A DNA stretch of 64,000 bases from Prolixibacter bellariivorans ATCC BAA-1284 (lineage in GTDB: Bacteria > Bacteroidota > Bacteroidia > Bacteroidales > Prolixibacteraceae). The position numbers and the translations under genes are program-made. Positions within the stretch are counted from its first letter, which is position 1; the number at the start of each line of letters is the position of its first letter. The notes beneath the pieces were generated by a model. That model ran no database searches. It had not been told where the DNA came from and was given only the letters and a program-made list of their open reading frames with translations. Of this stretch, positions 1-64,000 are shown piece after piece. The stretch covers positions 124,001 to 188,000 of the forward strand of contig NZ_JHXO01000010.1 of NCBI RefSeq assembly GCF_000621705.1, given 5' to 3'.

Positions 1-176
1 AAGCAAAAGTTAATGAAGCCCGTGCTGCTGAAATTGCCAAGCGCAATGCAGACCTGGCTGCTGAAGCTGAAGCCGCCAACGCTGAAGAAGCTGCAGAGGA
101 AGTATCAGAAGAAGCAGAAGCTGCTACTGAAGAGCCTGCCGCTGACGACAGTGCCGAAGAGAACACTGAAGCATAA
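1..176 (+). CDS. rpsP: 30S ribosomal protein S16, C-terminal end (partial)
   Basis: The reading frame enters from the left edge in frame 3 and ends with TAA at 174-176, giving 57 residues. They are almost entirely Ala, Glu and Asp (for example AEAEAANAEEAAEE), the kind of acidic, alanine-rich tail that follows the S16 core in Bacteroidota. The conserved S16 core lies outside the window, so the identification rests on this tail and on the neighbour: rimM follows at once, as in the widespread rpsP-rimM-trmD-rplS order. A terminator at 223-257 separates the two genes here. The overlapping frame starting at 13 is a shadow. Confidence 0.75.
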   Translation, partial: AKVNEARAAEIAKRNADLAAEAEAANAEEAAEEVSEEAEAATEEPAADDSAEENTEA

Positions 177-222
177 GGTGTTCATTTCTTTGCTCCGACT
201 TCGACGTTGGGAAAAAGAAATA

Positions 223-257
223 CAAAGCGATGGTCTTATCAGGCCGTCGCTTTTTTT
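223..257 (+). terminator. Rho-independent terminator after rpsP
   Basis: An imperfect stem AAGCGATGGTC / GGCCGTCGCTT (G-T wobbles included) with a short loop is followed by seven T. It lies between rpsP and rimM, so part of the rpsP transcript probably ends here. Confidence 0.75.
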
Positions 258-292
258 ATGTAACTTATCCGGACATCTAATTGGTTGAAACA

Positions 293-835
293 ATGATGAG
301 GGCTATCATTAAAGAAGATTGTACAACAATTGGCTATTTGCAGAAAACACATGGACTCGACGGAAGTTTCTCCATGCATTTTGACGAACAGTTTGACTTA
401 ACGCTGGAAGAAGCAGAATATCTCTTTCTGGAAATTGACGGAGGTTTGGTTCCATTCTTTATCAGCGAAGAAGGTTTTCGCTTTCGTGGTAACGATGGTG
501 CCATCATTCATTTCGACGAAATTGAATCACAGGAACAGGCCCGTGAATTTACCGGAAGTCCTGTTTGGGTATTTACCGATGAAATTATTGAATCGGAGGA
601 GGACAATTCCCCTTCATTGCTGATCGGTTATGATGTAGTCGACCAAAAACACGGCCTGCTTGGCAAGGTAACAGACGTCGATGATTATTCAGGAAACCTG
701 GTTATTACTGTCATCTTCCGTGAAAACGAAGTGTTGATTCCTCTTTCCGATGATGTACTCACGGAGATGGATGAAACCAACCGCCAATTAAACCTCATTT
801 GTCCGGACGGCCTGATTGAACTCTATCTCGAATAA
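293..835 (+). CDS. rimM: Ribosome maturation factor RimM
   Basis: RimM is a two-domain protein (RimM N domain and C-terminal PRC barrel) that binds S19 and assists maturation of the 30S head. The N-terminus carries the family signature IGYLQKTHGLDG, and the PRC-barrel part is visible around GLLGKVTDVDDYSGN. At about 180 residues the length is normal. The frame is open back to a TTG at 281, but ATG codons at 293 and 296 put the start directly before the conserved MRxxIxxxDC segment, so 293 is preferred. The position after rpsP is the usual one; trmD and rplS do not follow, so the classic four-gene operon is broken here. Confidence 0.93.
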   Translation: MMRAIIKEDCTTIGYLQKTHGLDGSFSMHFDEQFDLTLEEAEYLFLEIDGGLVPFFISEEGFRFRGNDGAIIHFDEIESQEQAREFTGSPVWVFTDEIIESEEDNSPSLLIGYDVVDQKHGLLGKVTDVDDYSGNLVITVIFRENEVLIPLSDDVLTEMDETNRQLNLICPDGLIELYLE

Positions 836-913
836 TTCATCTTTTTTTCAACAGAGGTGCAACTTTAGCCAGACTTTAACGTCAATACTTATATAACCAA
901 AAAGGAAGATCAA

Positions 914-1624
914 ATGACATCAAAGATTTTTTCGCTTATGGTTGTTCTGGCTTTTGCCTGGAACTTAAGCGCCAAAGCTCAGGAAACGGATAAACGCACG
1001 CTGCCACCTTTTACGGAAATATCGCTAAGAATCAACGGTGATATCCATCTCACGCAGGGTGACGACCAATCAGTGGAAATTAAAGCCAAATCTTCCACCA
1101 TCAATAAACTCATTACCGAAGTGAAAGACCGCAAACTGGTGATTCGGTACAGCACCACCAATTCGTGGTTCAAAAACTGGAATCCCGGCAAAGTAGACAT
1201 TTACATTACGATTCCGCAAATCGACGCACTTTCAATTTCCGGTTCCGGGTCCATTCTTTCGGACGATGAAATTACGTCGCGTATTCTGGATCTGGCTGTC
1301 AGTGGCAGCGGCGATATAAAACTGACTGATTTAAGCGCTGAAAAAGTATCTGCCGCTGTTTCCGGTTCTGGTGACATTTACCTGGAAGGCAGCGATACAT
1401 CCGATTCGTTTGAAGCTGCAATCTCTGGATCGGGCGATATAAAAGCATCCGAACTAAAGGCAAAAAATGTGAACGTGAAAATCTCCGGCTCGGGCGACTG
1501 TGATGTTTATGCTGTCGACCAACTCAAGGTCAGAGTTATCGGATCCGGAACGGTTCGTTATGATGGGAATCCGCAAATTGACTCCAATATTAGCGGTTCC
1601 GGCGGATTTAAGAAAGGACGTTAA
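914..1624 (+). CDS. DUF2807 (head GIN) exported beta-helix protein
   Basis: A 236-residue protein with a signal peptide (about residues 1-22, ending SAKA-Q). The mature part shows about seven copies of a short I/V-SGSGD motif spaced every 20 or so residues, typical of the DUF2807 'putative auto-transporter adhesin, head GIN' family, which is predicted to fold as a beta-helix. The final repeat runs into GSGGFKKGR at the C-terminus. Family function is unknown; it is exported to the periplasm or outer membrane. It stands alone between rimM and a convergent gene, with its own terminator. Confidence 0.85.
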   Translation: MTSKIFSLMVVLAFAWNLSAKAQETDKRTLPPFTEISLRINGDIHLTQGDDQSVEIKAKSSTINKLITEVKDRKLVIRYSTTNSWFKNWNPGKVDIYITIPQIDALSISGSGSILSDDEITSRILDLAVSGSGDIKLTDLSAEKVSAAVSGSGDIYLEGSDTSDSFEAAISGSGDIKASELKAKNVNVKISGSGDCDVYAVDQLKVRVIGSGTVRYDGNPQIDSNISGSGGFKKGR

Positions 1625-1640
1625 CAATTTGAATGATAGA

Positions 1641-1676
1641 AAAGAGCGGGAAGAATTTTTCCCGCTCTTTTTTTGT
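1641..1676. terminator. Bidirectional terminator
   Basis: A 12-bp perfect stem AAAGAGCGGGAA / TTCCCGCTCTTT with a 6-nt loop is followed by T7 on the plus strand and TTTTC on the minus strand. It lies between the convergent DUF2807 gene and the threonylcarbamoyl-AMP synthase gene and probably serves both. Confidence 0.85.
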
Positions 1677-1684
1677 TCCATATT

Positions 1685-2263
1685 TTATTTTCGCAGGATC
1701 TGAATCTCACCGCTCACTCCCAGCTTAATGATGCTGGAAGGTAATACCGGGTTCCGATCTTCTTGTCGGTACTGAACCACATAATCTACTCCATCGACGA
1801 TTTCCTCACTTACTTCATCGAAGAATGCCGGTGGAGACTCACTACTTATATTTGCCGAAGTAAAGACAATGGGTCTGCGGAAACGCTTTATCAATTGCTG
1901 TGTAAACGCCTCACCCGAGATACGGATACCAACGCTACCATCTTCCGCAATCAGATTAGTGGCCAGATTTTTGGCTCCCGGATAAACAATGGTCAGCGGT
2001 TTATCTGCCACATCCACCAATTCCCAGGCTACTTCCGGAACTTCCTCGATGTACGAATTCAACAGATTGGGATTTTCCATCAACACCAACATACTCATGG
2101 AGTCCTCCCGCTTTTTCAACTGGTAAATCCGGGCAACCGCTTCAGCGTTGGTCGCATCGCAGCCTATTCCCCAAATGGTATCGGTCGGATAGAGAATAAT
2201 ACCGCCCTTCTTCAATACCTCAACGGCTTGTCGAATGTCTTCCCGAAAATCGGATTCCATCAT
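1685..2263 (-). CDS. L-threonylcarbamoyladenylate synthase (TsaC/YrdC type)
   Basis: This enzyme makes threonylcarbamoyl-AMP from threonine, bicarbonate and ATP, the first step of the t6A37 tRNA modification. The 192 residues correspond to a single YrdC domain without the Sua5 C-terminal extension. Family motifs visible are PTDTIWGIG near residue 26, the KxR-type basic patch KKREDSMSMLVL near residue 50 and FTSANISS near residue 135. Two ATG codons in tandem (2263 and 2260) make the exact start uncertain by one residue. It lies 14 nt downstream of dapD on the same strand, so the two are probably co-transcribed. Confidence 0.9.
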   Translation of the reverse strand: MMESDFREDIRQAVEVLKKGGIILYPTDTIWGIGCDATNAEAVARIYQLKKREDSMSMLVLMENPNLLNSYIEEVPEVAWELVDVADKPLTIVYPGAKNLATNLIAEDGSVGIRISGEAFTQQLIKRFRRPIVFTSANISSESPPAFFDEVSEEIVDGVDYVVQYRQEDRNPVLPSSIIKLGVSGEIQILRK

Positions 2264-2277
2264 ATCAAATTTTTCAA

Positions 2278-3096
2278 TTAAACAGACACACCATACTCCC
2301 TCAAAGCATCGTTGAGTGATGTTTTTAAATCGGTAGAAGGCTTACGCTTCCCAATGATCAACGCACAGGGAACGCCATATTCTCCGGCAGGGAATTTTTT
2401 CATCCGGGTACCCGGAATAACGACTGAATTGGCCGGAATGTATCCTTTGTATTCCACTTCCTCTTCTCCGGTTACATCGTAAATTTTAGTCGACTTGGTC
2501 AGTACAACATTCGCTCCGAGAACAGCTCCTTCTTCCACTCGAACGCCTTCCACCACGATACAACGGGAACCAACAAAACAGTTATCTTCGATAATGACCG
2601 GGGAAGCACCAACAGGCTCCAGCACGCCGCCGATACCGACACCTCCGGAAAGGTGAACGTTAGCACCAATCTGCGCACAACTGCCGACAGTAGCCCAGGT
2701 ATCAACCATGGTATTACTCCCGACCCACGCGCCAATATTTACGTACGAAGGCATCAGGATGGCACCTTTAGAAAGGAATGAACCATAACGGGCCACCGCA
2801 TGAGGAACCACGCGAACGCCCAATTCCTTGTAATTTTTCTTGGTCGCAATTTTGTCATGAAACTCCAGTGAGCCAACTTCAATGGTTTCCATTCCCTGGA
2901 TCGGGAAATAGAGGATCACCGCTTTTTTTACCCATTGGTTAACGGTCCATTCGCTGCCGTTTTTCTCGGCTACCCGAACTTTCCCTTTGTCGAGCATCTC
3001 GATAACTTCGCGGATGCAACTTTGCGTATCTTCTTTCTGCAGAAGGGAGCGATCTTCCCAGGCTGCTTCAATTGTTTCGATGTACTTATCCCACAT
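2278..3096 (-). CDS. dapD: 2,3,4,5-tetrahydropyridine-2,6-dicarboxylate N-succinyltransferase
   Basis: DapD succinylates tetrahydrodipicolinate in the succinylase branch of diaminopimelate/lysine synthesis. The 272-residue length matches the family. The central part is a left-handed beta-helix of hexapeptide repeats (for example GAWVGSNTMVDTWATVGS and VGIGGVLEP), followed by the conserved IIEDNCFVGSRC segment. The gene has a candidate Bacteroidota promoter immediately upstream (3115-3145) and a leader of only about 15 nt. It is followed by the threonylcarbamoyl-AMP synthase gene. Confidence 0.95.
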   Translation of the reverse strand: MWDKYIETIEAAWEDRSLLQKEDTQSCIREVIEMLDKGKVRVAEKNGSEWTVNQWVKKAVILYFPIQGMETIEVGSLEFHDKIATKKNYKELGVRVVPHAVARYGSFLSKGAILMPSYVNIGAWVGSNTMVDTWATVGSCAQIGANVHLSGGVGIGGVLEPVGASPVIIEDNCFVGSRCIVVEGVRVEEGAVLGANVVLTKSTKIYDVTGEEEVEYKGYIPANSVVIPGTRMKKFPAGEYGVPCALIIGKRKPSTDLKTSLNDALREYGVSV

Positions 3097-3114
3097 AATA
3101 TTCGTTTTAAATCA

Positions 3115-3145
3115 CAAAAATACATATTCCGGTTCCGTAAAAAAA
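3115..3145 (-). promoter_or_regulatory. Candidate Bacteroidota promoter for dapD
   Basis: On the minus strand TATTTTTG (3122-3115) fits the TAnnTTTG -7 element exactly. It is preceded after 19 nt by TTTT, one base from the TTTG -33 element. The -33 part sits in an A7/T7 run next to a C8 tract (3149-3156). The predicted start of transcription is near 3111. Confidence 0.55.
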
Positions 3146-3295
3146 CCACCCCCCCCGGCCGATTTGATTTCAGCAACTTTCAAATCGTAACCAACGTTTT
3201 GTATCTTGCCTGCATCTATTGGTTAATGTCCAATTTGAAATAACACGTTCCCTTCACAGTAAAAAGCAGGATTGGGAAGCTATCAGGAAGCAATT

Positions 3296-4114
3296 ATGCA
3301 CAAGGCAAGATTTATATATCGTACTGAAAATCCATACATCCGAACGTTGCAACGACTCATTTTGTTCTTTGCATTATTACTCATTTCTGTATCACAAGTC
3401 AAGGCGCAAGTCTACTTTCCGGAAGACATGAAACAGGTGTCTGGGAAACTGATTGATGCGGAATCGGGAGACATTGTTCCTTATGCCCATATTATTAATC
3501 AGCGCGTGCATGGAGGAACCATTTCCGATAAGAATGGTATTTTCTCCCTTCAGGCCGATCCGTCAGATACCCTTACGGTGAATGCCATGGGTTTTACAAC
3601 CATGAAAATCATCGTGGCCGATTACCTCAAGAAAAACAAACAGTTGGTAGTATACAAAATGAAGCCCATCAGGTACCTGGTCGGCGAAGTGGAAGTAACC
3701 GGAAAAAACCAGAAGCTGGACTTGTACGGTGTTCCCCAGGGAAATAAATCGAAAGTGCCGATAGAGTTGCGTAGCGATGATTTTAAAGAGAAACCCCACT
3801 GGACTTCTGCTATTTTTTCACCTCTCTCGTTCCTTCACTACAAGCTTAGCAGGAACGAGAAAAACAAACGAAAGGCCATGGCCGCCATTATCACTGAGCA
3901 ACAATGGGATAAATTTAAGCTGGTTTACAATCGCGACATCGTGCACAACATCACCGGACTGGATGGCGATACGCTCGATGATTTCATGGTTTACTGTAAT
4001 GTACATATGAATTTGTACTACAGCGCCACCAGCCTCGAGGTTGACCAGCGGGTGCGGGAACTATTCAAACAATACAAGGCCGAAAAAATTCCCAACGACT
4101 CCATCAGCAATTAA
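3296..4114 (+). CDS. Exported protein with carboxypeptidase-regulatory-like domain
   Basis: The frame is open from a TTG at 3272, but the first ATG at 3296 precedes a long hydrophobic signal sequence (about residues 15-38, ending VKA-Q), so 3296 is preferred. Residues about 45-120 resemble the CarboxypepD_reg-like beta-sandwich common in Bacteroidota (VSGKLIDAESGDIVPYAHI, then SDKNGIFSL). The remaining 150 residues are not recognised; they include a basic stretch (LSRNEKNKRKAM) and look globular. No TonB-dependent receptor barrel follows, so this is one of the free-standing envelope proteins of this type. Function unknown. Confidence 0.75.
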   Translation: MHKARFIYRTENPYIRTLQRLILFFALLLISVSQVKAQVYFPEDMKQVSGKLIDAESGDIVPYAHIINQRVHGGTISDKNGIFSLQADPSDTLTVNAMGFTTMKIIVADYLKKNKQLVVYKMKPIRYLVGEVEVTGKNQKLDLYGVPQGNKSKVPIELRSDDFKEKPHWTSAIFSPLSFLHYKLSRNEKNKRKAMAAIITEQQWDKFKLVYNRDIVHNITGLDGDTLDDFMVYCNVHMNLYYSATSLEVDQRVRELFKQYKAEKIPNDSISN

Positions 4115-4151
4115 TTCGTGAAGTTTGCCTTAAAGTCGTTTTAGTAACCGG

Positions 4152-4183
4152 AACGGATTTCTAATTTTATTGAAAAATCCGTT
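4152..4183 (+). other. Hairpin directly upstream of the dehydratase start codon
   Basis: AACGGATTT (4152-4160) and AAATCCGTT (4175-4183) form a perfect 9-bp stem that ends 5 nt before the ATG at 4189. There is no T-run, so it is not an obvious terminator. It would cover the ribosome landing area. Confidence 0.45.
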
Positions 4184-4188
4184 TAGCT

Positions 4189-5133
4189 ATGATTCTTCCA
4201 ACTTTCAACGACATAAAGGAAGCGCACGAGCGCATCCAGCCATACATTCACCGCACGCCTGTTCTCACCAGCGAGAGTGTTAATCGTCTGCTTGGCGCAG
4301 AATTGTTTTTTAAATGTGAAAACTTCCAGAAAGTAGGCGCGTTCAAATTTCGCGGTGCCTGCAATGCTGTTTTTTCCCTTACGGAAGAAGAGGCCGCAAA
4401 AGGTGTCGGGACGCATTCATCGGGGAACCACGCTGCAGCGGTAGCTCTGGCTTCTCGCTTGCGCGGAATAAAGGCACGGATTGTGATGCCGGTAACAGCC
4501 CCCGACATCAAGAAAAAAGCGGTAGCCGGTTACGGAGCCGAAATTACCTACTGTGCTCCCACCCTCGAAGCGCGGGAAACAACCCTCCAACAACTCATCG
4601 ACAAACATGGCATCACCGAAATTCATCCGTACAATAATTTTCGTGTGATTTCGGGACAGGGTACAGCCGCCAAGGAATTGATTGAAGAAACGGGGAATTT
4701 AGATATCATCATGACACCCGTAGGAGGTGGTGGATTGCTTTCCGGCACGGCCCTTTCCGCGAAAGCGCTGTTACCCAATTGCAGGGTTATTGCGGCCGAA
4801 CCTGCCGGTGCCGACGATGCCTACCGTTCGTTCAATGCAGGACGCATTATTCCATCTACGCAGCCCAATACCATAGCCGACGGTTTGCTGACGTCATTGG
4901 GCGAGATGAATTTTGCCGTTATTCAGCAATCGGTTGACGACATTGTTACCGTGTCGGAGGAAGCCATTGTTGAAGCCATGCGCATGATTTGGGAACGGAT
5001 GAAAATTATTATTGAACCATCATCGGCTGTTCCCGTGGCTGCCCTACTGGAAAAGAAAATTCAGCCGGAAGGACAAAAGATTGGAATCATCCTTTCGGGG
5101 GGAAATGTGGATTTAGGCAAACTTCCTTTCTAA
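4189..5133 (+). CDS. PLP-dependent threonine/serine dehydratase
   Basis: A fold-type II PLP enzyme of 314 residues, the size of the catabolic threonine/serine dehydratase and serine racemase group, without the C-terminal ACT-like regulatory domain of biosynthetic IlvA. The PLP lysine is K53 in GAFKFRGA. The SSGNHAAA loop (about residue 80), the glycine-rich phosphate loop VGGGGLLSG (about 178) and the C-terminal SGGNVDL are all present. The likely reaction is deamination of L-threonine or L-serine to the 2-oxo acid and ammonia; racemase activity cannot be excluded. Its stop overlaps the convergent PorP/SprF gene by 4 nt. A hairpin lies right before the start codon. Confidence 0.85.
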   Translation: MILPTFNDIKEAHERIQPYIHRTPVLTSESVNRLLGAELFFKCENFQKVGAFKFRGACNAVFSLTEEEAAKGVGTHSSGNHAAAVALASRLRGIKARIVMPVTAPDIKKKAVAGYGAEITYCAPTLEARETTLQQLIDKHGITEIHPYNNFRVISGQGTAAKELIEETGNLDIIMTPVGGGGLLSGTALSAKALLPNCRVIAAEPAGADDAYRSFNAGRIIPSTQPNTIADGLLTSLGEMNFAVIQQSVDDIVTVSEEAIVEAMRMIWERMKIIIEPSSAVPVAALLEKKIQPEGQKIGIILSGGNVDLGKLPF

Positions 5134-6185
5134 TAATAAATTTTCAGGTTACGAGGTTGTTCTTTGTTGAAATGCAATCCGGCCCGCTTCGTAAAACAGT
5201 CGAGATACTGGGCGCCACAGCCGAAAATATCGCCAAACTCGATAATGATGGATATCTCGTGGGCGCCACCACCAAAGCCGGCTAAATCGGAAGTTTGTAT
5301 GTCATAACTGTAGCCAAAACGAAATGAACCGGTCACCAACGCTGCACTCAAAACAACGGCATCGTTATCGAGGTAGTGTGTTCCCAGGTTTTCGTTCTTA
5401 AAAACCGGAATTCCCCGCCACCAGGCGCCAAACTCCAACGACCGACTATACCAATAAGCACCAAAATCAAGCTGACTAAAGTTGTGCTGATGCTCGTAGC
5501 GGTAGCAAAATGCAGCTCGCCTGGGTTCTTCAATACGACTGACTCTTTCTCGCCAGATATTCATCCCTCCAAATACGACCATCTTCATCGATGTCTTGGC
5601 CTGATCATCCAAAAAGGAATAGCTGGGTTGCATCATATGCTCCACCGTTGTTCCTATCCAGTACTTTCTGGAGTAAAGAAAAAGCGAGGTATTGAAATCG
5701 AAATAGTTGGCTTTGGTTTCGGCCAGATAAGCATTACCACTCGACTGCCCTCCATTTACCAATCCATCAGGAAAAATCAACTTGTTCCTGTTCAAACTCA
5801 TTTGTCCCAACGTAAATTGAAGTCCCGGAATGAATTGCAGGTTCTCTCCTAACTGTATACGATATGAATATTGCAAGCCAAGATAGGTCGTATTGTAATC
5901 GGCAGAACCGGCCTGATCGGTTACCATGATGGCGCCGAAACCACTGTGGTATTTATTCACATACATATCGCCTGAAACAGCATACGACTGGTATGCCTGT
6001 TTGATACCCGGCCATTGGTTACGATAGTTGGTTGTCACGCGCACCCCTCCGGTTGATCCCGCCAATGACGGACTCATGAAAGTAGGCGCTGCATAGAACT
6101 GAGAAAAGTGCGGATCTTGTGCATAAGACTTTGTCCCCAACAGAAACACCTGCAGTAGCAATATGAATGTAATACGTTTTATCAT
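5130..6185 (-). CDS. Type IX secretion system PorP/SprF family outer-membrane protein
   Basis: A 351-residue outer-membrane barrel protein with a signal peptide (about 1-22, ending SYA-Q) and the family opening QDPHFSQFYAAP, followed by SPSLAGSTGG and beta strands such as NYRNQWPG. PorP/SprF proteins are T9SS components or anchors that are often paired one-to-one with large gliding-type adhesins. That is the case here: the gene lies 17 nt after the 3550-residue PKD protein in the same direction, so the two are very probably co-transcribed, with this barrel helping to display the giant protein. The last point is inference from family and context. Confidence 0.92.
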   Translation of the reverse strand: MIKRITFILLLQVFLLGTKSYAQDPHFSQFYAAPTFMSPSLAGSTGGVRVTTNYRNQWPGIKQAYQSYAVSGDMYVNKYHSGFGAIMVTDQAGSADYNTTYLGLQYSYRIQLGENLQFIPGLQFTLGQMSLNRNKLIFPDGLVNGGQSSGNAYLAETKANYFDFNTSLFLYSRKYWIGTTVEHMMQPSYSFLDDQAKTSMKMVVFGGMNIWRERVSRIEEPRRAAFCYRYEHQHNFSQLDFGAYWYSRSLEFGAWWRGIPVFKNENLGTHYLDNDAVVLSAALVTGSFRFGYSYDIQTSDLAGFGGGAHEISIIIEFGDIFGCGAQYLDCFTKRAGLHFNKEQPRNLKIYY

Positions 6186-6202
6186 CCCTCGTATACCATG
6201 TA

Positions 6203-9200
6203 CTACTGCAATAACGTAACATCACCCGCTTTAATTATTTGCGAACCATCTTTAAACGTACATTTAATGCGCCAAATATAAACTCCCGGCGAGGCAAGCT
6301 CTCCGTTATAGTATCCATCCCAACCTGTACCAAGTTCGTTAGAGAGGAACATCAGGTTACCCCAGCGGTTAAAAATCTGCAACTGATATTGTTCCACATC
6401 CCCCTTAGCCACAACCGGATAGAACACATGGTTGTATCGGTCACCCGGAGTGTATTTACCGCCATTCGGACCATCTTTACTTGGCATAAAGGCATTCGGA
6501 ACCTGAATTTTTGCTTCACTGTAAGCCTCAACTCCCTGCGAAACAGAGAATGTATCGGTACAGTCTTGCAACGAGCTGGCGATAAGCGATACCGGGAATA
6601 CCCCTACTTCGGTGTATTCGTGTTCCGGCTCGTAAACAGTCGAGGTATCACCGTCACCAAAGTTCCACAAATATCTATCAGCATTTTCAGAGAAATTGGA
6701 AAAGCTTACTTTCTCTCCCGGAATTTTCACCCTGCTGGGGAATAGATTGAAGTAGGCCCTGACTGCCGGATAGACAATAATTTTTCTATCCGATTCGGCG
6801 ACGTCGCCCACTTGATTGAAAACCTGCAAATGCACATTGTAGGTTCCTTCGGCAAAGAAGGTATGCTCGGGTGCTTTTTGCGTTGAATAGTTTCCGTCTC
6901 CGAAATCCCAAACATAGCGATAACCATTCTTCGACTGGTTCCGGAATTGTACTTTGAGCGGCGGACATCCCGCTGTATCCGGATCGAATACCGATGACGG
7001 CGGACCTGCCAATACAGTTATCCGTTGAACAGTCTTCAGTGAACAGAAATCACTGCTGGCCGTCAGGGTAATATCATAATTCCCGGGTTCTTCAAAGTCA
7101 TGAGACGTTACATCACCATTCACTTCATCCGTCATATCACCAAAGTTCCAAACGTAATTCCACGGTCCTCCAGGAGTTTCATTCGTTATTTGGACAGTTT
7201 TATCCGGGAACGTCTGCACCTGCGGATCGACAGAGAAGCTGGTTTGCGGTGTCGGATGTACCAGAATAGGTTTATTTATCGTATCTGTACAACCACTGAC
7301 TGAAGTTGTCACCAATTGCACCATGAATACCGAATCTTTCGATGTCGTATTGACAAATGTATGTCTTGGCTGGAATTCACTGGAATACACGCCATCATTG
7401 AAATTCCAGTAATAAGTCGCACCTCCTGAAGACAGATTCGAGAAACTGACACTTAACGGACTACAACCTTCGCTTTTATCGGGTTGGAAATCGGCCGTCA
7501 CCATCGGGTGCACCTCAATATCGGCAGTGTATGACGACTTACAGCCAATTTCATTTGCCACCTGTAAAGTCACTGGATAACTGACGGTCGTCTGTCCTGT
7601 ATTAAAATAGTCATGCGTAAAGTTCTCTTGATCATCGGTTGAGGAAGTACCATCACCAAATTTCCAGAGATAACTTTCAGCACCCACGGATTGATCGGTA
7701 ATCTCCAAAGTATAAGGTGCACATCCTCCCAGCGAATTAACACTGAAACTTGCGACAGGTGACGGGTATACCCGAACGTCCACTACTGCCGTGTCCGAAC
7801 AGCCATATCTCGACATGGCAACAAGCATCACATGGAATATGGTATCTTCCTGGGAACTATTAACAAACGTGTGACTTGGATTGGTCGAACGGTATACGCC
7901 TGAACCATCGCCGAAGTACCACTCATAAGAGTAAGCACCCTCCGATAAATTCTTCATTTCAAGTGTCAGCGGTGAACAGCCCAATGTATCGGTAGAGAAA
8001 GCTGCCTTGATAAATGGATTTACCTGAACACTTTCATACGCATCATCCGAACAGCCAAAGTTATTAGAGGCTTTGACCCAAATATGGTAACCTTGAACCA
8101 TCGGATTTGTATTCACATAAGTGTGGGTAACCAACGTATCAGAACTGGTAGAGGTCGTTCCATCACCAAAATCCCATGCAAAATTGTCAGCTCCGGTCGT
8201 ATGGTTCGAGAACATTGCATCAAACGGAGTACAACCTTCCACATCAATGGCTGAAATATCGGCATTGGGTGTTGGATGTACTGTAATATCTTTCATGGTT
8301 GAATCCACACATCCATAGGGTGAGTAGGCCAACAATTTCACATTATAAATGGTATCACCAACAGCCGAATTGTTGAAAAGGTGATACGGACTGGTAAAGT
8401 TCTCTACTGCTGACCCATCGCCAAAATTCCATTCATAAGCAGACGCACCATTCGACTCATTGTTAAATCGGATTCCCAAAGGTGCACAGCCAATTGAATC
8501 ACTGCTAAACGCTGCATTGAGCTCCGGCAACACCTCGATGCGTGTTGTCATTGAATCCACACATCCGGTGGCACTTTCAACAAGCACCCGCAATGAGTAA
8601 CTGATTGCCTGACTGGTTGTATTGTGATAGGTATGGTTTACGATCGCGCCTTCTGCTATGTTTTCCTCAGTTCCATCACCGTACTTAACGGTGTAAGTAG
8701 CACCTCCAACCGATTGATTTTCCAACTGAATATCCAACGGACCGCAACCAGTTGTTTTGTCAACCGTAAAATCAGCATGAGGCGAAGCAAGAACCGTTAC
8801 ATCCTGGTAAGTAGAATCTTCACATCCATAGAATGATTTGGCAACCAGTTCTACCGTATATGTTGTATCATTAGTCGTCGACATGTTCACGAACGAATGC
8901 GATGGATTGTATGCCGTTGAAGTGGCAGTACCATCACCGTAATCCCAAAAGAACTGTTGTGCACCGGTAGTAAGATTCTGAATTGTTGTAAACAACGGAG
9001 AACAGCCGATAGTGTCAAGCACCATCGCAGTTTTAACTTCCGGAAGAACGGTAATACGACGAGTGACCGAATCACGGCATCCATTCAGGGTCTCCACCAC
9101 CAGTTTTAAATCGTAGTAGACCGGTGTAACACCTGTATTTTGATATGTATGGGTTACCGACTGCCCAGCTGAGGTATACTCATCTGAACCATCACCATAA

Positions 9201-12200
9201 ACCCAATGGAACGTATATCCCAAATACGAATTATTAGTCACATTCACTGTAAACGGGGCACAGCCTTCACCTGACGAAACGGTTATATCTGCAACTGGTG
9301 ATGGTGATACAGTTATCGTATTTACTGTTGTATCAGAACAACCATAATTATTGTAAGCTACCAATTGAACTGTATTGATGGAATCATTCGGTGTGGTATT
9401 ATCAAAGACCCTGACCGGATTCTCTGTAAAATCAGTAGTTCCGTCGTCAAAACTCCACTCGTAACTGAACGCGCCTTGTGATGTGTTCTGGAACCTTACA
9501 GGAAGCGGCGAGCAACCTTGTGTATCGCTAACAAAATCGGCAGTAACCGTAGGGTAAAGATGGATGTTCTTAACGATGGAATCTGTACATCCGAAAGGAT
9601 TATCCCCCTGAACAACCATTTTATAAAACTGTTCAGCCGCATGCGAAGCTGTATAGGTATGTGTAGCGTAACCTCCGCTGTTAATTGTCTCAGTTACTCC
9701 ATCACCATATTTGACTGTATAAGCCTGACCGGAAAGCGACAAATTATCGACACGGACTGTCAACGGTGCACAGCCAACGGTGTCGCTCACACTTACTTTA
9801 ATTTCCGGCGCAGGATGAACCGTTACGGCCTGTTGCAATGTGTCCGCACAACCGTTTACCGAGGTAGCAATTTGCGTTACCGTAAAGAGTTGGTCAATCA
9901 AATTGCCGGTATTCACAAATACATGTTTCGGATTAGCCGAGGTAGCATGAGCACTACCATCGTCGAAGTCCCAATCGAGGTACGATTCTCCCACAGACGT
10001 GTTACTAAACTGAACACCCAAAGGTGAACATCCAACTGTTGGATTCATGTTAAATCCGGCCGTTACCTGTGGATAAACCACAAATACATGCTCATTGGTC
10101 GACTCACAGCCGTATGGCGAAGTGGCAGTTACCTTCAATCGATTACTTATTGTCTGTAACGTTGTGTTCTTATATTCATGTGTAATATTGGTAGGAGCAG
10201 TAGTTACCTGTAAAGGAGAGCCATCACCCCAATCCCATGTCATCGTTGTTCCGGGAGTTGAATTATCAGTAACTTCGACATTGAAAGGAGCACATCCATT
10301 CGTTGCCGAATAAGTCAAATCAATATTCGGAGTTCCGTAAACAGTAATATTCTGTGTCAGACTATCCTTACAACCATCCGGAGTATACGCCAACATCTTA
10401 ACAGTGTAAACCGTATCTCTGTCGGTCGGATTATAGAATGTATGACTTGGGTTCATTTGCGAAGAGGGCGAACTGCCATCACCAAAATTCCATAAATAAT
10501 AATAAGCTCCAACTGAATTGTTCGTAAACTGAACGTTCAACGGGGCACAACCATCTGTTTTAGAAGTAAACACTGCTTGAACTCCCGGCGTTGCCAGCAC
10601 ATTGTCATTCGCAGTACTCACACAGCCCTGTGCATTGGTTGCTGTCAATGTTACCGGGTAACTTTTCGGGTACGTTGTTGCATTCACGTAAGTGTGTGAT
10701 ACTGTTGCTGAAGCGTCGTTTGAGGTCGCTCCATCTCCAAAGTCCCAATCATACGTAGTTGCTCCTGTCGAATTATTCTCAAACAGGGCATCGAATGGAG
10801 AGCAACCCGAAACAATCGGGGTATTGAAACTGGCTTGCGGATTGGCATAAACGGTCACGGTCTGCGAGGTCGAATCTTTTTTCCCGTAAGGGGTAACGCC
10901 AATTAACCAAACGGTATATGTAACATCGGTTGAACCATTATTTTCAAACGTGTGCACCGGATTGGTCAAACGTACATCGGGTGTACCATCGCCAAATCGC
11001 CATATATATGACGTTGCATAGGTTGACGTGTTTCTGAACTGGACCACGACCGGACTACAACCCGCCGTATCGGGTTCGAATGTGATGACCGGCGGATTAT
11101 CCGTATCCAGCACCTGTGTTACAGCATCGGTACAACCAGAGGCAGATGTTGCTGTCAGTGTAATATTGTAGCTTGTGGAAGCATCCGGAGAAACAAAATC
11201 ATGGGTAACGGTAGTCCAACTTCCCAAAGTAACTGTGTTTCCATCTCCGTAATCCAGAACATAACTCACTGCACCATCCGAAAGGTTCGTAAACTCAACC
11301 GTTGTCGTTCCTGCTGCCACATTGGTTACCAACATAGAAAAGTTGGCCTGTGGACTTCCCAATACGTGTACATTCCTGGTAATTGAATCAACACAGCCAT
11401 AATAGGATTTGGAGATTAATTTAACCGAATTCACTGCATCAACACCCGGCGCGGTCTGGTAACGATGGGACGGATCGGCAGTATAGTTGGTTGCGGTACC
11501 ATCGCCAAAGTCCCACTCGAATTGCTGAGCGTTGGTTGACAGGTTTCGGAACTGAACATCCAGAATAGAACATCCGGTTGTATCCGGTTCAAAATCGGCA
11601 GTTACCTGCGGAAGCACCCTGATCGATACTGTAAGAGAATCGCTACAACCTAATGAATTAACAGCCTTCAACTTCAGTTTATAAGTAGCCGGGGTTGTTG
11701 TGCTATTATTATATAAATGGGAAATATTACCCAGACTGTTGGTCGTTTGCGTGGTGCCATCACCAAAATCCCAGTAATACGTAGTTGCACCTGTCGATAC
11801 GTTCGTCGCATCGAAAGTAAAAGGTGTACAACCGGTATAGCTTGAGGCATTCAGATCGGCTACCGGTGCCGGAGCTACCAGGAATGCCTGATGTGCCGTG
11901 TCGGAACAACCATACAGTGAAGTGGCAGCTAACGAAACATTATATATTGTATCGTTAAGACCGTAATTATTAAATATCCTCACCGGATTTTTCACATACT
12001 CTTTTGCACCACCATCACCGAAATTCCATTCGTATGAGAATGCTCCGGTTGAAGTATTGGTGAAATCGACTACCAACGGAGCACACCCAGCTGTATCTGC
12101 AGAGAACGAGGCAGTAACACCCGGATAAACCACAATACTCTTCACCACAGAATCCTGACATCCAAATGAGTTGGTCGACTTCACCACCAGATTATAGGTT

Positions 12201-15200
12201 TGTGGCAATGTTCCGGTATTGAGATATTGGTGCGTCAGGTCGGTTGCAGTGGTCAACGTTTCCGTTGTACCATCGCCATAATCCACTTCATACGAAACAC
12301 CATCGGGAGAAGTATTGTGCAGCGTGGTATTGACAGGGGTACATCCGGTCGTATCGCTAATATTAAAATACACTTTATTAACCGGATACACATGCATCGT
12401 CGCATACGCCGTATCCAAACAGCCACCTGACGAACGAGCAACCTGCATTACTGTAAACAGATTTTCCGCATTGCCGGTAGCATTGTAAATATGCTGCGGA
12501 TTAAAGTTGGTATCATCAACCGTTCCGTCACCAAAATCCCAGTGCATCGTGTATGCACCAGTAGCGGTATTGACGAAGTCAGCGACCAATGGAGAACAAC
12601 CAACGGTATCAACTGAAAAACCTGCGACTACACCAGGTAACACCTGAATTGGGTAAGTCACTGAGTCTCGGCATCCTTCCGCCGATTCTACCACCAATTT
12701 CAGGTTGTACACTACCGGAGTCAGATTCGGGTTGGTGTAGGTAATGCTGTAGTTGGCAGCAAACCCAGTCGTATCTTTTCTTCCATCGCCATAATCCCAA
12801 TAGTAGTAATCGCCATTGACCGAATTATTCTGAATGTCAACAACTAACGGATCACATCCATAGTTATCCGATAAGGTAATATCTGCCTTCACCTCCGGTT
12901 TCACGAGCATCTGATGGGTTGTCGAGTCCTTACAACCGTAGAAGGAGGAACTGTTCAATTTAACAGTATAAACTGCGTCTGTTCCGGCTGAATTGGTGTA
13001 GGTATGGGAAGTCAGGTATCTGTTGCTGGGATTCACCGTTCCATCACCGTAATCCCACGTATAGGTATAGGCTCCCGGATCAGCTACCATAATTACATTG
13101 GCTGGTGAACACGCTGTATCGGGTAGAATACTGAAATCAAAATGCTGCGTCGGGTAAACTGTTACTTCCCGCATCAGACTATTAATACATCCATAGGTAT
13201 TGGTTGCAACCAACCTTACCCGGAAATACCGGATGTAGGTGGAATCGTTAATAAAATCATGTGTTGTATTGAAATCTGTACTCGACTGCCCATCATTAAA
13301 ATCCCACAAATAACTAACTGCACCAGATGTCTTATTGGTGAATGTTACCGGAACCGGACTACATCCCGGCATGTAATCCATATCGAAATCGGTCTGCGGA
13401 ATCGGGTGTACCAGAATATTCTTATAGGTTGTATCCGAACAACTACTGCTGTTTGTTGCAATTAACCTCACTCTGAAAGTAGCATCTGTAGTCGATCCAT
13501 TCGAGAAAGAATGGGTTGGATCGGTCGCAACACTGCTCATTCCATCATTAAAGTTCCACAAGTACAAGCTTGCATGTTCCGACTCGTTCGTAAACGCAAC
13601 ATCCAGCGGGTTACAGCCAACACTATCGGAAACAGCGAATTTGGCAACGGAACGTTGATAAAGTGTAGCCGTATTATTGACCGTATCCACACATCCGAAG
13701 GATGACTGGGCCGTCAACTGTACGACATAGGTTGTATCATTTCCGGTAGTATTATTAAATGTATGTGATGGACTCCGAAGACTACTCGTTGGAGAGCCAT
13801 CACCGAAATCCCATTTCCACCAGCTTGCTCCTGGATTCGCATTAACAAATCCGAAGGTCGATGGATTACATCCTTCAAAGTGTACAGGTGTTCCCGCGGA
13901 AAAATCTGGTTTCACCGTGATCTCTTGCTGAGTTGCTGTTTCACACGTTCCGTTTTGAATGGTCAGGGTAATCACATACTTCACAACCTTGGTATCGGTA
14001 TTCTGAAACGTATGCGTCACCGGATCGGCCGTAAACACCGTGTCGCGCGTACCATCACCATAATCCCAAATATACGCGGAACCTCCAATGGTACCTCCAT
14101 CTGACATTTGCAAAGTATAGGGCGAACAACCGGATGTATCGGGAACTGAAATTATCGGATCGGGATAAGCGACAAAATCAATGGTCACGTCATCGTAGGA
14201 AGAACAGCCGTTACCGTTGTCGTCTGTCCAACGGAAAACATAACTTCCCTGTTGATCGACATCAACCAGTGTATTATTCCGGTCTGAAAATTCGAAAGTC
14301 GCCGTTCCCGGCCCTGAGACTTGCGTCCAAAAGCCGTTCCCCAGAGCTGCACTCCCCGAAAGGTTGTACTGCAATCCACAGACAGAATCATCAGGACCTG
14401 CATTGGGGGTAGGAAGCTGTATGAAATTAACCACAACCGTATCAACAGCTTCACAGGTTTTATTCACCACTGTCCATCCAAACTCATACGTTCCATATGA
14501 AGAAACACTTACTCCACTTGCCGGATCTGATGTATTGGTAAAGCTTGAGGTCCCGGGACCGGAAATCTGTACCCAATGTGCCGGATAGGTGAGAGACTGA
14601 TTTGCATTCAGATCAGCCGCTAATCCACAGGTATCCTGATCGGCTCCTGCATATGATGTAGGCATCTCTAAAATCTTAACAACCGTAGATGCATTATCGC
14701 TACAGCCGGCATCGTCGGAAACTGAATAATCGAGATGATAAATACCCGGAGTTCCTACCTGGAAATTCGGATTCTGTGCATTGGCATTGTCCAAATAGGT
14801 TGCACCATCACCTGTCCATGAATGACTTATATAATTACCCGAACCACCAGTGATGACCGGTTGCATTTCTATCGGTTCACCGGTACAGCCATAAACCGTG
14901 TCCGGCAGCGTCACATTCACATTGGCAACTTCCAGATTAAAATGAACGGTATCGGCACAATGCGCACTACTCACAATGTACCGGATGTGCCACGAACCGG
15001 GATCACTACCGTCAAAATGAACGACAGAACTACTATTCGGTGTCGGTTCCTGTAAATAACCGGTATCGCCACTCCAGTTGTGCGTTAAACCAGAAATCAA
15101 TAAATTGGGATGTCCATCTAATTCCTTAACCGTCCCCAAACATAAATGAATTGGATCTCCCAACAGGTTTCTGGCATCCAAATCAGGATAAACATAAATA

Positions 15201-16855
15201 TTCTGATAAGATGTATCGGCACAACCGTGCGACGTCGTTGTAATCAGACGAACCCTGACGGTATCTGTTTTACCCGTTTTATTCTCAAATGTAAAGGTCG
15301 GATTGGAAGAAGTGTTATCTGTTACTCCATCTTCATTAAAGTCCCACGCATACGTGTCGGCTGTGTATGTACCCGATGGACCACTTCCCTTAAAATCAAC
15401 CGTAAAAGGTGCGCATCCTACTGTATCACTCGCCTCAACGCCAACTTCGACAACATCGTAAACCCAAAGGTTTCTGCCGCGGCTTGCTTCACATCCGTTA
15501 TTGCTGATGGCTGTCAGGGTTACTCTGAATTTTTGGCTTGAAGAATTGGCCCAATAAGTGTGTTCGGTATCTGTATCGTTACTGGTCGGTGACCCGTCGC
15601 CATAATCCCATTGATAGCTGTCGGCATCTTTCGATTTATTATGCATGTATACATGTAGCGGCTCACACCCCCTGTAATCCGATAAGCTAAAATTCGCATA
15701 AGGTGCTTGTTTAACCGTCACATAGATGGTATCGGACCCGGTACATCCGTCACCGTTGCTTTCGGTATAAATGATTTGGTTTGAACCGATATTCGCTTTA
15801 GATGGGTCAAAAGTACTGCCACTAACGCCTGGTCCCGACCAGGTTCCACTTTCGGTCACATTCCTCCCGCTAACCGTAAGATTTATCTTTGGATCGTTGC
15901 TACACACCGGATCGATCGGTGTGATTTTCGGCCAGGGCTTATCGATAATAATGATTCGGGCCGTACCGGATACGGGATCATTATCCGGATATGGATTACA
16001 GAAGTTCCAGTTATCCAGTCTGATTTCAAACACTTTGCCAACATCCGTTGAATCAGTTACCGGCACATGTATTTCCCATGTCCGGTTTTTCGGATCATAA
16101 GGGCCATCAGCGATGTAACCATAATGCGTAGTATCACCAACAACTGTTACAACTCCCATATCTCCTATATGGACTATAGAACCATCTGGTTTCTTTAATT
16201 CAATTCCAGGAATCCGGTTTGCTGGATTGGTATCAATACCATAGGTAAATTGGGTAATTCGATCCTGGTAGTTTGGTTTATCAACGGCTGGTGCAGTACA
16301 GTTCCATATACTCTGATCATGAAATACAATCGTGGTATCTTCACCCACGCAAACCTGTACTTCATACGGATAGATGCTGATCTGTCCACCATTCGAATCA
16401 TCCTTATCCCAAACCGTGACCTGTTGTGTCGCCCATGTATTACTACATTCCTGACCATCAACTATCAAAATGGTAGTAGTGGTATATACACAACTACCAT
16501 TGGGCGACGATGGATAAACATGGGAATCAACTCCAGTTACAATTGATTTATTCGGGTCGCTGGGATCACTCTCAATAGTAGCGGAAACCGTATGGATAGT
16601 TCCATCTCCATAATCAAAACGGACTTCGAAAGTATTATTTAATAAACTCTTAGCCTTCTGAATTGTATAGACTCCTTTAGCTTCATAAGCATCTACTGGT
16701 GCACAAAAACCACTAACCTGAATTCCCGCAAATTTTCCAGATACCAAGTCACAAACCTGAGCGTTTGCGCTATTGCTTCCGAAAAGCACTAACGAAATAA
16801 GCAGTAAAAAAAAGGTGTACTTGCCCTTGTGAGATTTAATTTGTCTCGCTCCCAT
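6203..16855 (-). CDS. Giant PKD-repeat surface protein with T9SS type B sorting domain
   Basis: A 3550-residue exported protein. Residues 1-33 form a signal peptide (ending ANA-QVCD). By counting the W-[DN]-[FY]-GDG core I find about 33 PKD-like modules of about 85 residues. Most begin with D-T-x-G-C-[SA]-P-L and end with Y-G-C-x-D, so each module carries two cysteines. Residues about 725-910 instead hold Ig-like modules of the NAGPDDSVCG type. The last 95 or so residues are the gliding-motility-associated C-terminal domain (IFNRWGNLMF, GWDGYYNGE, SPGVYIWRI), which directs export through the type IX system. It is likely a long adhesin or matrix filament on the cell surface. The partner PorP/SprF gene follows. 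Many short frames on the opposite strand are shadows of this gene. Confidence 0.93.
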   Translation of the reverse strand: MGARQIKSHKGKYTFFLLLISLVLFGSNSANAQVCDLVSGKFAGIQVSGFCAPVDAYEAKGVYTIQKAKSLLNNTFEVRFDYGDGTIHTVSATIESDPSDPNKSIVTGVDSHVYPSSPNGSCVYTTTTILIVDGQECSNTWATQQVTVWDKDDSNGGQISIYPYEVQVCVGEDTTIVFHDQSIWNCTAPAVDKPNYQDRITQFTYGIDTNPANRIPGIELKKPDGSIVHIGDMGVVTVVGDTTHYGYIADGPYDPKNRTWEIHVPVTDSTDVGKVFEIRLDNWNFCNPYPDNDPVSGTARIIIIDKPWPKITPIDPVCSNDPKINLTVSGRNVTESGTWSGPGVSGSTFDPSKANIGSNQIIYTESNGDGCTGSDTIYVTVKQAPYANFSLSDYRGCEPLHVYMHNKSKDADSYQWDYGDGSPTSNDTDTEHTYWANSSSQKFRVTLTAISNNGCEASRGRNLWVYDVVEVGVEASDTVGCAPFTVDFKGSGPSGTYTADTYAWDFNEDGVTDNTSSNPTFTFENKTGKTDTVRVRLITTTSHGCADTSYQNIYVYPDLDARNLLGDPIHLCLGTVKELDGHPNLLISGLTHNWSGDTGYLQEPTPNSSSVVHFDGSDPGSWHIRYIVSSAHCADTVHFNLEVANVNVTLPDTVYGCTGEPIEMQPVITGGSGNYISHSWTGDGATYLDNANAQNPNFQVGTPGIYHLDYSVSDDAGCSDNASTVVKILEMPTSYAGADQDTCGLAADLNANQSLTYPAHWVQISGPGTSSFTNTSDPASGVSVSSYGTYEFGWTVVNKTCEAVDTVVVNFIQLPTPNAGPDDSVCGLQYNLSGSAALGNGFWTQVSGPGTATFEFSDRNNTLVDVDQQGSYVFRWTDDNGNGCSSYDDVTIDFVAYPDPIISVPDTSGCSPYTLQMSDGGTIGGSAYIWDYGDGTRDTVFTADPVTHTFQNTDTKVVKYVITLTIQNGTCETATQQEITVKPDFSAGTPVHFEGCNPSTFGFVNANPGASWWKWDFGDGSPTSSLRSPSHTFNNTTGNDTTYVVQLTAQSSFGCVDTVNNTATLYQRSVAKFAVSDSVGCNPLDVAFTNESEHASLYLWNFNDGMSSVATDPTHSFSNGSTTDATFRVRLIATNSSSCSDTTYKNILVHPIPQTDFDMDYMPGCSPVPVTFTNKTSGAVSYLWDFNDGQSSTDFNTTHDFINDSTYIRYFRVRLVATNTYGCINSLMREVTVYPTQHFDFSILPDTACSPANVIMVADPGAYTYTWDYGDGTVNPSNRYLTSHTYTNSAGTDAVYTVKLNSSSFYGCKDSTTHQMLVKPEVKADITLSDNYGCDPLVVDIQNNSVNGDYYYWDYGDGRKDTTGFAANYSITYTNPNLTPVVYNLKLVVESAEGCRDSVTYPIQVLPGVVAGFSVDTVGCSPLVADFVNTATGAYTMHWDFGDGTVDDTNFNPQHIYNATGNAENLFTVMQVARSSGGCLDTAYATMHVYPVNKVYFNISDTTGCTPVNTTLHNTSPDGVSYEVDYGDGTTETLTTATDLTHQYLNTGTLPQTYNLVVKSTNSFGCQDSVVKSIVVYPGVTASFSADTAGCAPLVVDFTNTSTGAFSYEWNFGDGGAKEYVKNPVRIFNNYGLNDTIYNVSLAATSLYGCSDTAHQAFLVAPAPVADLNASSYTGCTPFTFDATNVSTGATTYYWDFGDGTTQTTNSLGNISHLYNNSTTTPATYKLKLKAVNSLGCSDSLTVSIRVLPQVTADFEPDTTGCSILDVQFRNLSTNAQQFEWDFGDGTATNYTADPSHRYQTAPGVDAVNSVKLISKSYYGCVDSITRNVHVLGSPQANFSMLVTNVAAGTTTVEFTNLSDGAVSYVLDYGDGNTVTLGSWTTVTHDFVSPDASTSYNITLTATSASGCTDAVTQVLDTDNPPVITFEPDTAGCSPVVVQFRNTSTYATSYIWRFGDGTPDVRLTNPVHTFENNGSTDVTYTVWLIGVTPYGKKDSTSQTVTVYANPQASFNTPIVSGCSPFDALFENNSTGATTYDWDFGDGATSNDASATVSHTYVNATTYPKSYPVTLTATNAQGCVSTANDNVLATPGVQAVFTSKTDGCAPLNVQFTNNSVGAYYYLWNFGDGSSPSSQMNPSHTFYNPTDRDTVYTVKMLAYTPDGCKDSLTQNITVYGTPNIDLTYSATNGCAPFNVEVTDNSTPGTTMTWDWGDGSPLQVTTAPTNITHEYKNTTLQTISNRLKVTATSPYGCESTNEHVFVVYPQVTAGFNMNPTVGCSPLGVQFSNTSVGESYLDWDFDDGSAHATSANPKHVFVNTGNLIDQLFTVTQIATSVNGCADTLQQAVTVHPAPEIKVSVSDTVGCAPLTVRVDNLSLSGQAYTVKYGDGVTETINSGGYATHTYTASHAAEQFYKMVVQGDNPFGCTDSIVKNIHLYPTVTADFVSDTQGCSPLPVRFQNTSQGAFSYEWSFDDGTTDFTENPVRVFDNTTPNDSINTVQLVAYNNYGCSDTTVNTITVSPSPVADITVSSGEGCAPFTVNVTNNSYLGYTFHWVYGDGSDEYTSAGQSVTHTYQNTGVTPVYYDLKLVVETLNGCRDSVTRRITVLPEVKTAMVLDTIGCSPLFTTIQNLTTGAQQFFWDYGDGTATSTAYNPSHSFVNMSTTNDTTYTVELVAKSFYGCEDSTYQDVTVLASPHADFTVDKTTGCGPLDIQLENQSVGGATYTVKYGDGTEENIAEGAIVNHTYHNTTSQAISYSLRVLVESATGCVDSMTTRIEVLPELNAAFSSDSIGCAPLGIRFNNESNGASAYEWNFGDGSAVENFTSPYHLFNNSAVGDTIYNVKLLAYSPYGCVDSTMKDITVHPTPNADISAIDVEGCTPFDAMFSNHTTGADNFAWDFGDGTTSTSSDTLVTHTYVNTNPMVQGYHIWVKASNNFGCSDDAYESVQVNPFIKAAFSTDTLGCSPLTLEMKNLSEGAYSYEWYFGDGSGVYRSTNPSHTFVNSSQEDTIFHVMLVAMSRYGCSDTAVVDVRVYPSPVASFSVNSLGGCAPYTLEITDQSVGAESYLWKFGDGTSSTDDQENFTHDYFNTGQTTVSYPVTLQVANEIGCKSSYTADIEVHPMVTADFQPDKSEGCSPLSVSFSNLSSGGATYYWNFNDGVYSSEFQPRHTFVNTTSKDSVFMVQLVTTSVSGCTDTINKPILVHPTPQTSFSVDPQVQTFPDKTVQITNETPGGPWNYVWNFGDMTDEVNGDVTSHDFEEPGNYDITLTASSDFCSLKTVQRITVLAGPPSSVFDPDTAGCPPLKVQFRNQSKNGYRYVWDFGDGNYSTQKAPEHTFFAEGTYNVHLQVFNQVGDVAESDRKIIVYPAVRAYFNLFPSRVKIPGEKVSFSNFSENADRYLWNFGDGDTSTVYEPEHEYTEVGVFPVSLIASSLQDCTDTFSVSQGVEAYSEAKIQVPNAFMPSKDGPNGGKYTPGDRYNHVFYPVVAKGDVEQYQLQIFNRWGNLMFLSNELGTGWDGYYNGELASPGVYIWRIKCTFKDGSQIIKAGDVTLLQ

Positions 16856-17615
16856 GAATTTTGCCCCGACTTTATATTACTCCTTATGAACTAAGCGCTC
16901 CTACTGCTTATAAACGAAGCTCAGACTTTACCTTACGCAAACCCTACCAGACAAAGTGGCCGTTTGTCATTTTCACCGGACTGCGACCGGTAAAGCCAAT
17001 TTCACTTCGATTGCTCCATTTTTTCTTCTTTATCAATTCAGAAGATTAATCGGTAGGAGTGCCTGTTTTATACTCCTATCCTCAATACATTGATTGCCTG
17101 GTGGAAAATAAAGGGCTTTAAGCCTTTGTCATTCCCTGAAAAAACAGTTGCATTCATTCAGGGATTCTGATTCTCAGTCCATCTGTTTAAATAATTAACA
17201 TCAACACGACACATTCCAATCTGAAGAAATGTTTGAAATACTTACCTGTCATTAATCTCCTCTGTGTCGGACCAATAGATGGTTAATTATTGAAAATCAG
17301 CTCCAACCTTTGCAGTTATTTATACTTTAAGAACGTAAAAGGTAACCCGTTTAGTCTATAATTTTTACATTTTTTCCTTCTTGACCTCCCTCAAAGTGTA
17401 AACATTTCAATCATGAAATCAATTAATTACGTGTCATCTTCCTTTAAAGATGCATCTAACATATTTTTTCTGATTTAACAAATGCCCTGTTCATTTCTAA
17501 TTTTTTAACGATTATGCCCATTTATCAACTCATTTTCTGAAAGATAAGCAACACTGCGCTTGTTTTTTGGCATGATTTTGGCAACTTTTATTTATACAAA
17601 AGACAGGAGGCAACC
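16856..17615. other. 760-bp AT-rich intergenic region
   Basis: This holds the upstream region of the giant PKD gene (minus strand) and of the small reading frame and DUF6146-like gene (plus strand). I see no convincing gene, tRNA or strong terminator. One short inverted repeat, ACCGG-N7-CCGGT, lies near 16975-16995. AT-rich runs near 17560-17600 (for example TTTATAC) may be promoter elements for the rightward genes. Confidence 0.5.
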
Positions 17616-17666
17616 ATGAAACGAGCCATGGCAAAGACCTTTAACACACAGGCTAACGTTCATTGA
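17616..17666 (+). pseudogene. 16-codon reading frame with strong RBS, possibly a gene remnant
   Basis: A perfect AGGAGG (17605-17610) lies 5 nt before an ATG. The frame reads MKRAMAKTFNTQANVH and then stops at TGA. Strong Shine-Dalgarno sites are rare in this window. The AKTFNT start reminds me of the N-terminus of Bacteroidota AAA-type ATPases, so this could be the stub of a deleted gene. It could equally be a small leader peptide for the lipoprotein gene 38 nt downstream. Nothing after the stop continues the ATPase pattern in any frame I read. Confidence 0.3.
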
Positions 17667-17704
17667 CGAGTTCCATGTGCCTATTGAAAATTAAAAATAA
17701 ACAC

Positions 17705-18121
17705 ATGAAACAATTAATGTTTTTAGTGCTTGTCGTTTTTGCTGCATCATGTACTACTCCAAAAGAAAGCGCGAAACGCGTAGTACTTAAAGCCGAAAAT
17801 GACACAACACAAAAGGACACCACCGAAGTCATTGCTTTGGACCCCGGATTTGAAAGCTGGTATGCCATGCACAACAACAAAGCCAGTTACAGAAGTAAAC
17901 AATACTATCACAATTGGAATGTACGTTATGTAAGGGATTGGAACCTGAAAGCTTCGACTTATCCTCATGCCCAACTTTTCAACGGGCAGATTAATTACGA
18001 TTTCTCGGAAGATTATCCACTGGAAGTCGAGCACAAATTATTCATGTATTTTCAGTTTGTTGAACACAAATTGGGAATTCCAATACTAACAAGTGGTTCA
18101 CGACCGCAAGCAGTTTTTTAG
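17705..18121 (+). CDS. DUF6146-like lipoprotein
   Basis: The frame is open from 17663, but ATG 17705 gives a clear lipoprotein signal (MKQLMFLVLVVFAASC, lipobox AASC, about Cys16), so it is preferred. The mature part is short (about 120 residues), begins with a flexible Thr/Glu-rich linker, and has the pattern DPGFESWYAM, then SKQYYHNWNVRYVRDWN and VEHKLFMYFQFVEHKLG. I associate this with the Bacteroidota family DUF6146, recalled from memory and not checked against a profile. Function unknown; predicted to sit in the periplasm or outer membrane. Its stop codon overlaps the convergent ribD stop by 4 nt. Confidence 0.75.
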   Translation: MKQLMFLVLVVFAASCTTPKESAKRVVLKAENDTTQKDTTEVIALDPGFESWYAMHNNKASYRSKQYYHNWNVRYVRDWNLKASTYPHAQLFNGQINYDFSEDYPLEVEHKLFMYFQFVEHKLGIPILTSGSRPQAVF

Positions 18122-19173
18122 ATATTTCTGAAAAGCAACAGCCGGCTTCCGTCCAGTTCATCTTCTTTCATCAGTTTACCTGGTATTTTCGGTGCAGGAA
18201 CACCGTTCCGGAATAACCGGTTCCCAACAAATACGCGCGCTTCGTCCCACTGATTTCGCTCCATGAAACTGTCCAGCAATTTGCGGCCTCCCTCTACAAT
18301 TAACGATTGTATCTCCCGCCGGTGCAATTCATCCAACATTTGTTGAACAGCGTCCTGGCTGGGATCGAGTTTCACAAATTCCAGGTTGGGTCCGTCTTCT
18401 TCAGGCTTTTCGGTGAATACCAATGTAGGTGTCGATTTATCAAACAAAGCCAGCTCCCGACCCAAACGCCGTTTCCTATCGAGTACAATGCGTAGCGGAT
18501 GACAGCCGTGCCACTCTCTGACCGTCAATGAAGGATTGTCCTTTTCGGCTGTGTTAGTGCCCACCATGATGGCCGCCTCGTCGGTTCGCATTTTATGCAC
18601 TGCCGTTTTCGATAACTGGTTCGTGATCCAGGTCGATTGTCCATAATGCTCCGGCGATCGGTCAACGTCGATAAATCCGTCCAATGTTTGCGCCCACTTC
18701 AGGATGATATAGGGCCGTTTCTTTTCATGAAAAGTGAAAAACCGCCTGTTCTGTTCCTGACATTCTTCCCTCATCACACCCAGCACAACACGACAACCTG
18801 CAGACTTTAATTTTTCGATTCCTTTCCCGGCTACCTGGGCAAATGGATCGACTGTACCAATAACCACGCGGGGAATTTTTTTCGATACGATTAAATCGGA
18901 ACAAGGCGGTGTTTTTCCGTGATGCGCACAAGGCTCCAGTGTCACATAAAGTGTCGAATCTTTTAACAACTCCTTTCGTTTCACCGAGTTGATGGCATTC
19001 ACTTCTGCATGCGGCCCACCATACTTCTGGTGAAAACCCTCGCCAATAATTTTATCCTGATGAACAATCACACAACCCACCATCGGATTGGGAGCCACAT
19101 TACTCATGCCCAAACGAGCCAGTTCGATGGCCCGTTCCATATATTTCTTATCGTAACTGAATGACTGATTCAT
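18118..19173 (-). CDS. ribD: Bifunctional riboflavin biosynthesis deaminase/reductase RibD
   Basis: RibD deaminates and then reduces the pyrimidine intermediate in riboflavin synthesis. The N-terminal deaminase domain has the zinc site HAE (GPHAEVNAI) and PCxxxGKTPPC (about residues 50-95). The C-terminal reductase domain begins near residue 150 (RPYIILKWAQTLDGFI) and contains LIVEGGRKLL. At 351 residues it is full length. The start at 19173 gives MNQSFSYDKKYMERAIELA; a start at the inner Met (19140) is possible. It is divergent from prmC with a gap of only 25 bp. No FMN riboswitch is visible upstream. Confidence 0.95.
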   Translation of the reverse strand: MNQSFSYDKKYMERAIELARLGMSNVAPNPMVGCVIVHQDKIIGEGFHQKYGGPHAEVNAINSVKRKELLKDSTLYVTLEPCAHHGKTPPCSDLIVSKKIPRVVIGTVDPFAQVAGKGIEKLKSAGCRVVLGVMREECQEQNRRFFTFHEKKRPYIILKWAQTLDGFIDVDRSPEHYGQSTWITNQLSKTAVHKMRTDEAAIMVGTNTAEKDNPSLTVREWHGCHPLRIVLDRKRRLGRELALFDKSTPTLVFTEKPEEDGPNLEFVKLDPSQDAVQQMLDELHRREIQSLIVEGGRKLLDSFMERNQWDEARVFVGNRLFRNGVPAPKIPGKLMKEDELDGSRLLLFRNI

Positions 19174-19186
19174 TTCCGGCTTTCTT

Positions 19187-19194
19187 TATCTTTG
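19187..19194 (+). promoter_or_regulatory. Candidate -7 promoter element for prmC
   Basis: TATCTTTG matches TAnnTTTG exactly and ends 4 nt before the prmC ATG (19199). Transcription would start at or next to the start codon, giving a leaderless mRNA. No good TTTG is found 19 nt upstream, which weakens the call. Confidence 0.4.
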
Positions 19195-19198
19195 CACA

Positions 19199-20041
19199 AT
19201 GAGACGATTATTCGATCATATCCGGGAAAAACTTTCGGTCCGTTACGAGCCGTCCGAATGTGAAAGCATTTCTTTTCTGATTTTCGAGCACATTCTCGGA
19301 TATAGTCGCCTTCAGGTTCACCTGAAAAAGGATGAAACCATTCCGGATGCTAAGGTAACGGAAATTGAAGAAATTCTGAACCGACTTGTTGAAGGGGAGC
19401 CTATTCAACACATCCTCGGGAAAGCCGATTTTTTTGGGCTAACGTTTTATGTCAATCCCCATGTGCTGATTCCGAGGCAGGAAACGGAAGAACTGGTGGA
19501 CTGGATTATCAATGAAAACAAACTGGCTGCTCCGGAAATTCTGGATATCGGTACCGGAAGCGGCTGTATTCCTGTTTCTTTAGCCAAAAACATCCCAGAT
19601 GCAGAAGTTTCAGCTTACGATATTTCAGCGGAAGCAATCAGTATTGCGAATCAGAATGCAAAAAACAACGCCGTCAGTATTCGCACACGACAGGTCGATA
19701 TTCTTCAATGGGAAGCCGTATCGATTGACAAAACTTTTGACATCATTGTCAGTAACCCTCCATACGTAAAAGAGGAAGAAAAAAAGCTGATGCAGGAACA
19801 CGTTGTTAGCCATGAACCTCATTTAGCACTTTTTGTTTCCAATGATGATCCACTGATTTTTTACCGCCGCATTGCTGAATTTGCACAACAACATCTTTCC
19901 CCGGAAGGGACGCTTTATTTTGAGATCAATGAAGCACTAGGTCACGAGACTGTTTCGCTACTTCAGGAAAACGGATTTAACAATGTTACTCTACGAAAAG
20001 ATATCAACGGGAAGGACCGAATGATTTGTGCCACCCGGTGA
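19199..20041 (+). CDS. prmC: Peptide chain release factor N5-glutamine methyltransferase PrmC
   Basis: PrmC methylates the glutamine of the GGQ motif in release factors RF1 and RF2 using S-adenosylmethionine. The SAM-binding motif ILDIGTGSGCIPVSLA is at about residues 115-130 and the catalytic NPPY (IIVSNPPYVKEEE) near residue 185. The N-terminal helical domain and the PRQETEELVDWI segment are intact. It is 280 residues long, normal for the family. One of its substrates, RF2 (prfB), is also in this window. Its TGA directly abuts the stop of the convergent MOSC-MogA gene. Confidence 0.95.
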   Translation: MRRLFDHIREKLSVRYEPSECESISFLIFEHILGYSRLQVHLKKDETIPDAKVTEIEEILNRLVEGEPIQHILGKADFFGLTFYVNPHVLIPRQETEELVDWIINENKLAAPEILDIGTGSGCIPVSLAKNIPDAEVSAYDISAEAISIANQNAKNNAVSIRTRQVDILQWEAVSIDKTFDIIVSNPPYVKEEEKKLMQEHVVSHEPHLALFVSNDDPLIFYRRIAEFAQQHLSPEGTLYFEINEALGHETVSLLQENGFNNVTLRKDINGKDRMICATR

Positions 20042-20974
20042 TCAATGCCCATCAATTCCGGCCAGCATCAGGAATGCGTGATTGAGAATCCGGAATATCT
20101 CCGCGCAGTATTCGTGCACCGCTTTAGGACTTCCCGGCAAGGTAAACACCAGCGTTCTTCCCATTACACCAGCGACTCCACGACTTAACAGCGCATTGGG
20201 TTTTTCTGCTCCATACTTCAGGCGTATCATTTCCATAATGCCCGGCAGCTCTTTATCCAACATCTGAGCAACCACATCTGGTGTAATATCGCGGGGACCA
20301 ATACCGGTGCCACCGGTTGTAAAAACCATATCAACGCCTGTTTCCCTTGCTTCCTGTAAACGATATTGCAAAACTGGTCCTTCATCGGGAATGACGATGG
20401 CTTCCACCTCCAGCTTCCGGTTTTCATCTGTAAAAAAATCAGTCAGCAATTTGGCCAGCAAAGGACCACTCTTGTCTTCATACTCTCCTTTAGAGGCTCT
20501 GTCACTAAGTGTTATAATCAGTGCACGAAAAACACGCGGATGGTACGTCAATACATCGCCTTTCTGTACATGGCCGCCTTTCAACACCCGCGCAAAGATG
20601 CCTTCCTTCGGCATCACACAATTACCCACTTCACGGAAGATGGAGCAATTATCGCCATGGCACTTCTTTCCAATCTGGGTAACTTCCAACTCGACATGCT
20701 CGCCCACCAGACGATCGAATGGTCGCATGTCGTAAAGTAAAGCTCCTTCCGTGGTAATATTTTCAGCAAACTCGCCAAAAGTAATCTTCCTCCCGGCTTC
20801 TTCCGAGAATTTATCAATGCTCTCCGTTCCCAGCAAACTCACCTGCCGGTGCCAGCTACCCGCATGCGCATCGCCCTGCACACCGTGAAAGTCTAACTTT
20901 ATCCGGTCAACCGGTAGTTTAATGGTTCCCTTCTTTTCTGAAATATTGACTGATTTTACAACAATCTGTTCCAT
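20042..20974 (-). CDS. MOSC domain-MogA/MoaB fusion protein
   Basis: Residues about 1-150 form a MOSC domain (HGVQGDAHAGSWHRQVSLL, then GIFARVLKGGHVQKGD), a sulfur- or molybdenum-cofactor-handling module. Residues about 152-310 form a MoaB/MogA domain, which adenylylates molybdopterin; its core FTTGGTGIGPRDITPD and the substrate loop LPGSPKAVHEY are visible. Fusions of these two domains occur in Bacteroidota. The gene is 4 nt after moaC and is the last gene of the Moco operon. It probably activates molybdopterin for MoeA. The role of the MOSC part is unproven. Confidence 0.88.
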   Translation of the reverse strand: MEQIVVKSVNISEKKGTIKLPVDRIKLDFHGVQGDAHAGSWHRQVSLLGTESIDKFSEEAGRKITFGEFAENITTEGALLYDMRPFDRLVGEHVELEVTQIGKKCHGDNCSIFREVGNCVMPKEGIFARVLKGGHVQKGDVLTYHPRVFRALIITLSDRASKGEYEDKSGPLLAKLLTDFFTDENRKLEVEAIVIPDEGPVLQYRLQEARETGVDMVFTTGGTGIGPRDITPDVVAQMLDKELPGIMEMIRLKYGAEKPNALLSRGVAGVMGRTLVFTLPGSPKAVHEYCAEIFRILNHAFLMLAGIDGH

Positions 20975-20978
20975 CTTT

Positions 20979-21431
20979 TTACACTTTCGTCTTTTCGTTT
21001 AACCGAATATCCTGCATGACCATTTTTTTGTCAACCGCTTTACACATGTCATAAACGGTGAGTAACGCGACCTGAATGGCGGTCAATGCTTCCATCTCCA
21101 CACCGGTTTGTCCGCTGCAAACTACTTCACCTATAGCTTCCACGCCTTCTTCGGTGAGGGTACAGGTTACTTTCACTTTGCTAAGTTGCAAAGGGTGACA
21201 CAACGGAATCAGCTCGTGCGTTCGCTTCGCCGCCTGGATGCCGGCAATTTCAGCTACGGTAATCACATCGCCTTTCTTCATCTGGTTCTCCTTCACCAAC
21301 CGAACCGTTTCCGCTTGTAACAAAATCCTACCCGAGGCAACCGCTCTCCTTCTTTGAACCGGCTTATCCGAGACATCGACCATGCGGGCCCGGCCTTGCT
21401 CATCAGTATGTGATAATTTTCCCTTTTCCAT
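20979..21431 (-). CDS. moaC: Cyclic pyranopterin monophosphate synthase MoaC
   Basis: MoaC converts the MoaA product to cyclic pyranopterin monophosphate, the first stable intermediate of Moco synthesis. It is full length at 150 residues. Family motifs are MVDVSDKPVQRRRAVASG near the N-terminus, LIPLCHPLQLSKV in the middle (about residues 75-90) and the active-site region YDMCKAVDKKMVM near residue 130. It lies between moaA (66-nt gap containing an 11-bp tandem repeat) and the MOSC-MogA gene. Confidence 0.95.
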   Translation of the reverse strand: MEKGKLSHTDEQGRARMVDVSDKPVQRRRAVASGRILLQAETVRLVKENQMKKGDVITVAEIAGIQAAKRTHELIPLCHPLQLSKVKVTCTLTEEGVEAIGEVVCSGQTGVEMEALTAIQVALLTVYDMCKAVDKKMVMQDIRLNEKTKV

Positions 21432-21468
21432 TTTTTCTCCGATTAAACTGAGTTATTCCTTCTCTTTT

Positions 21469-21501
21469 CCTATATCTATCCTATATCCATTCTATATCTA
21501 A
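21469..21501. repeat. Three-unit 11-bp tandem repeat between moaA and moaC
   Basis: CCTATATCTAT, CCTATATCCAT and TCTATATCTAA follow each other with an exact 11-bp period. The last unit includes the moaA stop codon (CTA on the plus strand at 21498-21500). Confidence 0.7.
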
Positions 21502-22298
21502 CCTCCAATTTTGTAAAATGCACCTGTTTGGTTTTTGCTTCCGGATTTGGGTTTGTTTTCCACTGCCAGCTTTAAAGCTTCTTCAAACCCGTATTGCCGC
21601 ACATTGAAACCTTTCGGATTGAACAAACAAGGCTTCACACAGCCGTTGGCCATCAACCGGATGCGATTACACGAACGACAGTTGCCACCCTCACCGTTTT
21701 TTACCTTCGAAAAACTCCCGGCTTCCAAATCCATCTGGTGAATGTATTGCACTTTCAGCCCTTTCGTTTTGGCAAATTCAGTGACCAATTGTGCATCCTC
21801 TTCGTCTTCAGAATTCCGAATCACGCAGTTGATTTTCACCGGTGTCAATCCATGTTTTAAAGCCGCTTCGATACCGCGAAAAACCGCATTGATATCTCCG
21901 CCTCGTGTGATATAGCTGTATTTTTCAGGATTGGTCGTATCGAGACTGATGTTCACCCGGCTCAATCCGGCTTCTTTCAGCTTCGGAGCAAATTTTTCCA
22001 GCAGAATTCCATTGGTCGTCATCGCCACCTCTTCAATGCCATCAATCTGCGCCAGCATATGCACTAACCCGACAATTCCTTTGCGAACCAATGGCTCTCC
22101 TCCGGTGAGACGCACTTTGGTAATGCCCTGCGCAGCGCCACGTCGAACAAATTCGGCAATTTCCTCGAACGAGAGAATATCCTCATGTCGCATCGACTCC
22201 ACACCTTCTTCGGGCATGCAGTAGCGGCATCGCAGGTTGCACCGGTCGGTAACCGAAATGCGCAGGTACGTTATTTCGCGGTTATAACGGTCGAACAT
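21498..22298 (-). CDS. moaA: GTP 3',8-cyclase MoaA, short form
   Basis: A radical SAM enzyme that starts Moco synthesis by rearranging GTP. The radical SAM cluster motif is CNLRCRYC (about residue 20-27) with GGEPL at about 65. The second cluster CxxC-x13-C is present as CRSCNRIRLMANGCVKPC near residue 210, including the two arginines of RIR. The chain ends in GG, as needed in studied MoaA proteins. At 266 residues it is about 60 shorter than usual: the segment between the (beta/alpha) barrel strand ending VQYIHQMD and the second cluster is reduced to about 18 residues. The frame is uninterrupted, so this looks like a compact variant and not a sequencing break. Its start overlaps the moeA end by 17 nt. 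Confidence 0.85.
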   Translation of the reverse strand: MFDRYNREITYLRISVTDRCNLRCRYCMPEEGVESMRHEDILSFEEIAEFVRRGAAQGITKVRLTGGEPLVRKGIVGLVHMLAQIDGIEEVAMTTNGILLEKFAPKLKEAGLSRVNISLDTTNPEKYSYITRGGDINAVFRGIEAALKHGLTPVKINCVIRNSEDEEDAQLVTEFAKTKGLKVQYIHQMDLEAGSFSKVKNGEGGNCRSCNRIRLMANGCVKPCLFNPKGFNVRQYGFEEALKLAVENKPKSGSKNQTGAFYKIGG

Positions 22299-23469
22299 AA
22301 ACGCTTTCTCCTTTATTTATTTCGCTTATTCCTACCGGGATTTCCATCAACGCATTGGCACCGGTAAGCGCATGTATATGTGCCGAACCGTGATACGGAA
22401 GCAGTTCCACTTCCCCGGATGGGGAAATAATCACGGGTAAAAATTCGTAGCGATTACTCTTCTTTCTCTTAAAATCAACAGCCAACCGGGCTTTAATTCG
22501 GAAAGGTGTAAAAGAGGTTCCCATCAACCGATAGAATAACTCTTTTCCGATAACCTCCAACTGGACATACGAAGAGACCGGATTTCCGGGCAAACCGAGT
22601 ACATACTTTTTTCCCTTCCGGACGAAAAGCGTATGCTTGCCGGGTTTGGCAGCCATCACGGTAGTTAAAATGGTAAAACCAAGTTCTTTTAGTACTTGCG
22701 GAACAAAATCGTAATCGCCAACCGATACCCCTCCGGAAAGAAGAATCACATCGTTTTCCCGCAAAGCATTTTGAATGGCCAATTGGGTTGTCTCAGGGGT
22801 ATCCTCAACAATGCCGGAATATTGAACCGGAAAGTTCATCGAACGAAGTTGAGCGACCATTTGCGGTCCGTTACTGTTTCGGATTTGCCCGGCAGATGGT
22901 TTTTCTGTTGGCTCAACCAATTCGCTTCCAGTTGTCATCACGGCTACTTTTGGCCTGCGGTAAACGTCAACCGTTGTTTTCCCGACGCCGGCTAAAACAG
23001 CAATATGCTCCGGACGAATCAATGTGCCGGCACTCAACACTTTGTCATCTTTTTGGACATCCTCACCCAACAGGCAAATATTGCTGGCGCCTCCGTCCTT
23101 CGTGTAACGGATGTGGTCATTGTCCAAAATCTCCACAAACTCCTTCATGATAACGATGTCAGCACTTTCAGGAACCGGTGCACCGGTCATGATTTTGACA
23201 CACTCCCCCCGACCGATAGTAAAAGTCTGAAAACTACCGGCAGGAATTTCGCCCAGCACTTTCAATGGTCCCGGAAGGTCTTCTTTACGACAAGCAAAAC
23301 CATCCATCGCTGACTTATTGAACGGCGGCATATTCACATCCGAAAAAACATCTTCGGCCAGAACACGCCCGGTAGCTTCCGGCATCTCCACATTTTCAAT
23401 GCCGAGTACTTCGGCATTATTCCGCACAATTTGCAGTGCTTCATCAATCGATATCATCTTTTCTGCCAT
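22282..23469 (-). CDS. moeA: Molybdopterin molybdenumtransferase MoeA
   Basis: MoeA inserts molybdate into adenylylated molybdopterin. At 395 residues it is typical. Visible motifs are NKSAMDGFA (about residue 53), MTGAPVP (about 94), the MoaB-like core TTGSELVE and SGGVSVGDYDF, and GLPGNPVSSYV (about 295). It overlaps both neighbours (mobB-like by 16 nt, moaA by 17 nt), showing translational coupling within the Moco operon. Confidence 0.95.
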   Translation of the reverse strand: MAEKMISIDEALQIVRNNAEVLGIENVEMPEATGRVLAEDVFSDVNMPPFNKSAMDGFACRKEDLPGPLKVLGEIPAGSFQTFTIGRGECVKIMTGAPVPESADIVIMKEFVEILDNDHIRYTKDGGASNICLLGEDVQKDDKVLSAGTLIRPEHIAVLAGVGKTTVDVYRRPKVAVMTTGSELVEPTEKPSAGQIRNSNGPQMVAQLRSMNFPVQYSGIVEDTPETTQLAIQNALRENDVILLSGGVSVGDYDFVPQVLKELGFTILTTVMAAKPGKHTLFVRKGKKYVLGLPGNPVSSYVQLEVIGKELFYRLMGTSFTPFRIKARLAVDFKRKKSNRYEFLPVIISPSGEVELLPYHGSAHIHALTGANALMEIPVGISEINKGESVYVRPL

Positions 23470-23963
23470 CTGTTGTTATTCCAGTTAAACGGTAAACGCA
23501 CTCTGGAAGGTTCATTTTCCGTGATTCGTTGATAGTTGAAAGACCAATCTGTTTTCTTTTCACGACTCCCATCGCAAACTAATGCTGCAGCTCCGGGACG
23601 AATATATCTTCCCAGCCCGCCTGATTCAATGATGACCGGCTGATCTGCATTGAATTTTTCAATTAACCATTTCACCAAAACCGGAAGACTCTCCTCCCGA
23701 GCCTGTACATAATACACCTTCGATGCACCAGCGGCCAGGTAACGCGAACTGTCTTTTCCTGATAAGGCATCGGTTTCTTCTGCAATCATTAGTTTGTCAT
23801 CAGAAGTCAGTACGTTCAGAGAATCTGTCAGCGCATGAAAATGTGATGAAATTTTGACAACATAAACGGGAGTCTTCAGCGAAAGCTCTTTAACCAAAGC
23901 ACAACCGGCTGAGGTTTTACCCACATTCCTTCCACAGCCGGCAATTAGCAAAGCATTATTCAT
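23454..23963 (-). CDS. MobB-like P-loop NTPase of the Moco operon
   Basis: A small P-loop protein with Walker A AGCGRNVGKTSAG a few residues from the N-terminus, and IIESGGLGRYIRPG later. The context (first gene of the Moco operon) and size suggest a MobB-type accessory of guanine-dinucleotide Moco formation, but it is a divergent member and could be another cofactor-handling GTPase. The open frame extends to 24023, into a terminator hairpin, so that start is not credible. GGAG 9 nt before ATG 23963 decides the start, giving MNNALLIAGCG. Confidence 0.65.
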   Translation of the reverse strand: MNNALLIAGCGRNVGKTSAGCALVKELSLKTPVYVVKISSHFHALTDSLNVLTSDDKLMIAEETDALSGKDSSRYLAAGASKVYYVQAREESLPVLVKWLIEKFNADQPVIIESGGLGRYIRPGAAALVCDGSREKKTDWSFNYQRITENEPSRVRLPFNWNNNRWQKR

Positions 23964-23996
23964 TTTTATCAACTCCTTCATCGTAGCAACCTTCTG

Positions 23997-24039
23997 TAAA
24001 AAAATTTGCCTGACCTCCCACATGGAAAATCAGGCAAAT
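23997..24039 (-). terminator. Attenuator-type terminator in the leader of the Moco operon
   Basis: On the minus strand a perfect 10-bp stem ATTTGCCTGA / TCAGGCAAAT with a 16-nt loop is followed by a run of T. It sits 35 nt before the first gene of the Moco operon and just after a folded RNA, so it probably controls read-through into mobB-moeA-moaA-moaC. Confidence 0.85.
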
Positions 24040-24190
24040 ATCGCATAGTACCGCTCAGGGTTCTTTGCGTTATCTCCTTTCCAAGTCGGGAATCTCTGAT
24101 TCCGTCGGGAGGCCAAACCGTTTCCGGATTGACCCGCGTCCTGCTCTCCATGGCTTTCGCTTTAGGAGAACAGGCTCGGAGTTCAAAATC
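24040..24190 (-). promoter_or_regulatory. Structured leader RNA, candidate molybdenum cofactor riboswitch
   Basis: Reading the minus strand, three strong hairpins follow one another. CCTGTTCTCC / GGAGAGCAGG is a 10-bp stem (24175-24137) holding CCTAAA-GCGAAAGC-CATGG, a close match to a GNRA tetraloop receptor topped by a GAAA loop. GGTCAATCCG / CGGTTTGGCC is capped by GAAA. GGAATC / GATTCC has an AGA loop. The start CTCC may close with GGAG downstream. A terminator follows (23997-24039), then the Moco operon. Architecture and position fit the Moco RNA family, which I recall but cannot align here. Known riboswitches such as TPP or cobalamin do not fit. Confidence 0.65.
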
Positions 24191-24236
24191 AAACCAATTA
24201 TATGTTTTACGTCACCCGGACGCGCTCACTGTTCAA

Positions 24237-24857
24237 TTAACATCCACCAGCAGCCCGTTTTTTCTTTGGACGCTTAGGAACCGGTGCCGGAGCTGGTGCA
24301 GACACCTTGTTATCCGCTGGAGCAATAGCTCCGCCACCTAATACACCGCCGGCAGCTTTCCGGAAATTGTAACGGGCAATTTCATCGTCCGGGCTGGTCG
24401 ATGCCGGCTTCTCCGGATTCATGATGGTCTCGGCCCAGTAGTTCATTCCGCCCTGCATCACATAGTTACTCTTGTATCCTTTCTGACGCAGCAACATCCA
24501 CGCTTCGGTGGCTTTGCTGTTGCCATTGGAATACAGCACATTCATTTTTGCCGATTGATCGAAATAGCCGGCCCATTCATTGGCCAGAATATTGTCAATC
24601 GGGATATTAATGGAGCCGGGAATGTGATAGGCTTCAAATTCATCCGCACTGCGCACATCGATGAGTACCAGACCCGGATCTTTCTGAATCAGCATATCAG
24701 CCACGGCATCGGTGGTGATGAGATGAGAATTGCTTCGCACTTCGCTCAGAATTTTATCCGGGCTCGACTTCACAGCTTTCGTCTTTGTTTCAGGAACAGC
24801 GGCAATAAACAGTCCCAACGGAATGAATACTGCGGCTAGTTTTAATCTCATGTTCAT
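24237..24857 (-). CDS. Exported rhodanese-like protein lacking the catalytic Cys
   Basis: A 206-residue protein with a signal peptide (about 1-28) and one rhodanese domain (LIDVRSADEFEAYHIPGSINIP at about 75-95). In active rhodaneses the loop after the central strand carries a Cys (xYCxxGxRS). Here it reads LYSNGNSKATEA, with Ser in that place, so sulfur transfer by the usual route is not expected. The tail is rich in Ala, Pro and Lys (VPKRPKKKRAAGGC) and ends in Gly-Gly-Cys. It is the last gene of the Psr-like/YeeE operon, which suggests a role in periplasmic sulfur-compound binding or delivery, perhaps with the terminal Cys; this is inference. Confidence 0.85.
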   Translation of the reverse strand: MNMRLKLAAVFIPLGLFIAAVPETKTKAVKSSPDKILSEVRSNSHLITTDAVADMLIQKDPGLVLIDVRSADEFEAYHIPGSINIPIDNILANEWAGYFDQSAKMNVLYSNGNSKATEAWMLLRQKGYKSNYVMQGGMNYWAETIMNPEKPASTSPDDEIARYNFRKAAGGVLGGGAIAPADNKVSAPAPAPVPKRPKKKRAAGGC

Positions 24858-24895
24858 TTTCGTCTCTTTTTACAGTTTCACTCTAAAACTTCCGA

Positions 24896-25486
24896 TTAAT
24901 ATTCATCGCGGGGGAATTTTCGCTCCGACCATTCTCCCAGCCAGAACATCCCGAATGCTGCGATGATCAGCAATGCTGCAAATACACCACGCGACATGCC
25001 AAGTGCATCGTACACAAATGGTGCACCCATGAATTCGGCTTTGTAAATTCCTTCGAAAACCGGATAAGCTTCCGTGAAAAGGAATACACCAATGAAAAGT
25101 CCGCCAATGAAGGCCAGAGCATCGAGTTTACCAATGGACAACGCACAGAACGCGGTTCCGGGGCAAAAGCCGCCCAGGATGAATCCGGCTCCCATAACTG
25201 CGCCACCGAGAATGGCTGACCACAAATACGTGGGGTTAATGTAGATTACACTCAAATCGAGCCACCCGAAAAGAGCAAAGATGAGTGTGCCAACCATGGC
25301 TGTTATGGCTGCCGTGAAAAATACTTTCAGCACCGTGGTATCGTAGCCGTAGAACATTCCGGCCAGTTTCCGTGAGGAGGAAAATCCACTGTTTTCGAGC
25401 ACAAAGCCAAAACCGATGCCAATGATGAACGCTAACACTAAGTTAGTATTAGCTGATATGATTTCATATACCGTTAAAGGTCCCAT
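24896..25486 (-). CDS. YeeE/YedE family membrane protein (second half)
   Basis: A 196-residue integral membrane protein with about five hydrophobic segments and the YeeE/YedE signature GGFCPGTAFCALSIG (about residue 103), with two cysteines in the membrane. Studied family members take up thiosulfate through such conserved cysteines. The family is often split into two adjacent half-size genes, as here with the gene 11 nt upstream. Co-location with a Psr-like Mo-enzyme and rhodanese points to transport of a reduced sulfur compound. Confidence 0.87.
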   Translation of the reverse strand: MGPLTVYEIISANTNLVLAFIIGIGFGFVLENSGFSSSRKLAGMFYGYDTTVLKVFFTAAITAMVGTLIFALFGWLDLSVIYINPTYLWSAILGGAVMGAGFILGGFCPGTAFCALSIGKLDALAFIGGLFIGVFLFTEAYPVFEGIYKAEFMGAPFVYDALGMSRGVFAALLIIAAFGMFWLGEWSERKFPRDEY

Positions 25487-25497
25487 AATTTCGTGTT

Positions 25498-26025
25498 TTA
25501 AATCCAGAGTTTACGTGCAAAATAGGCCAGCGCGAATGCTGTTCCGAAAATAAATATCATGGTAATGAAGCCTCCAAGGCTCAATACCGCCATGCCGCTC
25601 AATGCAGCACCGCTCGTACATCCGCGACCAAGCTGCGAGCCCAGACCGAAGAATATTCCGCCCAATACGGCAAAGATGATACGCTTACGGCTGGTAATTT
25701 TCGGACTATGTTCCACTTTGAACTTCAGTCGTCCGGACATTGCTCCTGAGACAAAACCTCCCACTACGAGGCCCAGCATTTCAAATACCAGCCACGATTT
25801 CATCGGATTACCCGAATGTGAAGCAAAATATTCTTTATAGAACGGAGTGCTTTCGACATGTGACGGAGCAACCGCTTCCATGCCGGTTACGAGCACACTC
25901 TTTACGGCACCGCTGGCTCCAAGCCCACGTCCGGCTGTATAGATGGCAGCCAGCAGAACCAAACCAAGCATTACGCCTCCGAAGTATGGATTCCAATACT
26001 TTTTACTTTTATCCAGATTCATCAT
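25498..26025 (-). CDS. YeeE/YedE family membrane protein (first half)
   Basis: A 175-residue membrane protein with about four transmembrane segments and the matching half-motif LGRGCTSGAALSGMAVLS (about residue 130). It has the conserved membrane Cys of the family. Together with the next gene it makes up a complete YeeE/YedE transporter. It lies 28 nt downstream of the NrfD-type subunit in one operon. Confidence 0.87.
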   Translation of the reverse strand: MMNLDKSKKYWNPYFGGVMLGLVLLAAIYTAGRGLGASGAVKSVLVTGMEAVAPSHVESTPFYKEYFASHSGNPMKSWLVFEMLGLVVGGFVSGAMSGRLKFKVEHSPKITSRKRIIFAVLGGIFFGLGSQLGRGCTSGAALSGMAVLSLGGFITMIFIFGTAFALAYFARKLWI

Positions 26026-26053
26026 TTTTCGGTTTAAGATATTCTCTGATTCA

Positions 26054-26998
26054 TTAATTCATTACCCAATGGCTCATCTGTCCGGCATGCGCCAGAATAA
26101 AACGAAGGATGAGACCACCAATCAATACAAGGACAGGAGCCGCCGCGTACGGAACTTTCTTATCTCGCATCTCCAGAATTTCCAGTATCGCAGGGATAAC
26201 AAGTCCCATTCCGACAACCAGCACCCAGAATGCCGCGGTGAAATCGCCTCCCATGAAAAGATCGGCTGCATTGATTTTCGTTTGCGTACCGGCATTGAAG
26301 CCCATGAACATGTGGATGATCAAGAACAGTTCAACGGCAATCAGGCCCAAGTCAATACGGGCAAACATGTGTCTTTCCGCCTTCACTTTGGAAAGCAGCA
26401 CGATAGAGGCCGCACCGGTTGACAATCCGGAAATCAGGAACAACGGCCCAAGGATGGAGGTATTCCACAACGGACGTGCATTGAAAGCGGAGAACAGAAT
26501 ACCGGTATAAACGCCAAGAATCAATGCGAGGGTCATCATCGCCCAGGCCATCTCCTTTTTGTATTTATTCAGCCAGTTAACTCCATCCTTCACCCATTGA
26601 AATTTCCAGTCCCAGTTCGGAAAGAATTCCCGGATATGCAGTCCGGCCCAGACAATGGACAGCGGAGTGATAGCCATCAGGGTCCAGGCTCCCCAACTCA
26701 TGGGCGATTCCAGTTTGATGGTTGTATACAATCTCCAGAAATAGAGTTTGTGTTTCAGGTCGAGGAAGAGAAACAGCAGTCCTAATACCAGGATGAAGGG
26801 CACCAGAATAGGCGCTTTTCTGACAGCAGTCGGATATTGCTCCTCTTTATTCCATACAGCGAACAGCCCGGCGAAGAACAGGATGCCGGCAGCCAAACCG
26901 CCCAAAAAAAGGTAACTGGGGATTTGCCACTCCCAAACACCAAGATGCGGGTCGATTAGCGGATTCATCCGTCCACTGACAATGAGATCTTCGTTCAT
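26054..26998 (-). CDS. NrfD/PsrC-type membrane subunit of the Mo-enzyme complex
   Basis: A 314-residue polytopic protein of the NrfD/PsrC family with about eight hydrophobic segments; the N-terminal part WQIPSYLFLGGLAAGILFF is characteristic. It should exchange electrons and protons between the quinone pool and the FeS subunit encoded 20 nt upstream. No haem-binding histidine pattern is required in this family. Role: membrane anchor of a polysulfide/thiosulfate-type reductase (or its oxidising counterpart). Confidence 0.9.
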   Translation of the reverse strand: MNEDLIVSGRMNPLIDPHLGVWEWQIPSYLFLGGLAAGILFFAGLFAVWNKEEQYPTAVRKAPILVPFILVLGLLFLFLDLKHKLYFWRLYTTIKLESPMSWGAWTLMAITPLSIVWAGLHIREFFPNWDWKFQWVKDGVNWLNKYKKEMAWAMMTLALILGVYTGILFSAFNARPLWNTSILGPLFLISGLSTGAASIVLLSKVKAERHMFARIDLGLIAVELFLIIHMFMGFNAGTQTKINAADLFMGGDFTAAFWVLVVGMGLVIPAILEILEMRDKKVPYAAAPVLVLIGGLILRFILAHAGQMSHWVMN

Positions 26999-27018
26999 TG
27001 TTATATGATTTTTTAGGT

Positions 27019-27552
27019 TTAGACTAAGATGTACAATTGCGGATCAGTTCCCGCTTCCGGAATTAGTGTTTTGTACTTTCGTACACGAAGAAGTGTTGAC
27101 ATTTCGGAATTCGGATCATCCAAATCACCGAAATATAGGCACTTGGTCGGACAGACCGCCACACAAGCCGGATCTTCGCCATCTTTCACCCGGTGATCGC
27201 AGAAAGTACATTTGTCGACATACCCTTTCGGGTGAATATACCGGGCATCGTAAGGGCACGAAATGATGCAGGCACTACACCCAATACATTTCTCTTCGGC
27301 TACTTTCACAATACCGCCTTCGGCATAATGACTTGCCCCGGTCGGACAGCTTCGCACACACGGCGCATTATCACAGTGATTACAACGCTCCGAACGCAAT
27401 TCGGTATGCAACTCAGGATAAATACCGTGGTTGATTTCACGCACCCAGTCACGGGCATAGCCGATGGGTACATTATTTTCAGTCTGACAAGCTACTACGC
27501 AGTCGCTACAACCCACGCATTTTTTGCTGTCAACAGCCATTGCATATCTCAT
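27019..27552 (-). CDS. Four-cluster ferredoxin-like subunit (PsrB/NrfC type)
   Basis: A 177-residue electron-transfer subunit with sixteen cysteines in four groups: CVGCSDCVVAC, CNHCDNAPCVRSC, CIGCSACIISC and CTFCDHRV with PACVAVC. This is the DmsB/PsrB/NrfC arrangement for four [4Fe-4S] clusters. It lacks its own signal peptide and would be carried across the membrane with the Tat-dependent catalytic subunit. It begins 2 nt after that gene ends. Confidence 0.93.
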   Translation of the reverse strand: MRYAMAVDSKKCVGCSDCVVACQTENNVPIGYARDWVREINHGIYPELHTELRSERCNHCDNAPCVRSCPTGASHYAEGGIVKVAEEKCIGCSACIISCPYDARYIHPKGYVDKCTFCDHRVKDGEDPACVAVCPTKCLYFGDLDDPNSEMSTLLRVRKYKTLIPEAGTDPQLYILV

Positions 27553-27554
27553 AA

Positions 27555-29795
27555 TCAGGCCTCCTCTCCTTTCGTAAATCTGAAGGTTACAAAGTTTCCA
27601 CGCATTCCGGTTCCGCCCATAATCGGGTCAACCATCACATTGGTAATCATTTCAGCATCGCTGGCACCACGTCCGTAAGCTCTGGACAACTTTTTATTGG
27701 CATGTCCAAAACCATGAACCATGTAAACCGAATCCCAGCGGATGCGTTCGGTTACCCTGACTTTAATTGGGAAACTGGAAACTACGTTGTCCTGATTCTG
27801 CAGATACACTTCCTGACCATTTTTCAAGTCCCATTCGCGGGCAACTTTCGGATTCACCCAAACCGAATTCTCGGACATCAGGTCAGTCAGATTCGGGTTA
27901 TTCGCTGTGCGCGTGAAAGTATGCATGGGAGCCCGGCCGTAAATCAGTCGGTAATAGCCCTGTGGAGGTTCGGGGTGAGCTGTGTAGGTCGGCATCGGAT
28001 CGAAACCGGCTTCAGCGAAAGCAGTTGAATAGAGTTCAATTTTTCCCGTATTGGTAAAGAATTCTACTGCTTCTCCATCCTTGAAATAGATATCGTCGTA
28101 AGCACGCTTCCATTTTTTCACACCCACCTGTTGCATTTCGGCAAGAGAAGTACCCATCTGCTTCAATTCATGATCCAGCTCTTCTTCAAGTGTATCGAAA
28201 GGGAAATACTGTTCCAGTCCCATGTAACGGCTCAGATTTTTGGCCATCCACCAGGCACTGCGACTTTCGTATTTCGGTTTGGCTGCCGGCATACGTAAGG
28301 CAATAGTTGGCTCACGATGCTGCGAATCACGGATTGAATCATACCGCTCGAGATAGGTACATTCGGGAAGAACGACATCTGCCCAACCGGTAATTTCCAT
28401 CGGCATGGTATCAACCACGACCATTAAATCCAGATTTTGAATGGCTGCCAGTGTTTTCTTACGATCAGGCAACGTTTCAATCAGGTTGGTTCCATTGACA
28501 ATCCACCCCTTAATAGAGCGGTTCATCCCCGAAGTTGGAATGGTCGCATCGCACATCCCGTTGGCTAAAGCCAGATCAGCCAGCTGATATTTACCGTCCA
28601 TGGCATCACGCCATGTAAATTCCGGCTTGGGGAAAGGTGGAAGTTTAGCGTGTGGAACACTAACCTTATCGGGCATGTAGAATCCACCCCGACGGCCCCA
28701 TGAACCCAAAAGTGCGTTCAGAATCGCTACTGCACGCAACCGCTGCGTATCGTCACCGTACCAAGTTACATGCCTTCCGGGATGAACAATGGTGGCCGGA
28801 GCCGCTTTTGCCATTTCACGAACTGTCTCACGGATCACATCGGGTTTGATGGTGGTAATTCCATAGGCCCACTCAGGAGTCATGCTTTGAACATGCGCCT
28901 TCAGCTGATCGAAACCATAGGCGTGCTGCTCAATATATTTCTTATCGTAAAGTTCTTCATTGATAATCACGTGAATCCATGCCAGCAATAAAGCAATATC
29001 GGTAGCCGGTTTTATTGGCAACCAGTATTTCGACTTGCTTGCAGCTGTGGAAAAACGGGGATCCACTGTAATAATAGTGGCATTTTTATCGATGGCATCC
29101 GACATTTCCTGCACGTGCCCGTTGTGCATATTTTCACCGATGTGTGAGCCAATCAGCACCATGCAACGGGTATCACGGATGTCGGTATTCTCGGGAGAAT
29201 TGATTCCCTGTCCATAGGTTGCGATAAAGGCCACTTCACGCGGACCACGACACTGCGCGTACGAGGGGGCAGCAACATTTGCCGAGCCAAAACCCTTCAT
29301 TAGCTTGGTGAAGTGCTTACCTCCCGAACCATGAGTAAACAGGGCTGTGGCTTCAGCGCCATGCTCCTCTTTAATTTTGGCCATCTTATCAGCGATGTAC
29401 TTAAAGGCTTCGTCCCATGAAGCACGACGAAAGGTTTGTTTGCCTCGCTCTTCTGTTCGAATAAGCGGATATTTCAGCCTATCTTCGTCGTAATACATGC
29501 CGACACCTCCGGTACCACGAGGACAAAATCGCCCGTTGCTATTCAAATCCAGGTTATTACCGGTGATTTTCTTAATCTGACCGTCCTCATCCTTGTGAAC
29601 CCAACCAGCGCATTTCCAGAAACAGACTTCGCAATACGTGGGAGTTCGTTTTAATTCAGAGGGCAGCTTATAATCGCTATCCTGCTTTTCGGAGCCGGCA
29701 ACCGATGATGTAGCCTTAACGACCTGATTACCGACAAACAAACCAGCAGAACTTAACGCGGAGATTTTGATAAAATCCCTTCTGCTCTTTACCAT
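27555..29795 (-). CDS. Tat-exported molybdopterin oxidoreductase, Psr/Phs-like catalytic subunit
   Basis: A 746-residue catalytic subunit with a Tat signal (SRRDFIK at 4-10) and an N-terminal [4Fe-4S] site C55-x2-C58-x3-C62 with the fourth Cys in NGRFCPRG. The body has the molybdopterin-binding features of the DMSO-reductase superfamily, including QCRGPREVAFIATYGQ near residue 185, where the putative Mo-ligand Cys lies. It is closest in layout to polysulfide, thiosulfate or tetrathionate reductases. The downstream genes add FeS and NrfD subunits, YeeE/YedE and rhodanese, which favours a sulfur substrate. The exact substrate and direction are not decided by the sequence. Confidence 0.88.
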   Translation of the reverse strand: MVKSRRDFIKISALSSAGLFVGNQVVKATSSVAGSEKQDSDYKLPSELKRTPTYCEVCFWKCAGWVHKDEDGQIKKITGNNLDLNSNGRFCPRGTGGVGMYYDEDRLKYPLIRTEERGKQTFRRASWDEAFKYIADKMAKIKEEHGAEATALFTHGSGGKHFTKLMKGFGSANVAAPSYAQCRGPREVAFIATYGQGINSPENTDIRDTRCMVLIGSHIGENMHNGHVQEMSDAIDKNATIITVDPRFSTAASKSKYWLPIKPATDIALLLAWIHVIINEELYDKKYIEQHAYGFDQLKAHVQSMTPEWAYGITTIKPDVIRETVREMAKAAPATIVHPGRHVTWYGDDTQRLRAVAILNALLGSWGRRGGFYMPDKVSVPHAKLPPFPKPEFTWRDAMDGKYQLADLALANGMCDATIPTSGMNRSIKGWIVNGTNLIETLPDRKKTLAAIQNLDLMVVVDTMPMEITGWADVVLPECTYLERYDSIRDSQHREPTIALRMPAAKPKYESRSAWWMAKNLSRYMGLEQYFPFDTLEEELDHELKQMGTSLAEMQQVGVKKWKRAYDDIYFKDGEAVEFFTNTGKIELYSTAFAEAGFDPMPTYTAHPEPPQGYYRLIYGRAPMHTFTRTANNPNLTDLMSENSVWVNPKVAREWDLKNGQEVYLQNQDNVVSSFPIKVRVTERIRWDSVYMVHGFGHANKKLSRAYGRGASDAEMITNVMVDPIMGGTGMRGNFVTFRFTKGEEA

Positions 29796-30157
29796 TAAGT
29801 TAGACTTTTAAACATTTACATACGAAAATATACAATTATTAACATGCTAATACATGAAAAAATCACAGGAAAGCAACACACCACACAACTACCTGTCTTT
29901 CAGACATGTGTTTTTTAGCACAAGAGTGTAATTATATTTGGTTTTATTCCAAATAACTTATCTACAGATTGATTTTTAAGCACTTTGCAGGAGAACCGGG
30001 AAAGATGGGTAATACGCCGCCATAATTAATTGTTATTCTTTTCATTACAAAGAACAAGGCTGCACATTCAGACACTAAAGAAGATGCATTTGTAAAGCAG
30101 GCAAGAATACTATGCTTATTAAGATAGAATAAATATAAAATATAACTATCCTTCTAT
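29796..30157. other. 362-bp intergenic region between the Mo-enzyme operon and mobA
   Basis: The region is AT-rich. Two short palindromes stand out: TGTCT-N3-AGACA at 29894-29906 and ATTTGG-N7-CCAAAT at 29936-29954. Either might be an operator upstream of the Mo-enzyme operon, which starts at 29795 going left. I see no gene, tRNA or terminator; the 3' end of mobA faces this region. Confidence 0.45.
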
Positions 30158-30727
30158 CTACAGGTCACTCGGAGCATTCAGATTATCAAACAAGCGGGGA
30201 TTCTTGTCCAACATATCCTGAAAAGAAAGCAGGTGGATATCGGCAGACTTAATGATTTCCTGCAAACGATACTGGTTCAGCAATAGATTTTCCTCAAAAA
30301 CCAGGTGCATGGAATGATGATATATCGCCACCAGGGGTTCAAGTCCACCATCGTGATAAGGTACCGTGCCTTTACTCGCGCGTGCGCCAATCAGTCGGGA
30401 GAGTACTTCGCGGGTAACAAAAGGAACATCACAGCTTAACACCAGATTCCATTCATGTGTGGATGCGCGCAAGGCTGCATGCAAGCCACCAGCTGGTCCA
30501 CAATATATGTATTCATCTTCCACCACCGGGTAACCAAGCTCACGATAAGCATCGTGATTGGCGCTTATGATGATATCCTGACAAAAATATTTCAGCAGCG
30601 CAAGCGAATATTGCACAAGTGGTTTTCCCTGATAAAGAACAAATCCCTTATCGGTTCCCATCCGGGTACTTTTTCCTCCGGAAAGTACAATACCTCCCAA
30701 ATCCAGTGTCAGTTTTTCTCGATTCAT
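30158..30727 (-). CDS. mobA: Molybdenum cofactor guanylyltransferase MobA
   Basis: MobA adds GMP to Mo-molybdopterin to give the bis-MGD form required by DMSO-reductase-type enzymes such as the one encoded next door. The nucleotide-binding loop is GGIVLSGGKSTRMGTDKG near the N-terminus, and the metal-binding Asp is in SCDVPFV. An earlier start at 30763 would add 12 hydrophobic residues that the family lacks, so ATG 30727 (MNREKLTLDLGG) is preferred. About 190 residues, the usual size. Confidence 0.9.
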   Translation of the reverse strand: MNREKLTLDLGGIVLSGGKSTRMGTDKGFVLYQGKPLVQYSLALLKYFCQDIIISANHDAYRELGYPVVEDEYIYCGPAGGLHAALRASTHEWNLVLSCDVPFVTREVLSRLIGARASKGTVPYHDGGLEPLVAIYHHSMHLVFEENLLLNQYRLQEIIKSADIHLLSFQDMLDKNPRLFDNLNAPSDL

Positions 30728-30849
30728 ACGACTAAATGTAGGCAGAAATCCAAAACAGAACAAGTTAACTTTTAGCCGTCCATTTTATTCTTCAACTCAA
30801 GACCTCACGCCTATTTTCATTACCTTTAAATTCCTGAAAAAAGTTATTT

Positions 30850-31323
30850 ATGAACCCAATTCTGAATTATAAGGAAGCAATAAGCAAAGCAGCAGCTCTC
30901 TGCAGTAAATCAGAAAAATGCAGTGGCGATATTCGAAAAAAAATGCATGACTGGGGCATTTCTCCTGAAGAAACAGAAAAAGCCATCACCTGGCTTCAAA
31001 ACGAGAAATTTCTGGATGACGCAAGATTTGCTGGCTTTTTTGCCCGCGATAAATTTCGGTTCAATGGCTGGGGAAAAATCAAAATACGCTATGCTTTGCG
31101 ACAGAAAGGAGTGGACACATCAATTATAGAGGAATCGGTAGCTGCCCTTGATGAAAAGGAATACCGACGCCTCCTGACAGAACTTATTCAGGCGAAAGCC
31201 GGAAAGATAAAAGCCGAATCGACATACGAGAAAAAAGCCAAGCTGGTTCGTTATGCCCAGGGAAGAGGTTTCGAACCCGAACTAATTTTCAACGCTGTTG
31301 ACGATGTGCTGGCAGAGGAATAA
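30850..31323 (+). CDS. recX: Regulatory protein RecX
   Basis: A 157-residue helical protein of the RecX family, which modulates RecA filaments. The three-helix repeats show in KMHDWGISPEETEKAITWLQ with FLDDARFAGFFARDKF, then GWGKIKIRYALRQKGV and the C-terminal RYAQGRGFEPELIFNAV. It is a stand-alone gene; recA is not in the window. Confidence 0.9.
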   Translation: MNPILNYKEAISKAAALCSKSEKCSGDIRKKMHDWGISPEETEKAITWLQNEKFLDDARFAGFFARDKFRFNGWGKIKIRYALRQKGVDTSIIEESVAALDEKEYRRLLTELIQAKAGKIKAESTYEKKAKLVRYAQGRGFEPELIFNAVDDVLAEE

Positions 31324-31364
31324 AGAGGGCGTTTTCAGAGCTTCCGCCAAGCTATTTATTTTCC

Positions 31365-31372
31365 TACCTTTG
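31365..31372 (+). promoter_or_regulatory. Candidate -7 element for prfB
   Basis: TACCTTTG fits TAnnTTTG exactly, 26 nt before the prfB ATG at 31399. The -33 position reads TTCC at 31342-31345, so only the -7 part is convincing. Confidence 0.45.
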
Positions 31373-31398
31373 CGCGACAGAATAAAAACTGAAATACC

Positions 31399-32494
31399 AT
31401 GATACAAAAGGAGCAGATCAGAGATCTTGCTGAGCGCCGGGATGCGCTGAGGAGGTATCTTTGACGTCGATCAGAAATTGATCCAAATTGAAGAAGAAGA
31501 ATTAAAGACTCAGGACCCTGGTTTTTGGGATAATCCCAAAGAGGCAGAACAACAAATGAGAGTTATTCGTGGCCTCAAACAATGGACCGATGCTTTTCAG
31601 GGAGTTAATCAGTCACTTGAAGACCTTCTGGTACTTTTCGAGTTCCAGGAAGCTGGTGAAGCCACGGAAGAAGAGGTTGAAGAACAGTATTCCAATGCAT
31701 TGGAGGCTGTCGAAAACCTAGAGACCAAGAACATGCTGCGGCGTGAAGAGGATAAGCTGGGTGCCGTGATGAAAATCAATGCAGGCGCCGGTGGTACCGA
31801 GGCCAATGACTGGGCTGAAATGCTGATGCGCATGTATATTCGATGGGCGGAACAGCATGGTTACAAAGTCCGCGAATCGAGCCTTGTGCCCGGCGAGGAT
31901 GCCGGTGTGAAAAACGTTACGTTGGAAATTGAAGGCGATTATGCTTATGGTTACCTGAAAAGTGAAAACGGAGTTCACCGATTGGTTCGTATTTCACCAT
32001 TCAATGCCCAGGGTAAAAGACAAACTTCGTTTACTTCGGTATTTGTTGCTCCATTGGTTGACGACACAATTGAAATTGACATCAATCCGTCGGATATAAC
32101 CTGGGAAACATTCCGTTCAGGTGGAGCTGGCGGACAGAACGTTAACAAGGTGGAAACCGGAGTTCGATTACGGCACGGACCGAGTGGAATTGTTATCGAC
32201 AACACCGAGTCGCGTTCGCAGCTTCAGAATAAGGAAAATGCCATGCGCTTACTGAAATCTCAGTTGTATGAAATTGAGATTAGGAAACGCCGCGAAGAAG
32301 AAATGAAGCTGGAAGCCACCAAAAAGAAAATTGAGTGGGGCTCCCAAATTCGCTCGTATGTGATGCAACCCTATAAAATGGTGAAGGACACGCGGACAAA
32401 TTATGAAACTTCCAATGTTCAGGGAGTTATGGACGGCGATTTGGATGGCTTCATTAAAGCTTTCCTAATGGAGTTCTCTTCGGAAGAGGCCTGA
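31399..32494 (+). CDS. prfB: Peptide chain release factor 2, programmed +1 frameshift
   Basis: RF2 ends translation at UGA and UAA. The start ATG 31399 opens a frame that meets an in-frame TGA at 31462-31464 after 21 codons. The context is AGGAGG TAT CTT TGA C, the known autoregulatory frameshift site with an internal Shine-Dalgarno sequence. After a +1 shift at CTT the frame continues from GAC 31463 to the TGA stop at 32492-32494, giving about 364 residues. The catalytic GGQ is in GGAGGQNVNKVE, and the codon-reading SPF motif is in RISPFNAQGK. PrmC, which methylates the GGQ glutamine, is also in this window. Confidence 0.96.
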
Positions 32495-32520
32495 GGCTGA
32501 TAACGTCAAATGATATGATA

Positions 32521-32562
32521 AAAGCCCGGAGACATTCAATCCGAATGATTCGGGCTTTTGTT
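32521..32562. terminator. Terminator between prfB and the HAD gene
   Basis: The outer stem AAAGCCCG / CGGGCTTT encloses a second stem CATTC / GAATG and ends in T4 on the plus strand. It overlaps the last codons of the convergent HAD gene. Confidence 0.75.
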
Positions 32563-33180
32563 ACTTTGAAGAATACCAATCACTTCGTTAGGCGAATCAG
32601 CCAACCATCCGGGGTGCAGCTCCGATAAGCGCTGCCGTGTATTCATTCCCCAGGTAACGGCAATCACGGGCACCGCCACCCGTTGACAAGCTTCGACATC
32701 GCGTACCTCGTCACCTACATAAACCACATCATCAGCCGATAGCGATTCACTTTTTAACAAACGCTGCAATGCCTTGCTCTTCCCGAAAAGGGGAATATTG
32801 CACTCCATTCGGTCGAAATACTCCAGCCCGTTTCGTTTTAAAAATTCCTGTACTACTTCAAACTTATTACTGGTAAGCACCAGCAATCGCTTATCCCGGG
32901 TTAAAGTATCCAACATCTCTTTAATGCCGTCAAAAGGCTGTACTGATGCCATCTTGCTCCGGAACATTCGTTTCATGTCGCGCATGAAAAAGGGCAACCG
33001 ATACCATGAAATTCCTGATTCACGCAAAAGTTCTTTCGTACTCTTGTTCCGGTTTTTACGCCAATCATCCGTCTTCGGGTAACGATACTTCTCCGCCAGT
33101 TCATTGGCGCAGTCGGCCATCACCGGCGCCGAATCGGCCAGCGTTCCGTCAAAATCAAATATGATAACATCCGCGTTCAT
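32536..33180 (-). CDS. HAD-family phosphatase, phosphoglycolate phosphatase-like
   Basis: A 214-residue HAD hydrolase. Motif I is DFDGTLADS near residue 9, motif II is LLVLTSNK around residue 100, and motifs III/IV lie in KALQRLL and VVYVGDEVRDVEA. A helical cap of the phosphoglycolate phosphatase type lies between motifs I and II. The substrate is not determined by the sequence. It is convergent with prfB and shares a terminator hairpin with it. Confidence 0.88.
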   Translation of the reverse strand: MNADVIIFDFDGTLADSAPVMADCANELAEKYRYPKTDDWRKNRNKSTKELLRESGISWYRLPFFMRDMKRMFRSKMASVQPFDGIKEMLDTLTRDKRLLVLTSNKFEVVQEFLKRNGLEYFDRMECNIPLFGKSKALQRLLKSESLSADDVVYVGDEVRDVEACQRVAVPVIAVTWGMNTRQRLSELHPGWLADSPNEVIGILQSNKSPNHSD

Positions 33181-33305
33181 GCGTCCTCTGTTTTTGTTGG
33201 TGTTTCCCGTGAATACACGGTGTGTAAGTTACTTTTTTGTTTTTCTTAAACTGAATGCGTCGGAAACTGTTCAAGAGTGATAACAATAATTTAATTCGCT
33301 GAACT

Positions 33306-33647
33306 ATGATGACCATTTACCACAATCCACGTTGCGCCAAATCACGCGCCGGACTTAAGTACCTGGAAGAAAACAATATTGAACACAAAGTGCGCCTGTA
33401 TCTGCAAGAGCACCTTTCGGTTGAAGAGCTTTCAACCCTGTTAAAACTAACTGGTTTGGATGTAGTAGATCTGGTCCGGAAACAGGAAGATTACTACAAA
33501 AAGGAATTAAAAGGAAAAGAGTTTACCACCGAAGAGTGGCTTCAGATTCTGGCTGATAATCCAAAATTATTACAACGCCCCATTGTACAGGAAGAGAAAA
33601 AAGCAGTATTAGCCCAGCCGCCCGAAAAAATTGATGAACTGAAATAG
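33306..33647 (+). CDS. ArsC/Spx-family thioredoxin-fold protein
   Basis: A 113-residue protein with the ArsC-family fold. The N-terminus has IYHNPRCAKSRAGLKYLEE with a single catalytic-type Cys in CxxS, and the C-terminal part has LLQRPIV, which carries the conserved Arg. True arsenate reductases, YffB-like proteins and Spx regulators share this pattern. No arsR or arsB genes are nearby, so a role in arsenate resistance is not supported. Confidence 0.82.
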   Translation: MMTIYHNPRCAKSRAGLKYLEENNIEHKVRLYLQEHLSVEELSTLLKLTGLDVVDLVRKQEDYYKKELKGKEFTTEEWLQILADNPKLLQRPIVQEEKKAVLAQPPEKIDELK

Positions 33648-33846
33648 GACCATCTCCGGGCTAATGATTTTGCCTGATGAGAGCAGATGAAATTTCGGAC
33701 GGAGAAGTAATTCCATGATAACATATTATATTATTCACATATTATCATTCTTATAATTATACTCTATCCTCCCTTTTCTGACGAGCTATTTTTTCAGACA
33801 AAAATATCTTTTTCCATAAAACACAATCGAATTACCAACGAAAAAT

Positions 33847-33880
33847 AAAAGGCGGCAGAATGGCTCCTGCCGCCTTTTAA
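33847..33880. terminator. Strong hairpin terminator
   Basis: AAAAGGCGGCAG pairs perfectly with CTGCCGCCTTTT around an 8-nt loop. It is about 200 nt after the ArsC-like gene. Its symmetrical A and T flanks allow function on both strands. Confidence 0.75.
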
Positions 33881-34148
33881 ATCAAACAACTAATATTACC
33901 CTAAATGTCAGCTTATATCACTGACAACCAAAACCATTTAACTTTGCAATTGATCAAAATAAACCCCAAAAACAAACTAAAAAAATACGCAAAGTTACTA
34001 TTTAATACGGAGTCAAATGGAGATGGTTACAATGTCATAAATAATTTTCTCTTCAGTATTACCTCGTCCTACCGATTCCAAACCGATGATTATTATCAGA
34101 TTCAGTAAAAAAGCTTAGATTTTTTAGAAACAACTAGTATAAAACCTT

Positions 34149-34156
34149 TAACTTTG
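34149..34156 (+). promoter_or_regulatory. Candidate -7 element for mutA-mutB
   Basis: TAACTTTG matches TAnnTTTG exactly, 31 nt before the mutA ATG. The -33 region is T-rich (TTTTT at 34121-34125), but its spacing is a few nucleotides too long. Confidence 0.45.
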
Positions 34157-34186
34157 GCCTCGATTTTTCTAAACAGTTACATTGTT

Positions 34187-36115
34187 ATGGCAGAGAAAGA
34201 TATAAACCTATTTAAAGATTTTCCACCAGTATCAACCGATCAATGGTTTGAGAAAATCAAAACCGACCTGAAGGGTAAGGATTATGAGAGAGCCCTCGTT
34301 TGGCGCACCAACGAAGGGTTCAACGTACAACCGTTTTACCGTCAGGAAAACCTTGAGGACAAAGGATACCTCAATGCGCTTCCCGGTAACTTTCCTTATG
34401 TGCGTGGAAACAAAAAACAAAATAACGACTGGTTCATTCGACAGGATATTCAGGTGACTGACCTGACTGCAGCCAACGCTAAAGCACTGACGATCCTGAA
34501 CAAAGGAGTCACTTCTCTTGGATTCGTAATCACTGGCAACAAAGCCATCTCCGGTTCCGACCTGGATGTTTTATTAAAGGATATTTGTCTGGAAGCTGCA
34601 GAAATCAACTTTGTTGTTTCCGGCAATGTTGCTCAATTAGCTGAAGCATTCATCGGACATACCAGGAAAAGAGGCTATGACCTGAAGACAGTTAATGCTT
34701 CCATCAACTATGATCCACTCAGCGAACTGGTGCTGAAAGGAAAGATGGCGGCATCCGATGCCGAAACCTTCACTTCCGTGAAAAATGCAGTGGAAACTTC
34801 CGCTGAAATGACCAGTTTACAGGTCATTTCCATCGACGGAAAGAACTTCAACAACGCGGGTTCTTCCATCGTACAGGAATTGGCTTTCTCTCTGGCCATG
34901 GGTGCCGAATACCTCAGCCAATTAACTGAGCTCGGTGTGAACGCCGGAATAGCTGCCCCAAAAATCCGTTTTAACCTGGGAATTGGAGGCAATTATTTCA
35001 TGGAGCTGGCGAAACTGCGTGCCGGCCGTCTGCTTTGGTCTCAAATTGTTTCGGCTTACAAGCCGGAATGCCATTGCGATGAAACCTGTGATTGTGAAGA
35101 AGAATGCAAAGATGGTATTTGCCGTTGCGCGGGAAAAATGAAAGTACACTCCGAAACTTCTATCTGGAACAAGACGGTTTACGACGCATACGTTAACATG
35201 TTGCGGACCCAGACAGAAGCCATGTCGGCTGCGCTAGGCGGAACCGACTCGATGACTGTGCTTCCGTTTAACTCGTTTTTCGAAGAAACCGGAGAATTCT
35301 CCGAACGGATTGCCCGCAACCAGCAAATTCTGTTGAAAGAAGAATCACACCTCGATAAGATTGTTGACCCGGGTGCCGGTTCTTATTATATCGAGTCGCT
35401 CACCGACTCCATTGCTGAAGAGGCATGGAAACTATTCCTGGAAGTTCAGGAAAAAGGTGGATTCCTCGCCGCCTTCCGAGCAGGTTTTGTGCAGGCGAAA
35501 GTTAACGAAATGGCCGACAAACGCCGCAAAGCTGTCGCTATTCGTAAAGAAAGCCTGTTAGGTGTTAACCAATTCCCCAACTTCAGCGAGCAAGCTAAAA
35601 TTGAATTCGGGAAAAACTTCTTCGAGCCGGTTTCCCAAAAGGTTGACGGAGCCGAAGCAGAACCAATTTGTCTGTTCCGCGGCGCTGAAGAGTTCGAAAA
35701 AATGCGTTATGCAACTGATACTTTCGCGAAAGCGAACAGACGACCGAAGGCATTCATGCTCACCATTGGTAATCTGACCATGCGGAAGGCTCGTGCACAA
35801 TTTTCATCCAACTTCTTCGCCGTTGCCGGTTACGAAGTAGTCGATAACAATGGTTTTGCCAGTATTGATGCAGGTGTAAAAGCCGCCAAAAAAGCCAATG
35901 CCGATATCATTGTGCTCTGCTCGTCGGATGATGAATACACTGAATTCGGACCTCAGGCTTACGAGTTGATTAAAGATGACGCAATTTTAGTGATTGCCGG
36001 AGCTCCGGCATGTGCCGATGAGCTGAAAGCGAAAGGCATCGAAAATTTCGTTCATGTAAAAACCAACTTGTTGGAAGCACTGAAGGATTACAATAAAAAA
36101 CTGGGAATTAATTAA
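34187..36115 (+). CDS. mutA: Methylmalonyl-CoA mutase small subunit
   Basis: The small subunit of heterodimeric methylmalonyl-CoA mutase, which with adenosylcobalamin interconverts succinyl-CoA and methylmalonyl-CoA in propionate metabolism. The start ATG 34187 (MAEKDINLF) is chosen over 34154 because the upstream residues are not family-like and lie over the promoter box. The TIM-barrel domain occupies about residues 1-480 (HSETSIWNKTVYDAYVNMLRTQTEA) and the cobalamin-type flavodoxin fold the rest, without the DxHxxG cobalamin motif, as expected for this subunit. An unusual cysteine-rich insert (seven Cys in residues 295-314) interrupts the barrel. mutB follows after 66 nt. Confidence 0.92.
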   Translation: MAEKDINLFKDFPPVSTDQWFEKIKTDLKGKDYERALVWRTNEGFNVQPFYRQENLEDKGYLNALPGNFPYVRGNKKQNNDWFIRQDIQVTDLTAANAKALTILNKGVTSLGFVITGNKAISGSDLDVLLKDICLEAAEINFVVSGNVAQLAEAFIGHTRKRGYDLKTVNASINYDPLSELVLKGKMAASDAETFTSVKNAVETSAEMTSLQVISIDGKNFNNAGSSIVQELAFSLAMGAEYLSQLTELGVNAGIAAPKIRFNLGIGGNYFMELAKLRAGRLLWSQIVSAYKPECHCDETCDCEEECKDGICRCAGKMKVHSETSIWNKTVYDAYVNMLRTQTEAMSAALGGTDSMTVLPFNSFFEETGEFSERIARNQQILLKEESHLDKIVDPGAGSYYIESLTDSIAEEAWKLFLEVQEKGGFLAAFRAGFVQAKVNEMADKRRKAVAIRKESLLGVNQFPNFSEQAKIEFGKNFFEPVSQKVDGAEAEPICLFRGAEEFEKMRYATDTFAKANRRPKAFMLTIGNLTMRKARAQFSSNFFAVAGYEVVDNNGFASIDAGVKAAKKANADIIVLCSSDDEYTEFGPQAYELIKDDAILVIAGAPACADELKAKGIENFVHVKTNLLEALKDYNKKLGIN

Positions 36116-36181
36116 GGGATGAAGATGATTTCCGGTTTTCCCGGAAGGCATTTATGATTCATCACTAAAAATACTCAAGCA

Positions 36182-38338
36182 ATGAAACCGAATTTTAAAG
36201 ACATCAATATAAAAGGTTCAAAAGCCGGCTGTTCAAGTAGTGAAAAAGAGTGGGCCGAAAAGAACCACATTTCAAAAGATTGGCTGACACCAGAGCAGAT
36301 TCCGGTAAAACCGGTGTATACAAAAGCCGACCTGGAAGGCATGGAGCAGCTGAATTATGCCGCTGGTCTGCCACCCTTTTTGCGCGGTCCTTACTCTGCA
36401 ATGTATGCCATGCGTCCGTGGACCATTCGTCAGTATGCCGGATTCTCTACCGCAGAAGAATCCAACGCATTCTACCGTCGCAACCTGGCGGCCGGACAAA
36501 AAGGTTTGTCGGTAGCCTTCGACCTGGCAACACACCGCGGCTACGACTCCGACCACCCTCGTGTAGTTGGCGATGTTGGTAAAGCTGGTGTGGCCATCGA
36601 CTCGATTCTGGATATGAAAATCCTTTTCGATGAAATTCCTCTCGACAAAATGTCTGTTTCGATGACCATGAACGGAGCCGTACTCCCGATTATGGCCTTC
36701 TACATTGTTACCGGGCTGGAGCAGGGCGCTACCCTGGAACAACTTTCCGGAACCATCCAGAACGATATTCTGAAGGAATTCATGGTGCGGAACACATACA
36801 TTTACCCGCCGGAATTCTCGATGAAAATCATCGCTGATATTTTCGAGTTCACCTCGCAGAAAATGCCCAGGTTCAACTCTATCTCCATTTCAGGATACCA
36901 CATGCAGGAAGCTGGTGCTACCGCTGACATTGAAATGGCGTACACCCTGGCTGACGGATTGGACTATATCCGTACCGGAATGAAAGCTGGTTTGGACGTG
37001 GATGCATTTGCACCTCGCCTTTCCTTCTTCTGGGCCATCGGAATGAACCACTTCATGGAAATCGCCAAGATGCGTGCAGCTCGTATGCTCTGGGCCAAAA
37101 TCGTGAAGAAATTCGGTCCGAAGAACCCGAAATCGATGGCACTGCGTACACACTCGCAAACTTCGGGATGGTCGTTAACCGAGCAGGATCCATTTAACAA
37201 CGTAGGTCGTACCGCAATTGAAGCTATGGCTGCTGCACTCGGACACACCCAGTCGCTGCACACCAATGCACTCGATGAAGCAATCGCGCTGCCGACTGAT
37301 TTCTCGGCTCGTATTGCCCGTAACACGCAGCTTTACATTCAGCAGGAAACCGAAATTTGTCGTTCACTTGACCCATGGGCCGGTTCTTACTACGTGGAAT
37401 CACTGACCAAAGAATTGGCTGACAAGGCCTGGAAACTCATTGAGGAAGTGGAAGAGTTGGGTGGTATGTCGAAAGCCATCGAAACCGGGGTGCCGAAAAT
37501 GCGCATTGAAGAGGCGGCTGCCCGCACTCAAGGTCGCATCGACTCAGGTAACCAGACCATCGTTGGTGTCAACCGCTACAAACTTGACAAACAAGACCCG
37601 ATTGATATCCTGGAAATTGACAATACCGCTGTGCGGAAATCGCAGATTGCCCGTTTGGAGAAACTGCGCGCCGAAAGGAATGAAGCTGATGTAAAAGCTT
37701 CATTGGAAGCCATTACCCGTTGTGCGGAAACCGGAAAAGGAAACTTACTGGAACTCGCCATCGATGCAGCAAAAAAACGTGCTACTTTGGGAGAAATTTC
37801 CTATGCTTGTGAAAAAGTTGTCGGACGGTATAAAGCAGTAATCAGAACCATTTCAGGAGTGTATTCATCAGAAGCGAAAAACGATAAGGAGTTCGGAGAG
37901 GCTCGTAATCTCGTCGAAAAATTTGCGGAGAAAGAAGGACGCCAGCCGCGTATCATGATTGCCAAAATGGGACAGGACGGTCACGACCGTGGTGCCAAGG
38001 TAGTCGCAACCGGTTATGCCGACCTCGGTTTCGACGTGGATATGGGACCATTGTTCCAAACTCCGGAAGAAGCCGCTAAACAGGCTGTTGAAAATGATGT
38101 GCATGTGCTGGGAGTTTCCTCCCTCGCCGCAGGTCATAAAACATTGGTACCTTCGGTTATCGAAGAGCTGAAAAAACTGGGGCGTGAAGACATCATGGTC
38201 ATTGCCGGCGGTGTGATCCCGTCGCAGGATTACCAGTATCTTTACGATGCCGGTGTAGTTGCCATTTTTGGCCCTGGAACTTCTGTTACCACAGCCGGTA
38301 AAAAAATTATGGAAATTCTGCTGGCTGCCCAGGAATAG
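36182..38338 (+). CDS. mutB: Methylmalonyl-CoA mutase large (catalytic) subunit
   Basis: The catalytic subunit of 718 residues. The N-terminal barrel shows [21 protein letters not shown] and [17 protein letters not shown]. The C-terminal cobalamin-binding domain has the DxHxxG motif in [16 protein letters not shown] (about residue 600), followed by [11 protein letters not shown] and [10 protein letters not shown]. It forms an operon with mutA and ends in a clear terminator. The likely role is propionate production from, or feeding into, succinate. Epimerase and the G-protein chaperone genes are not in the window. Confidence 0.96.
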
Positions 38339-38686
38339 AATTCATTCATTTACGATAGTTGAGAACCCTGGCTACGGCCGGGGTTTTCTTTTTTCATAAA
38401 AATCGTATTTCATTTTACATTAAGAAATTGTAATTTAGTTATCTAAACCAGACCATACAATTTTCGGCAAACAACTGCTTCCCCGACCAGACTAAAGTAT
38501 CACCATCCATCCTCCTCATTTTTTCGTTGATTCTCATTTCTTTTTTATCCTGATAAAAGAGAGAGGAATCATTTCACTCTATGCAGATAAATAGGCACAA
38601 CACAATCGGCTGGCTATTTATCCACGCTACATGTTAGACCCAACCTGCTCCTCAACAAAAAAATTAACCTTTAAAAGTCTGTTTCC
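38339..38686. other. 348-bp intergenic region after mutB
   Basis: Apart from the mutB terminator (38364-38396) the region is AT-rich and I see no gene or RNA. It must hold the promoter of the DUF2202 gene, but no clear TAnnTTTG element is found. Confidence 0.45.
38364..38396 (+). terminator. Terminator after mutA-mutB
   Basis: AACCCTGGC / GCCGGGGTT (one G-T pair) with a 4-nt loop TACG is followed by TTCTTTTTT. Confidence 0.85.
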
Positions 38687-39967
38687 ATGAAAAAGTATCT
38701 ATTGTCTTTCATCAGCTACCTGCTGTTGATTGGCTTATTCATTCCTTCTTGTACACAAGACAGCCCAATTACGGATAGTCCGGAAAAATCAAAGGAAGGA
38801 GAAATGGCGACCGCGCAGTTGACCGAAGATTTGGAGGCATGGGAGATTGATCTGTATACGTTGGCAAAAACGGAAAAGCTTGCCTACGATTTGTACAACG
38901 AATTAAAAGTGATGTATCCCAATAACCCGGTTTTCGCTCACACTGCTTCAAGCGAACTGGTACACTGGACACGTATCAGCAATTTGATTGCAACTTACGA
39001 CAACCTGAACGACCCAACTCGTGACGATGGAGGTACTGCTTACGGTCCCGGCGTTTTCGACGATGCTGAGGATGATTTCACCACATTCTACAGTACCCTA
39101 GCAGGTGCAAAAGTCGATGTACTGACAGCACTAAAAGCAGGATATACTGTAGAAGCACTGGAGATTCTCAAAGTCTATGTGGCAGTTCAATCCGCTACCA
39201 CAGCTCAAATTTCGGAAGCGCTAGCTGCTTACAGCTGTTTGGAGAAAGCCGAGCCACATCACCTGAAAGCATACAACTGGAATCTGCTAAAACTGGACAT
39301 AACGTATGACATCTCCACTGCAAGTACTGACTTTGCAGGTATTTTTACAGATGATGAAGTTACCCAGCTACAGGATTTGATTTCTTCGATCCTCGAAGAT
39401 CAGAACAGCACATTCACTGGCACTACTGTTTGTCCCGGTTGTGGCTTAGGACCTTTTACAAATGATTGTCCATGCGGACTGGGTCCATGTGGAACCGATG
39501 GTACAACTACTGCAACGTTATCCGATGCAGAACTTGCCGATCTAGTTCTTCTGGTAAAAGTTGAGAAACTGGCTTATGATGTTTATTATACACTAGGTCA
39601 GACATACACCACTCCGCCTATTTTGGGCAACATTACCGAAGCTGAAAATAGGCATTGGAAAGTGCTCCAAAATCTTTTCGTCAAATATGGCGAAACCGAT
39701 CCAACACTGGATGGTAGCGGTCTCGACCTGGCAACCGGGTTGTATAATGATGCAGATATGGAAGAAGCTTATCAGGAATACGTCGATTATGGTGTTGTAA
39801 GTCTGCTCCAGGCAATGGAAACCGGTACCTTGATTGAGCAACTTGAGCTCGATAAGCTAAATAGCGCTCTTGGTAATACAACGCTTCCGGATCTTACCAC
39901 CATCTACACCAATTTCATCAGTGCAGATGGTGCTCATATGACAGCATTTGAGAATCACACAAATTAA
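38687..39967 (+). CDS. Lipoprotein with two DUF2202 (ferritin-like) domains
   Basis: A 426-residue lipoprotein (signal MKKYLLSFISYLLLIGLF, lipobox PSC). Two copies of the DUF2202 pattern are present: residues about 50-215 (LAKTEKLAYDLYNEL, SELVHWTRISNLI, HHLKAYNWNL) and about 285-425 (LVKVEKLAYDVYYTL, AENRHWKVLQNLF, HMTAFENH). The family is predicted to be a helical ferritin-like fold with Glu and His that could bind metal. The two copies are joined by a linker with five Cys (CPGCGLGPF then CPCGLGPCG, residues about 248-268). Function is unknown. A terminator follows. Confidence 0.85.
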   Translation: MKKYLLSFISYLLLIGLFIPSCTQDSPITDSPEKSKEGEMATAQLTEDLEAWEIDLYTLAKTEKLAYDLYNELKVMYPNNPVFAHTASSELVHWTRISNLIATYDNLNDPTRDDGGTAYGPGVFDDAEDDFTTFYSTLAGAKVDVLTALKAGYTVEALEILKVYVAVQSATTAQISEALAAYSCLEKAEPHHLKAYNWNLLKLDITYDISTASTDFAGIFTDDEVTQLQDLISSILEDQNSTFTGTTVCPGCGLGPFTNDCPCGLGPCGTDGTTTATLSDAELADLVLLVKVEKLAYDVYYTLGQTYTTPPILGNITEAENRHWKVLQNLFVKYGETDPTLDGSGLDLATGLYNDADMEEAYQEYVDYGVVSLLQAMETGTLIEQLELDKLNSALGNTTLPDLTTIYTNFISADGAHMTAFENHTN

Positions 39968-40004
39968 ATGCAAATAATTTAGGTTCACATTGACTTTCCA
40001 TGGC

Positions 40005-40041
40005 AAACGGGGCAATGCATCTGGCGTTGCCTCGTTTCTTA
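40005..40041 (+). terminator. Terminator after the DUF2202 gene
   Basis: AAACGGGGCAA / TTGCCTCGTTT (one wobble) with an 11-nt loop is followed by CTT. It lies 40 nt after the stop and upstream of the DUF302 gene. Confidence 0.6.
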
Positions 40042-40167
40042 TTAAACAAACCAATATTTTATATATCTACATTTTTCAATATTTTTGAAATTGTTCTGTT
40101 CTTTATAGACGGAAAACTAAACAGTTTTTCAAATTACTTGTTAGTAACAACAAAAAGGAGATGTACT

Positions 40168-40557
40168 ATGGAATTTTATCTGGCAAAAACATTAACTGAT
40201 ACATCATTTGAAGTTGCATTAGACAAAGTCACATCAGCGTTGAAAGATCAGGGCTTTGGGGTTATTACCGAAATTGATGTAAAAGATACGCTGAAAAAGA
40301 AAATCGATGTGGACTTCAGAAAGTACAAAATTCTGGGAGCCTGTAATCCGGCTTTAGCACATCAGGCACTTGAGAGTAACGACAAAATTGGAATTATGCT
40401 TCCGTGTAACGTCGTTGTACAGGAAACACCGGAAGGAAAAATTGAGGTCTCTACAGTTAATCCAATGGAGGCAATGAAACCGGTTGCAACACCCGAACTA
40501 GAGCAATTTGCAGGAAAAGTGACACAACATCTTCAGTCTGTTTTAGACGTTTTGTAA
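40168..40557 (+). CDS. DUF302 domain protein
   Basis: A single-domain protein of 129 residues of the DUF302 family. Conserved parts are FEVALDKVTSALKDQGFGVITEIDV, ILGACNPALAHQAL and GIMLPCNVVV, with the two family cysteines. Function unknown, cytoplasmic. The frame is open from 40000, but an AAGGAG site 8-10 nt before ATG 40168 and the family alignment fix the start there. Confidence 0.9.
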   Translation: MEFYLAKTLTDTSFEVALDKVTSALKDQGFGVITEIDVKDTLKKKIDVDFRKYKILGACNPALAHQALESNDKIGIMLPCNVVVQETPEGKIEVSTVNPMEAMKPVATPELEQFAGKVTQHLQSVLDVL

Positions 40558-40584
40558 ATAGTATAGATAACTTTAGTCTTTCCA

Positions 40585-40617
40585 TGAAAAAGGCCGCGAA
40601 TCGCGGCCTTTTTTTAT
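40585..40617. terminator. Terminator between DUF302 and the subtilase
   Basis: AAAAAGGCCGCG / CGCGGCCTTTTT with a 3-nt loop and T7. The hairpin is symmetrical, so it can serve both convergent genes. Confidence 0.85.
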
Positions 40618-40626
40618 TTCGTCATC

Positions 40627-41802
40627 TTATTGAATTCCTATCGGATCGGGATTGCCATCCGGGTCACCAGAGACAACTCCATCAGCCACTGGTTTTCCAC
40701 CAGTCATTAACAGAATTCCAGCCATATGAGGTGCCGCCATCGAGGTTCCACTCATCGTCGTATAACCTCCTCCCTTATAAGTTGAGAGTATGTTTACACC
40801 TGGTTCACAATAATCAACATGTGTTCCGTAGTTGGAAAAATAAGCCCACGCATCTTGATCATCACATGCCGAAACCGTAAACAGATTAACACCTTCAGCT
40901 CGTGCCGGTGAGTGGTATTCTGCATCATCCGATTCATTACCTGCGGCTAAAGACACATATACACCACTAGCACCCAAGGCCTCAACAGCCAGGTCAATTG
41001 GCTCATAAATTGAACCACCCAAACTTAAATTAGCAGCATCGCCGGGTGAGGCATTACTCGTTACATAGTCGATTCCGGCAATAATCTGGGAATACGCTCC
41101 GGAACCTCGCCTGTCAAGTACTTTGACCGGGACAACAGTTGCTCCTGCTGCCACACCTACAACGCCAATATCGTTATTCAATGCTGCAATAATTCCGGCA
41201 CAATGAGTCCCATGGCCGTTATCGTCATCAGCAGTGGTTGTGCGTGTAACAAAAGTCTGTCCATCGGCAACATTTACAATCAGGTCAGGGTGCTCATAGT
41301 CAATTCCGGTATCAATTACCCAAGCTGTTTTCCCGGTACCGTCACCGCTTCCCACGCGGGCAATCCCGTAAGGTACTGTTTGTGCCGGAGGGGTAGGATC
41401 GACTACAGGTGGTTTTCCCCGTAAAATGAACATTCGATCGGGAAATATTCGATCGACATTCGAATTTTTACGTAATTTGGTCAACTCCGCATCATCCAGC
41501 TCTGCTGCAAAACCTTTTACAGCTGTGCCATAAACCTGCAAAAATGGTCGGGCACTTAAATCTCTTTCCGGAAGGAAGGTTTTTGCCGATTCTTTAACTG
41601 CAGCTTTCCGGCCTTCATAAGTTAGAGATGCCGTTTTCAAATCAACGACTCCGGACTTTAGGACAACGATATATTGTCCTGGAATTACTTGTCCGCTTTG
41701 AATTGTTTCATCGTTTTCCGTGGATAGTGAGCTTTCATTTTTCTCACAACTAACCCAAAGCAATACCAGCAATGCTGATACGATTAATTTCATCATTTTC
41801 AT
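40627..41802 (-). CDS. Subtilisin-like S8 serine peptidase lipoprotein
   Basis: A 391-residue protein with a lipoprotein signal (lipobox VSC, about Cys19), an inhibitor-I9-type propeptide (about 35-125; GQYIVVLKSGVVD) and an S8 catalytic domain. The triad is visible: Asp in AWVIDTGIDYEHPD (about 163), His in DNGHGTHCAG (about 200) and Ser in SGTSMAAPHMAG (about 350). An intact propeptide and triad suggest an active, self-processing peptidase on the outer face of a membrane. The substrate is unknown. It has its own transcript: a terminator separates it from the upstream lipoprotein gene. Confidence 0.93.
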   Translation of the reverse strand: MKMMKLIVSALLVLLWVSCEKNESSLSTENDETIQSGQVIPGQYIVVLKSGVVDLKTASLTYEGRKAAVKESAKTFLPERDLSARPFLQVYGTAVKGFAAELDDAELTKLRKNSNVDRIFPDRMFILRGKPPVVDPTPPAQTVPYGIARVGSGDGTGKTAWVIDTGIDYEHPDLIVNVADGQTFVTRTTTADDDNGHGTHCAGIIAALNNDIGVVGVAAGATVVPVKVLDRRGSGAYSQIIAGIDYVTSNASPGDAANLSLGGSIYEPIDLAVEALGASGVYVSLAAGNESDDAEYHSPARAEGVNLFTVSACDDQDAWAYFSNYGTHVDYCEPGVNILSTYKGGGYTTMSGTSMAAPHMAGILLMTGGKPVADGVVSGDPDGNPDPIGIQ

Positions 41803-41877
41803 ACAGTAAAGGTTTTAATGTTAATTAATCTAGCAGAGTCATTCTTGGTCAACACAATAAATATAATAAATTTAAAT

Positions 41878-41918
41878 TAAAAGCAGGCAGTGTTTTCGGC
41901 TTAACACTACCTGCTTAA
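41878..41918 (-). terminator. Terminator after the unknown lipoprotein gene
   Basis: On the minus strand AAGCAGGTAGTGTT / AACACTGCCTGCTT pairs with one mismatch around an 8-nt loop and is followed by TTTTAATTT. Confidence 0.8.
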
Positions 41919-41990
41919 TGGGGTTAGGATTAGGTCAGTTCAAGCAAAGTCTGCTTCCGTTGCAGAAGTAAAAAAATAAATCGTTGTATA

Positions 41991-43430
41991 TCATCTACGA
42001 CCTCGTCGACCTCCACCTCTTGAGCCTTTCGAACCAGTTGCTCCTGAACTGGAATCATCTGTAGCCACTTCTTCATCATCACCCTTTCCATCTGGCCGAT
42101 TACCATGAGATTCTTCCTCTGCGGTGTAAGAGAAAGGTGATGAAGAACGATCGACATTCGGCATTTGCCATACCATAAACTCTTCATTACCATGAATGAG
42201 TTCAAGTGCCTGTACATAGTCATCAGCCTGGTTGGTAAATCCGTCCATTTTTTTCTTGTAAGGAGCGTCAATTGTATACCGATAAGTGCCTAACAGAATA
42301 TCCAGTTCGGCTGCGTTGCCCTTCAGAATCTTATGAATAGTATAGGTTCCCAAGTCTTTATACGTCCATGGGTCAGTCGAATCGTCAATAGTGCGAATGG
42401 TGACAAACGTTTTCCAGAATTTTTGCCGGGTGTACATAAACGCGGACAAGTCGATATACTTCTTCACAACAGTTTCCTGCTCCTTGTTAGTTTTGTTCAA
42501 TATTCTAACGGTTTTCTCTATAACAGGATAGAAACATTCATCACCAGGAATGCCCATAAATTCGTTCAGATAGCATATCTCATCTATCGTCAAAGTTCCT
42601 GTTTTATCAGAACCTGCACTGACACAAGCCGCACAAAGGTTGGCAACAAACAATTGCTCTTCTTCCAGAGACATAAACTCTACGGGTTTTTCACTCTGAC
42701 TCCAGTCGCTAATATTATCGAGTCGACCTTTTATCTTGAAGTTATCCTTAAGGAAACTGAGTTCACCGTGAAATCCGTGGGCCAGTAACTCTTTATAAAC
42801 AGCTAAATTCTCTAATGGTGAATCGATAGGCTTATCTTCCATATCCTGCTCGAGAGCAGCATCTGTTCTAACCATAAATAAACGGCCACAATAGTCGCGA
42901 ATAACTTCAGATACCGTTCCGTCGCCAAAATTCTTAATCACCTCTTCTAACCTGCGGGCAAGAACTTCCGGTCCCGAACGAATCAGGTTTAAACGTCCCA
43001 TTTCAATTTCCTGGACATTCTCTCCCACAACTTCATAAACCTCACCTTCGGAATCGTAAAGCAAAGGCACATCATCCCATTCCGGGAAACCGCCTCCTTC
43101 GGGAACAATTACATCACCTTCGGGAGTTGTAATACTGGCTGTGAGATAGGGAATCGTTACATCGATAATTCCTTCTTTCACCACATCCTGAAACTCCACA
43201 GAGTATTCCAGCGGGTATAACTTGGGTATTCCTTTCAAATTACGCTGGATAACCCACAAGTCACCATACAGATCGCTAGGATCAACAGTAATCTTTTTAC
43301 CTTTCTTCAAAACTAACTCAGCTTCAGCCTCGTCTTGTTCGTCAAGGAATGATTGTTGACATCCTGCAAACAAAAAGCAGATTGCAAGGGACAACAATAG
43401 CATCAATTTCATTTGTTTTAGGTTTCTCAT
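41991..43430 (-). CDS. Unknown lipoprotein with Arg/Gly-rich C-terminus
   Basis: I do not recognise this 479-residue protein. It has a lipoprotein signal (LLLSLAICFLFAGC, Cys about 24). The first 150 mature residues are acidic, with KKGKKITVDPSDLYGDLWV and PEGDVIVPEGGGFPEWD. A middle region has CAACVSAGSDKTGTLTIDEIC, a pattern with paired cysteines. The tail is low-complexity and ends in GSRGGGRRGRR, which would be strongly basic. It faces the LuxR-type regulator gene across a 277-bp divergent region with a palindrome. Function unknown. Confidence 0.7.
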   Translation of the reverse strand: MRNLKQMKLMLLLSLAICFLFAGCQQSFLDEQDEAEAELVLKKGKKITVDPSDLYGDLWVIQRNLKGIPKLYPLEYSVEFQDVVKEGIIDVTIPYLTASITTPEGDVIVPEGGGFPEWDDVPLLYDSEGEVYEVVGENVQEIEMGRLNLIRSGPEVLARRLEEVIKNFGDGTVSEVIRDYCGRLFMVRTDAALEQDMEDKPIDSPLENLAVYKELLAHGFHGELSFLKDNFKIKGRLDNISDWSQSEKPVEFMSLEEEQLFVANLCAACVSAGSDKTGTLTIDEICYLNEFMGIPGDECFYPVIEKTVRILNKTNKEQETVVKKYIDLSAFMYTRQKFWKTFVTIRTIDDSTDPWTYKDLGTYTIHKILKGNAAELDILLGTYRYTIDAPYKKKMDGFTNQADDYVQALELIHGNEEFMVWQMPNVDRSSSPFSYTAEEESHGNRPDGKGDDEEVATDDSSSGATGSKGSRGGGRRGRR

Positions 43431-43578
43431 AGCAAGATTTTTTAAGAAAAGTTAACGTCTGCAGAGGATTGAGGTGGGAATTCTTCCATAAATGCAGACG
43501 GGGTTGATAGTTTGTTTAATTAAATGTACAGATTATTGCCTGTTGAAGACAATCGTCATTATGTGCATTTTATCTCCC

Positions 43579-43612
43579 CTAGATGTGTAGTTTTTGATAA
43601 ACATTCATCTAG
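43579..43612. promoter_or_regulatory. Candidate operator palindrome in a divergent promoter region
   Basis: CTAGATG (43579-43585) and CATCTAG (43606-43612) form perfect 7-bp arms separated by 20 nt, between the divergent lipoprotein gene and LuxR-type regulator gene. Confidence 0.35.
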
Positions 43613-43707
43613 ACTGCCTAAACATATGAGGATTCTGAATAAACAAATGTTGATTTCTATTGCCTTTCTGTTTAAATCACTGTAACTTGTTTTATGAATC
43701 GATGCTT

Positions 43708-44391
43708 ATGAAAACACAGATTTTGCTCATAGGATATCATCAACGAATTTTAGCCGATGCTCTGAGTGCTGTATTTAATAACATTAAGGATTTTGCACTC
43801 GCTGGCGTTGTTCCAATTGGTGATGAGCTATTGGATAAAATCAGGGTTTACGAAGCAGACATTCTCGTTCTTGAGTTTAACTCTCTGTCGCTTTTGAATT
43901 TGAATTACATTAAAAAGATACGCCTGTTAAACCACAACTTAAAAATCCTCATTTTATCAGACCTCGTTTCCCGAGGCCTGTTGGAGAAGTGGCTTCCCGA
44001 GATCGATGGCTATATGTTAAAGTCATGCTCTGCTGAAGAATTCATTTTTGCCATCCGTAAGGTTTCTGCATCAGAAAAATATCTTTGCTCAAAGGTGGCC
44101 ACTTCTCTTTTTAATCAAGATCAGCACTCTTCTTCCCGTATCTTACTTACCGAACGTGAACGGGAAATCCTAATCCTGATGTTGATGATGGACAACAATC
44201 ATCGGATAGCCGACAAACTCAATATCAGCGAATCAACCGTAAGGACTCACCGTAAAAACATCCGGCAAAAATTTGGAACTGCCAACCAGATCCAGATTTT
44301 GATGTATGCCTGCAGAGAGCGCCTGCTTCCAGACAATTCTCACCCGATTTGTACAAACTGCCGGATTCATTGTGAAGCAACTCCAGCCTAA
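43708..44391 (+). CDS. LuxR-type regulator with degenerate receiver domain
   Basis: A NarL/FixJ-like protein: receiver-like domain (about 1-125) and C-terminal LuxR helix-turn-helix (LTEREREILILMLMMDNNH then SESTVRTHRKNIRQKF). The phosphate-accepting Asp is replaced by Glu56 (ADILVLEFN) and the acidic pair near the N-terminus is absent (LLIGYHQ), while the late Lys (YMLKS) remains. It therefore probably does not work by normal phosphorylation. The tail contains CTNCRIHC, possibly metal binding. The start is placed at ATG 43708; the upstream frame to 43660 is not family-like. No sensor kinase is adjacent. It may control the operon that starts 254 bp downstream. Confidence 0.87.
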   Translation: MKTQILLIGYHQRILADALSAVFNNIKDFALAGVVPIGDELLDKIRVYEADILVLEFNSLSLLNLNYIKKIRLLNHNLKILILSDLVSRGLLEKWLPEIDGYMLKSCSAEEFIFAIRKVSASEKYLCSKVATSLFNQDQHSSSRILLTEREREILILMLMMDNNHRIADKLNISESTVRTHRKNIRQKFGTANQIQILMYACRERLLPDNSHPICTNCRIHCEATPA

Positions 44392-44549
44392 ATAATTATC
44401 ATAATCACTCTCTCTCACAATCTGCTCATTATCTTTCCTCACAACACTCCTTTCAATTATTTACCGAATTTCATATTAGGGTAAATCCGGTTTCACTCGG
44501 TATTTCAATAAAACGGAAACAGTAGTTCAAAAAAATCTGATTTATCATA

Positions 44550-44581
44550 TTGGTTTAATCGACTGATTCAACGTAACTTTA
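44550..44581 (+). promoter_or_regulatory. Candidate promoter of the RRE/ATP-grasp operon
   Basis: TTGG (44550-44553), a 20-nt spacer and TAACTTTA (44574-44581) come close to TTTG-N19-TAnnTTTG with one mismatch in each box. Transcription would start about 60 nt before the PqqD-like gene. Confidence 0.3.
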
Positions 44582-44644
44582 ATATGAGACGCAGATTTTA
44601 TAACTGCGATCCCTGATTCCAAACCTCAGATTAATTGAATTGAT

Positions 44645-44887
44645 ATGCGAATAAAAAAAAGTGTTGCTGTAAGTGAAAACGGATTTGTTTTCGACAGCTC
44701 AACAGGCGATTCATTCAACCTAAACAGCATTGGGCGGGAGATTGTGGAGTTAATGAAAAATGGCTCTGAACAATCTGAAATAACCCAAAAAATTGTTGAA
44801 CGATATGAAGTTGAACCAGCCATTTTTGAGCAAAACCTGATGGATTTTCAGTCCATGCTCAAACAATTTAACCTAATGGAAGAATAA
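44645..44887 (+). CDS. PqqD-like protein (RiPP recognition element)
   Basis: An 80-residue single-domain protein of the PqqD family: short beta strands at the N-terminus (SVAVSENGFVFDSSTGDSFNLN) followed by three helices (IGREIVELMKNG, SEITQKIVERYEVEP, NLMDFQSMLKQF). Such winged-helix modules bind leader peptides of ribosomally made natural products, or act as adaptors in related enzyme systems. It is the first gene of a six-gene block, 33 nt before the ATP-grasp gene. No PqqA, PqqE or radical SAM gene is present, so this is not PQQ synthesis. Confidence 0.85.
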   Translation: MRIKKSVAVSENGFVFDSSTGDSFNLNSIGREIVELMKNGSEQSEITQKIVERYEVEPAIFEQNLMDFQSMLKQFNLMEE

Positions 44888-44920
44888 TCACTACAATTTT
44901 AATCCTTTGAAGTTCCTCCT

Positions 44921-45967
44921 ATGCCAAGAAAAAAAATAACAATTGCCATTACCGGATTAAATAATACGGATAATCCGGGGCCTGGAGTACCTTTTATCCG
45001 TGCCATCAGAGAGTCGGACAGATTTGAAACTACCGTCATTGGGCTGGCTTACGAAAACCTCGAACCCGGTATTTACATGGAAGGCATTACCGATAAGACC
45101 TACCTGATTCCCTACCCTTCGTCCGGGGCGGAGCAATTGCTCGCACGCATAGAACAAATACACCGCAAAAACCCGATTGATGTGCTGATTCCCAATTACG
45201 ATGCAGAGCTTTTCACCTTTATTAAAAATGAAGGTTGGCTTCGGGAAAGAGGAATCAGGACATTTCTTCCAGGAATGGAAAGCTTTATGGAGCGGACAAA
45301 AGATAACCTCAGCTCGTTTGGGGAAAAGTACGATTTAAAAGTACCAAAAAGCCTGCCGTTAACCGGAGCTCACCAAGTCGACCAACTATTCGAGGATCTG
45401 GACTTCCCGGTTTTTGTCAAAGGTAAATTCTACGATGCGTATAAGGCCTGGGACAAACACGAGGTTAGTACCCTGTTCCATAAAATAAGTGCAAAATGGG
45501 GCCTCCCGGTTATGGTCCAGGAGTTTGTGGAAGGTACAGAAGTAAACGTCATTGCACTGGGCGATGGCAAAGGAAACACGATTGGTGCTGTACCCATGCG
45601 GAAAACCTACATCACCGATAAGGGTAAAGCATGGGGTGGCATTACCATCGACGATGAAAAAATGCTTTCGCTGACCTATGATATTATCCGGAAAACCAAG
45701 TGGCGTGGCGGAATGGAGCTGGAAATGATTCGAACCCGGGACAACGAATACTACATCATCGAAATTAATCCGAGGCTTCCTGCCTGGCTCTATCTCGCTG
45801 TAGCTGCAGGGCAAAATCTTCCGGAAGCAATGGTCCGCCTGGCACTTGACGAAAAGGTTGAACCCTTTCATGCTTTCAAATCCGGCAAAATGTTCATCCG
45901 CTACTCATACGATTTGATTGGAGATATTTCTCTTTTCGAGAGCATTACAGTGAAAGGTGAATTATAA
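44921..45967 (+). CDS. ATP-grasp ligase of the carbamoyl-phosphate synthase/PylC-like type
   Basis: A 348-residue enzyme: an N-terminal Rossmann-like part (ITIAITGLNNTDNPGPG), then an ATP-grasp domain with FPVFVKGKFYDAY (ATP-binding Lys), VMVQEFVEGTEVNV, and the metal-binding EINPRLPAW near residue 285. Such enzymes activate a carboxylate with ATP and join it to an amine or similar nucleophile. The N-terminus resembles that of the carboxylate-amine ligases, so the product is likely an amide or peptide. Substrates unknown. It lies between the PqqD-like gene and a decarboxylase-like gene in one operon. Confidence 0.87.
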   Translation: MPRKKITIAITGLNNTDNPGPGVPFIRAIRESDRFETTVIGLAYENLEPGIYMEGITDKTYLIPYPSSGAEQLLARIEQIHRKNPIDVLIPNYDAELFTFIKNEGWLRERGIRTFLPGMESFMERTKDNLSSFGEKYDLKVPKSLPLTGAHQVDQLFEDLDFPVFVKGKFYDAYKAWDKHEVSTLFHKISAKWGLPVMVQEFVEGTEVNVIALGDGKGNTIGAVPMRKTYITDKGKAWGGITIDDEKMLSLTYDIIRKTKWRGGMELEMIRTRDNEYYIIEINPRLPAWLYLAVAAGQNLPEAMVRLALDEKVEPFHAFKSGKMFIRYSYDLIGDISLFESITVKGEL

Positions 45968-45997
45968 AATTAACAACTACTGAAAAACAATAAAGCT

Positions 45998-47344
45998 ATG
46001 GCAAAATTAGCCTACGAAAGACCCATTATCAACCGGATTAGTGCCGGTATCCCCGATAAGTTCGGAATGCAAAGCCGCATTCGCCCCATCCCACAAATAG
46101 AGGGCTTGTCTGTCGAAGAGTTGATGAAGAAACACGGCTCCCCATTATTTGTACTCTCCGAAAAAACCATTCGGGACACATTCCGCAGTGCCCTGAAAGC
46201 TTTCGAAACACGTTATCCTTCTGTTCAGTTTGCATGGTCGTATAAAACCAACTACCTCGACAGCGTGTGCCGGATATTTCACCAGGAAGGTTCATGGGCC
46301 GAAGTCGTTTCTCGTTTTGAATACGAAAAAGCGCTGGCCAACGGTGTTCCGGGAAATCAAATCATCTTCAACGGGCCGCACAAAACCCGCGACGATTTGG
46401 AGGTTGCGATTGAAAATGACTCGCTGATTCACATCGATCACTTCGATGAATTGTATACCCTGCTGGAAATTGCCGGTAAATCGGTTACCAAGCCCAAGGT
46501 TGCGATCCGTGTTAACATGGACACCGGAATTTTTCCCCGTTGGGAACGGTTTGGTTTCAATTACGAAAACGGTGAGGCATGGGATGCCCTGAACCGAATC
46601 ATGCTAAGTGGAAAGCTCGATTTAGTGGGTCTTCACACCCACATCGGAACGTATATTCTGGCTCCGTCTGCCTACGGAATGGCAGCCAACAAACTGGCTC
46701 AACTGGCCATTAATTTGGCACGGAAATACAACCACCACATTCAATACATCGACATGGGCGGCGGTTTCGCATCGAAGAATACCCTGAAAGGAGCTTATCT
46801 TCCGGGTACGGATACCTGCCCAACTTTCGATGAATATGCTGATGCCATCACCAGCGCATTAATCAACTCAGAAATTGAACCGGATCATATGCCGACTCTT
46901 TTCCTCGAATCAGGCAGAGCATTGATTGACGATGCCGGTTATTTGCTGGGAACAGTAGTTGCCAATAAGCGCCTTCCCGATGGTCGCCGGGCAACGATAG
47001 TAGATGCCGGAGTGAACCTGTTGTTTACCTCATTTTGGTACGATCACCAGGTTGTGCCAGCGGTTATTTCGTCACAGCATACCGAAAACACAACTATCTA
47101 CGGACCTCTTTGCATGAATATCGACATTCTGCGCGATGCCGTTATGTTTCCACTACTGAGACCTGGAGAACGAATTGTGGTTCCACGTGTTGGTGCTTAT
47201 AATATGACCCAGTGGATGCAGTTCATCACCTACCGGCCTAATATTGTTCTGATTGACACAGAACAGCGCATACATGTGATTCGCGAACAAGAGAACCAAA
47301 ACACATTTCAAACATCCGAACGTATTCCTCAATATTTAAAATAA
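45998..47344 (+). CDS. Diaminopimelate/ornithine decarboxylase-like enzyme with leader-like N-terminus
   Basis: A fold-type III PLP enzyme of 448 residues. The PLP lysine is in FAWSYKTNYLDSV (about residue 88), followed by the barrel, with GLHTHIGTYI, YIDMGGGFASKN and the C-terminal sheet with YGPLCMNIDILRD (active-site Cys of the partner subunit). It resembles LysA and related amino-acid decarboxylases but is not clearly LysA itself. Before the domain, about 30 residues contain YERPIINRISAG (6-17), a YxxP...G pattern like the leader peptides bound by RRE proteins. The gene ends one nucleotide before the next start codon. It probably decarboxylates a bound amino acid or peptide; inference. 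Confidence 0.87.
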   Translation: MAKLAYERPIINRISAGIPDKFGMQSRIRPIPQIEGLSVEELMKKHGSPLFVLSEKTIRDTFRSALKAFETRYPSVQFAWSYKTNYLDSVCRIFHQEGSWAEVVSRFEYEKALANGVPGNQIIFNGPHKTRDDLEVAIENDSLIHIDHFDELYTLLEIAGKSVTKPKVAIRVNMDTGIFPRWERFGFNYENGEAWDALNRIMLSGKLDLVGLHTHIGTYILAPSAYGMAANKLAQLAINLARKYNHHIQYIDMGGGFASKNTLKGAYLPGTDTCPTFDEYADAITSALINSEIEPDHMPTLFLESGRALIDDAGYLLGTVVANKRLPDGRRATIVDAGVNLLFTSFWYDHQVVPAVISSQHTENTTIYGPLCMNIDILRDAVMFPLLRPGERIVVPRVGAYNMTQWMQFITYRPNIVLIDTEQRIHVIREQENQNTFQTSERIPQYLK

Positions 47345-47345
47345 C

Positions 47346-49556
47346 ATGACCGAAAACCAGCACATCGTTCTGGCCTCCATACCACGAAGCTATGCTCAGG
47401 TGTTCTTTTCCAATTACTCATTCCTGGGATGGTTATTACTCGGAATTAGTTTTATCGACTGGGTAGCCGGAACCTGTGGCTTGATTGCCGTTATTGCGGC
47501 CAACACCATCGCATGGCTTTTAGGCTATTCTTCCGAAATGATTAACCAGGGAATGTACGGGTTTAATGCATTGCTGGTGGGATTGGGAACGGGACTCGGT
47601 TTCCAGCCCGGATGGGAACTCTTCTCTATTACGATTTTCGCCGCAGTTTTTACGTTATTCCTGACACTCGCATTGGAAGGCATTTTATACAAGTACAACC
47701 TTCCCTATCTCAGCCTTCCGTTTATGTTTGGAATGTGGATGGTCATGCTGGCTTCCCGCGACTTTCAATCGCTCGGCCTCAGCGAAAGAGGTATTTATAC
47801 CGCCAATGAATTATTCACACTGGGAGGGAAACCGCTGGTTGATCTCTATTATTCAATCAGTCACATCGACTGGCCACCATCAATCCGCACCTACTTGTTA
47901 TCGCTTGGCGCGATTTTCTTTCAAACAAATTTGCTTGCCGGAATGCTAATCGCGCTCGGCCTGTTACTTTTTTCGCGGATTGCATTCACTCTTTCAGTAT
48001 TAGGGTTCAGCATAGCCTGGGGATTTTATCAGCTTACCGGCGCCAGCATCCACGAGTTGACGTATACGTACATCGGATTTAATTACATCCTCACAGCTAT
48101 TGCTATTGGTGGTATTTTCCTGGTTCCGTCATTTAAGAGTTACCTCTGGACGGCTATTTTGCTTCCTATTGTAGTCATGTTGACATTAAGCCTTGGAAAA
48201 GTGTTTTTGTCCTTTGGTCTTTCGGTTTATTCTCTGCCCTTCAATATTGTAGTCATCACATTTGTGTATGTTTTAAAATTACAACTGGAGCCCGAAAAAG
48301 GTCCTGTAGAGGTCACTTTACAGGAAAATTCTCCTGAGCGGAATTTATATCACTTTATCAACACCAAACAACGATTCTCCAATCCCAATTATCTTCCCGT
48401 ATCTCTTCCATTCTTTGGTGAATGGACCGTTTTACAAGGACATTCCGGAGAATACACACACAAGGATGAATGGAAACATGCGTGGGATTTCGTCATTACC
48501 GACGACGAAGACCAACAATATCGTGGCGATGGCGATTGGGTAACCGACTATTATTGCTTTGGAAAAGCAATTTCTGCGCCGGGAGACGGAACCGTGGCGG
48601 AGCTACTGGAAGGTGTTCCCGATAACAAAATAGGCGATGTGAATACCCACCAGAACTGGGGCAATACGATTGTCATTAAACACAGCGACTACCTGTATTC
48701 AAAACTATCACACTTGAAAGAGGGCAGCATAAAAGTAAAGAAAGGGGAATTTGTAAAGCAGGGGCAGAATATTGGTGAAGTTGGTAATTCCGGTCGCTCG
48801 CCTTATCCTCATCTGCACATGCAATTCCAGGTGCTACCCAACATTGGTGCTCCTACCTTTTCATATCCTTTGGGTCAATACATTCTCAACAATGGGAAGT
48901 CTGCTGAACTAAGGTCATTTGCCATTCCCCGTAAAGGGGATAAAATCTCCAGTATCCGGAAAACAAAACTTCTCGAGGAGGCGATGCATTTTATACCGGG
49001 AGAACGTCTTCATTTCCGAATCATCAAGAATGATATTCCATCTTATCGCAGACTTCCGGAAGATTCGAAATGGATTGTGGACACAACTTCCAGAAATGAA
49101 TCCAGATTAATTTCCGAAACGGAACAAGCTGTTGCCTGGATTTACAACGATGGACAAGTGCACTATTTCAGCCATTTCAAGGGGAAAAATAAGTCGTTGC
49201 TCTACCTGTTCTTTTTAGGCTTATTCAAGGTTCAGTCCGGCTTCTATTCCGACCTGGAGATCAAAGATAGCATCCCAGCTAACCTGGTTTTCCCGAAAGG
49301 CTGGATGTTTTTCCATGACTTTACAGCTCCATTCTTCCGTTTTCTTCACGCCGACTTTACATTACAATATTCCAGCATCGATAACCCGACAATGCCCGGA
49401 TTAATTGAACTAACAGCAACTGTCGAGAAGAAAATAGGAAACCGGCAACTTAGTCAAATGACATTCAAAACAGAAATAGGTCCAACCGGAATTAATAAAA
49501 TCACCGTCGAAGAGGACGGAAAAAAACTGATTGCGCTATGCGAAGAACCATCTTAA
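47346..49556 (+). CDS. Urea-transporter-like channel fused to an M23 metallopeptidase domain
   Basis: A 736-residue fusion. Residues about 20-305 form a urea-transporter (UT) family channel: ten or so hydrophobic segments and the UT-type sequence MINQGMYGFNALLVGLGTG near residue 61. Residues about 370-510 are a peptidase M23 (LytM) domain, with the zinc ligands apparently intact: H and D in KHAWDFVI and HxH in PHLHMQFQV, and the glycine-rich loop around APGDGTVAE. The last 220 residues are not recognised. The peptidase is likely on the periplasmic face. The start ATG follows the previous stop by one nucleotide, and the end overlaps the next gene by 19 nt. Confidence 0.88.
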   Translation: MTENQHIVLASIPRSYAQVFFSNYSFLGWLLLGISFIDWVAGTCGLIAVIAANTIAWLLGYSSEMINQGMYGFNALLVGLGTGLGFQPGWELFSITIFAAVFTLFLTLALEGILYKYNLPYLSLPFMFGMWMVMLASRDFQSLGLSERGIYTANELFTLGGKPLVDLYYSISHIDWPPSIRTYLLSLGAIFFQTNLLAGMLIALGLLLFSRIAFTLSVLGFSIAWGFYQLTGASIHELTYTYIGFNYILTAIAIGGIFLVPSFKSYLWTAILLPIVVMLTLSLGKVFLSFGLSVYSLPFNIVVITFVYVLKLQLEPEKGPVEVTLQENSPERNLYHFINTKQRFSNPNYLPVSLPFFGEWTVLQGHSGEYTHKDEWKHAWDFVITDDEDQQYRGDGDWVTDYYCFGKAISAPGDGTVAELLEGVPDNKIGDVNTHQNWGNTIVIKHSDYLYSKLSHLKEGSIKVKKGEFVKQGQNIGEVGNSGRSPYPHLHMQFQVLPNIGAPTFSYPLGQYILNNGKSAELRSFAIPRKGDKISSIRKTKLLEEAMHFIPGERLHFRIIKNDIPSYRRLPEDSKWIVDTTSRNESRLISETEQAVAWIYNDGQVHYFSHFKGKNKSLLYLFFLGLFKVQSGFYSDLEIKDSIPANLVFPKGWMFFHDFTAPFFRFLHADFTLQYSSIDNPTMPGLIELTATVEKKIGNRQLSQMTFKTEIGPTGINKITVEEDGKKLIALCEEPS

Positions 49557-50875
49557 TCATCCTGTTATTAGTTCCACTCTTCACGAGGGCACAGGAAAAG
49601 TTAACCCCAGTTGAGGTTGATAAGGAAACATACGCGTATTACTTAAATGGAGAATGGAAAAAATTGATACAATTATCCAAAGAAGCCAGAAAGGAAGGAA
49701 TCGACTTCTTCTATTTGAATACGCGTACTGCCATTGCCTACTACAATCTGGGGCACTATCGTAGGTCCATTCCGCTTTTTGAAAACGCTTTGCAGGAAAT
49801 AAAAGGCGACACCATCCTTCTGGAGTACCTTTATTATGCATACCTCTTCTCAGGAAGAAATCAGGATGCTGTGTTTCTGACCCGGGAATTCCCCGAATCA
49901 CTAAAGAAAAGGCTTGACGCCAAACCCAAAGCCGTCAGAAATTTTTCAATTGAATCCGGAGTTAGTAGCAATACCGATTACAACAGTATTTCGACCATGT
50001 CGCGAAATCGAAATTCCAGTGTATACGATGACAACTATTATCCCAAAAACCAATACTATGTAACCACAGGACTCGTCCATGATTTGGGATCCGGCCTTCG
50101 TTATACCCAAGCATACACCTACATTCAGATTAATGAAGAACAGCACATTCGTGAAATGGGAAACCAGCCAAACGAATCGACACATACAACTGCTCAAAAC
50201 CAGTATTATGGTGCGCTGGACTTCAACCTTGGTGATGGGTTTCATCTCATTCCTTCACTAAACATGCTATGGGGAAAATACAGCTACATTGCCTTATCAT
50301 ACGATTCAAATGATGCAGCGATTTACAGCCTCGTTGACGAAAATTTCAATGACTACTCTCTCTATCTCGGGTTGTTCAAAAATTTTACATACTTCAGCAC
50401 CGAACTTAGTGGAAGTTTCGCCAATCTTTTGGGTATCGATTGCTCGCAGTTTAACGGACAGTTGGCCATTTACCCTTTGGCAAACCTTAACTTTTACCTG
50501 GTTTCCACCATTAGCCTTAAGCAGCAAAAACTCACTTCAGCAAATTATTCTGACAATAACATGGTTTTCAACCAAAAAATCGGCTTCAAGGCCGGACCAT
50601 TTTGGCTGGAAGGTTACTATACCGATGGTTCCATGCAATTTCTTTCGGAAGCCAATAACTATGTAATCTGGAATACACCATACCCCATTGATTCAAGGTG
50701 GGGCGCTAATCTGATCCTTCCCATCCATCAAAACCGATTGCAACTCGTGTTCCGTTACTATTCAATGAAGCAAAAAGGATACATGTTGTATTACGAAGAC
50801 ACAGACACTTATCAATATGAAGAATACAATTTCACAAATCAGAATTTCTCAGGAGGACTGACATGGAATTTCTAG
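49538..50875 (+). CDS. Exported TPR protein with outer-membrane beta-barrel
   Basis: A 445-residue protein with a signal peptide (about 1-19, ending TRA-Q). Residues about 25-125 form two or three TPR-like helical repeats (YYNLGHYRRSIPLFENAL, YYAYLFSGRNQDAVFL). From about 150 on, alternating aromatic beta strands (YYVTTGLVHDLGSGLRYTQAYTYIQ and so on) end in a terminal aromatic strand GGLTWNF, typical of outer-membrane barrels, possibly of the YaiO kind. The start overlaps the previous gene and the end overlaps the next by 13 nt, so it is part of the same translationally coupled operon. Confidence 0.8.
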   Translation: MRRTILIILLLVPLFTRAQEKLTPVEVDKETYAYYLNGEWKKLIQLSKEARKEGIDFFYLNTRTAIAYYNLGHYRRSIPLFENALQEIKGDTILLEYLYYAYLFSGRNQDAVFLTREFPESLKKRLDAKPKAVRNFSIESGVSSNTDYNSISTMSRNRNSSVYDDNYYPKNQYYVTTGLVHDLGSGLRYTQAYTYIQINEEQHIREMGNQPNESTHTTAQNQYYGALDFNLGDGFHLIPSLNMLWGKYSYIALSYDSNDAAIYSLVDENFNDYSLYLGLFKNFTYFSTELSGSFANLLGIDCSQFNGQLAIYPLANLNFYLVSTISLKQQKLTSANYSDNNMVFNQKIGFKAGPFWLEGYYTDGSMQFLSEANNYVIWNTPYPIDSRWGANLILPIHQNRLQLVFRYYSMKQKGYMLYYEDTDTYQYEEYNFTNQNFSGGLTWNF

Positions 50876-51486
50876 TAAAAATAACAATTGCAGTAGCTTT
50901 CCTGCTGTCATTTCAAACAGCAAAAGCTCAACAGGATTTCAATGCAGTGATGACTGCATTTGAAAAGAGTTACACCTACGAAAAGCAGAATGACTTCAAC
51001 AAGGCCATCCAGGAACTTAAAAATGTTTATTCGGATGACTCATACGAAATCAGTCTGAGACTAGGATGGTTGGACTACCTGCAGGGTAATTTCACTGAGT
51101 CTGCATCGCACTACCGGCATGCAGTCGAATTAAAGCCTTATTCCGAGGAAGCCAAGATGGGGCTTGTTCTTCCGCTTTCGGCTTCGGGGAAATGGGATGA
51201 AGTAGTTAGTTTGTATAACAAAATACTGGATAATAATCCAAAAAATACCAAAGTCAACTACAGGATGGGATTAATCTACTACAACAGAAAACAATACGAG
51301 AAAGCCTTTCCTTACTTTAAAACAGTTGTCGACCTATATCCTTTTGATTACGATGGTCTTCTGATGCTGGCATGGACGCACCTCAACCTGGGACAAACCC
51401 GTGAAGCAAAGGTCCTTTTTCAAAAATGCCTGCTTTTCAAACCCGGTGATCCATCGGCCAGCGATGGCCTATCGCGAATTCCCTGA
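50863..51486 (+). CDS. Exported tetratricopeptide-repeat protein
   Basis: A 207-residue periplasmic protein with a signal peptide (about 1-21, ending AKA-Q) and at least four TPR units (EKQNDFNKAIQELKNVY, GWLDYLQGNFTESASHYRHAV, GLIYYNRKQYEKAFPYFKTV, AWTHLNLGQTREAKVLFQKCL). Such proteins act as scaffolds. It is the last gene of the RRE/ATP-grasp operon and is followed by a strong terminator. Confidence 0.88.
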   Translation: MEFLVKITIAVAFLLSFQTAKAQQDFNAVMTAFEKSYTYEKQNDFNKAIQELKNVYSDDSYEISLRLGWLDYLQGNFTESASHYRHAVELKPYSEEAKMGLVLPLSASGKWDEVVSLYNKILDNNPKNTKVNYRMGLIYYNRKQYEKAFPYFKTVVDLYPFDYDGLLMLAWTHLNLGQTREAKVLFQKCLLFKPGDPSASDGLSRIP

Positions 51487-51494
51487 AAAAAAAT

Positions 51495-51534
51495 AACGGG
51501 TTACGGCAATAAATAAAACCGTAACCCGTTTTAG
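51495..51534. terminator. Terminator after the six-gene operon
   Basis: AACGGGTTACGG / CCGTAACCCGTT, 12 bp without mismatch, with a 12-nt loop and T4 on the plus strand. On the minus strand it is followed by TATTTTTTT, so it works in both directions. Confidence 0.85.
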
Positions 51535-51664
51535 TTCCATAAAGGAGCCCATTCCCCTATGCTCCTAACCCCAACAAGCACGTAACAGGAAATGGGCTTT
51601 CTAACCTCCCCCCAGAGGTACCTTTTACTTAAGTTCCGCGTGATGGGACTTAAGTTTTTTTTTC
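51535..51664 (+). ncRNA. Candidate small structured RNA with alternative hairpins
   Basis: Between two terminators lies a 130-nt segment with dense pairing. AGGAGC (51543-51548) can pair with GCTCCT (51561-51566), or AGCCCATT (51546-51553) with AATGGGCT (51591-51598); these exclude each other because they share AGC. ACCTC / GAGGT forms a small stem, and the final hairpin ACTTAAGTTCC / GGGACTTAAGT (51627-51655) is followed by T9. There is no open frame of note. No RNA family is recognised, and it has no clear downstream gene (next at 52343), so a stand-alone RNA is possible. Confidence 0.35.
51627..51664 (+). terminator. Intrinsic terminator of the candidate small RNA
   Basis: ACTTAAGTTCC / GGGACTTAAGT pairs with one wobble around a 7-nt loop, followed by T9. 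Confidence 0.75.
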
Positions 51665-52342
51665 TCAAAAATCTCCTACAATAATCCTAAAACCTTGCTC
51701 CTGACTCCAGGAGCAAAAAAATAATTCTACCAAACAAACTATAAATGTTCTCTCAAAACGAGAGCAAAAAATTCAAAATCAAAAAAAACGAATAATTAAC
51801 TGTTTTTAATTCATTTATCCCTCCAGCATAACTGTCTTATATCTGTGCTTCCACATACCGTCGTTTTCAAATGATGAACCACTGTATCGGGGGAGACGTT
51901 AGGAAAGTCATACACGTTAAGGGGTTTTATCATTCTAACAGTTAAGTTGATTATAAATTTACGAACTAATCGCTCTTAATGTCAATTAAATTTTAACTTT
52001 TTTATCAAAATGTTTAAAATTCAGGTTTTACAGCATTTTCAGGGCTTTCAAGCCAAATTATTTTACAAAGCTGTGTTAAACAATTCGACAACATAATTGA
52101 CATAATATTTTAAAGAACGGCATTTTTTAGCACATATCCTTCAAGTGATTGCTTAAAAGCCCCATAATATGAGGCTTTACGCCAAATTATTAAAATTCTG
52201 TTTCGGTTTTCGCACTTTTCTATCAATATCTCCTGCTTTCTTTAAGCAAAAACTAACTGTATCCACTGAATATCAGCGCTTCAATTTCCATTTCGTCAGG
52301 CAATTTTATATCTTGAAACGAAATCATACTAATAACCAAGCT
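51665..52342. other. AT-rich intergenic region before the epimerase-like gene
   Basis: The region holds two more short hairpins: GCTCCTG-N4-CAGGAGC at 51697-51714, repeating the GCTCCT/AGGAGC motif of the RNA candidate, and CTCTC-N5-GAGAG near 51755-51770. Both are followed by A-runs on the plus strand. Otherwise it is AT-rich without a gene; the frame before 52343 extends upstream but has no start or family support. Confidence 0.4.
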
Positions 52343-53350
52343 ATGCAAAATCAGATTTCCAGAAGATTATTTTTGAAAAACACTGCTTTGGCTTCCGCCG
52401 GAGTGGCTGTTGCCGGAACCGCCTGGGGTTCTACGTCGAATAACAAGGAGCTTTTCAAGCTTTCAGTTGCCGAATGGTCCGTTAATCCACTCATTTTTGG
52501 TGATGCGCGCAAAGATGGCTGGGAGAAATTCATGCAGCTACTCAAAAACGATTTTGGGGCTATCGAGAAAGCCGCGCCCATGAAAAACATCGACTTCCCA
52601 AAGTTCATCCGCGAAGTGGGTTGTGAGGGTGCTGAGTACGTGAATACCTGCATGTACGATAAAGCTCAAAATACAAAGTATCTGAATGAGTTGAATAATG
52701 TTTGCCGTGGCGAAGGAATAACCAACGTTCTTATCATGGTGGATGCAGAGGGAATGGTAGGCGCCCCGGAAAAGAAAGATCGGCTGCAAACCCTGGAGAA
52801 TCACAAGAAATGGATCGATGCTGCGGCTCGGCTGGGATGTCACTCCGTCAGAGTTAATGCCGGGTCACAAGGCTCATATGAAGAACAACAGAAACTGGCC
52901 GCCGACGGACTTCACCTTCTCTGTGAGTACGGCGATAAGAATGGCATCAACATCCTGGTAGAAAATCATGGCGGATTTTCGAGCAACGGCAAATGGCTGA
53001 GTAAAGTGATGGAAATGGTGAATCACCGCCGTATTGGTACGTTACCGGACTTTGGCAACTTCCGGACGAGCTATGAGCCGGAAGAGTGGTACGACCGTTA
53101 CCTCGGAATGAAAGAACTGATGCCTTACGCCAAAGGTGTTTCAGCCAAATCGCAGGAATTTGACGAAAACGGTGAAGAGGTCCATTCTGACTATCACCAA
53201 ATCATGCGCATTGTAATGGAAGCTGGTTATCGCGGATTTGTGGGGATCGAATACGAAGGAGAACAATTAACTCCAAAAGAAGGTGTTCTGGCTACCAAAC
53301 GATTACTTGAAAAATGTCACAAGGAATTGACGAAAGATTTTAAAGCCTGA
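52343..53350 (+). CDS. Tat-exported TIM-barrel sugar-phosphate isomerase/epimerase-like protein
   Basis: A 335-residue protein. The start ATG 52343 gives a Tat-type signal with SRRLFLKNTALASAGVAVAGTAWG, and codons upstream to 52169 are low-quality, so this start is preferred. The mature part is an AP-endonuclease-2-like barrel with metal-ligand-type residues in RVNAGSQG, ILVENHGGFSSN, GTLPDFGNF and FVGIEYEGEQLTP. These enzymes act on sugars or inositols; the substrate is not identified. No sugar-utilisation genes are next to it. Confidence 0.85.
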   Translation: MQNQISRRLFLKNTALASAGVAVAGTAWGSTSNNKELFKLSVAEWSVNPLIFGDARKDGWEKFMQLLKNDFGAIEKAAPMKNIDFPKFIREVGCEGAEYVNTCMYDKAQNTKYLNELNNVCRGEGITNVLIMVDAEGMVGAPEKKDRLQTLENHKKWIDAAARLGCHSVRVNAGSQGSYEEQQKLAADGLHLLCEYGDKNGINILVENHGGFSSNGKWLSKVMEMVNHRRIGTLPDFGNFRTSYEPEEWYDRYLGMKELMPYAKGVSAKSQEFDENGEEVHSDYHQIMRIVMEAGYRGFVGIEYEGEQLTPKEGVLATKRLLEKCHKELTKDFKA

Positions 53351-53356
53351 TGCAAA

Positions 53357-53394
53357 AGAAAAGAGGTCTTTTTCCGAATGACCTCTTTTCTTTT
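53357..53394. terminator. Terminator between the epimerase-like and MBL genes
   Basis: AAAAGAGGTC / GACCTCTTTT with an 11-nt loop, followed by CTTTTTATTT. It serves the plus-strand gene and probably also the convergent one. Confidence 0.8.
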
Positions 53395-53407
53395 TATTTA
53401 GAGAATC

Positions 53408-54247
53408 TTATAGTTCTTCCAACTGAAATGTTCGTTTCAACACAGCACCTTTTTTCCCGGCCTCCAGTTCAGCACATTCGTTATAAGCATCGTGTTCGAA
53501 AAACAACACCCAATCCTCATCCAAAGCAATCTTCATAAATTTCTCCTTCTCTTCCATCGTCGTCACGGGGAATAAATCGTAACCAGCCAGCCAACCTACC
53601 GGGATATTGGCTGTAACCGGAACCAAATCGGCAGTAAAAACAACTTTTCTACCCTTATAGTCTACTACCGGAATTAGTTGTCCGGGCGTATGACCGTCTA
53701 CAACGAAGTAATGAAATCCGGGGAACAGGTCACCTTCCTCTTTGATGAACCTCATTTTACCGCTGTCGCGCAACGTTTCCAAATCGGTTGAAAAATAAGC
53801 ATTCCCGTCGCGAATATTCGGATTCCATGCTTTCTCCCACTGACTTTCCGCCACCCAGTGTGTCGCATTTTTAAACACCAACTCAGGCGTCTTGCCATCT
53901 TCACCAAACTGAACCGCTCCCCCACAATGGTCCCAATGCAAATGAGTGAAAAACATATCGGTAATCTCATCGGGATGAAAACCGGCCGCTTTCAATGAAC
54001 CAACCAGAGTTTCATCGCCATGAAGGCCATTGTTTTTCTTGTACTTTTCGTTGTATTTATCGCCGGCTCCGGCGTCAATCAGAATCTTGCGATCCCCGTC
54101 AACCACCAGCAAGCATCGCATCGCTCCCTTGCAAAGATTATTTTCGTCCGATGGGTAATGTTTGCTCCACAACACCTTCGGAACAACGCCAAACAAGGCG
54201 CCGCCATCAGCCATGAAATAACCTGCATGAATTGGATAAAGCTTCAT
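53408..54247 (-). CDS. MBL-fold metallo-hydrolase
   Basis: A 279-residue metallo-beta-lactamase-fold enzyme. The zinc-binding HxHxDH motif is in FFTHLHWDHCGG (about residue 105-110), then VVDGHTPGQLIPV with the later His, and LFFEHDAYNE near the C-terminus. The pattern FTADLVPV and overall length are like the lactonase and methyl-parathion-hydrolase-like group. The substrate is unknown. The ORF starts with MKLYPIHAGYFMADGGALFG, which is typical for that group. Confidence 0.88.
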   Translation of the reverse strand: MKLYPIHAGYFMADGGALFGVVPKVLWSKHYPSDENNLCKGAMRCLLVVDGDRKILIDAGAGDKYNEKYKKNNGLHGDETLVGSLKAAGFHPDEITDMFFTHLHWDHCGGAVQFGEDGKTPELVFKNATHWVAESQWEKAWNPNIRDGNAYFSTDLETLRDSGKMRFIKEEGDLFPGFHYFVVDGHTPGQLIPVVDYKGRKVVFTADLVPVTANIPVGWLAGYDLFPVTTMEEKEKFMKIALDEDWVLFFEHDAYNECAELEAGKKGAVLKRTFQLEEL

Positions 54248-54315
54248 ATACTGAAATTTTGTGATTCGGATTTTGTTACTTTTAACCGCAAAATTGGCAA
54301 AAAGTTACCGAAACC

Positions 54316-55680
54316 ATGAATATTCATTTCATCGCTATAGGCGGAGCCGCTATGCACAACCTGGCAATTACCCTAAAACAAAAAGGCTACCGGGTAACCG
54401 GATCGGATGACGAAATAGTTGAACCCTCGAAAAGTAGACTGGAAAAACACGGCTTATTACCCGAAACATTTGGATGGGATGTCAATCGAATCACCACCGG
54501 GCTGGACGCCGTTATTCTGGGAATGCACGCACGAGAAGACAATCCGGAACTGGCAAAAGCAAAGGAACTAGGCATTAAAATCTATTCGTACCCGGAATTT
54601 CTTTACGAGCAGACAAAGAACAAAACCCGCGTTGTCATCGGCGGAAGCCACGGAAAAACCACCATCACGTCAATGATTATGCACGTGCTGAAAGAGAATA
54701 ACGTCGATTTCGATTACATGGTCGGCGCACAAATCGAAGGCTTCGAAACCATGGTTCGGCTGAGTGAGTCGGCAAAAATTGCCGTGTTTGAAGGCGATGA
54801 ATACTTATCATCTCCCATTGACCGGCGTCCAAAATTTCATTTGTATCAACCCCAAATCGGGCTCCTTTCAGGAATTGCCTGGGACCACATCAATGTTTTC
54901 CCAACTTTTGACAATTATGTAGAACAATTCAGGGAATTTGCCCGGCTAATGCCTAATAATGCGCACTTGATTTATTTCGATGGCGATGAAAACCTGAGAA
55001 AGATTGCCAGTGAGAACGCATCTCGATTAAAAGTAACAGGGTACAACGAACATGCAGCCGATGTTACAGAGGGACAAACTCAACTAGTTATTGCAAATGG
55101 CAAACACATCGGCCTGACTGTATTTGGCCGGCACAATCTGCAGAATATTAGTGGTGCACATATTATTTGCCAACAACTGGGAGTTACTGATGAAGATTTT
55201 TACCGGAGTATTGCGACTTTCAGCGGCGCTGCCCGTCGCCTGGAGAAATTGGCTGAAACAAACAACATGACCATTTTCCGCGATTTTGCTCATTCGCCAT
55301 CAAAGCTGAAAGCAACGGTAGAAGCCGTTAAACAACAATTCCCCGACAGGAAGTTAACAGCCGTCATGGAGTTACACACGTTCAGTAGCCTGAAGAAAGA
55401 GTTTCTTCCGCTCTACAAAAATTCGATGGAGAAAGCCGACGAGGCATTCGTCTATTTTAGTCCGCACACCATCGAGCATAAAAAGCTCGAACCCATCACG
55501 TCTGAACAGGTAAAAGAGGCTTTCGGTCGGGAAGATTTGCAGGTGTTTACTGATTCAGATCAACTTTTTTCGGTGTTGAAAAACTTACCTCACAATAACC
55601 AAAACCTGCTGCTGATGAGTTCCGGAACCTTTTCGGGAAAGGATTTACCCGACTTTGCCAAATCGTTGACGGAAGAATAA
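54316..55680 (+). CDS. mpl: UDP-N-acetylmuramate:L-alanyl-gamma-D-glutamyl-meso-DAP ligase-like Mpl
   Basis: A Mur-ligase family protein of 454 residues. Rossmann start MNIHFIAIGGAAMHNLA, the ATP-binding loop GGSHGKTTITSM (about residue 112-120), GDEYLSSPIDRRPKF, and the C-terminal FRDFAHSPSKLKATVEAV. The lack of MurC-type N-terminal details and the match to the Mpl group suggest ligation of the recycled murein tripeptide to UDP-MurNAc. It stands alone and is followed by a terminator. Confidence 0.88.
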   Translation: MNIHFIAIGGAAMHNLAITLKQKGYRVTGSDDEIVEPSKSRLEKHGLLPETFGWDVNRITTGLDAVILGMHAREDNPELAKAKELGIKIYSYPEFLYEQTKNKTRVVIGGSHGKTTITSMIMHVLKENNVDFDYMVGAQIEGFETMVRLSESAKIAVFEGDEYLSSPIDRRPKFHLYQPQIGLLSGIAWDHINVFPTFDNYVEQFREFARLMPNNAHLIYFDGDENLRKIASENASRLKVTGYNEHAADVTEGQTQLVIANGKHIGLTVFGRHNLQNISGAHIICQQLGVTDEDFYRSIATFSGAARRLEKLAETNNMTIFRDFAHSPSKLKATVEAVKQQFPDRKLTAVMELHTFSSLKKEFLPLYKNSMEKADEAFVYFSPHTIEHKKLEPITSEQVKEAFGREDLQVFTDSDQLFSVLKNLPHNNQNLLLMSSGTFSGKDLPDFAKSLTEE

Positions 55681-55681
55681 A

Positions 55682-55707
55682 AAAACGGGGAATTTTCGTT
55701 CCCCGTC
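55682..55707. terminator. Terminator after mpl
   Basis: ACGGGGAA / TTCCCCGT hairpin with a short loop between convergent genes. The T-run is weak on the plus strand, but the A-run on the other side would act as a T-run for the minus-strand gene. Confidence 0.6.
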
Positions 55708-55713
55708 TCTATA

Positions 55714-56520
55714 TTAGTTGGTTTCTTTCACTTTTGCTTCAAGCGATTTTATCTTCTTATCCAAGCTATTCTTTGCTTTCAGCACCAGCGATAAATCGTA
55801 TGCATTTTTGACAGCTTCCTTATCAAACGTTTCGAGGACGATGTAGTAATACCGTTTCCCGAGAAAAACAGCTTTTAGTTTCAGGTCGGTATGTTCGGCA
55901 ATAAATTTAATGACATCGTCACTTTTTCCATCCTTGTATGAAACCTGCTCCCACTTCTTATCTAAAAACTCGCTGTGATGGTTATTGACATCATTTAGCG
56001 GAACACTGTCCGTTCTGGCATGCAACTTGCCATCATAAACCCGGATTGCTACGTGATTGAGCCATTTATCACCGTAATAGTTACTCGACAGGTAAATCCG
56101 GCCGCTGGCATCCAAATGCACCTGGATAAATGAACGAGCCCAGCTACGATTAACGGTTTGCCTCTTCGGAATATATTGCATGTACTCATCAAACTCGCCT
56201 TTCTTTGTTGTGAAATTCTTTGACAGCTTCTGAATCTGTTCATCCAGTGAATCGCGATTTGCCCGGAGTGTGATTAATTCGGCAACGAAAATGCGCTTTT
56301 TCATCTCACCGGCCTGCTTTATCTGAGCAACTGCTTCCGGATAGGTTGTCGCGATTGAATCAAGGCTCCCAACAGCTTTCGCCGTGTCGCCCTGCGAAAG
56401 TAGCATCTCTGCCCTGCTGATTTGTTGAGCCGCTTTTTCGGAAGGTGTCGGACCACACGAAACAAATAACATCGACATCAACCAAACGAAAAATACTCCA
56501 CTGCTATATACTCGTTTCAT
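55714..56520 (-). CDS. Unknown lipoprotein, coiled-coil/TPR-like
   Basis: A 268-residue lipoprotein (signal MKRVYSSGVFFVWLMSMLF, lipobox VSC). The first 60 mature residues look TPR-like (AEMLLSQGDTAKAVGSLDSIATTYPEA), then a coiled-coil segment (LRANRDSLDEQIQKLSKNF), a beta-rich part with VHLDASGRIYLSSNYYGDKW, and a C-terminal helix AKNSLDKKIKSLEAKVKE. I do not recognise a family. Periplasmic side of a membrane. Convergent with mpl. Confidence 0.7.
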   Translation of the reverse strand: MKRVYSSGVFFVWLMSMLFVSCGPTPSEKAAQQISRAEMLLSQGDTAKAVGSLDSIATTYPEAVAQIKQAGEMKKRIFVAELITLRANRDSLDEQIQKLSKNFTTKKGEFDEYMQYIPKRQTVNRSWARSFIQVHLDASGRIYLSSNYYGDKWLNHVAIRVYDGKLHARTDSVPLNDVNNHHSEFLDKKWEQVSYKDGKSDDVIKFIAEHTDLKLKAVFLGKRYYYIVLETFDKEAVKNAYDLSLVLKAKNSLDKKIKSLEAKVKETN

Positions 56521-56696
56521 ACCTTGAAATTTTTCCTAAAAATACAATTTCTGCCCGACCCAAACGAAATATCCAAAAAGCAATGTGCCAAGCTCAGATA
56601 ATTCTGGTTACATTTGAGATCGGTAAGAACTGGTTATGAAAATCTGTTTGCCACAGTTGTATATCATAATCGGTTCTGATAAAACAATGACCCGAA

Positions 56697-57452
56697 ATGA
56701 AAAAGATTATTGTACTGGCAACGATTGCAATAACGTTGTTTTCATGTCACCCCAGCCGTCAGCGAGACGGCCAGATTTCGTTCCGTTTAAAAGATATTCA
56801 CCAGCAGGATTATTACTACAAAGTGCACATTGCCTACCCACTGATTGAAAGCTATTGGTCGAACTGCCGGTTTGAAGACACTTTTAATCGTGAAATGACC
56901 AGCTTTGCCGACAGTACCATGGCTGAATTTGAAGGCAAACAACTGGCCGAAAAGAAACAAGTTGTCGATCAGGTGCGCGGAGAAAGCCCGAATCCCCGAC
57001 CCGATTACCGTTACGAAATGTCGCTCACTCATCAATGGTTTAATATTTACAACGGGATGCTCAGCCTTCGTTTTAAAAAGTATGAATATGCTTTGGGCGC
57101 CCACGGAAATACCTGGTTTATCTGTTACAACTTTTCAGCATCCGAAAATCGTTTTCTCACCATCGACGACATTATTGACCGCTCTACACCAGAAAAATTG
57201 CAGGAGCTGGCCGAATTAATTTCACAATACCTTGACAATCCGGGCGATTGTTTCGCTGTAACAGCCGATGAGTTGGACAATGACTTTGAGAATGTCAATT
57301 TTACTAACGACGACATCATCTTTTCGTTTGCCAACTACCAGATTGGTCCATACGCATGTGGAACTGCTGTTGTTCGTATTCCAATCGACGTATTGAAGAA
57401 GAAAGATTTGATACAACCGGACTTTTTAAAAATGTTGCATCCCGAAAATTAA
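56697..57452 (+). CDS. DUF3298/RsiV-like lipoprotein
   Basis: A 251-residue lipoprotein (MKKIIVLATIAITLFSC, Cys17). The mature part shows a DUF4163-like N-terminal portion (YPLIESYWSNCRFEDTFNREM, EMSLTHQWFNIYNGMLSLRF) and the DUF3298 C-terminal portion (YNFSASENRFLTIDDIID, then DIIFSFANYQIGPYACG). This fold occurs in the extracellular part of the anti-sigma factor RsiV, but here there is no transmembrane anti-sigma segment and no sigma factor nearby. It may bind an extracellular ligand; unproven. Confidence 0.85.
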   Translation: MKKIIVLATIAITLFSCHPSRQRDGQISFRLKDIHQQDYYYKVHIAYPLIESYWSNCRFEDTFNREMTSFADSTMAEFEGKQLAEKKQVVDQVRGESPNPRPDYRYEMSLTHQWFNIYNGMLSLRFKKYEYALGAHGNTWFICYNFSASENRFLTIDDIIDRSTPEKLQELAELISQYLDNPGDCFAVTADELDNDFENVNFTNDDIIFSFANYQIGPYACGTAVVRIPIDVLKKKDLIQPDFLKMLHPEN

Positions 57453-57554
57453 GATAACAACTACCATTTCATAATACCATCTGATTTCGTCATCAGAAGC
57501 TTCATTTCCTCATCACAAAGGTTTATTACCTTGCGGAGAAAATTTTTCCTGATC

Positions 57555-58496
57555 ATGGTAACACTAACTCAACTCGAATACATTGTAGCCGTTGACACTT
57601 ATCGTCATTTTGCTACAGCCGCTGAAAATAAATTCATTACGCAGCCTACGCTGAGTATGCAAATAAAGAAAATGGAAGATGAGCTGGGCGTCATCATTTT
57701 CGACCGGAGCAAACAACCTATTATTCCTACCGACGTTGGACGTAAAATTATCGAACAGGCCCGGCAGATTTTATTCGAAGCAAACAAAATTCACAGCATT
57801 ATAGATGATTTTCAAGGCGAGGTAAGCGGAACCCTTAAGATTGGGATCATTCCCACGTTAACTCCTTATGTCCTCCCACTTTTTATCGGCGAATTCTCGA
57901 AAAAATATCCAAACATCGATATTTATGTGGAAGAATATTATACACATATTATCGAGGAAAAGCTGAAAAAAGACCAACTGGACGTGGGCATAGTCGTTAC
58001 GCCGCTTAAGGATAAAAACATTCACGAAGACCCGCTTTTTTACGAAGAGATGAAAATCTTCTCGCATCGCGGACATCCCATTGCCAAGAAACAGACCATC
58101 TCGGTAAAGGACATTGCCTCTCCCGACATCTGGCTACTTGATGATGGCCATTGTTTCCGCACTCAGGTTATCAACCTCTGCCGGATGAAAAGCCAGGTGC
58201 AGTCCAAGCTCCCCTTCCATTTTGACGGAGGTTCGCTGGAAACCATCATGAAAATTGTTGAGCGGGAAGGTGGTTATACGCTGATTCCGGAACTAGCGGC
58301 CGGATTTGTTCCTCTTACAGCTCCGGTAATTGTCCGGAATTTCTCTGATTTGACCCCTTTGCGGGAAGTCAGCCTGATTTATGCCCGCAATTTCGCCAAA
58401 CATAAATTAATCAGTGTTCTTCGGGAAGAGATCATTCAGCAAGTACCTAAATCACTCAGAAACAAGGAGCGCGGAACCATCGTGGAATGGCGCTAA
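57555..58496 (+). CDS. oxyR: LysR-family hydrogen peroxide sensor OxyR
   Basis: A 313-residue LysR regulator. The start is at ATG 57555 (MVTLTQLEYIVAV), 24 nt inside an open frame that has no conserved upstream residues. The winged helix is at residues 3-62 (HFATAAENKFITQPTLSMQIKKME). The redox pair C-x8-C is present as DDGHCFRTQVINLC (about residues 200-213), as in E. coli OxyR, so it is expected to switch on antioxidant genes under peroxide. A typical LysR effector fold follows. It is monocistronic. Confidence 0.93.
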   Translation: MVTLTQLEYIVAVDTYRHFATAAENKFITQPTLSMQIKKMEDELGVIIFDRSKQPIIPTDVGRKIIEQARQILFEANKIHSIIDDFQGEVSGTLKIGIIPTLTPYVLPLFIGEFSKKYPNIDIYVEEYYTHIIEEKLKKDQLDVGIVVTPLKDKNIHEDPLFYEEMKIFSHRGHPIAKKQTISVKDIASPDIWLLDDGHCFRTQVINLCRMKSQVQSKLPFHFDGGSLETIMKIVEREGGYTLIPELAAGFVPLTAPVIVRNFSDLTPLREVSLIYARNFAKHKLISVLREEIIQQVPKSLRNKERGTIVEWR

Positions 58497-58618
58497 TTTT
58501 TTTGATCTTTTTATTTGTTGTTTGAGAAATATGTTATTTCTTTGCATCGCTCAAAACATAAGGGCAATCAAGCCCAATTGAGCCATTCAGTATTTTGAAT
58601 GATTAAACCGGTCCTTAG

Positions 58619-58649
58619 TTTGGAGCTTAAAAAAATCTATTTATTTTTG
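58619..58649 (+). promoter_or_regulatory. Consensus Bacteroidota promoter of tRNA-Glu
   Basis: TTTG (58619-58622), exactly 19 nt, then TATTTTTG (58642-58649) match TTTG-N19-TAnnTTTG in full. Transcription would start near 58653, 26 nt before the tRNA. Confidence 0.8.
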
Positions 58650-58678
58650 CAGCGCCAAATAAAAGGCAAGCATTAGGA

Positions 58679-58750
58679 GGCCCGTTCGTCTAGGGGTTAG
58701 GACGCCAGGTTTTCATCCTGGTAACAGGGGTTCGATTCCCCTACGGGCTA
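58679..58750 (+). tRNA. tRNA-Glu (anticodon TTC), copy 1
   Basis: A 72-nt cloverleaf: acceptor stem GGCCCGT / ACGGGCT with a G1-U72 wobble, D arm GTCTAGGGGTTAGGAC, anticodon arm CCAGG TTTTCAT CCTGG with anticodon TTC, and T arm with GGTTCGATTCC. CCA is not encoded. An identical copy lies 100 nt downstream. Confidence 0.96.
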
Positions 58751-58850
58751 CAATAGGAAGTCATTTTCGGAAAAACCGGATTAATGCTTTCCAAATCAGG
58801 AAAAAACGTTATTTTTACAGTCCCCAATTTAAGGGACGTTGAATCAAGGA

Positions 58851-58922
58851 GGCCCGTTCGTCTAGGGGTTAGGACGCCAGGTTTTCATCCTGGTAACAGG
58901 GGTTCGATTCCCCTACGGGCTA
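58851..58922 (+). tRNA. tRNA-Glu (anticodon TTC), copy 2
   Basis: Identical over all 72 nt to the first copy. The spacer (58751-58850) has a promoter-like TATTTTTA at 58810-58817 with a poorer -33 box, so it may be transcribed alone or with copy 1 and rpsT. Confidence 0.96.
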
Positions 58923-58952
58923 CTATTTAAAGACACGTAATTATTTAGGGAA

Positions 58953-59204
58953 ATGGCAAATCATAAATCAGCAGCAAAGAGAGCAAGACAATCAGAAAAG
59001 CGTCGTTTGGAAAATCGTTATTACGCTAAAACGATGCGTAATGCAGTTCGTAACCTGCGTTCAACCAGCGAAAAAGAAGCCGCATCGGACATGTTACCGA
59101 AAGTTTCTGCCATGCTCGATAAACTGGCTAAGAAAAATGTCATTCACAAAAACAAAGCGGCTAACCTGAAGTCAAGCCTTGCTTTGCACGTGAACAGCTT
59201 GTAA
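58953..59204 (+). CDS. rpsT: 30S ribosomal protein S20
   Basis: The 83-residue S20 protein, with the family start [22 protein letters not shown] and the helical end [23 protein letters not shown]. It binds 16S rRNA early in 30S assembly. It is located 30 nt after the second tRNA-Glu gene and ends in a good terminator. Confidence 0.97.
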
Positions 59205-59225
59205 GATATTTCTAATCTATATTTC

Positions 59226-59258
59226 AGCTCATCCTTCAAAAAGGGTGGGCTTTTTTTG
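59226..59258 (+). terminator. Terminator after rpsT
   Basis: GCTCATCCTT / AAGGGTGGGC with wobbles and a 4-nt loop, followed by T7. Confidence 0.85.
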
Positions 59259-59324
59259 TTTTGACCGCTTACTCCGTTCTCCATTTAGATTACATTTTGT
59301 AAATTAGTTTAAAGCTAAACCTGA

Positions 59325-60020
59325 ATGGAAGAATACCGTAAACTCAGTATCAAGGACTGGGCGGTCGAAGATCGCCCCCGCGAAAAACTTCTCTATCGTG
59401 GACTTGCCTCCCTTTCCGATGCCGAATTAATTGCCATTCTTATTGGATCGGGCAATAACGAAGAAACTGCCGTTGAATTATCCCGCCGGATTTTAGGTTC
59501 CGTAAAAAATAACCTGAATGCGCTGGGAAAGCTTGATGTAGAAGCTTTGAAAAAATTCAAGGGAATAGGCGAAGCAAAGGCCATTGCCGTGATCGCTGCG
59601 TTGGAACTCGGCCGACGTCGGAACCAGTCGGGAGCACTGAAAATGCAACAAATTACCTCGAGCCGGGATGCAGCTAACTTCTTACAGCCTGTTATGGGCG
59701 ATTTATCTCACGAAGAATTCTGGATTCTTCACCTCAACCGTCATAATAAGATTATTCATTACGAGCGAATCAGCCAGGGTGGCCTGACCGGAACCGTAAT
59801 CGATGTGCGTGTCATTCTGAAAAAAGCCCTCGAAAAACTCGCTACTTCCATTATTATCGCGCACAACCATCCGTCAGGAAATTTGCAAGCAAGCGACTCC
59901 GACCGTAAAATAACCAGACAACTTAGAGATGCTGCTAAGCTAATGGAAATTCCGCTGCTCGATCACCTCATCATTACTCAAACCGGCTATTACAGCTTTG
60001 CCGATGAAGGAATCCTCTAA
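59325..60020 (+). CDS. radC: RadC-family JAMM/MPN protein
   Basis: A 231-residue protein with the helix-hairpin-helix-like N-terminal part (LDVEALKKFKGIGEAKAIAVIAALEL) and a C-terminal JAMM domain with the zinc motif H-x-H-x7-S-x2-D in AHNHPSGNLQASDSD. RadC proteins are common in bacteria and are not clearly repair enzymes despite the name. Stand-alone gene; full length. Confidence 0.93.
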   Translation: MEEYRKLSIKDWAVEDRPREKLLYRGLASLSDAELIAILIGSGNNEETAVELSRRILGSVKNNLNALGKLDVEALKKFKGIGEAKAIAVIAALELGRRRNQSGALKMQQITSSRDAANFLQPVMGDLSHEEFWILHLNRHNKIIHYERISQGGLTGTVIDVRVILKKALEKLATSIIIAHNHPSGNLQASDSDRKITRQLRDAAKLMEIPLLDHLIITQTGYYSFADEGIL

Positions 60021-60038
60021 AACATAGTAGTATTTTTT

Positions 60039-60046
60039 TACTTTTG
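60039..60046 (+). promoter_or_regulatory. Candidate -7 element for the polysaccharide deacetylase-like gene
   Basis: TACTTTTG fits TAnnTTTG exactly, about 20 nt before the start region. The -33 box is poor. Confidence 0.4.
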
Positions 60047-60061
60047 TGATAAACTGAGACT

Positions 60062-61396
60062 TTGACCGTGATTCTCATCTACAGCAATAATCTTAGTCCC
60101 CGACTGAACTATACGGTCAGGTATATTTTCAATGATCTCATTCCGACGACTTTTCAGGTGACTAATGACCCGGATTTAGTCACCCGGTTTAACGGTCCTA
60201 TCATCAACTACTCAGACAACAATGAATTGCCGGGATTGCACATCTTTCCTCACGGCTTACTCTTCTCTGAGAAACTTGTAGACTTCGTTCCGCAAATCGA
60301 TAATTCCGGTGAAATCCCATTACTTTTTCCTGTTTCAACCAGCGGCAAAAGCGAGTTGACATTCGACGTATTCGCTGCTGTTTTCTGGATGGTTTCGCGG
60401 TACGAAGAATATTTCCCGAAAGGAAAAACGGATATTCACGGACGTTTCCGTGCCGAAGCCTCTTTCGCTTTTCAACATCATTTTCTCCAGCGCCCTGTTG
60501 TTGATTTATGGGCAGAATTACTGGCAGATGCCATTGCGACGAAATGGCCGCAATGGGAAAAACCGATGCGCCGCTTTCGCTATATATCGACGATTGATGT
60601 GGATAATGCATACGCCATTCTGCACAAAAGTATGCTACGCAAGATGACAGCCTCATTTCGTTCGATTATGAATCCTCGAAAAAACAGGCCGATTTCTGTC
60701 CGAAAAGAAGTGTTGAAAGGTCAAAAACCAGACCCCTACGACACCTATGCCGAAATGGAAAAGATGCATGAAACCTACAATGTGGAAGCTGTTTTCTTTT
60801 TCCTGCTAGGCGATTACGGAAAGTTCGATAAGAATCTCTCCTATCGGAATGTTAATTACAGGGCACTTATCCGGGATACTTCCAAGAAAGTCCCGGTAGG
60901 AATTCATCCTTCGTATAAAGCTTCTGGGGCGCATAAAATGCTGGAAACCGAAGTCAAAAGACTCAGCAAGATTATTGGCGAGTCTCCTTTCCGCAGCCGT
61001 TTTCATTATCTCCGGCTTACATTTCCGCAATCGTACCAATGGCTCATCGATACCGGAATTAAGGAAGATTATACCCTCACTTACCATTCGCGCGCTGGAT
61101 TCAGGGCCGGAACCTGTACTCCTTTCCGCTTCTACGATTTGTCATCGGAAAACGAAACCAATTTGAAAATATTCCCGACAACGGTAATGGAGGTTTCGCT
61201 GAAACAGTATCAGGAACAAACTCCCAAAGAGGCAATCGAAACAATCAACCGATTAATGATGGAGGTAAAAAAAGTGAATGGTACCTTTGTTTCATTGTTC
61301 CACAACGAATCGTTGAGTGATTCGGGCGAATGGAAAGGTTGGAAAAAAGTCTTCAAATCGATGTTGAAAAAGGCGGGTGAACTTCGTGATGAATAA
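60062..61396 (+). CDS. Polysaccharide deacetylase (NodB-like) family protein
   Basis: A protein of about 444 residues. The N-terminal 110 or so residues match the domain preceding NodB-like domains in Bacteroidota (SNNLSPRLNYTVRYIFNDLI, FDVFAAVFWMVSRYEEYFP). The deacetylase-like part has ISTIDVDNAYAI (metal-binding Asp pair) and VGIHPSYKASG. The start is not ATG: either TTG 60062 or GTG 60068 (giving MILIYSNN) fits, with no ATG before the domain. It probably acts on cell-envelope glycans. It overlaps the next gene by 8 nt. Confidence 0.82.
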   Translation: MTVILIYSNNLSPRLNYTVRYIFNDLIPTTFQVTNDPDLVTRFNGPIINYSDNNELPGLHIFPHGLLFSEKLVDFVPQIDNSGEIPLLFPVSTSGKSELTFDVFAAVFWMVSRYEEYFPKGKTDIHGRFRAEASFAFQHHFLQRPVVDLWAELLADAIATKWPQWEKPMRRFRYISTIDVDNAYAILHKSMLRKMTASFRSIMNPRKNRPISVRKEVLKGQKPDPYDTYAEMEKMHETYNVEAVFFFLLGDYGKFDKNLSYRNVNYRALIRDTSKKVPVGIHPSYKASGAHKMLETEVKRLSKIIGESPFRSRFHYLRLTFPQSYQWLIDTGIKEDYTLTYHSRAGFRAGTCTPFRFYDLSSENETNLKIFPTTVMEVSLKQYQEQTPKEAIETINRLMMEVKKVNGTFVSLFHNESLSDSGEWKGWKKVFKSMLKKAGELRDE

Positions 61397-62321
61397 AAAT
61401 CAAACAATCAACTATATTCCGTATGACAAGTTAGATGTCAAAAAATGGGACACATGCATCGATAACGCGGTGAACGGAATTATCTATGCCTATTCCTGGT
61501 ACCTCGATATTGTCGCCGGAAAATGGGATGCATTGGTGATAGGAGACTATGAATATGTGATGCCGTTGGTTACAGGACGCAAATTTGGGATATCGTATTT
61601 GTACCAACCTTATTTCACACAGCAATCGGGCATTTTTTCTTCCAACCTGCTGAACGCTGAAGTTGTCAGTAAATTTCTCCAGGCAATTCCACCCAAATAC
61701 CGGCTAATCGAAATCTCTCTCAACACTTTCAACACACACAACCGCCTTGCCCATTTCGAAACAGAAAGGCGTGTGACGTATCAGCTCGATTTAATTCAGC
61801 CTTACCAACAGTTGTGTGCAGCCTATAAAATCAATACCATCCGAAATATCCGGAAGGCACAACGTAACAATGTTTTTATTGACGAAAATATTGACCTGGG
61901 CCTCTTCATGCGATTTACCAGGGAACATCTCCGGAAAAAAGCGCCAGAACTAAAGAATGATGATTTTCTTCGCTTGCAAAAACTGGTCAGTTACTGTATT
62001 CGCTACGGAAAAGGGAGAATCAGCGGTGTTTACTCCGATCACAATGAGCTGCTGGCTACCGTCTTTTTTGTGTGGTCGCATCACAAACCCATTCTGCTTG
62101 TTTCGGCCAGTTCTGACGAAGGCAAAAGGCAAAGTGCTATGTTCATGATGATCGACCAGTTTATTCAGAAATATTCGGGTAGCCCTTACACGCTCGACTT
62201 CGAAGGATCGACCATCGAATCGGTGGCCCGCTTTTACGCGGGTTTTGGCGCTATTCCAACCGAATATTCATTTATCCACCGGAACAGACTTCCTCTTTTT
62301 TTGAAATGGTTTAAACAGTGA
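61389..62321 (+). CDS. GNAT/FemAB-like acyltransferase
   Basis: A 310-residue protein with FemAB/GNAT features: YSWYLDIVAGKWDALVIGDYEYVMPL near the N-terminus, YQLDLIQPYQQLCAAY, then a second acyltransferase-like half with FFVWSHHKPILLVSASSDEGKRQSAMFMMIDQFI. The start ATG 61389 is inside the previous gene's end; an upstream GTG at 61377 is possible but unneeded. FemAB-like proteins add amino acids or acyl groups to peptidoglycan or surface glycans. Its coupling with a polysaccharide deacetylase-like gene suggests a role in surface glycan modification. Confidence 0.78.
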   Translation: MNKNQTINYIPYDKLDVKKWDTCIDNAVNGIIYAYSWYLDIVAGKWDALVIGDYEYVMPLVTGRKFGISYLYQPYFTQQSGIFSSNLLNAEVVSKFLQAIPPKYRLIEISLNTFNTHNRLAHFETERRVTYQLDLIQPYQQLCAAYKINTIRNIRKAQRNNVFIDENIDLGLFMRFTREHLRKKAPELKNDDFLRLQKLVSYCIRYGKGRISGVYSDHNELLATVFFVWSHHKPILLVSASSDEGKRQSAMFMMIDQFIQKYSGSPYTLDFEGSTIESVARFYAGFGAIPTEYSFIHRNRLPLFLKWFKQ

Positions 62322-62371
62322 GTCCGATTCACACGGAAGATCATTTTTTATTATTTTCGCATAAAAATTCC

Positions 62372-63046
62372 ATGATCCACGTACTTGGCGAAAACAATTC
62401 CCTGTTCAATCAGTTCATTTCTGAGATTAGGGACGAGGTTGTACAGAAAGATTCATTGCGGTTCCGCCGGAACCTCGAACGTGTAGGAGAGATTTTTGCC
62501 TACGAAATCAGTAAGCATCTCGATTACAAAACGCAAGATGTAACCACTCCACTTGGGGTGGCAAAAGTCCCCATGGTGGTGCAGCAACCGGTTCTGGCAA
62601 CCATTCTGCGTGCCGGACTCCCCCTTCATCAGGGATTACTTAACTATTTCGACAAGGGTGAAAACTGCTTTATTTCGGCTTATCGCAAATATGACGAAAG
62701 CGGTGAATTCCATATCGAGTTCGAATACATTTCGTCTCCATCTGTCGACGACAAAATCGTCATACTTTCCGACCCGATGCTGGCGACCGGTGCTTCCATG
62801 GAAATTGGTTACCGGGCATTACTGGAAAAGGGCACGCCTAAACATGTCCATATGGTTTCAGTAATTGCCAGTCAGGAAGGTGTTGATTACCTGATTAAAA
62901 AAATGCCGCATAATAATTACACACTTTGGATTGGTGCTATTGATAAGGAGATGACGCCAAAATCGTATATCGTTCCCGGACTAGGCGACGCAGGAGACCT
63001 GGCTTACGGAATTAAAATCGATTCGAAAAAGACACACAACCGGTAA
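62372..63046 (+). CDS. upp: Uracil phosphoribosyltransferase
   Basis: Salvage enzyme making UMP from uracil and PRPP. The PRPP loop is LSDPMLATGASM (about residue 140) and the active-site end GDAGDLAYGI is present. A GTG at 62318 would add 18 residues and overlap the previous gene; the family start is MIHVLGENNSLFNQFISEIRD, so ATG 62372 is chosen, giving 224 residues. It ends in a terminator shared with folK. Confidence 0.94.
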   Translation: MIHVLGENNSLFNQFISEIRDEVVQKDSLRFRRNLERVGEIFAYEISKHLDYKTQDVTTPLGVAKVPMVVQQPVLATILRAGLPLHQGLLNYFDKGENCFISAYRKYDESGEFHIEFEYISSPSVDDKIVILSDPMLATGASMEIGYRALLEKGTPKHVHMVSVIASQEGVDYLIKKMPHNNYTLWIGAIDKEMTPKSYIVPGLGDAGDLAYGIKIDSKKTHNR

Positions 63047-63072
63047 TTATTTTTACACCGGAATAACTCATA

Positions 63073-63119
63073 CAAAAACCGTTATGCCTGGCTAACTGCT
63101 TAGGCATGACGGTTTTTTC
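63073..63119. terminator. Bidirectional terminator between upp and folK
   Basis: AAAACCGTTATGCCT pairs with AGGCATGACGGTTTT with one mismatch around a loop of about 11 nt. T6 follows on the plus strand and the mirrored A-run serves the minus strand. Confidence 0.85.
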
Positions 63120-63600
63120 ATGAAAGTTTCTCCACTCGGGAGTTATCCGGACATTCCGAAACCATCTGACTGATGGTTTTACCCGTAATCGGATGAATTC
63201 GATTTGGATAGAGTTCATTCAATGGTTCCAAAACAAAACGCCGTTCGGCCATCCGGGGATGTGGAATAATTAGAGTTGGTTCATTCATTACCTGATCTTC
63301 TACGAAAAGAATGTCCAAATCAAGCGTTCGGGCTGAATAACCATTGCCCTTACGTTCACGCCCGAAATATGTCTCAATCGAAAAAAGTTTCTGCAATAAT
63401 CCCTGCGGAAGCAGTGTAGTTTCTATCGTGACAACCTGATTCAGAAAAGGATCGGAGTCAAAACCCCATGCCTCAGTTTGGTAAAGCGACGATTCCTGTA
63501 TAATCTGGCCCGCTTTTTCGACCATCTGCACCTTTGCTTTATTAAATATTTCCAGCGTGTTACCAACATTCCCGCCCAAAAGTATATCAACCTGAAGCAT
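63118..63600 (-). CDS. folK: 2-amino-4-hydroxy-6-hydroxymethyldihydropteridine diphosphokinase
   Basis: HPPK of folate synthesis, about 160 residues. The start ATG 63600 gives MLQVDILLGGNVGNT, which matches the family start; the earlier frame to 63633 is not family-like. Conserved parts include SSLYQTEAWGF, DPFLNQVV, RTLDLDILFVEDQ and IIPHPRMAERRFVLEPL. Its 3' end touches the terminator shared with upp. Confidence 0.94.
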   Translation of the reverse strand: MLQVDILLGGNVGNTLEIFNKAKVQMVEKAGQIIQESSLYQTEAWGFDSDPFLNQVVTIETTLLPQGLLQKLFSIETYFGRERKGNGYSARTLDLDILFVEDQVMNEPTLIIPHPRMAERRFVLEPLNELYPNRIHPITGKTISQMVSECPDNSRVEKLS

Positions 63601-63772
63601 TCGTTTTGATTTTTCTGTAATAAAAAGCTGCACAATAATACTTATTTTAAGACGATTAATTTTAAATTCAGTTTTCGGTCAAGACAAATTCAGGTTCTAT
63701 CGATATACGTGTTTCATTGTCACCGGAAACATTTCTTATTGAAACAATTACTATACACCTAAATTCAGTAAT

Positions 63773-64000
63773 ATGAATAGTTTTTGGAAAATTTTCCTTG
63801 CCTCTTTACTGGCAATATTTGTTGGAATTATCCTCTTCTTTTTTGTTTCTATTGGCTTTCTGTCGTCGCTGGCTTCATTTGCCGAGTCGACTCCACAGGT
63901 TGCCGATAATTCGGTTTTAACCTTGAAACTGAATAACCGCATTGTTGATCGTAAATCGAATAATCCGTTTGAGGACATGGATATTCCATTCCCCGGAGTA
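63773..64000 (+). CDS. sppA: Signal peptide peptidase SppA, N-terminal fragment
   Basis: Runs off the right edge; 76 residues are visible. The N-terminal membrane segment is at residues 5-30 (FLASLLAIFVGIILFFFV), then VADNSVLTLKLNNRIVDRKSNNPFEDMD, matching the start of the large Bacteroidota SppA (protease IV type). The catalytic Lys and Ser are beyond the window. An antisense frame over 63751-63978 is a shadow. Confidence 0.82.
   Translation, partial: MNSFWKIFLASLLAIFVGIILFFFVSIGFLSSLASFAESTPQVADNSVLTLKLNNRIVDRKSNNPFEDMDIPFPGV

Follow-up and report, generated by a model that had tools for sequence, protein, structure and literature searches.

The window, by which we mean the whole stretch of DNA analyzed, covers 64,000 nucleotides of Prolixibacter bellariivorans ATCC BAA-1284 (contig NZ_JHXO01000010.1, positions 124,001 to 188,000 of the forward strand). 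Six genes follow each other closely on its plus strand. The first three encode a PqqD-like RRE protein of 80 amino acids (44645–44887; Pfam PqqD, 1.9e-8), an ATP-grasp ligase of 348 amino acids (44921–45967; Pfam ATP-grasp families, with ATPgrasp_Ter at 1.1e-11) and a PLP decarboxylase of the alanine racemase fold, 448 amino acids long and similar to the polyamine-unrelated enzymes (45998–47344; Pfam Orn_Arg_deC_N, 1.4e-30). They are followed by a UT-M23 fusion of 736 amino acids in a single frame (47346–49556; Pfam UT, 1.7e-60, and Peptidase_M23, 1.9e-16), a probable outer-membrane barrel of 445 amino acids, assigned from sequence features, with an N-terminal signal and a TPR segment (49538–50875), and an exported TPR protein of 207 amino acids (50863–51486; Pfam TPR_2, 3.6e-23). 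The intergenic gaps, from the first gene to the sixth, are 33, 30, 1, −19 and −13 nt. All six reading frames were found at the coordinates given in a preliminary description of this DNA. A terminator-like stem-loop with a 12-pair stem and a T-run was located by a consensus scan at 51627–51663 on the plus strand, 140 nt past the last gene; this is weak evidence for a terminator, because the scan gave 17 such sites as compared to 8.1 expected. The dN/dS values across the six genes ranged from 0.017 to 0.064 between the window and the Prolixibacter denitrificans locus (L051).

The genes for the PqqD-like RRE, the ATP-grasp ligase, the decarboxylase and the UT-M23 fusion were found in identical order and strand at 44 of 44 loci, the window included, and the gene order is therefore not due to chance. 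Clustering placed the TPR gene alongside them at 38 loci, and the barrel gene accompanied them at 43, one of these assigned by eye. The 44 loci come from 43 assemblies, two of them (L043 and L063) being opposite ends of one contig of G124, and are reduced to 38 when decarboxylases more than 95% identical are collapsed to one; the surroundings in G373 were covered narrowly. The contig scan with a single query sequence gave at least 10 loci. The alignments A1 to A4 used as tool input covered parts of 10 named loci (A1 and A2 without L058; A3 without L057 and L058; A4 without L054, L058 and L059). The genes for UT-M23, the ATP-grasp ligase and the decarboxylase co-occurred in an identical set of 34 of 395 Bacteroidota genomes, where presence of the two enzymes was called at E<=1e-100 and the UT-M23 count was derived from frame lengths, the frame in G005 being broken. 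The 10 genomes with stand-alone urea transporters among the 395 all lacked the partner genes. Thus, the genes are not confined to the window genome, in agreement with the earlier proposal of a single conserved system. The operon was present in 27 sampled Bacteroidota genera, which suggests that its product is broadly useful.

Other candidates for membership or function were set aside. The LuxR gene, which the preliminary description had linked to the operon, belongs to a cluster found at just 3 of the 44 loci, upstream in the window and L051 only, and thus falls outside the conserved set. A T9SS-tailed protein (c7) was rejected as a general component (15 of 44 loci), and a role in anti-phage defence was rejected when none of the six proteins gave a PADLOC match at 0.001. 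No description of the six-gene system was found among open-licence PMC papers, and the available excerpts of PMC8939145 and PMC10352776 mention neither M23 nor urea.

A signal-like hydrophobic N-terminus was absent from the ATP-grasp ligase and the decarboxylase (0/44 each) and rare in the PqqD-like protein (1/40), and it was common in the TPR protein (34/38) and the barrel (19/23). This supports the division that had been proposed, with the RRE, ligase and decarboxylase in the cytoplasm and the remaining products in the envelope.

The PLP enzyme had been described as DAP-decarboxylase-like; it is a PLP decarboxylase, but the likeness to DAP decarboxylase is distant only. Its best solved relative is the N-citrylornithine decarboxylase 7kh2 (3.9e-57), as compared to 2.1e-37 for DAP decarboxylase. 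Residues K83, C372, M373, I375 and Q405 are identical at 44 of 44 loci, and Thr344 occupies the position of the LysA specificity-helix arginine at 43 of 44. According to the available excerpt of PMC7857480, the acid adjoining the catalytic Cys binds the side-chain amine and FigC has Met there, so that both Met373 and Thr344 match the FigC state. From these residues the enzyme appears to share the replaced side-chain-amine acid of the polyamine-unrelated group of the fold (FigC, SbnH, BtrK and MccE). Since the nearest solved relative acts on N-citrylornithine and Met adjoins the catalytic Cys, the substrate is probably an already ligated amino acid. Identity with LysA was rejected on Met373 in place of Glu and Thr344 in place of Arg. 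The score against TIGR01048 was 218.8 bits (cut-off 297.9), whereas the genome's own LysA, which carries CESSD, scored 390.7 bits. This true LysA is encoded elsewhere, adjoining aspartate kinase, and a role of the operon in lysine biosynthesis was therefore rejected. A third decarboxylase homologue, a 634-amino-acid frame (2e-8), is also present in the genome. Identity with FigC was likewise rejected: Ile375 and Gln405 replace His357 and Arg387, the score against NF041039 was 219.7 bits (cut-off 500), and none of the six genes encodes a NIS synthetase according to Pfam.

The ATP-grasp ligase scored far below the cut-offs of the NCBIfam equivalogs. With the decarboxylase also below its cut-offs, the two enzymes were not found to be orthologues from an unrelated pathway, a possibility that the preliminary description had raised against its own proposal. 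A sequence search of the PDB with the ligase gave no matches at 0.001. Its predicted model (pLDDT 83.2) displayed a complete ATP-grasp fold, with 2pn1 as the best match (Z 26.6) and an amino acid ligase and PylC among further matches, although many ATP-grasp classes tie in the fold search. Residues K127, K167, E268, E281, N283 and R285 are identical at all 44 loci. The best of 19 plasmid records matching the ligase is a Streptomyces zaomyceticus protein (2e-23; next 1e-10), in which the ATP-grasp domain shares one chain with a decarboxylase domain likewise carrying Cys-Met. This domain scored 88.8 bits with the lysA model, below the cut-off, and did not match the FslC model at 1e-10. The earlier suggestion that ligation is followed by decarboxylation thus gains support both from the pocket residues and from this fusion of the two enzyme types. 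No PqqD match was obtained at the fusion locus, which indicates that the pair does not constantly need an RRE.

The PqqD-like RRE was present at all 44 loci (40 recovered by BLAST clustering, 4 by profile). Its closest solved chains are TbiB1 (1.4e-4) and TfuB1 (1.9e-3), which we take to be lasso-peptide RREs. The protein matches the PqqD family, which makes it a candidate for leader binding. Its C-terminal tail is not conserved and is too variable to serve as a carrier end, and the protein was therefore rejected as a carrier modified at that terminus. A scan for small reading frames from 2 kb upstream to 2.5 kb downstream, restricted to frames outside longer ORFs, gave no conserved carrier or precursor by the operon; apart from the gene for the PqqD-like protein and the frame antisense to it, no such frame was common to more than 3 loci. 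The earlier proposal of RRE guidance is accordingly tentative. A precursor gene adjoining the maturation enzymes, by which RiPPs and graspetides are recognized, was not found at the loci.

The UT-M23 protein combines a UT channel domain (residues 11–309; 47376–48272, plus strand), both ends of which are predicted to be cytoplasmic, with an M23 domain (approximately residues 349–511; 48390–48878, plus strand) and a C-terminal region (512–736; 48879–49553, plus strand) that is beta-rich in the model. The model was of moderate quality (pLDDT 72.8, pTM 0.55), with fold matches at Z about 25 for UT and up to 14.2 for M23. Residues H372, D381, H456, H489 and H491, presumably zinc-binding or catalytic by the M23 motif, are identical at 44 of 44 loci, so that the site appears intact. 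With loop limits set by hand from the helices of the model, Lys and Arg numbered 11.4 per 100 residues on one UT face as compared to 3.0 on the other. The bias pointed the same way in all 43 rows containing UT (the L061 row being an M23 piece only) and in each of 8 stand-alone UTs, taken from 8 of the 10 loci since L050 lacked an ORF and L005 had a broken frame. The hydropathy profile displayed no extra membrane segment between UT and M23. Because the charge pattern and the UT fold place the UT ends in the cytoplasm, the M23 domain is likely to lie there as well, which argues against the earlier idea that it opens or trims peptidoglycan and for the cutting of a cytoplasmic peptide or amide. 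To our knowledge, every M23 enzyme with an established function works on peptidoglycan and does so outside the cytoplasm. Membrane M23 proteins of haloarchaea and Thermus were set aside as cytoplasmic precedents on account of their ambiguous topology. Compared with 8 stand-alone Bacteroidota UTs, the filter has lost the pore-helix Glu (0/44) and has Ser for Gln (36/44) and for Thr (39/44), but retains the first pore-helix Gln (34/44) and the second pore-helix Phe (38/44) and Gln (39/44), 43 of the 44 rows being true UT rows. Since several filter positions are kept, the channel may carry a urea-like solute.

Pfam confirmed the RRE, ATP-grasp, UT-M23 and last TPR genes as earlier named, whereas the barrel identity of the gene at 49538 is inferred. 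Its sole Pfam match is a sub-threshold TPR (0.058), and a homologue gave a TPR match of 1.4e-4, also sub-threshold. Its product has a hydrophobic N-terminus and ends in WNF, and its profile, built only from barrels longer than 330 amino acids with L054 dropped, is related to the barrels c6 and c26 found in these operons (hhalign probabilities 97.3 and 96.1). In the PDB, the 27 chains listed for the barrel profile matched its TPR part. From these features the product is probably an outer-membrane barrel.

Our preferred, though tentative, reading is that the operon is a single system which makes a product and releases it. Within the cytoplasm, the ligase would form an amide or related bond between an amino acid and a carrier, the latter probably a peptide that the PqqD-like RRE presents. 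The PLP enzyme would then decarboxylate the attached amino acid, much as BtrK acts on a carrier-bound substrate and FigC decarboxylates N-citrylornithine. At the mouth of the UT-type channel, its M23 domain would hydrolyze the conjugate from the cytoplasmic side; the resulting small molecule would traverse the inner membrane by way of this channel and exit through the TPR protein and the outer-membrane barrel. This proposal draws on the conservation of the set, the intact catalytic residues and the predicted locations. We infer that ligation likely precedes decarboxylation, and are less sure of M23 as the releasing peptidase, of the carrier and of the outward direction. The shared set of 34 genomes, the Streptomyces fusion, the charge bias of the UT domain and the changed filter positions also speak for it. 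The solutes known for UT channels are small and neutral, and a decarboxylated amino acid is normally charged. The neutral solutes of UT channels, the missing conserved carrier or precursor, the variable tail of the PqqD-like protein, the retained filter positions, the extracytoplasmic M23 precedents, the moderate quality of the UT-M23 model and the Streptomyces pair, which has no RRE and whose decarboxylase domain matches the lysA model below its cut-off, all count against the proposal. More doubtful is a further step, namely that a passive UT-type channel and a cytoplasmic M23 domain couple release and exit of the product without an energy-driven pump, the RRE, ATP-grasp and decarboxylase line feeding the channel and a dedicated TPR protein and outer-membrane barrel continuing the route.

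It is unlikely that the operon instead modifies the envelope, with a periplasmic M23 domain and a ligase and decarboxylase product that UT, TPR and barrel would help to couple to peptidoglycan or the outer membrane, or to exchange with them. Peptidoglycan endopeptidases do match the M23 fold, the five metal or catalytic positions are intact and the barrel and TPR genes are kept at most loci, but the charge pattern and the UT fold put both UT ends in the cytoplasm and the hydropathy profile lacks a further membrane segment before M23. An equally low probability is given to a RiPP with an unlinked precursor, whose leader would be bound by the RRE and removed by M23 at the membrane after the ATP-grasp ligase and decarboxylase had modified the core. 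The nearest solved RREs, TbiB1 and TfuB1, and the fusion of a membrane channel to a peptidase predicted to be cytoplasmic, in the manner of peptidase-containing ABC exporters, are consistent with this; however, no small reading frame outside longer ORFs, other than the gene for the PqqD-like protein and the frame antisense to it, is common to more than 3 loci by the operon, the pore of a UT channel leaves little room for a peptide, and the six genes include no radical SAM enzyme. Less probable still is a carrier-free small-molecule conjugate, for instance a metallophore or an amide used in signalling, in which UT-M23 would serve uptake or recycling and not export: the decarboxylase relatives FigC, SbnH and AcsE act in siderophore synthesis (available excerpt of PMC7857480), and AraC-type regulators, the one in L052 giving a weak sub-threshold HMA match, lie upstream at 4 loci, but the six conserved genes comprise neither a siderophore receptor nor a NIS synthetase and the citrate-binding residues of FigC are replaced at all 44 loci.

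Simple annotation would label these genes as urea transporter and diaminopimelate decarboxylase, and the residues contradict the latter label. The operon offers a concrete case, open to experiment, in which an ATP-grasp enzyme adjoining an RRE would ligate before decarboxylation follows, and in which the urea-channel fold has possibly been reused for another solute with a fused peptidase. Its product fits none of the pathways compared below.

The Francisella rhizoferrin enzymes FigC/FslC and FigA resemble the operon in providing the nearest solved decarboxylase, with Met by the catalytic Cys, and in ligating before decarboxylating. However, FigA is a NIS synthetase and not an ATP-grasp enzyme, and the FigC residues His357 and Arg387, modelled to bind citrate in the available part of its description, correspond to Ile375 and Gln405. 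Butirosin synthesis (BtrI/BtrJ/BtrK) shares a decarboxylase of the same fold, BtrK, acting on an amino acid held on a small carrier of 87 amino acids, and BtrJ is an ATP-grasp enzyme. The butirosin carrier is an acyl carrier protein, whereas the operon has an RRE-type protein without signs of a carrier, and UT-M23 is lacking in butirosin. TbiB1, TfuB1 and PqqD are likewise small stand-alone RRE-type proteins, but no precursor gene was found adjoining the operon, and its six genes include neither a radical SAM enzyme nor a lasso cyclase. The urea channels dvUT and UT-B agree in fold, inferred topology and several pore motifs; they differ in that the operon UT is fused to M23, has partly changed filter positions and is linked to biosynthetic genes. 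Two further systems are analogies. In peptidase-containing ABC exporters, a cytoplasmic C39 peptidase is fused to a membrane exporter with an ABC motor, as compared to M23 and a passive channel here, and the two are not homologous. In the LysX/LysW amino-group carrier pathway and the pearlins, an amino acid is joined to a carrier, modified and released by a peptidase, an analogous scheme for which no homologous carrier was found in the operon.

All six genes of the operon at 44645-51486 on the plus strand (PqqD-like RRE, ATP-grasp, PLP decarboxylase, UT-M23 fusion, outer-membrane barrel and TPR genes) proved, by open reading frame analysis and Pfam and NCBIfam searches, to be real and placed as in the preliminary description. 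A terminator-like stem was observed downstream of the operon at 51627-51655. Prolixibacter denitrificans is a close relative of this genome; its UT-M23 protein (locus L051) is 90% identical. The dN/dS values between the two loci ranged from 0.017 to 0.064 for the six genes; relative to this species, the sequences point to strong purifying selection on all six.

Conservation was analyzed in an even set of 395 Bacteroidota genomes. A UT-family match was found in 45 genomes, which judged from open-frame lengths represented 34 UT-M23 fusions, 10 stand-alone UTs and one fragment below the cut-off. The fusion was contained within one frame in 33 of the 34 genomes, the frame in genome G005 being broken in a T run. 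The ATP-grasp profile of the operon matched 35 genomes at 1e-20 and 34 at 1e-100, the latter being the same 34 genomes that carry UT-M23; the remaining match (G369, 1.5e-30) was partial and distant. The decarboxylase was detected at 1e-100 in the identical set of 34 genomes (27 of 171 genera), and none of the ten stand-alone UT genomes among the 395 appeared in the ATP-grasp or decarboxylase lists. We consider it practically certain that the six genes form one system.

A conserved order in many genomes, which had been set as a check, was also observed. The comparison covered the window and 43 fetched loci, giving 44 loci from 43 assemblies, since L043 and L063 are the two ends of one contig, or 38 loci if decarboxylases more than 95% identical are counted once. 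The PqqD-like, ATP-grasp, decarboxylase and UT-M23 genes keep their order and strand across the 44 loci, with median gaps of -4, 11 and 9 nt. The last three were present in every locus, with a broken fusion frame in L061, as was the PqqD-like gene (40 identified by clustering and 4 by profile; in L069 it lies inside a longer open frame). The TPR gene was clustered in 38 of the loci. A barrel gene was found in 43, mostly downstream and upstream in L069, L072 and L078; 23 were of the window type, 16 of cluster c6 and 3 of c26, and one (L070) was assigned by eye. Profile comparison related the three types with hhalign probabilities of 96-97%, which is moderate evidence since beta-barrels have general patterns in common.

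The operon was observed at both ends of contig G124:C1 (L043 and L063) with identical decarboxylases, which probably means that the assembly overlaps there and not that the operon is duplicated. In L061, from G005, UT and M23 lie in two frames that switch within a T run at about 11000-11030; the split probably reflects a sequencing error or a frameshift, and the fusion is intact elsewhere. In L052, L053, L056 and L060 the PqqD gene is preceded by a gene for an AraC-type regulator (c14), of which the L052 copy has a sub-threshold HMA match; other loci have other neighbours. A secreted protein (c7), possibly a lineage-specific partner, is encoded directly upstream of the PqqD gene in L031, L032, L034, L036, L037, L040, L076, L077 and L080; the L034 copy ends in a type IX secretion tail. 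Among the loci compared for gene order, only L054 had a DUF4405 membrane protein gene (5695-6549) between the PqqD-like and ATP-grasp genes. A lipoprotein-like protein of 479 aa, encoded on the minus strand of the window (41991-43430) and also in L051, had no Pfam or NCBIfam match at 0.1.

By a crude hydropathy measure, signal-like starts were present in none of the 44 ATP-grasps or 44 decarboxylases and in 1 of 40 PqqD-like proteins, as compared to 34 of 38 TPR proteins and 19/23, 15/16 and 3/3 of the barrels. Solved UT channels, in which both ends are cytoplasmic, could be aligned to the entire UT domain (Z about 25). The face bearing the N- and C-terminus had 11.4 Lys and Arg per 100 residues and the opposite face 3.0; the charge sense agreed in all 43 UT-containing rows, the L061 row holding the M23 piece only, and in all 8 stand-alone UTs. 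No extra membrane segment was seen ahead of M23 in the hydropathy profile. Based on the fold alignment, the charge pattern and the lack of such a segment, M23 is predicted, with good likelihood, to be cytoplasmic, which is the most surprising point of the analysis. Its zinc and catalytic positions, roles that we assume from the M23 motif, were unchanged in 44/44.

The fusions were also compared with 8 stand-alone Bacteroidota UTs. At the second pore-helix glutamate position, the stand-alone UTs had 6 Glu and 2 Gln, whereas the 44 fusions had no Glu, one Gln and mostly Ala (25) or Leu (10). In 36 of the fusions Ser stands in place of the Gln that follows the first pore-helix Phe, and in 39 it stands in place of the signature Thr; retained were the first pore-helix Gln (34/44), the second pore-helix Phe (38/44) and the second pore-helix Gln (39/44). 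Judged from these residues, the permeant of the fused channel may well differ from urea.

ATP-grasp matches were obtained in 19 of 72,556 plasmid records. The top match (2e-23; next best 1e-10) came from a Streptomyces zaomyceticus plasmid protein of 758 aa (L087:7998-10274), annotated as hypothetical, and covered its N-terminal part; the C-terminal part is a same-fold decarboxylase with Cys-Met at the key place (Cys-Val in an Antarctobacter relative of the decarboxylase). Encoded side by side in one phylum and as a single protein in a second, the two enzyme types very likely act sequentially. Several results count against this: the fused decarboxylase is distant from the operon enzyme (25% identity); it matches the lysA model, below its cut-off, and gave no match to the FslC model at 1e-10; no further fusion was found in the plasmid collection, where the sole record covering at least 80% of the protein was the fusion itself; and no PqqD-like gene was found near it. 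In the cytoplasmic line that we propose, ligation would come first and decarboxylation next, an order that we regard as probable. M23 would release the product at the channel, although this role for M23 is tentative, and the product would then exit via the barrel, export being somewhat favoured over import.

The nearest solved structures to the PqqD-like protein were the lasso-peptide RREs TbiB1 and TfuB1. In the flanks searched (2 kb on the upstream side, 2.5 kb on the downstream side), the only small open frames common to more than three loci were the PqqD gene and its antisense frame. This leaves two options: an unlinked partner peptide, or an RRE that works for a different part of the system.

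The operon decarboxylase was nearest to the N-citrylornithine decarboxylase FigC, both in a single-sequence search (197 bits versus 132 for the best DAP decarboxylase) and in a profile search (248 versus 173), where the butirosin enzyme BtrK, at 124-125 bits, fell below several DAP decarboxylases. The same genome has a separate LysA (390.7 bits against a curated cut-off of 297.9) that adjoins aspartate kinase and carries the normal CESSD motif. According to the FigC description (PMC7857480), Met355 takes the position of the acid beside the catalytic cysteine that binds a free side-chain amine, and Thr327 belongs to the set of residues replacing the DAP decarboxylase arginine. As read off sequence alignments, these correspond to Met373 (44/44) and Thr344 (43/44) in the operon enzyme, whereas the modelled citrate contacts His357 and Arg387 are replaced by Ile375 and Gln405 (44/44 each), which makes a citrate-like conjugated group improbable. 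No published description of the gene combination, or of a UT-M23 fusion with these partners, was found in open-licence PMC papers. Each part, taken singly, belongs to a known family.
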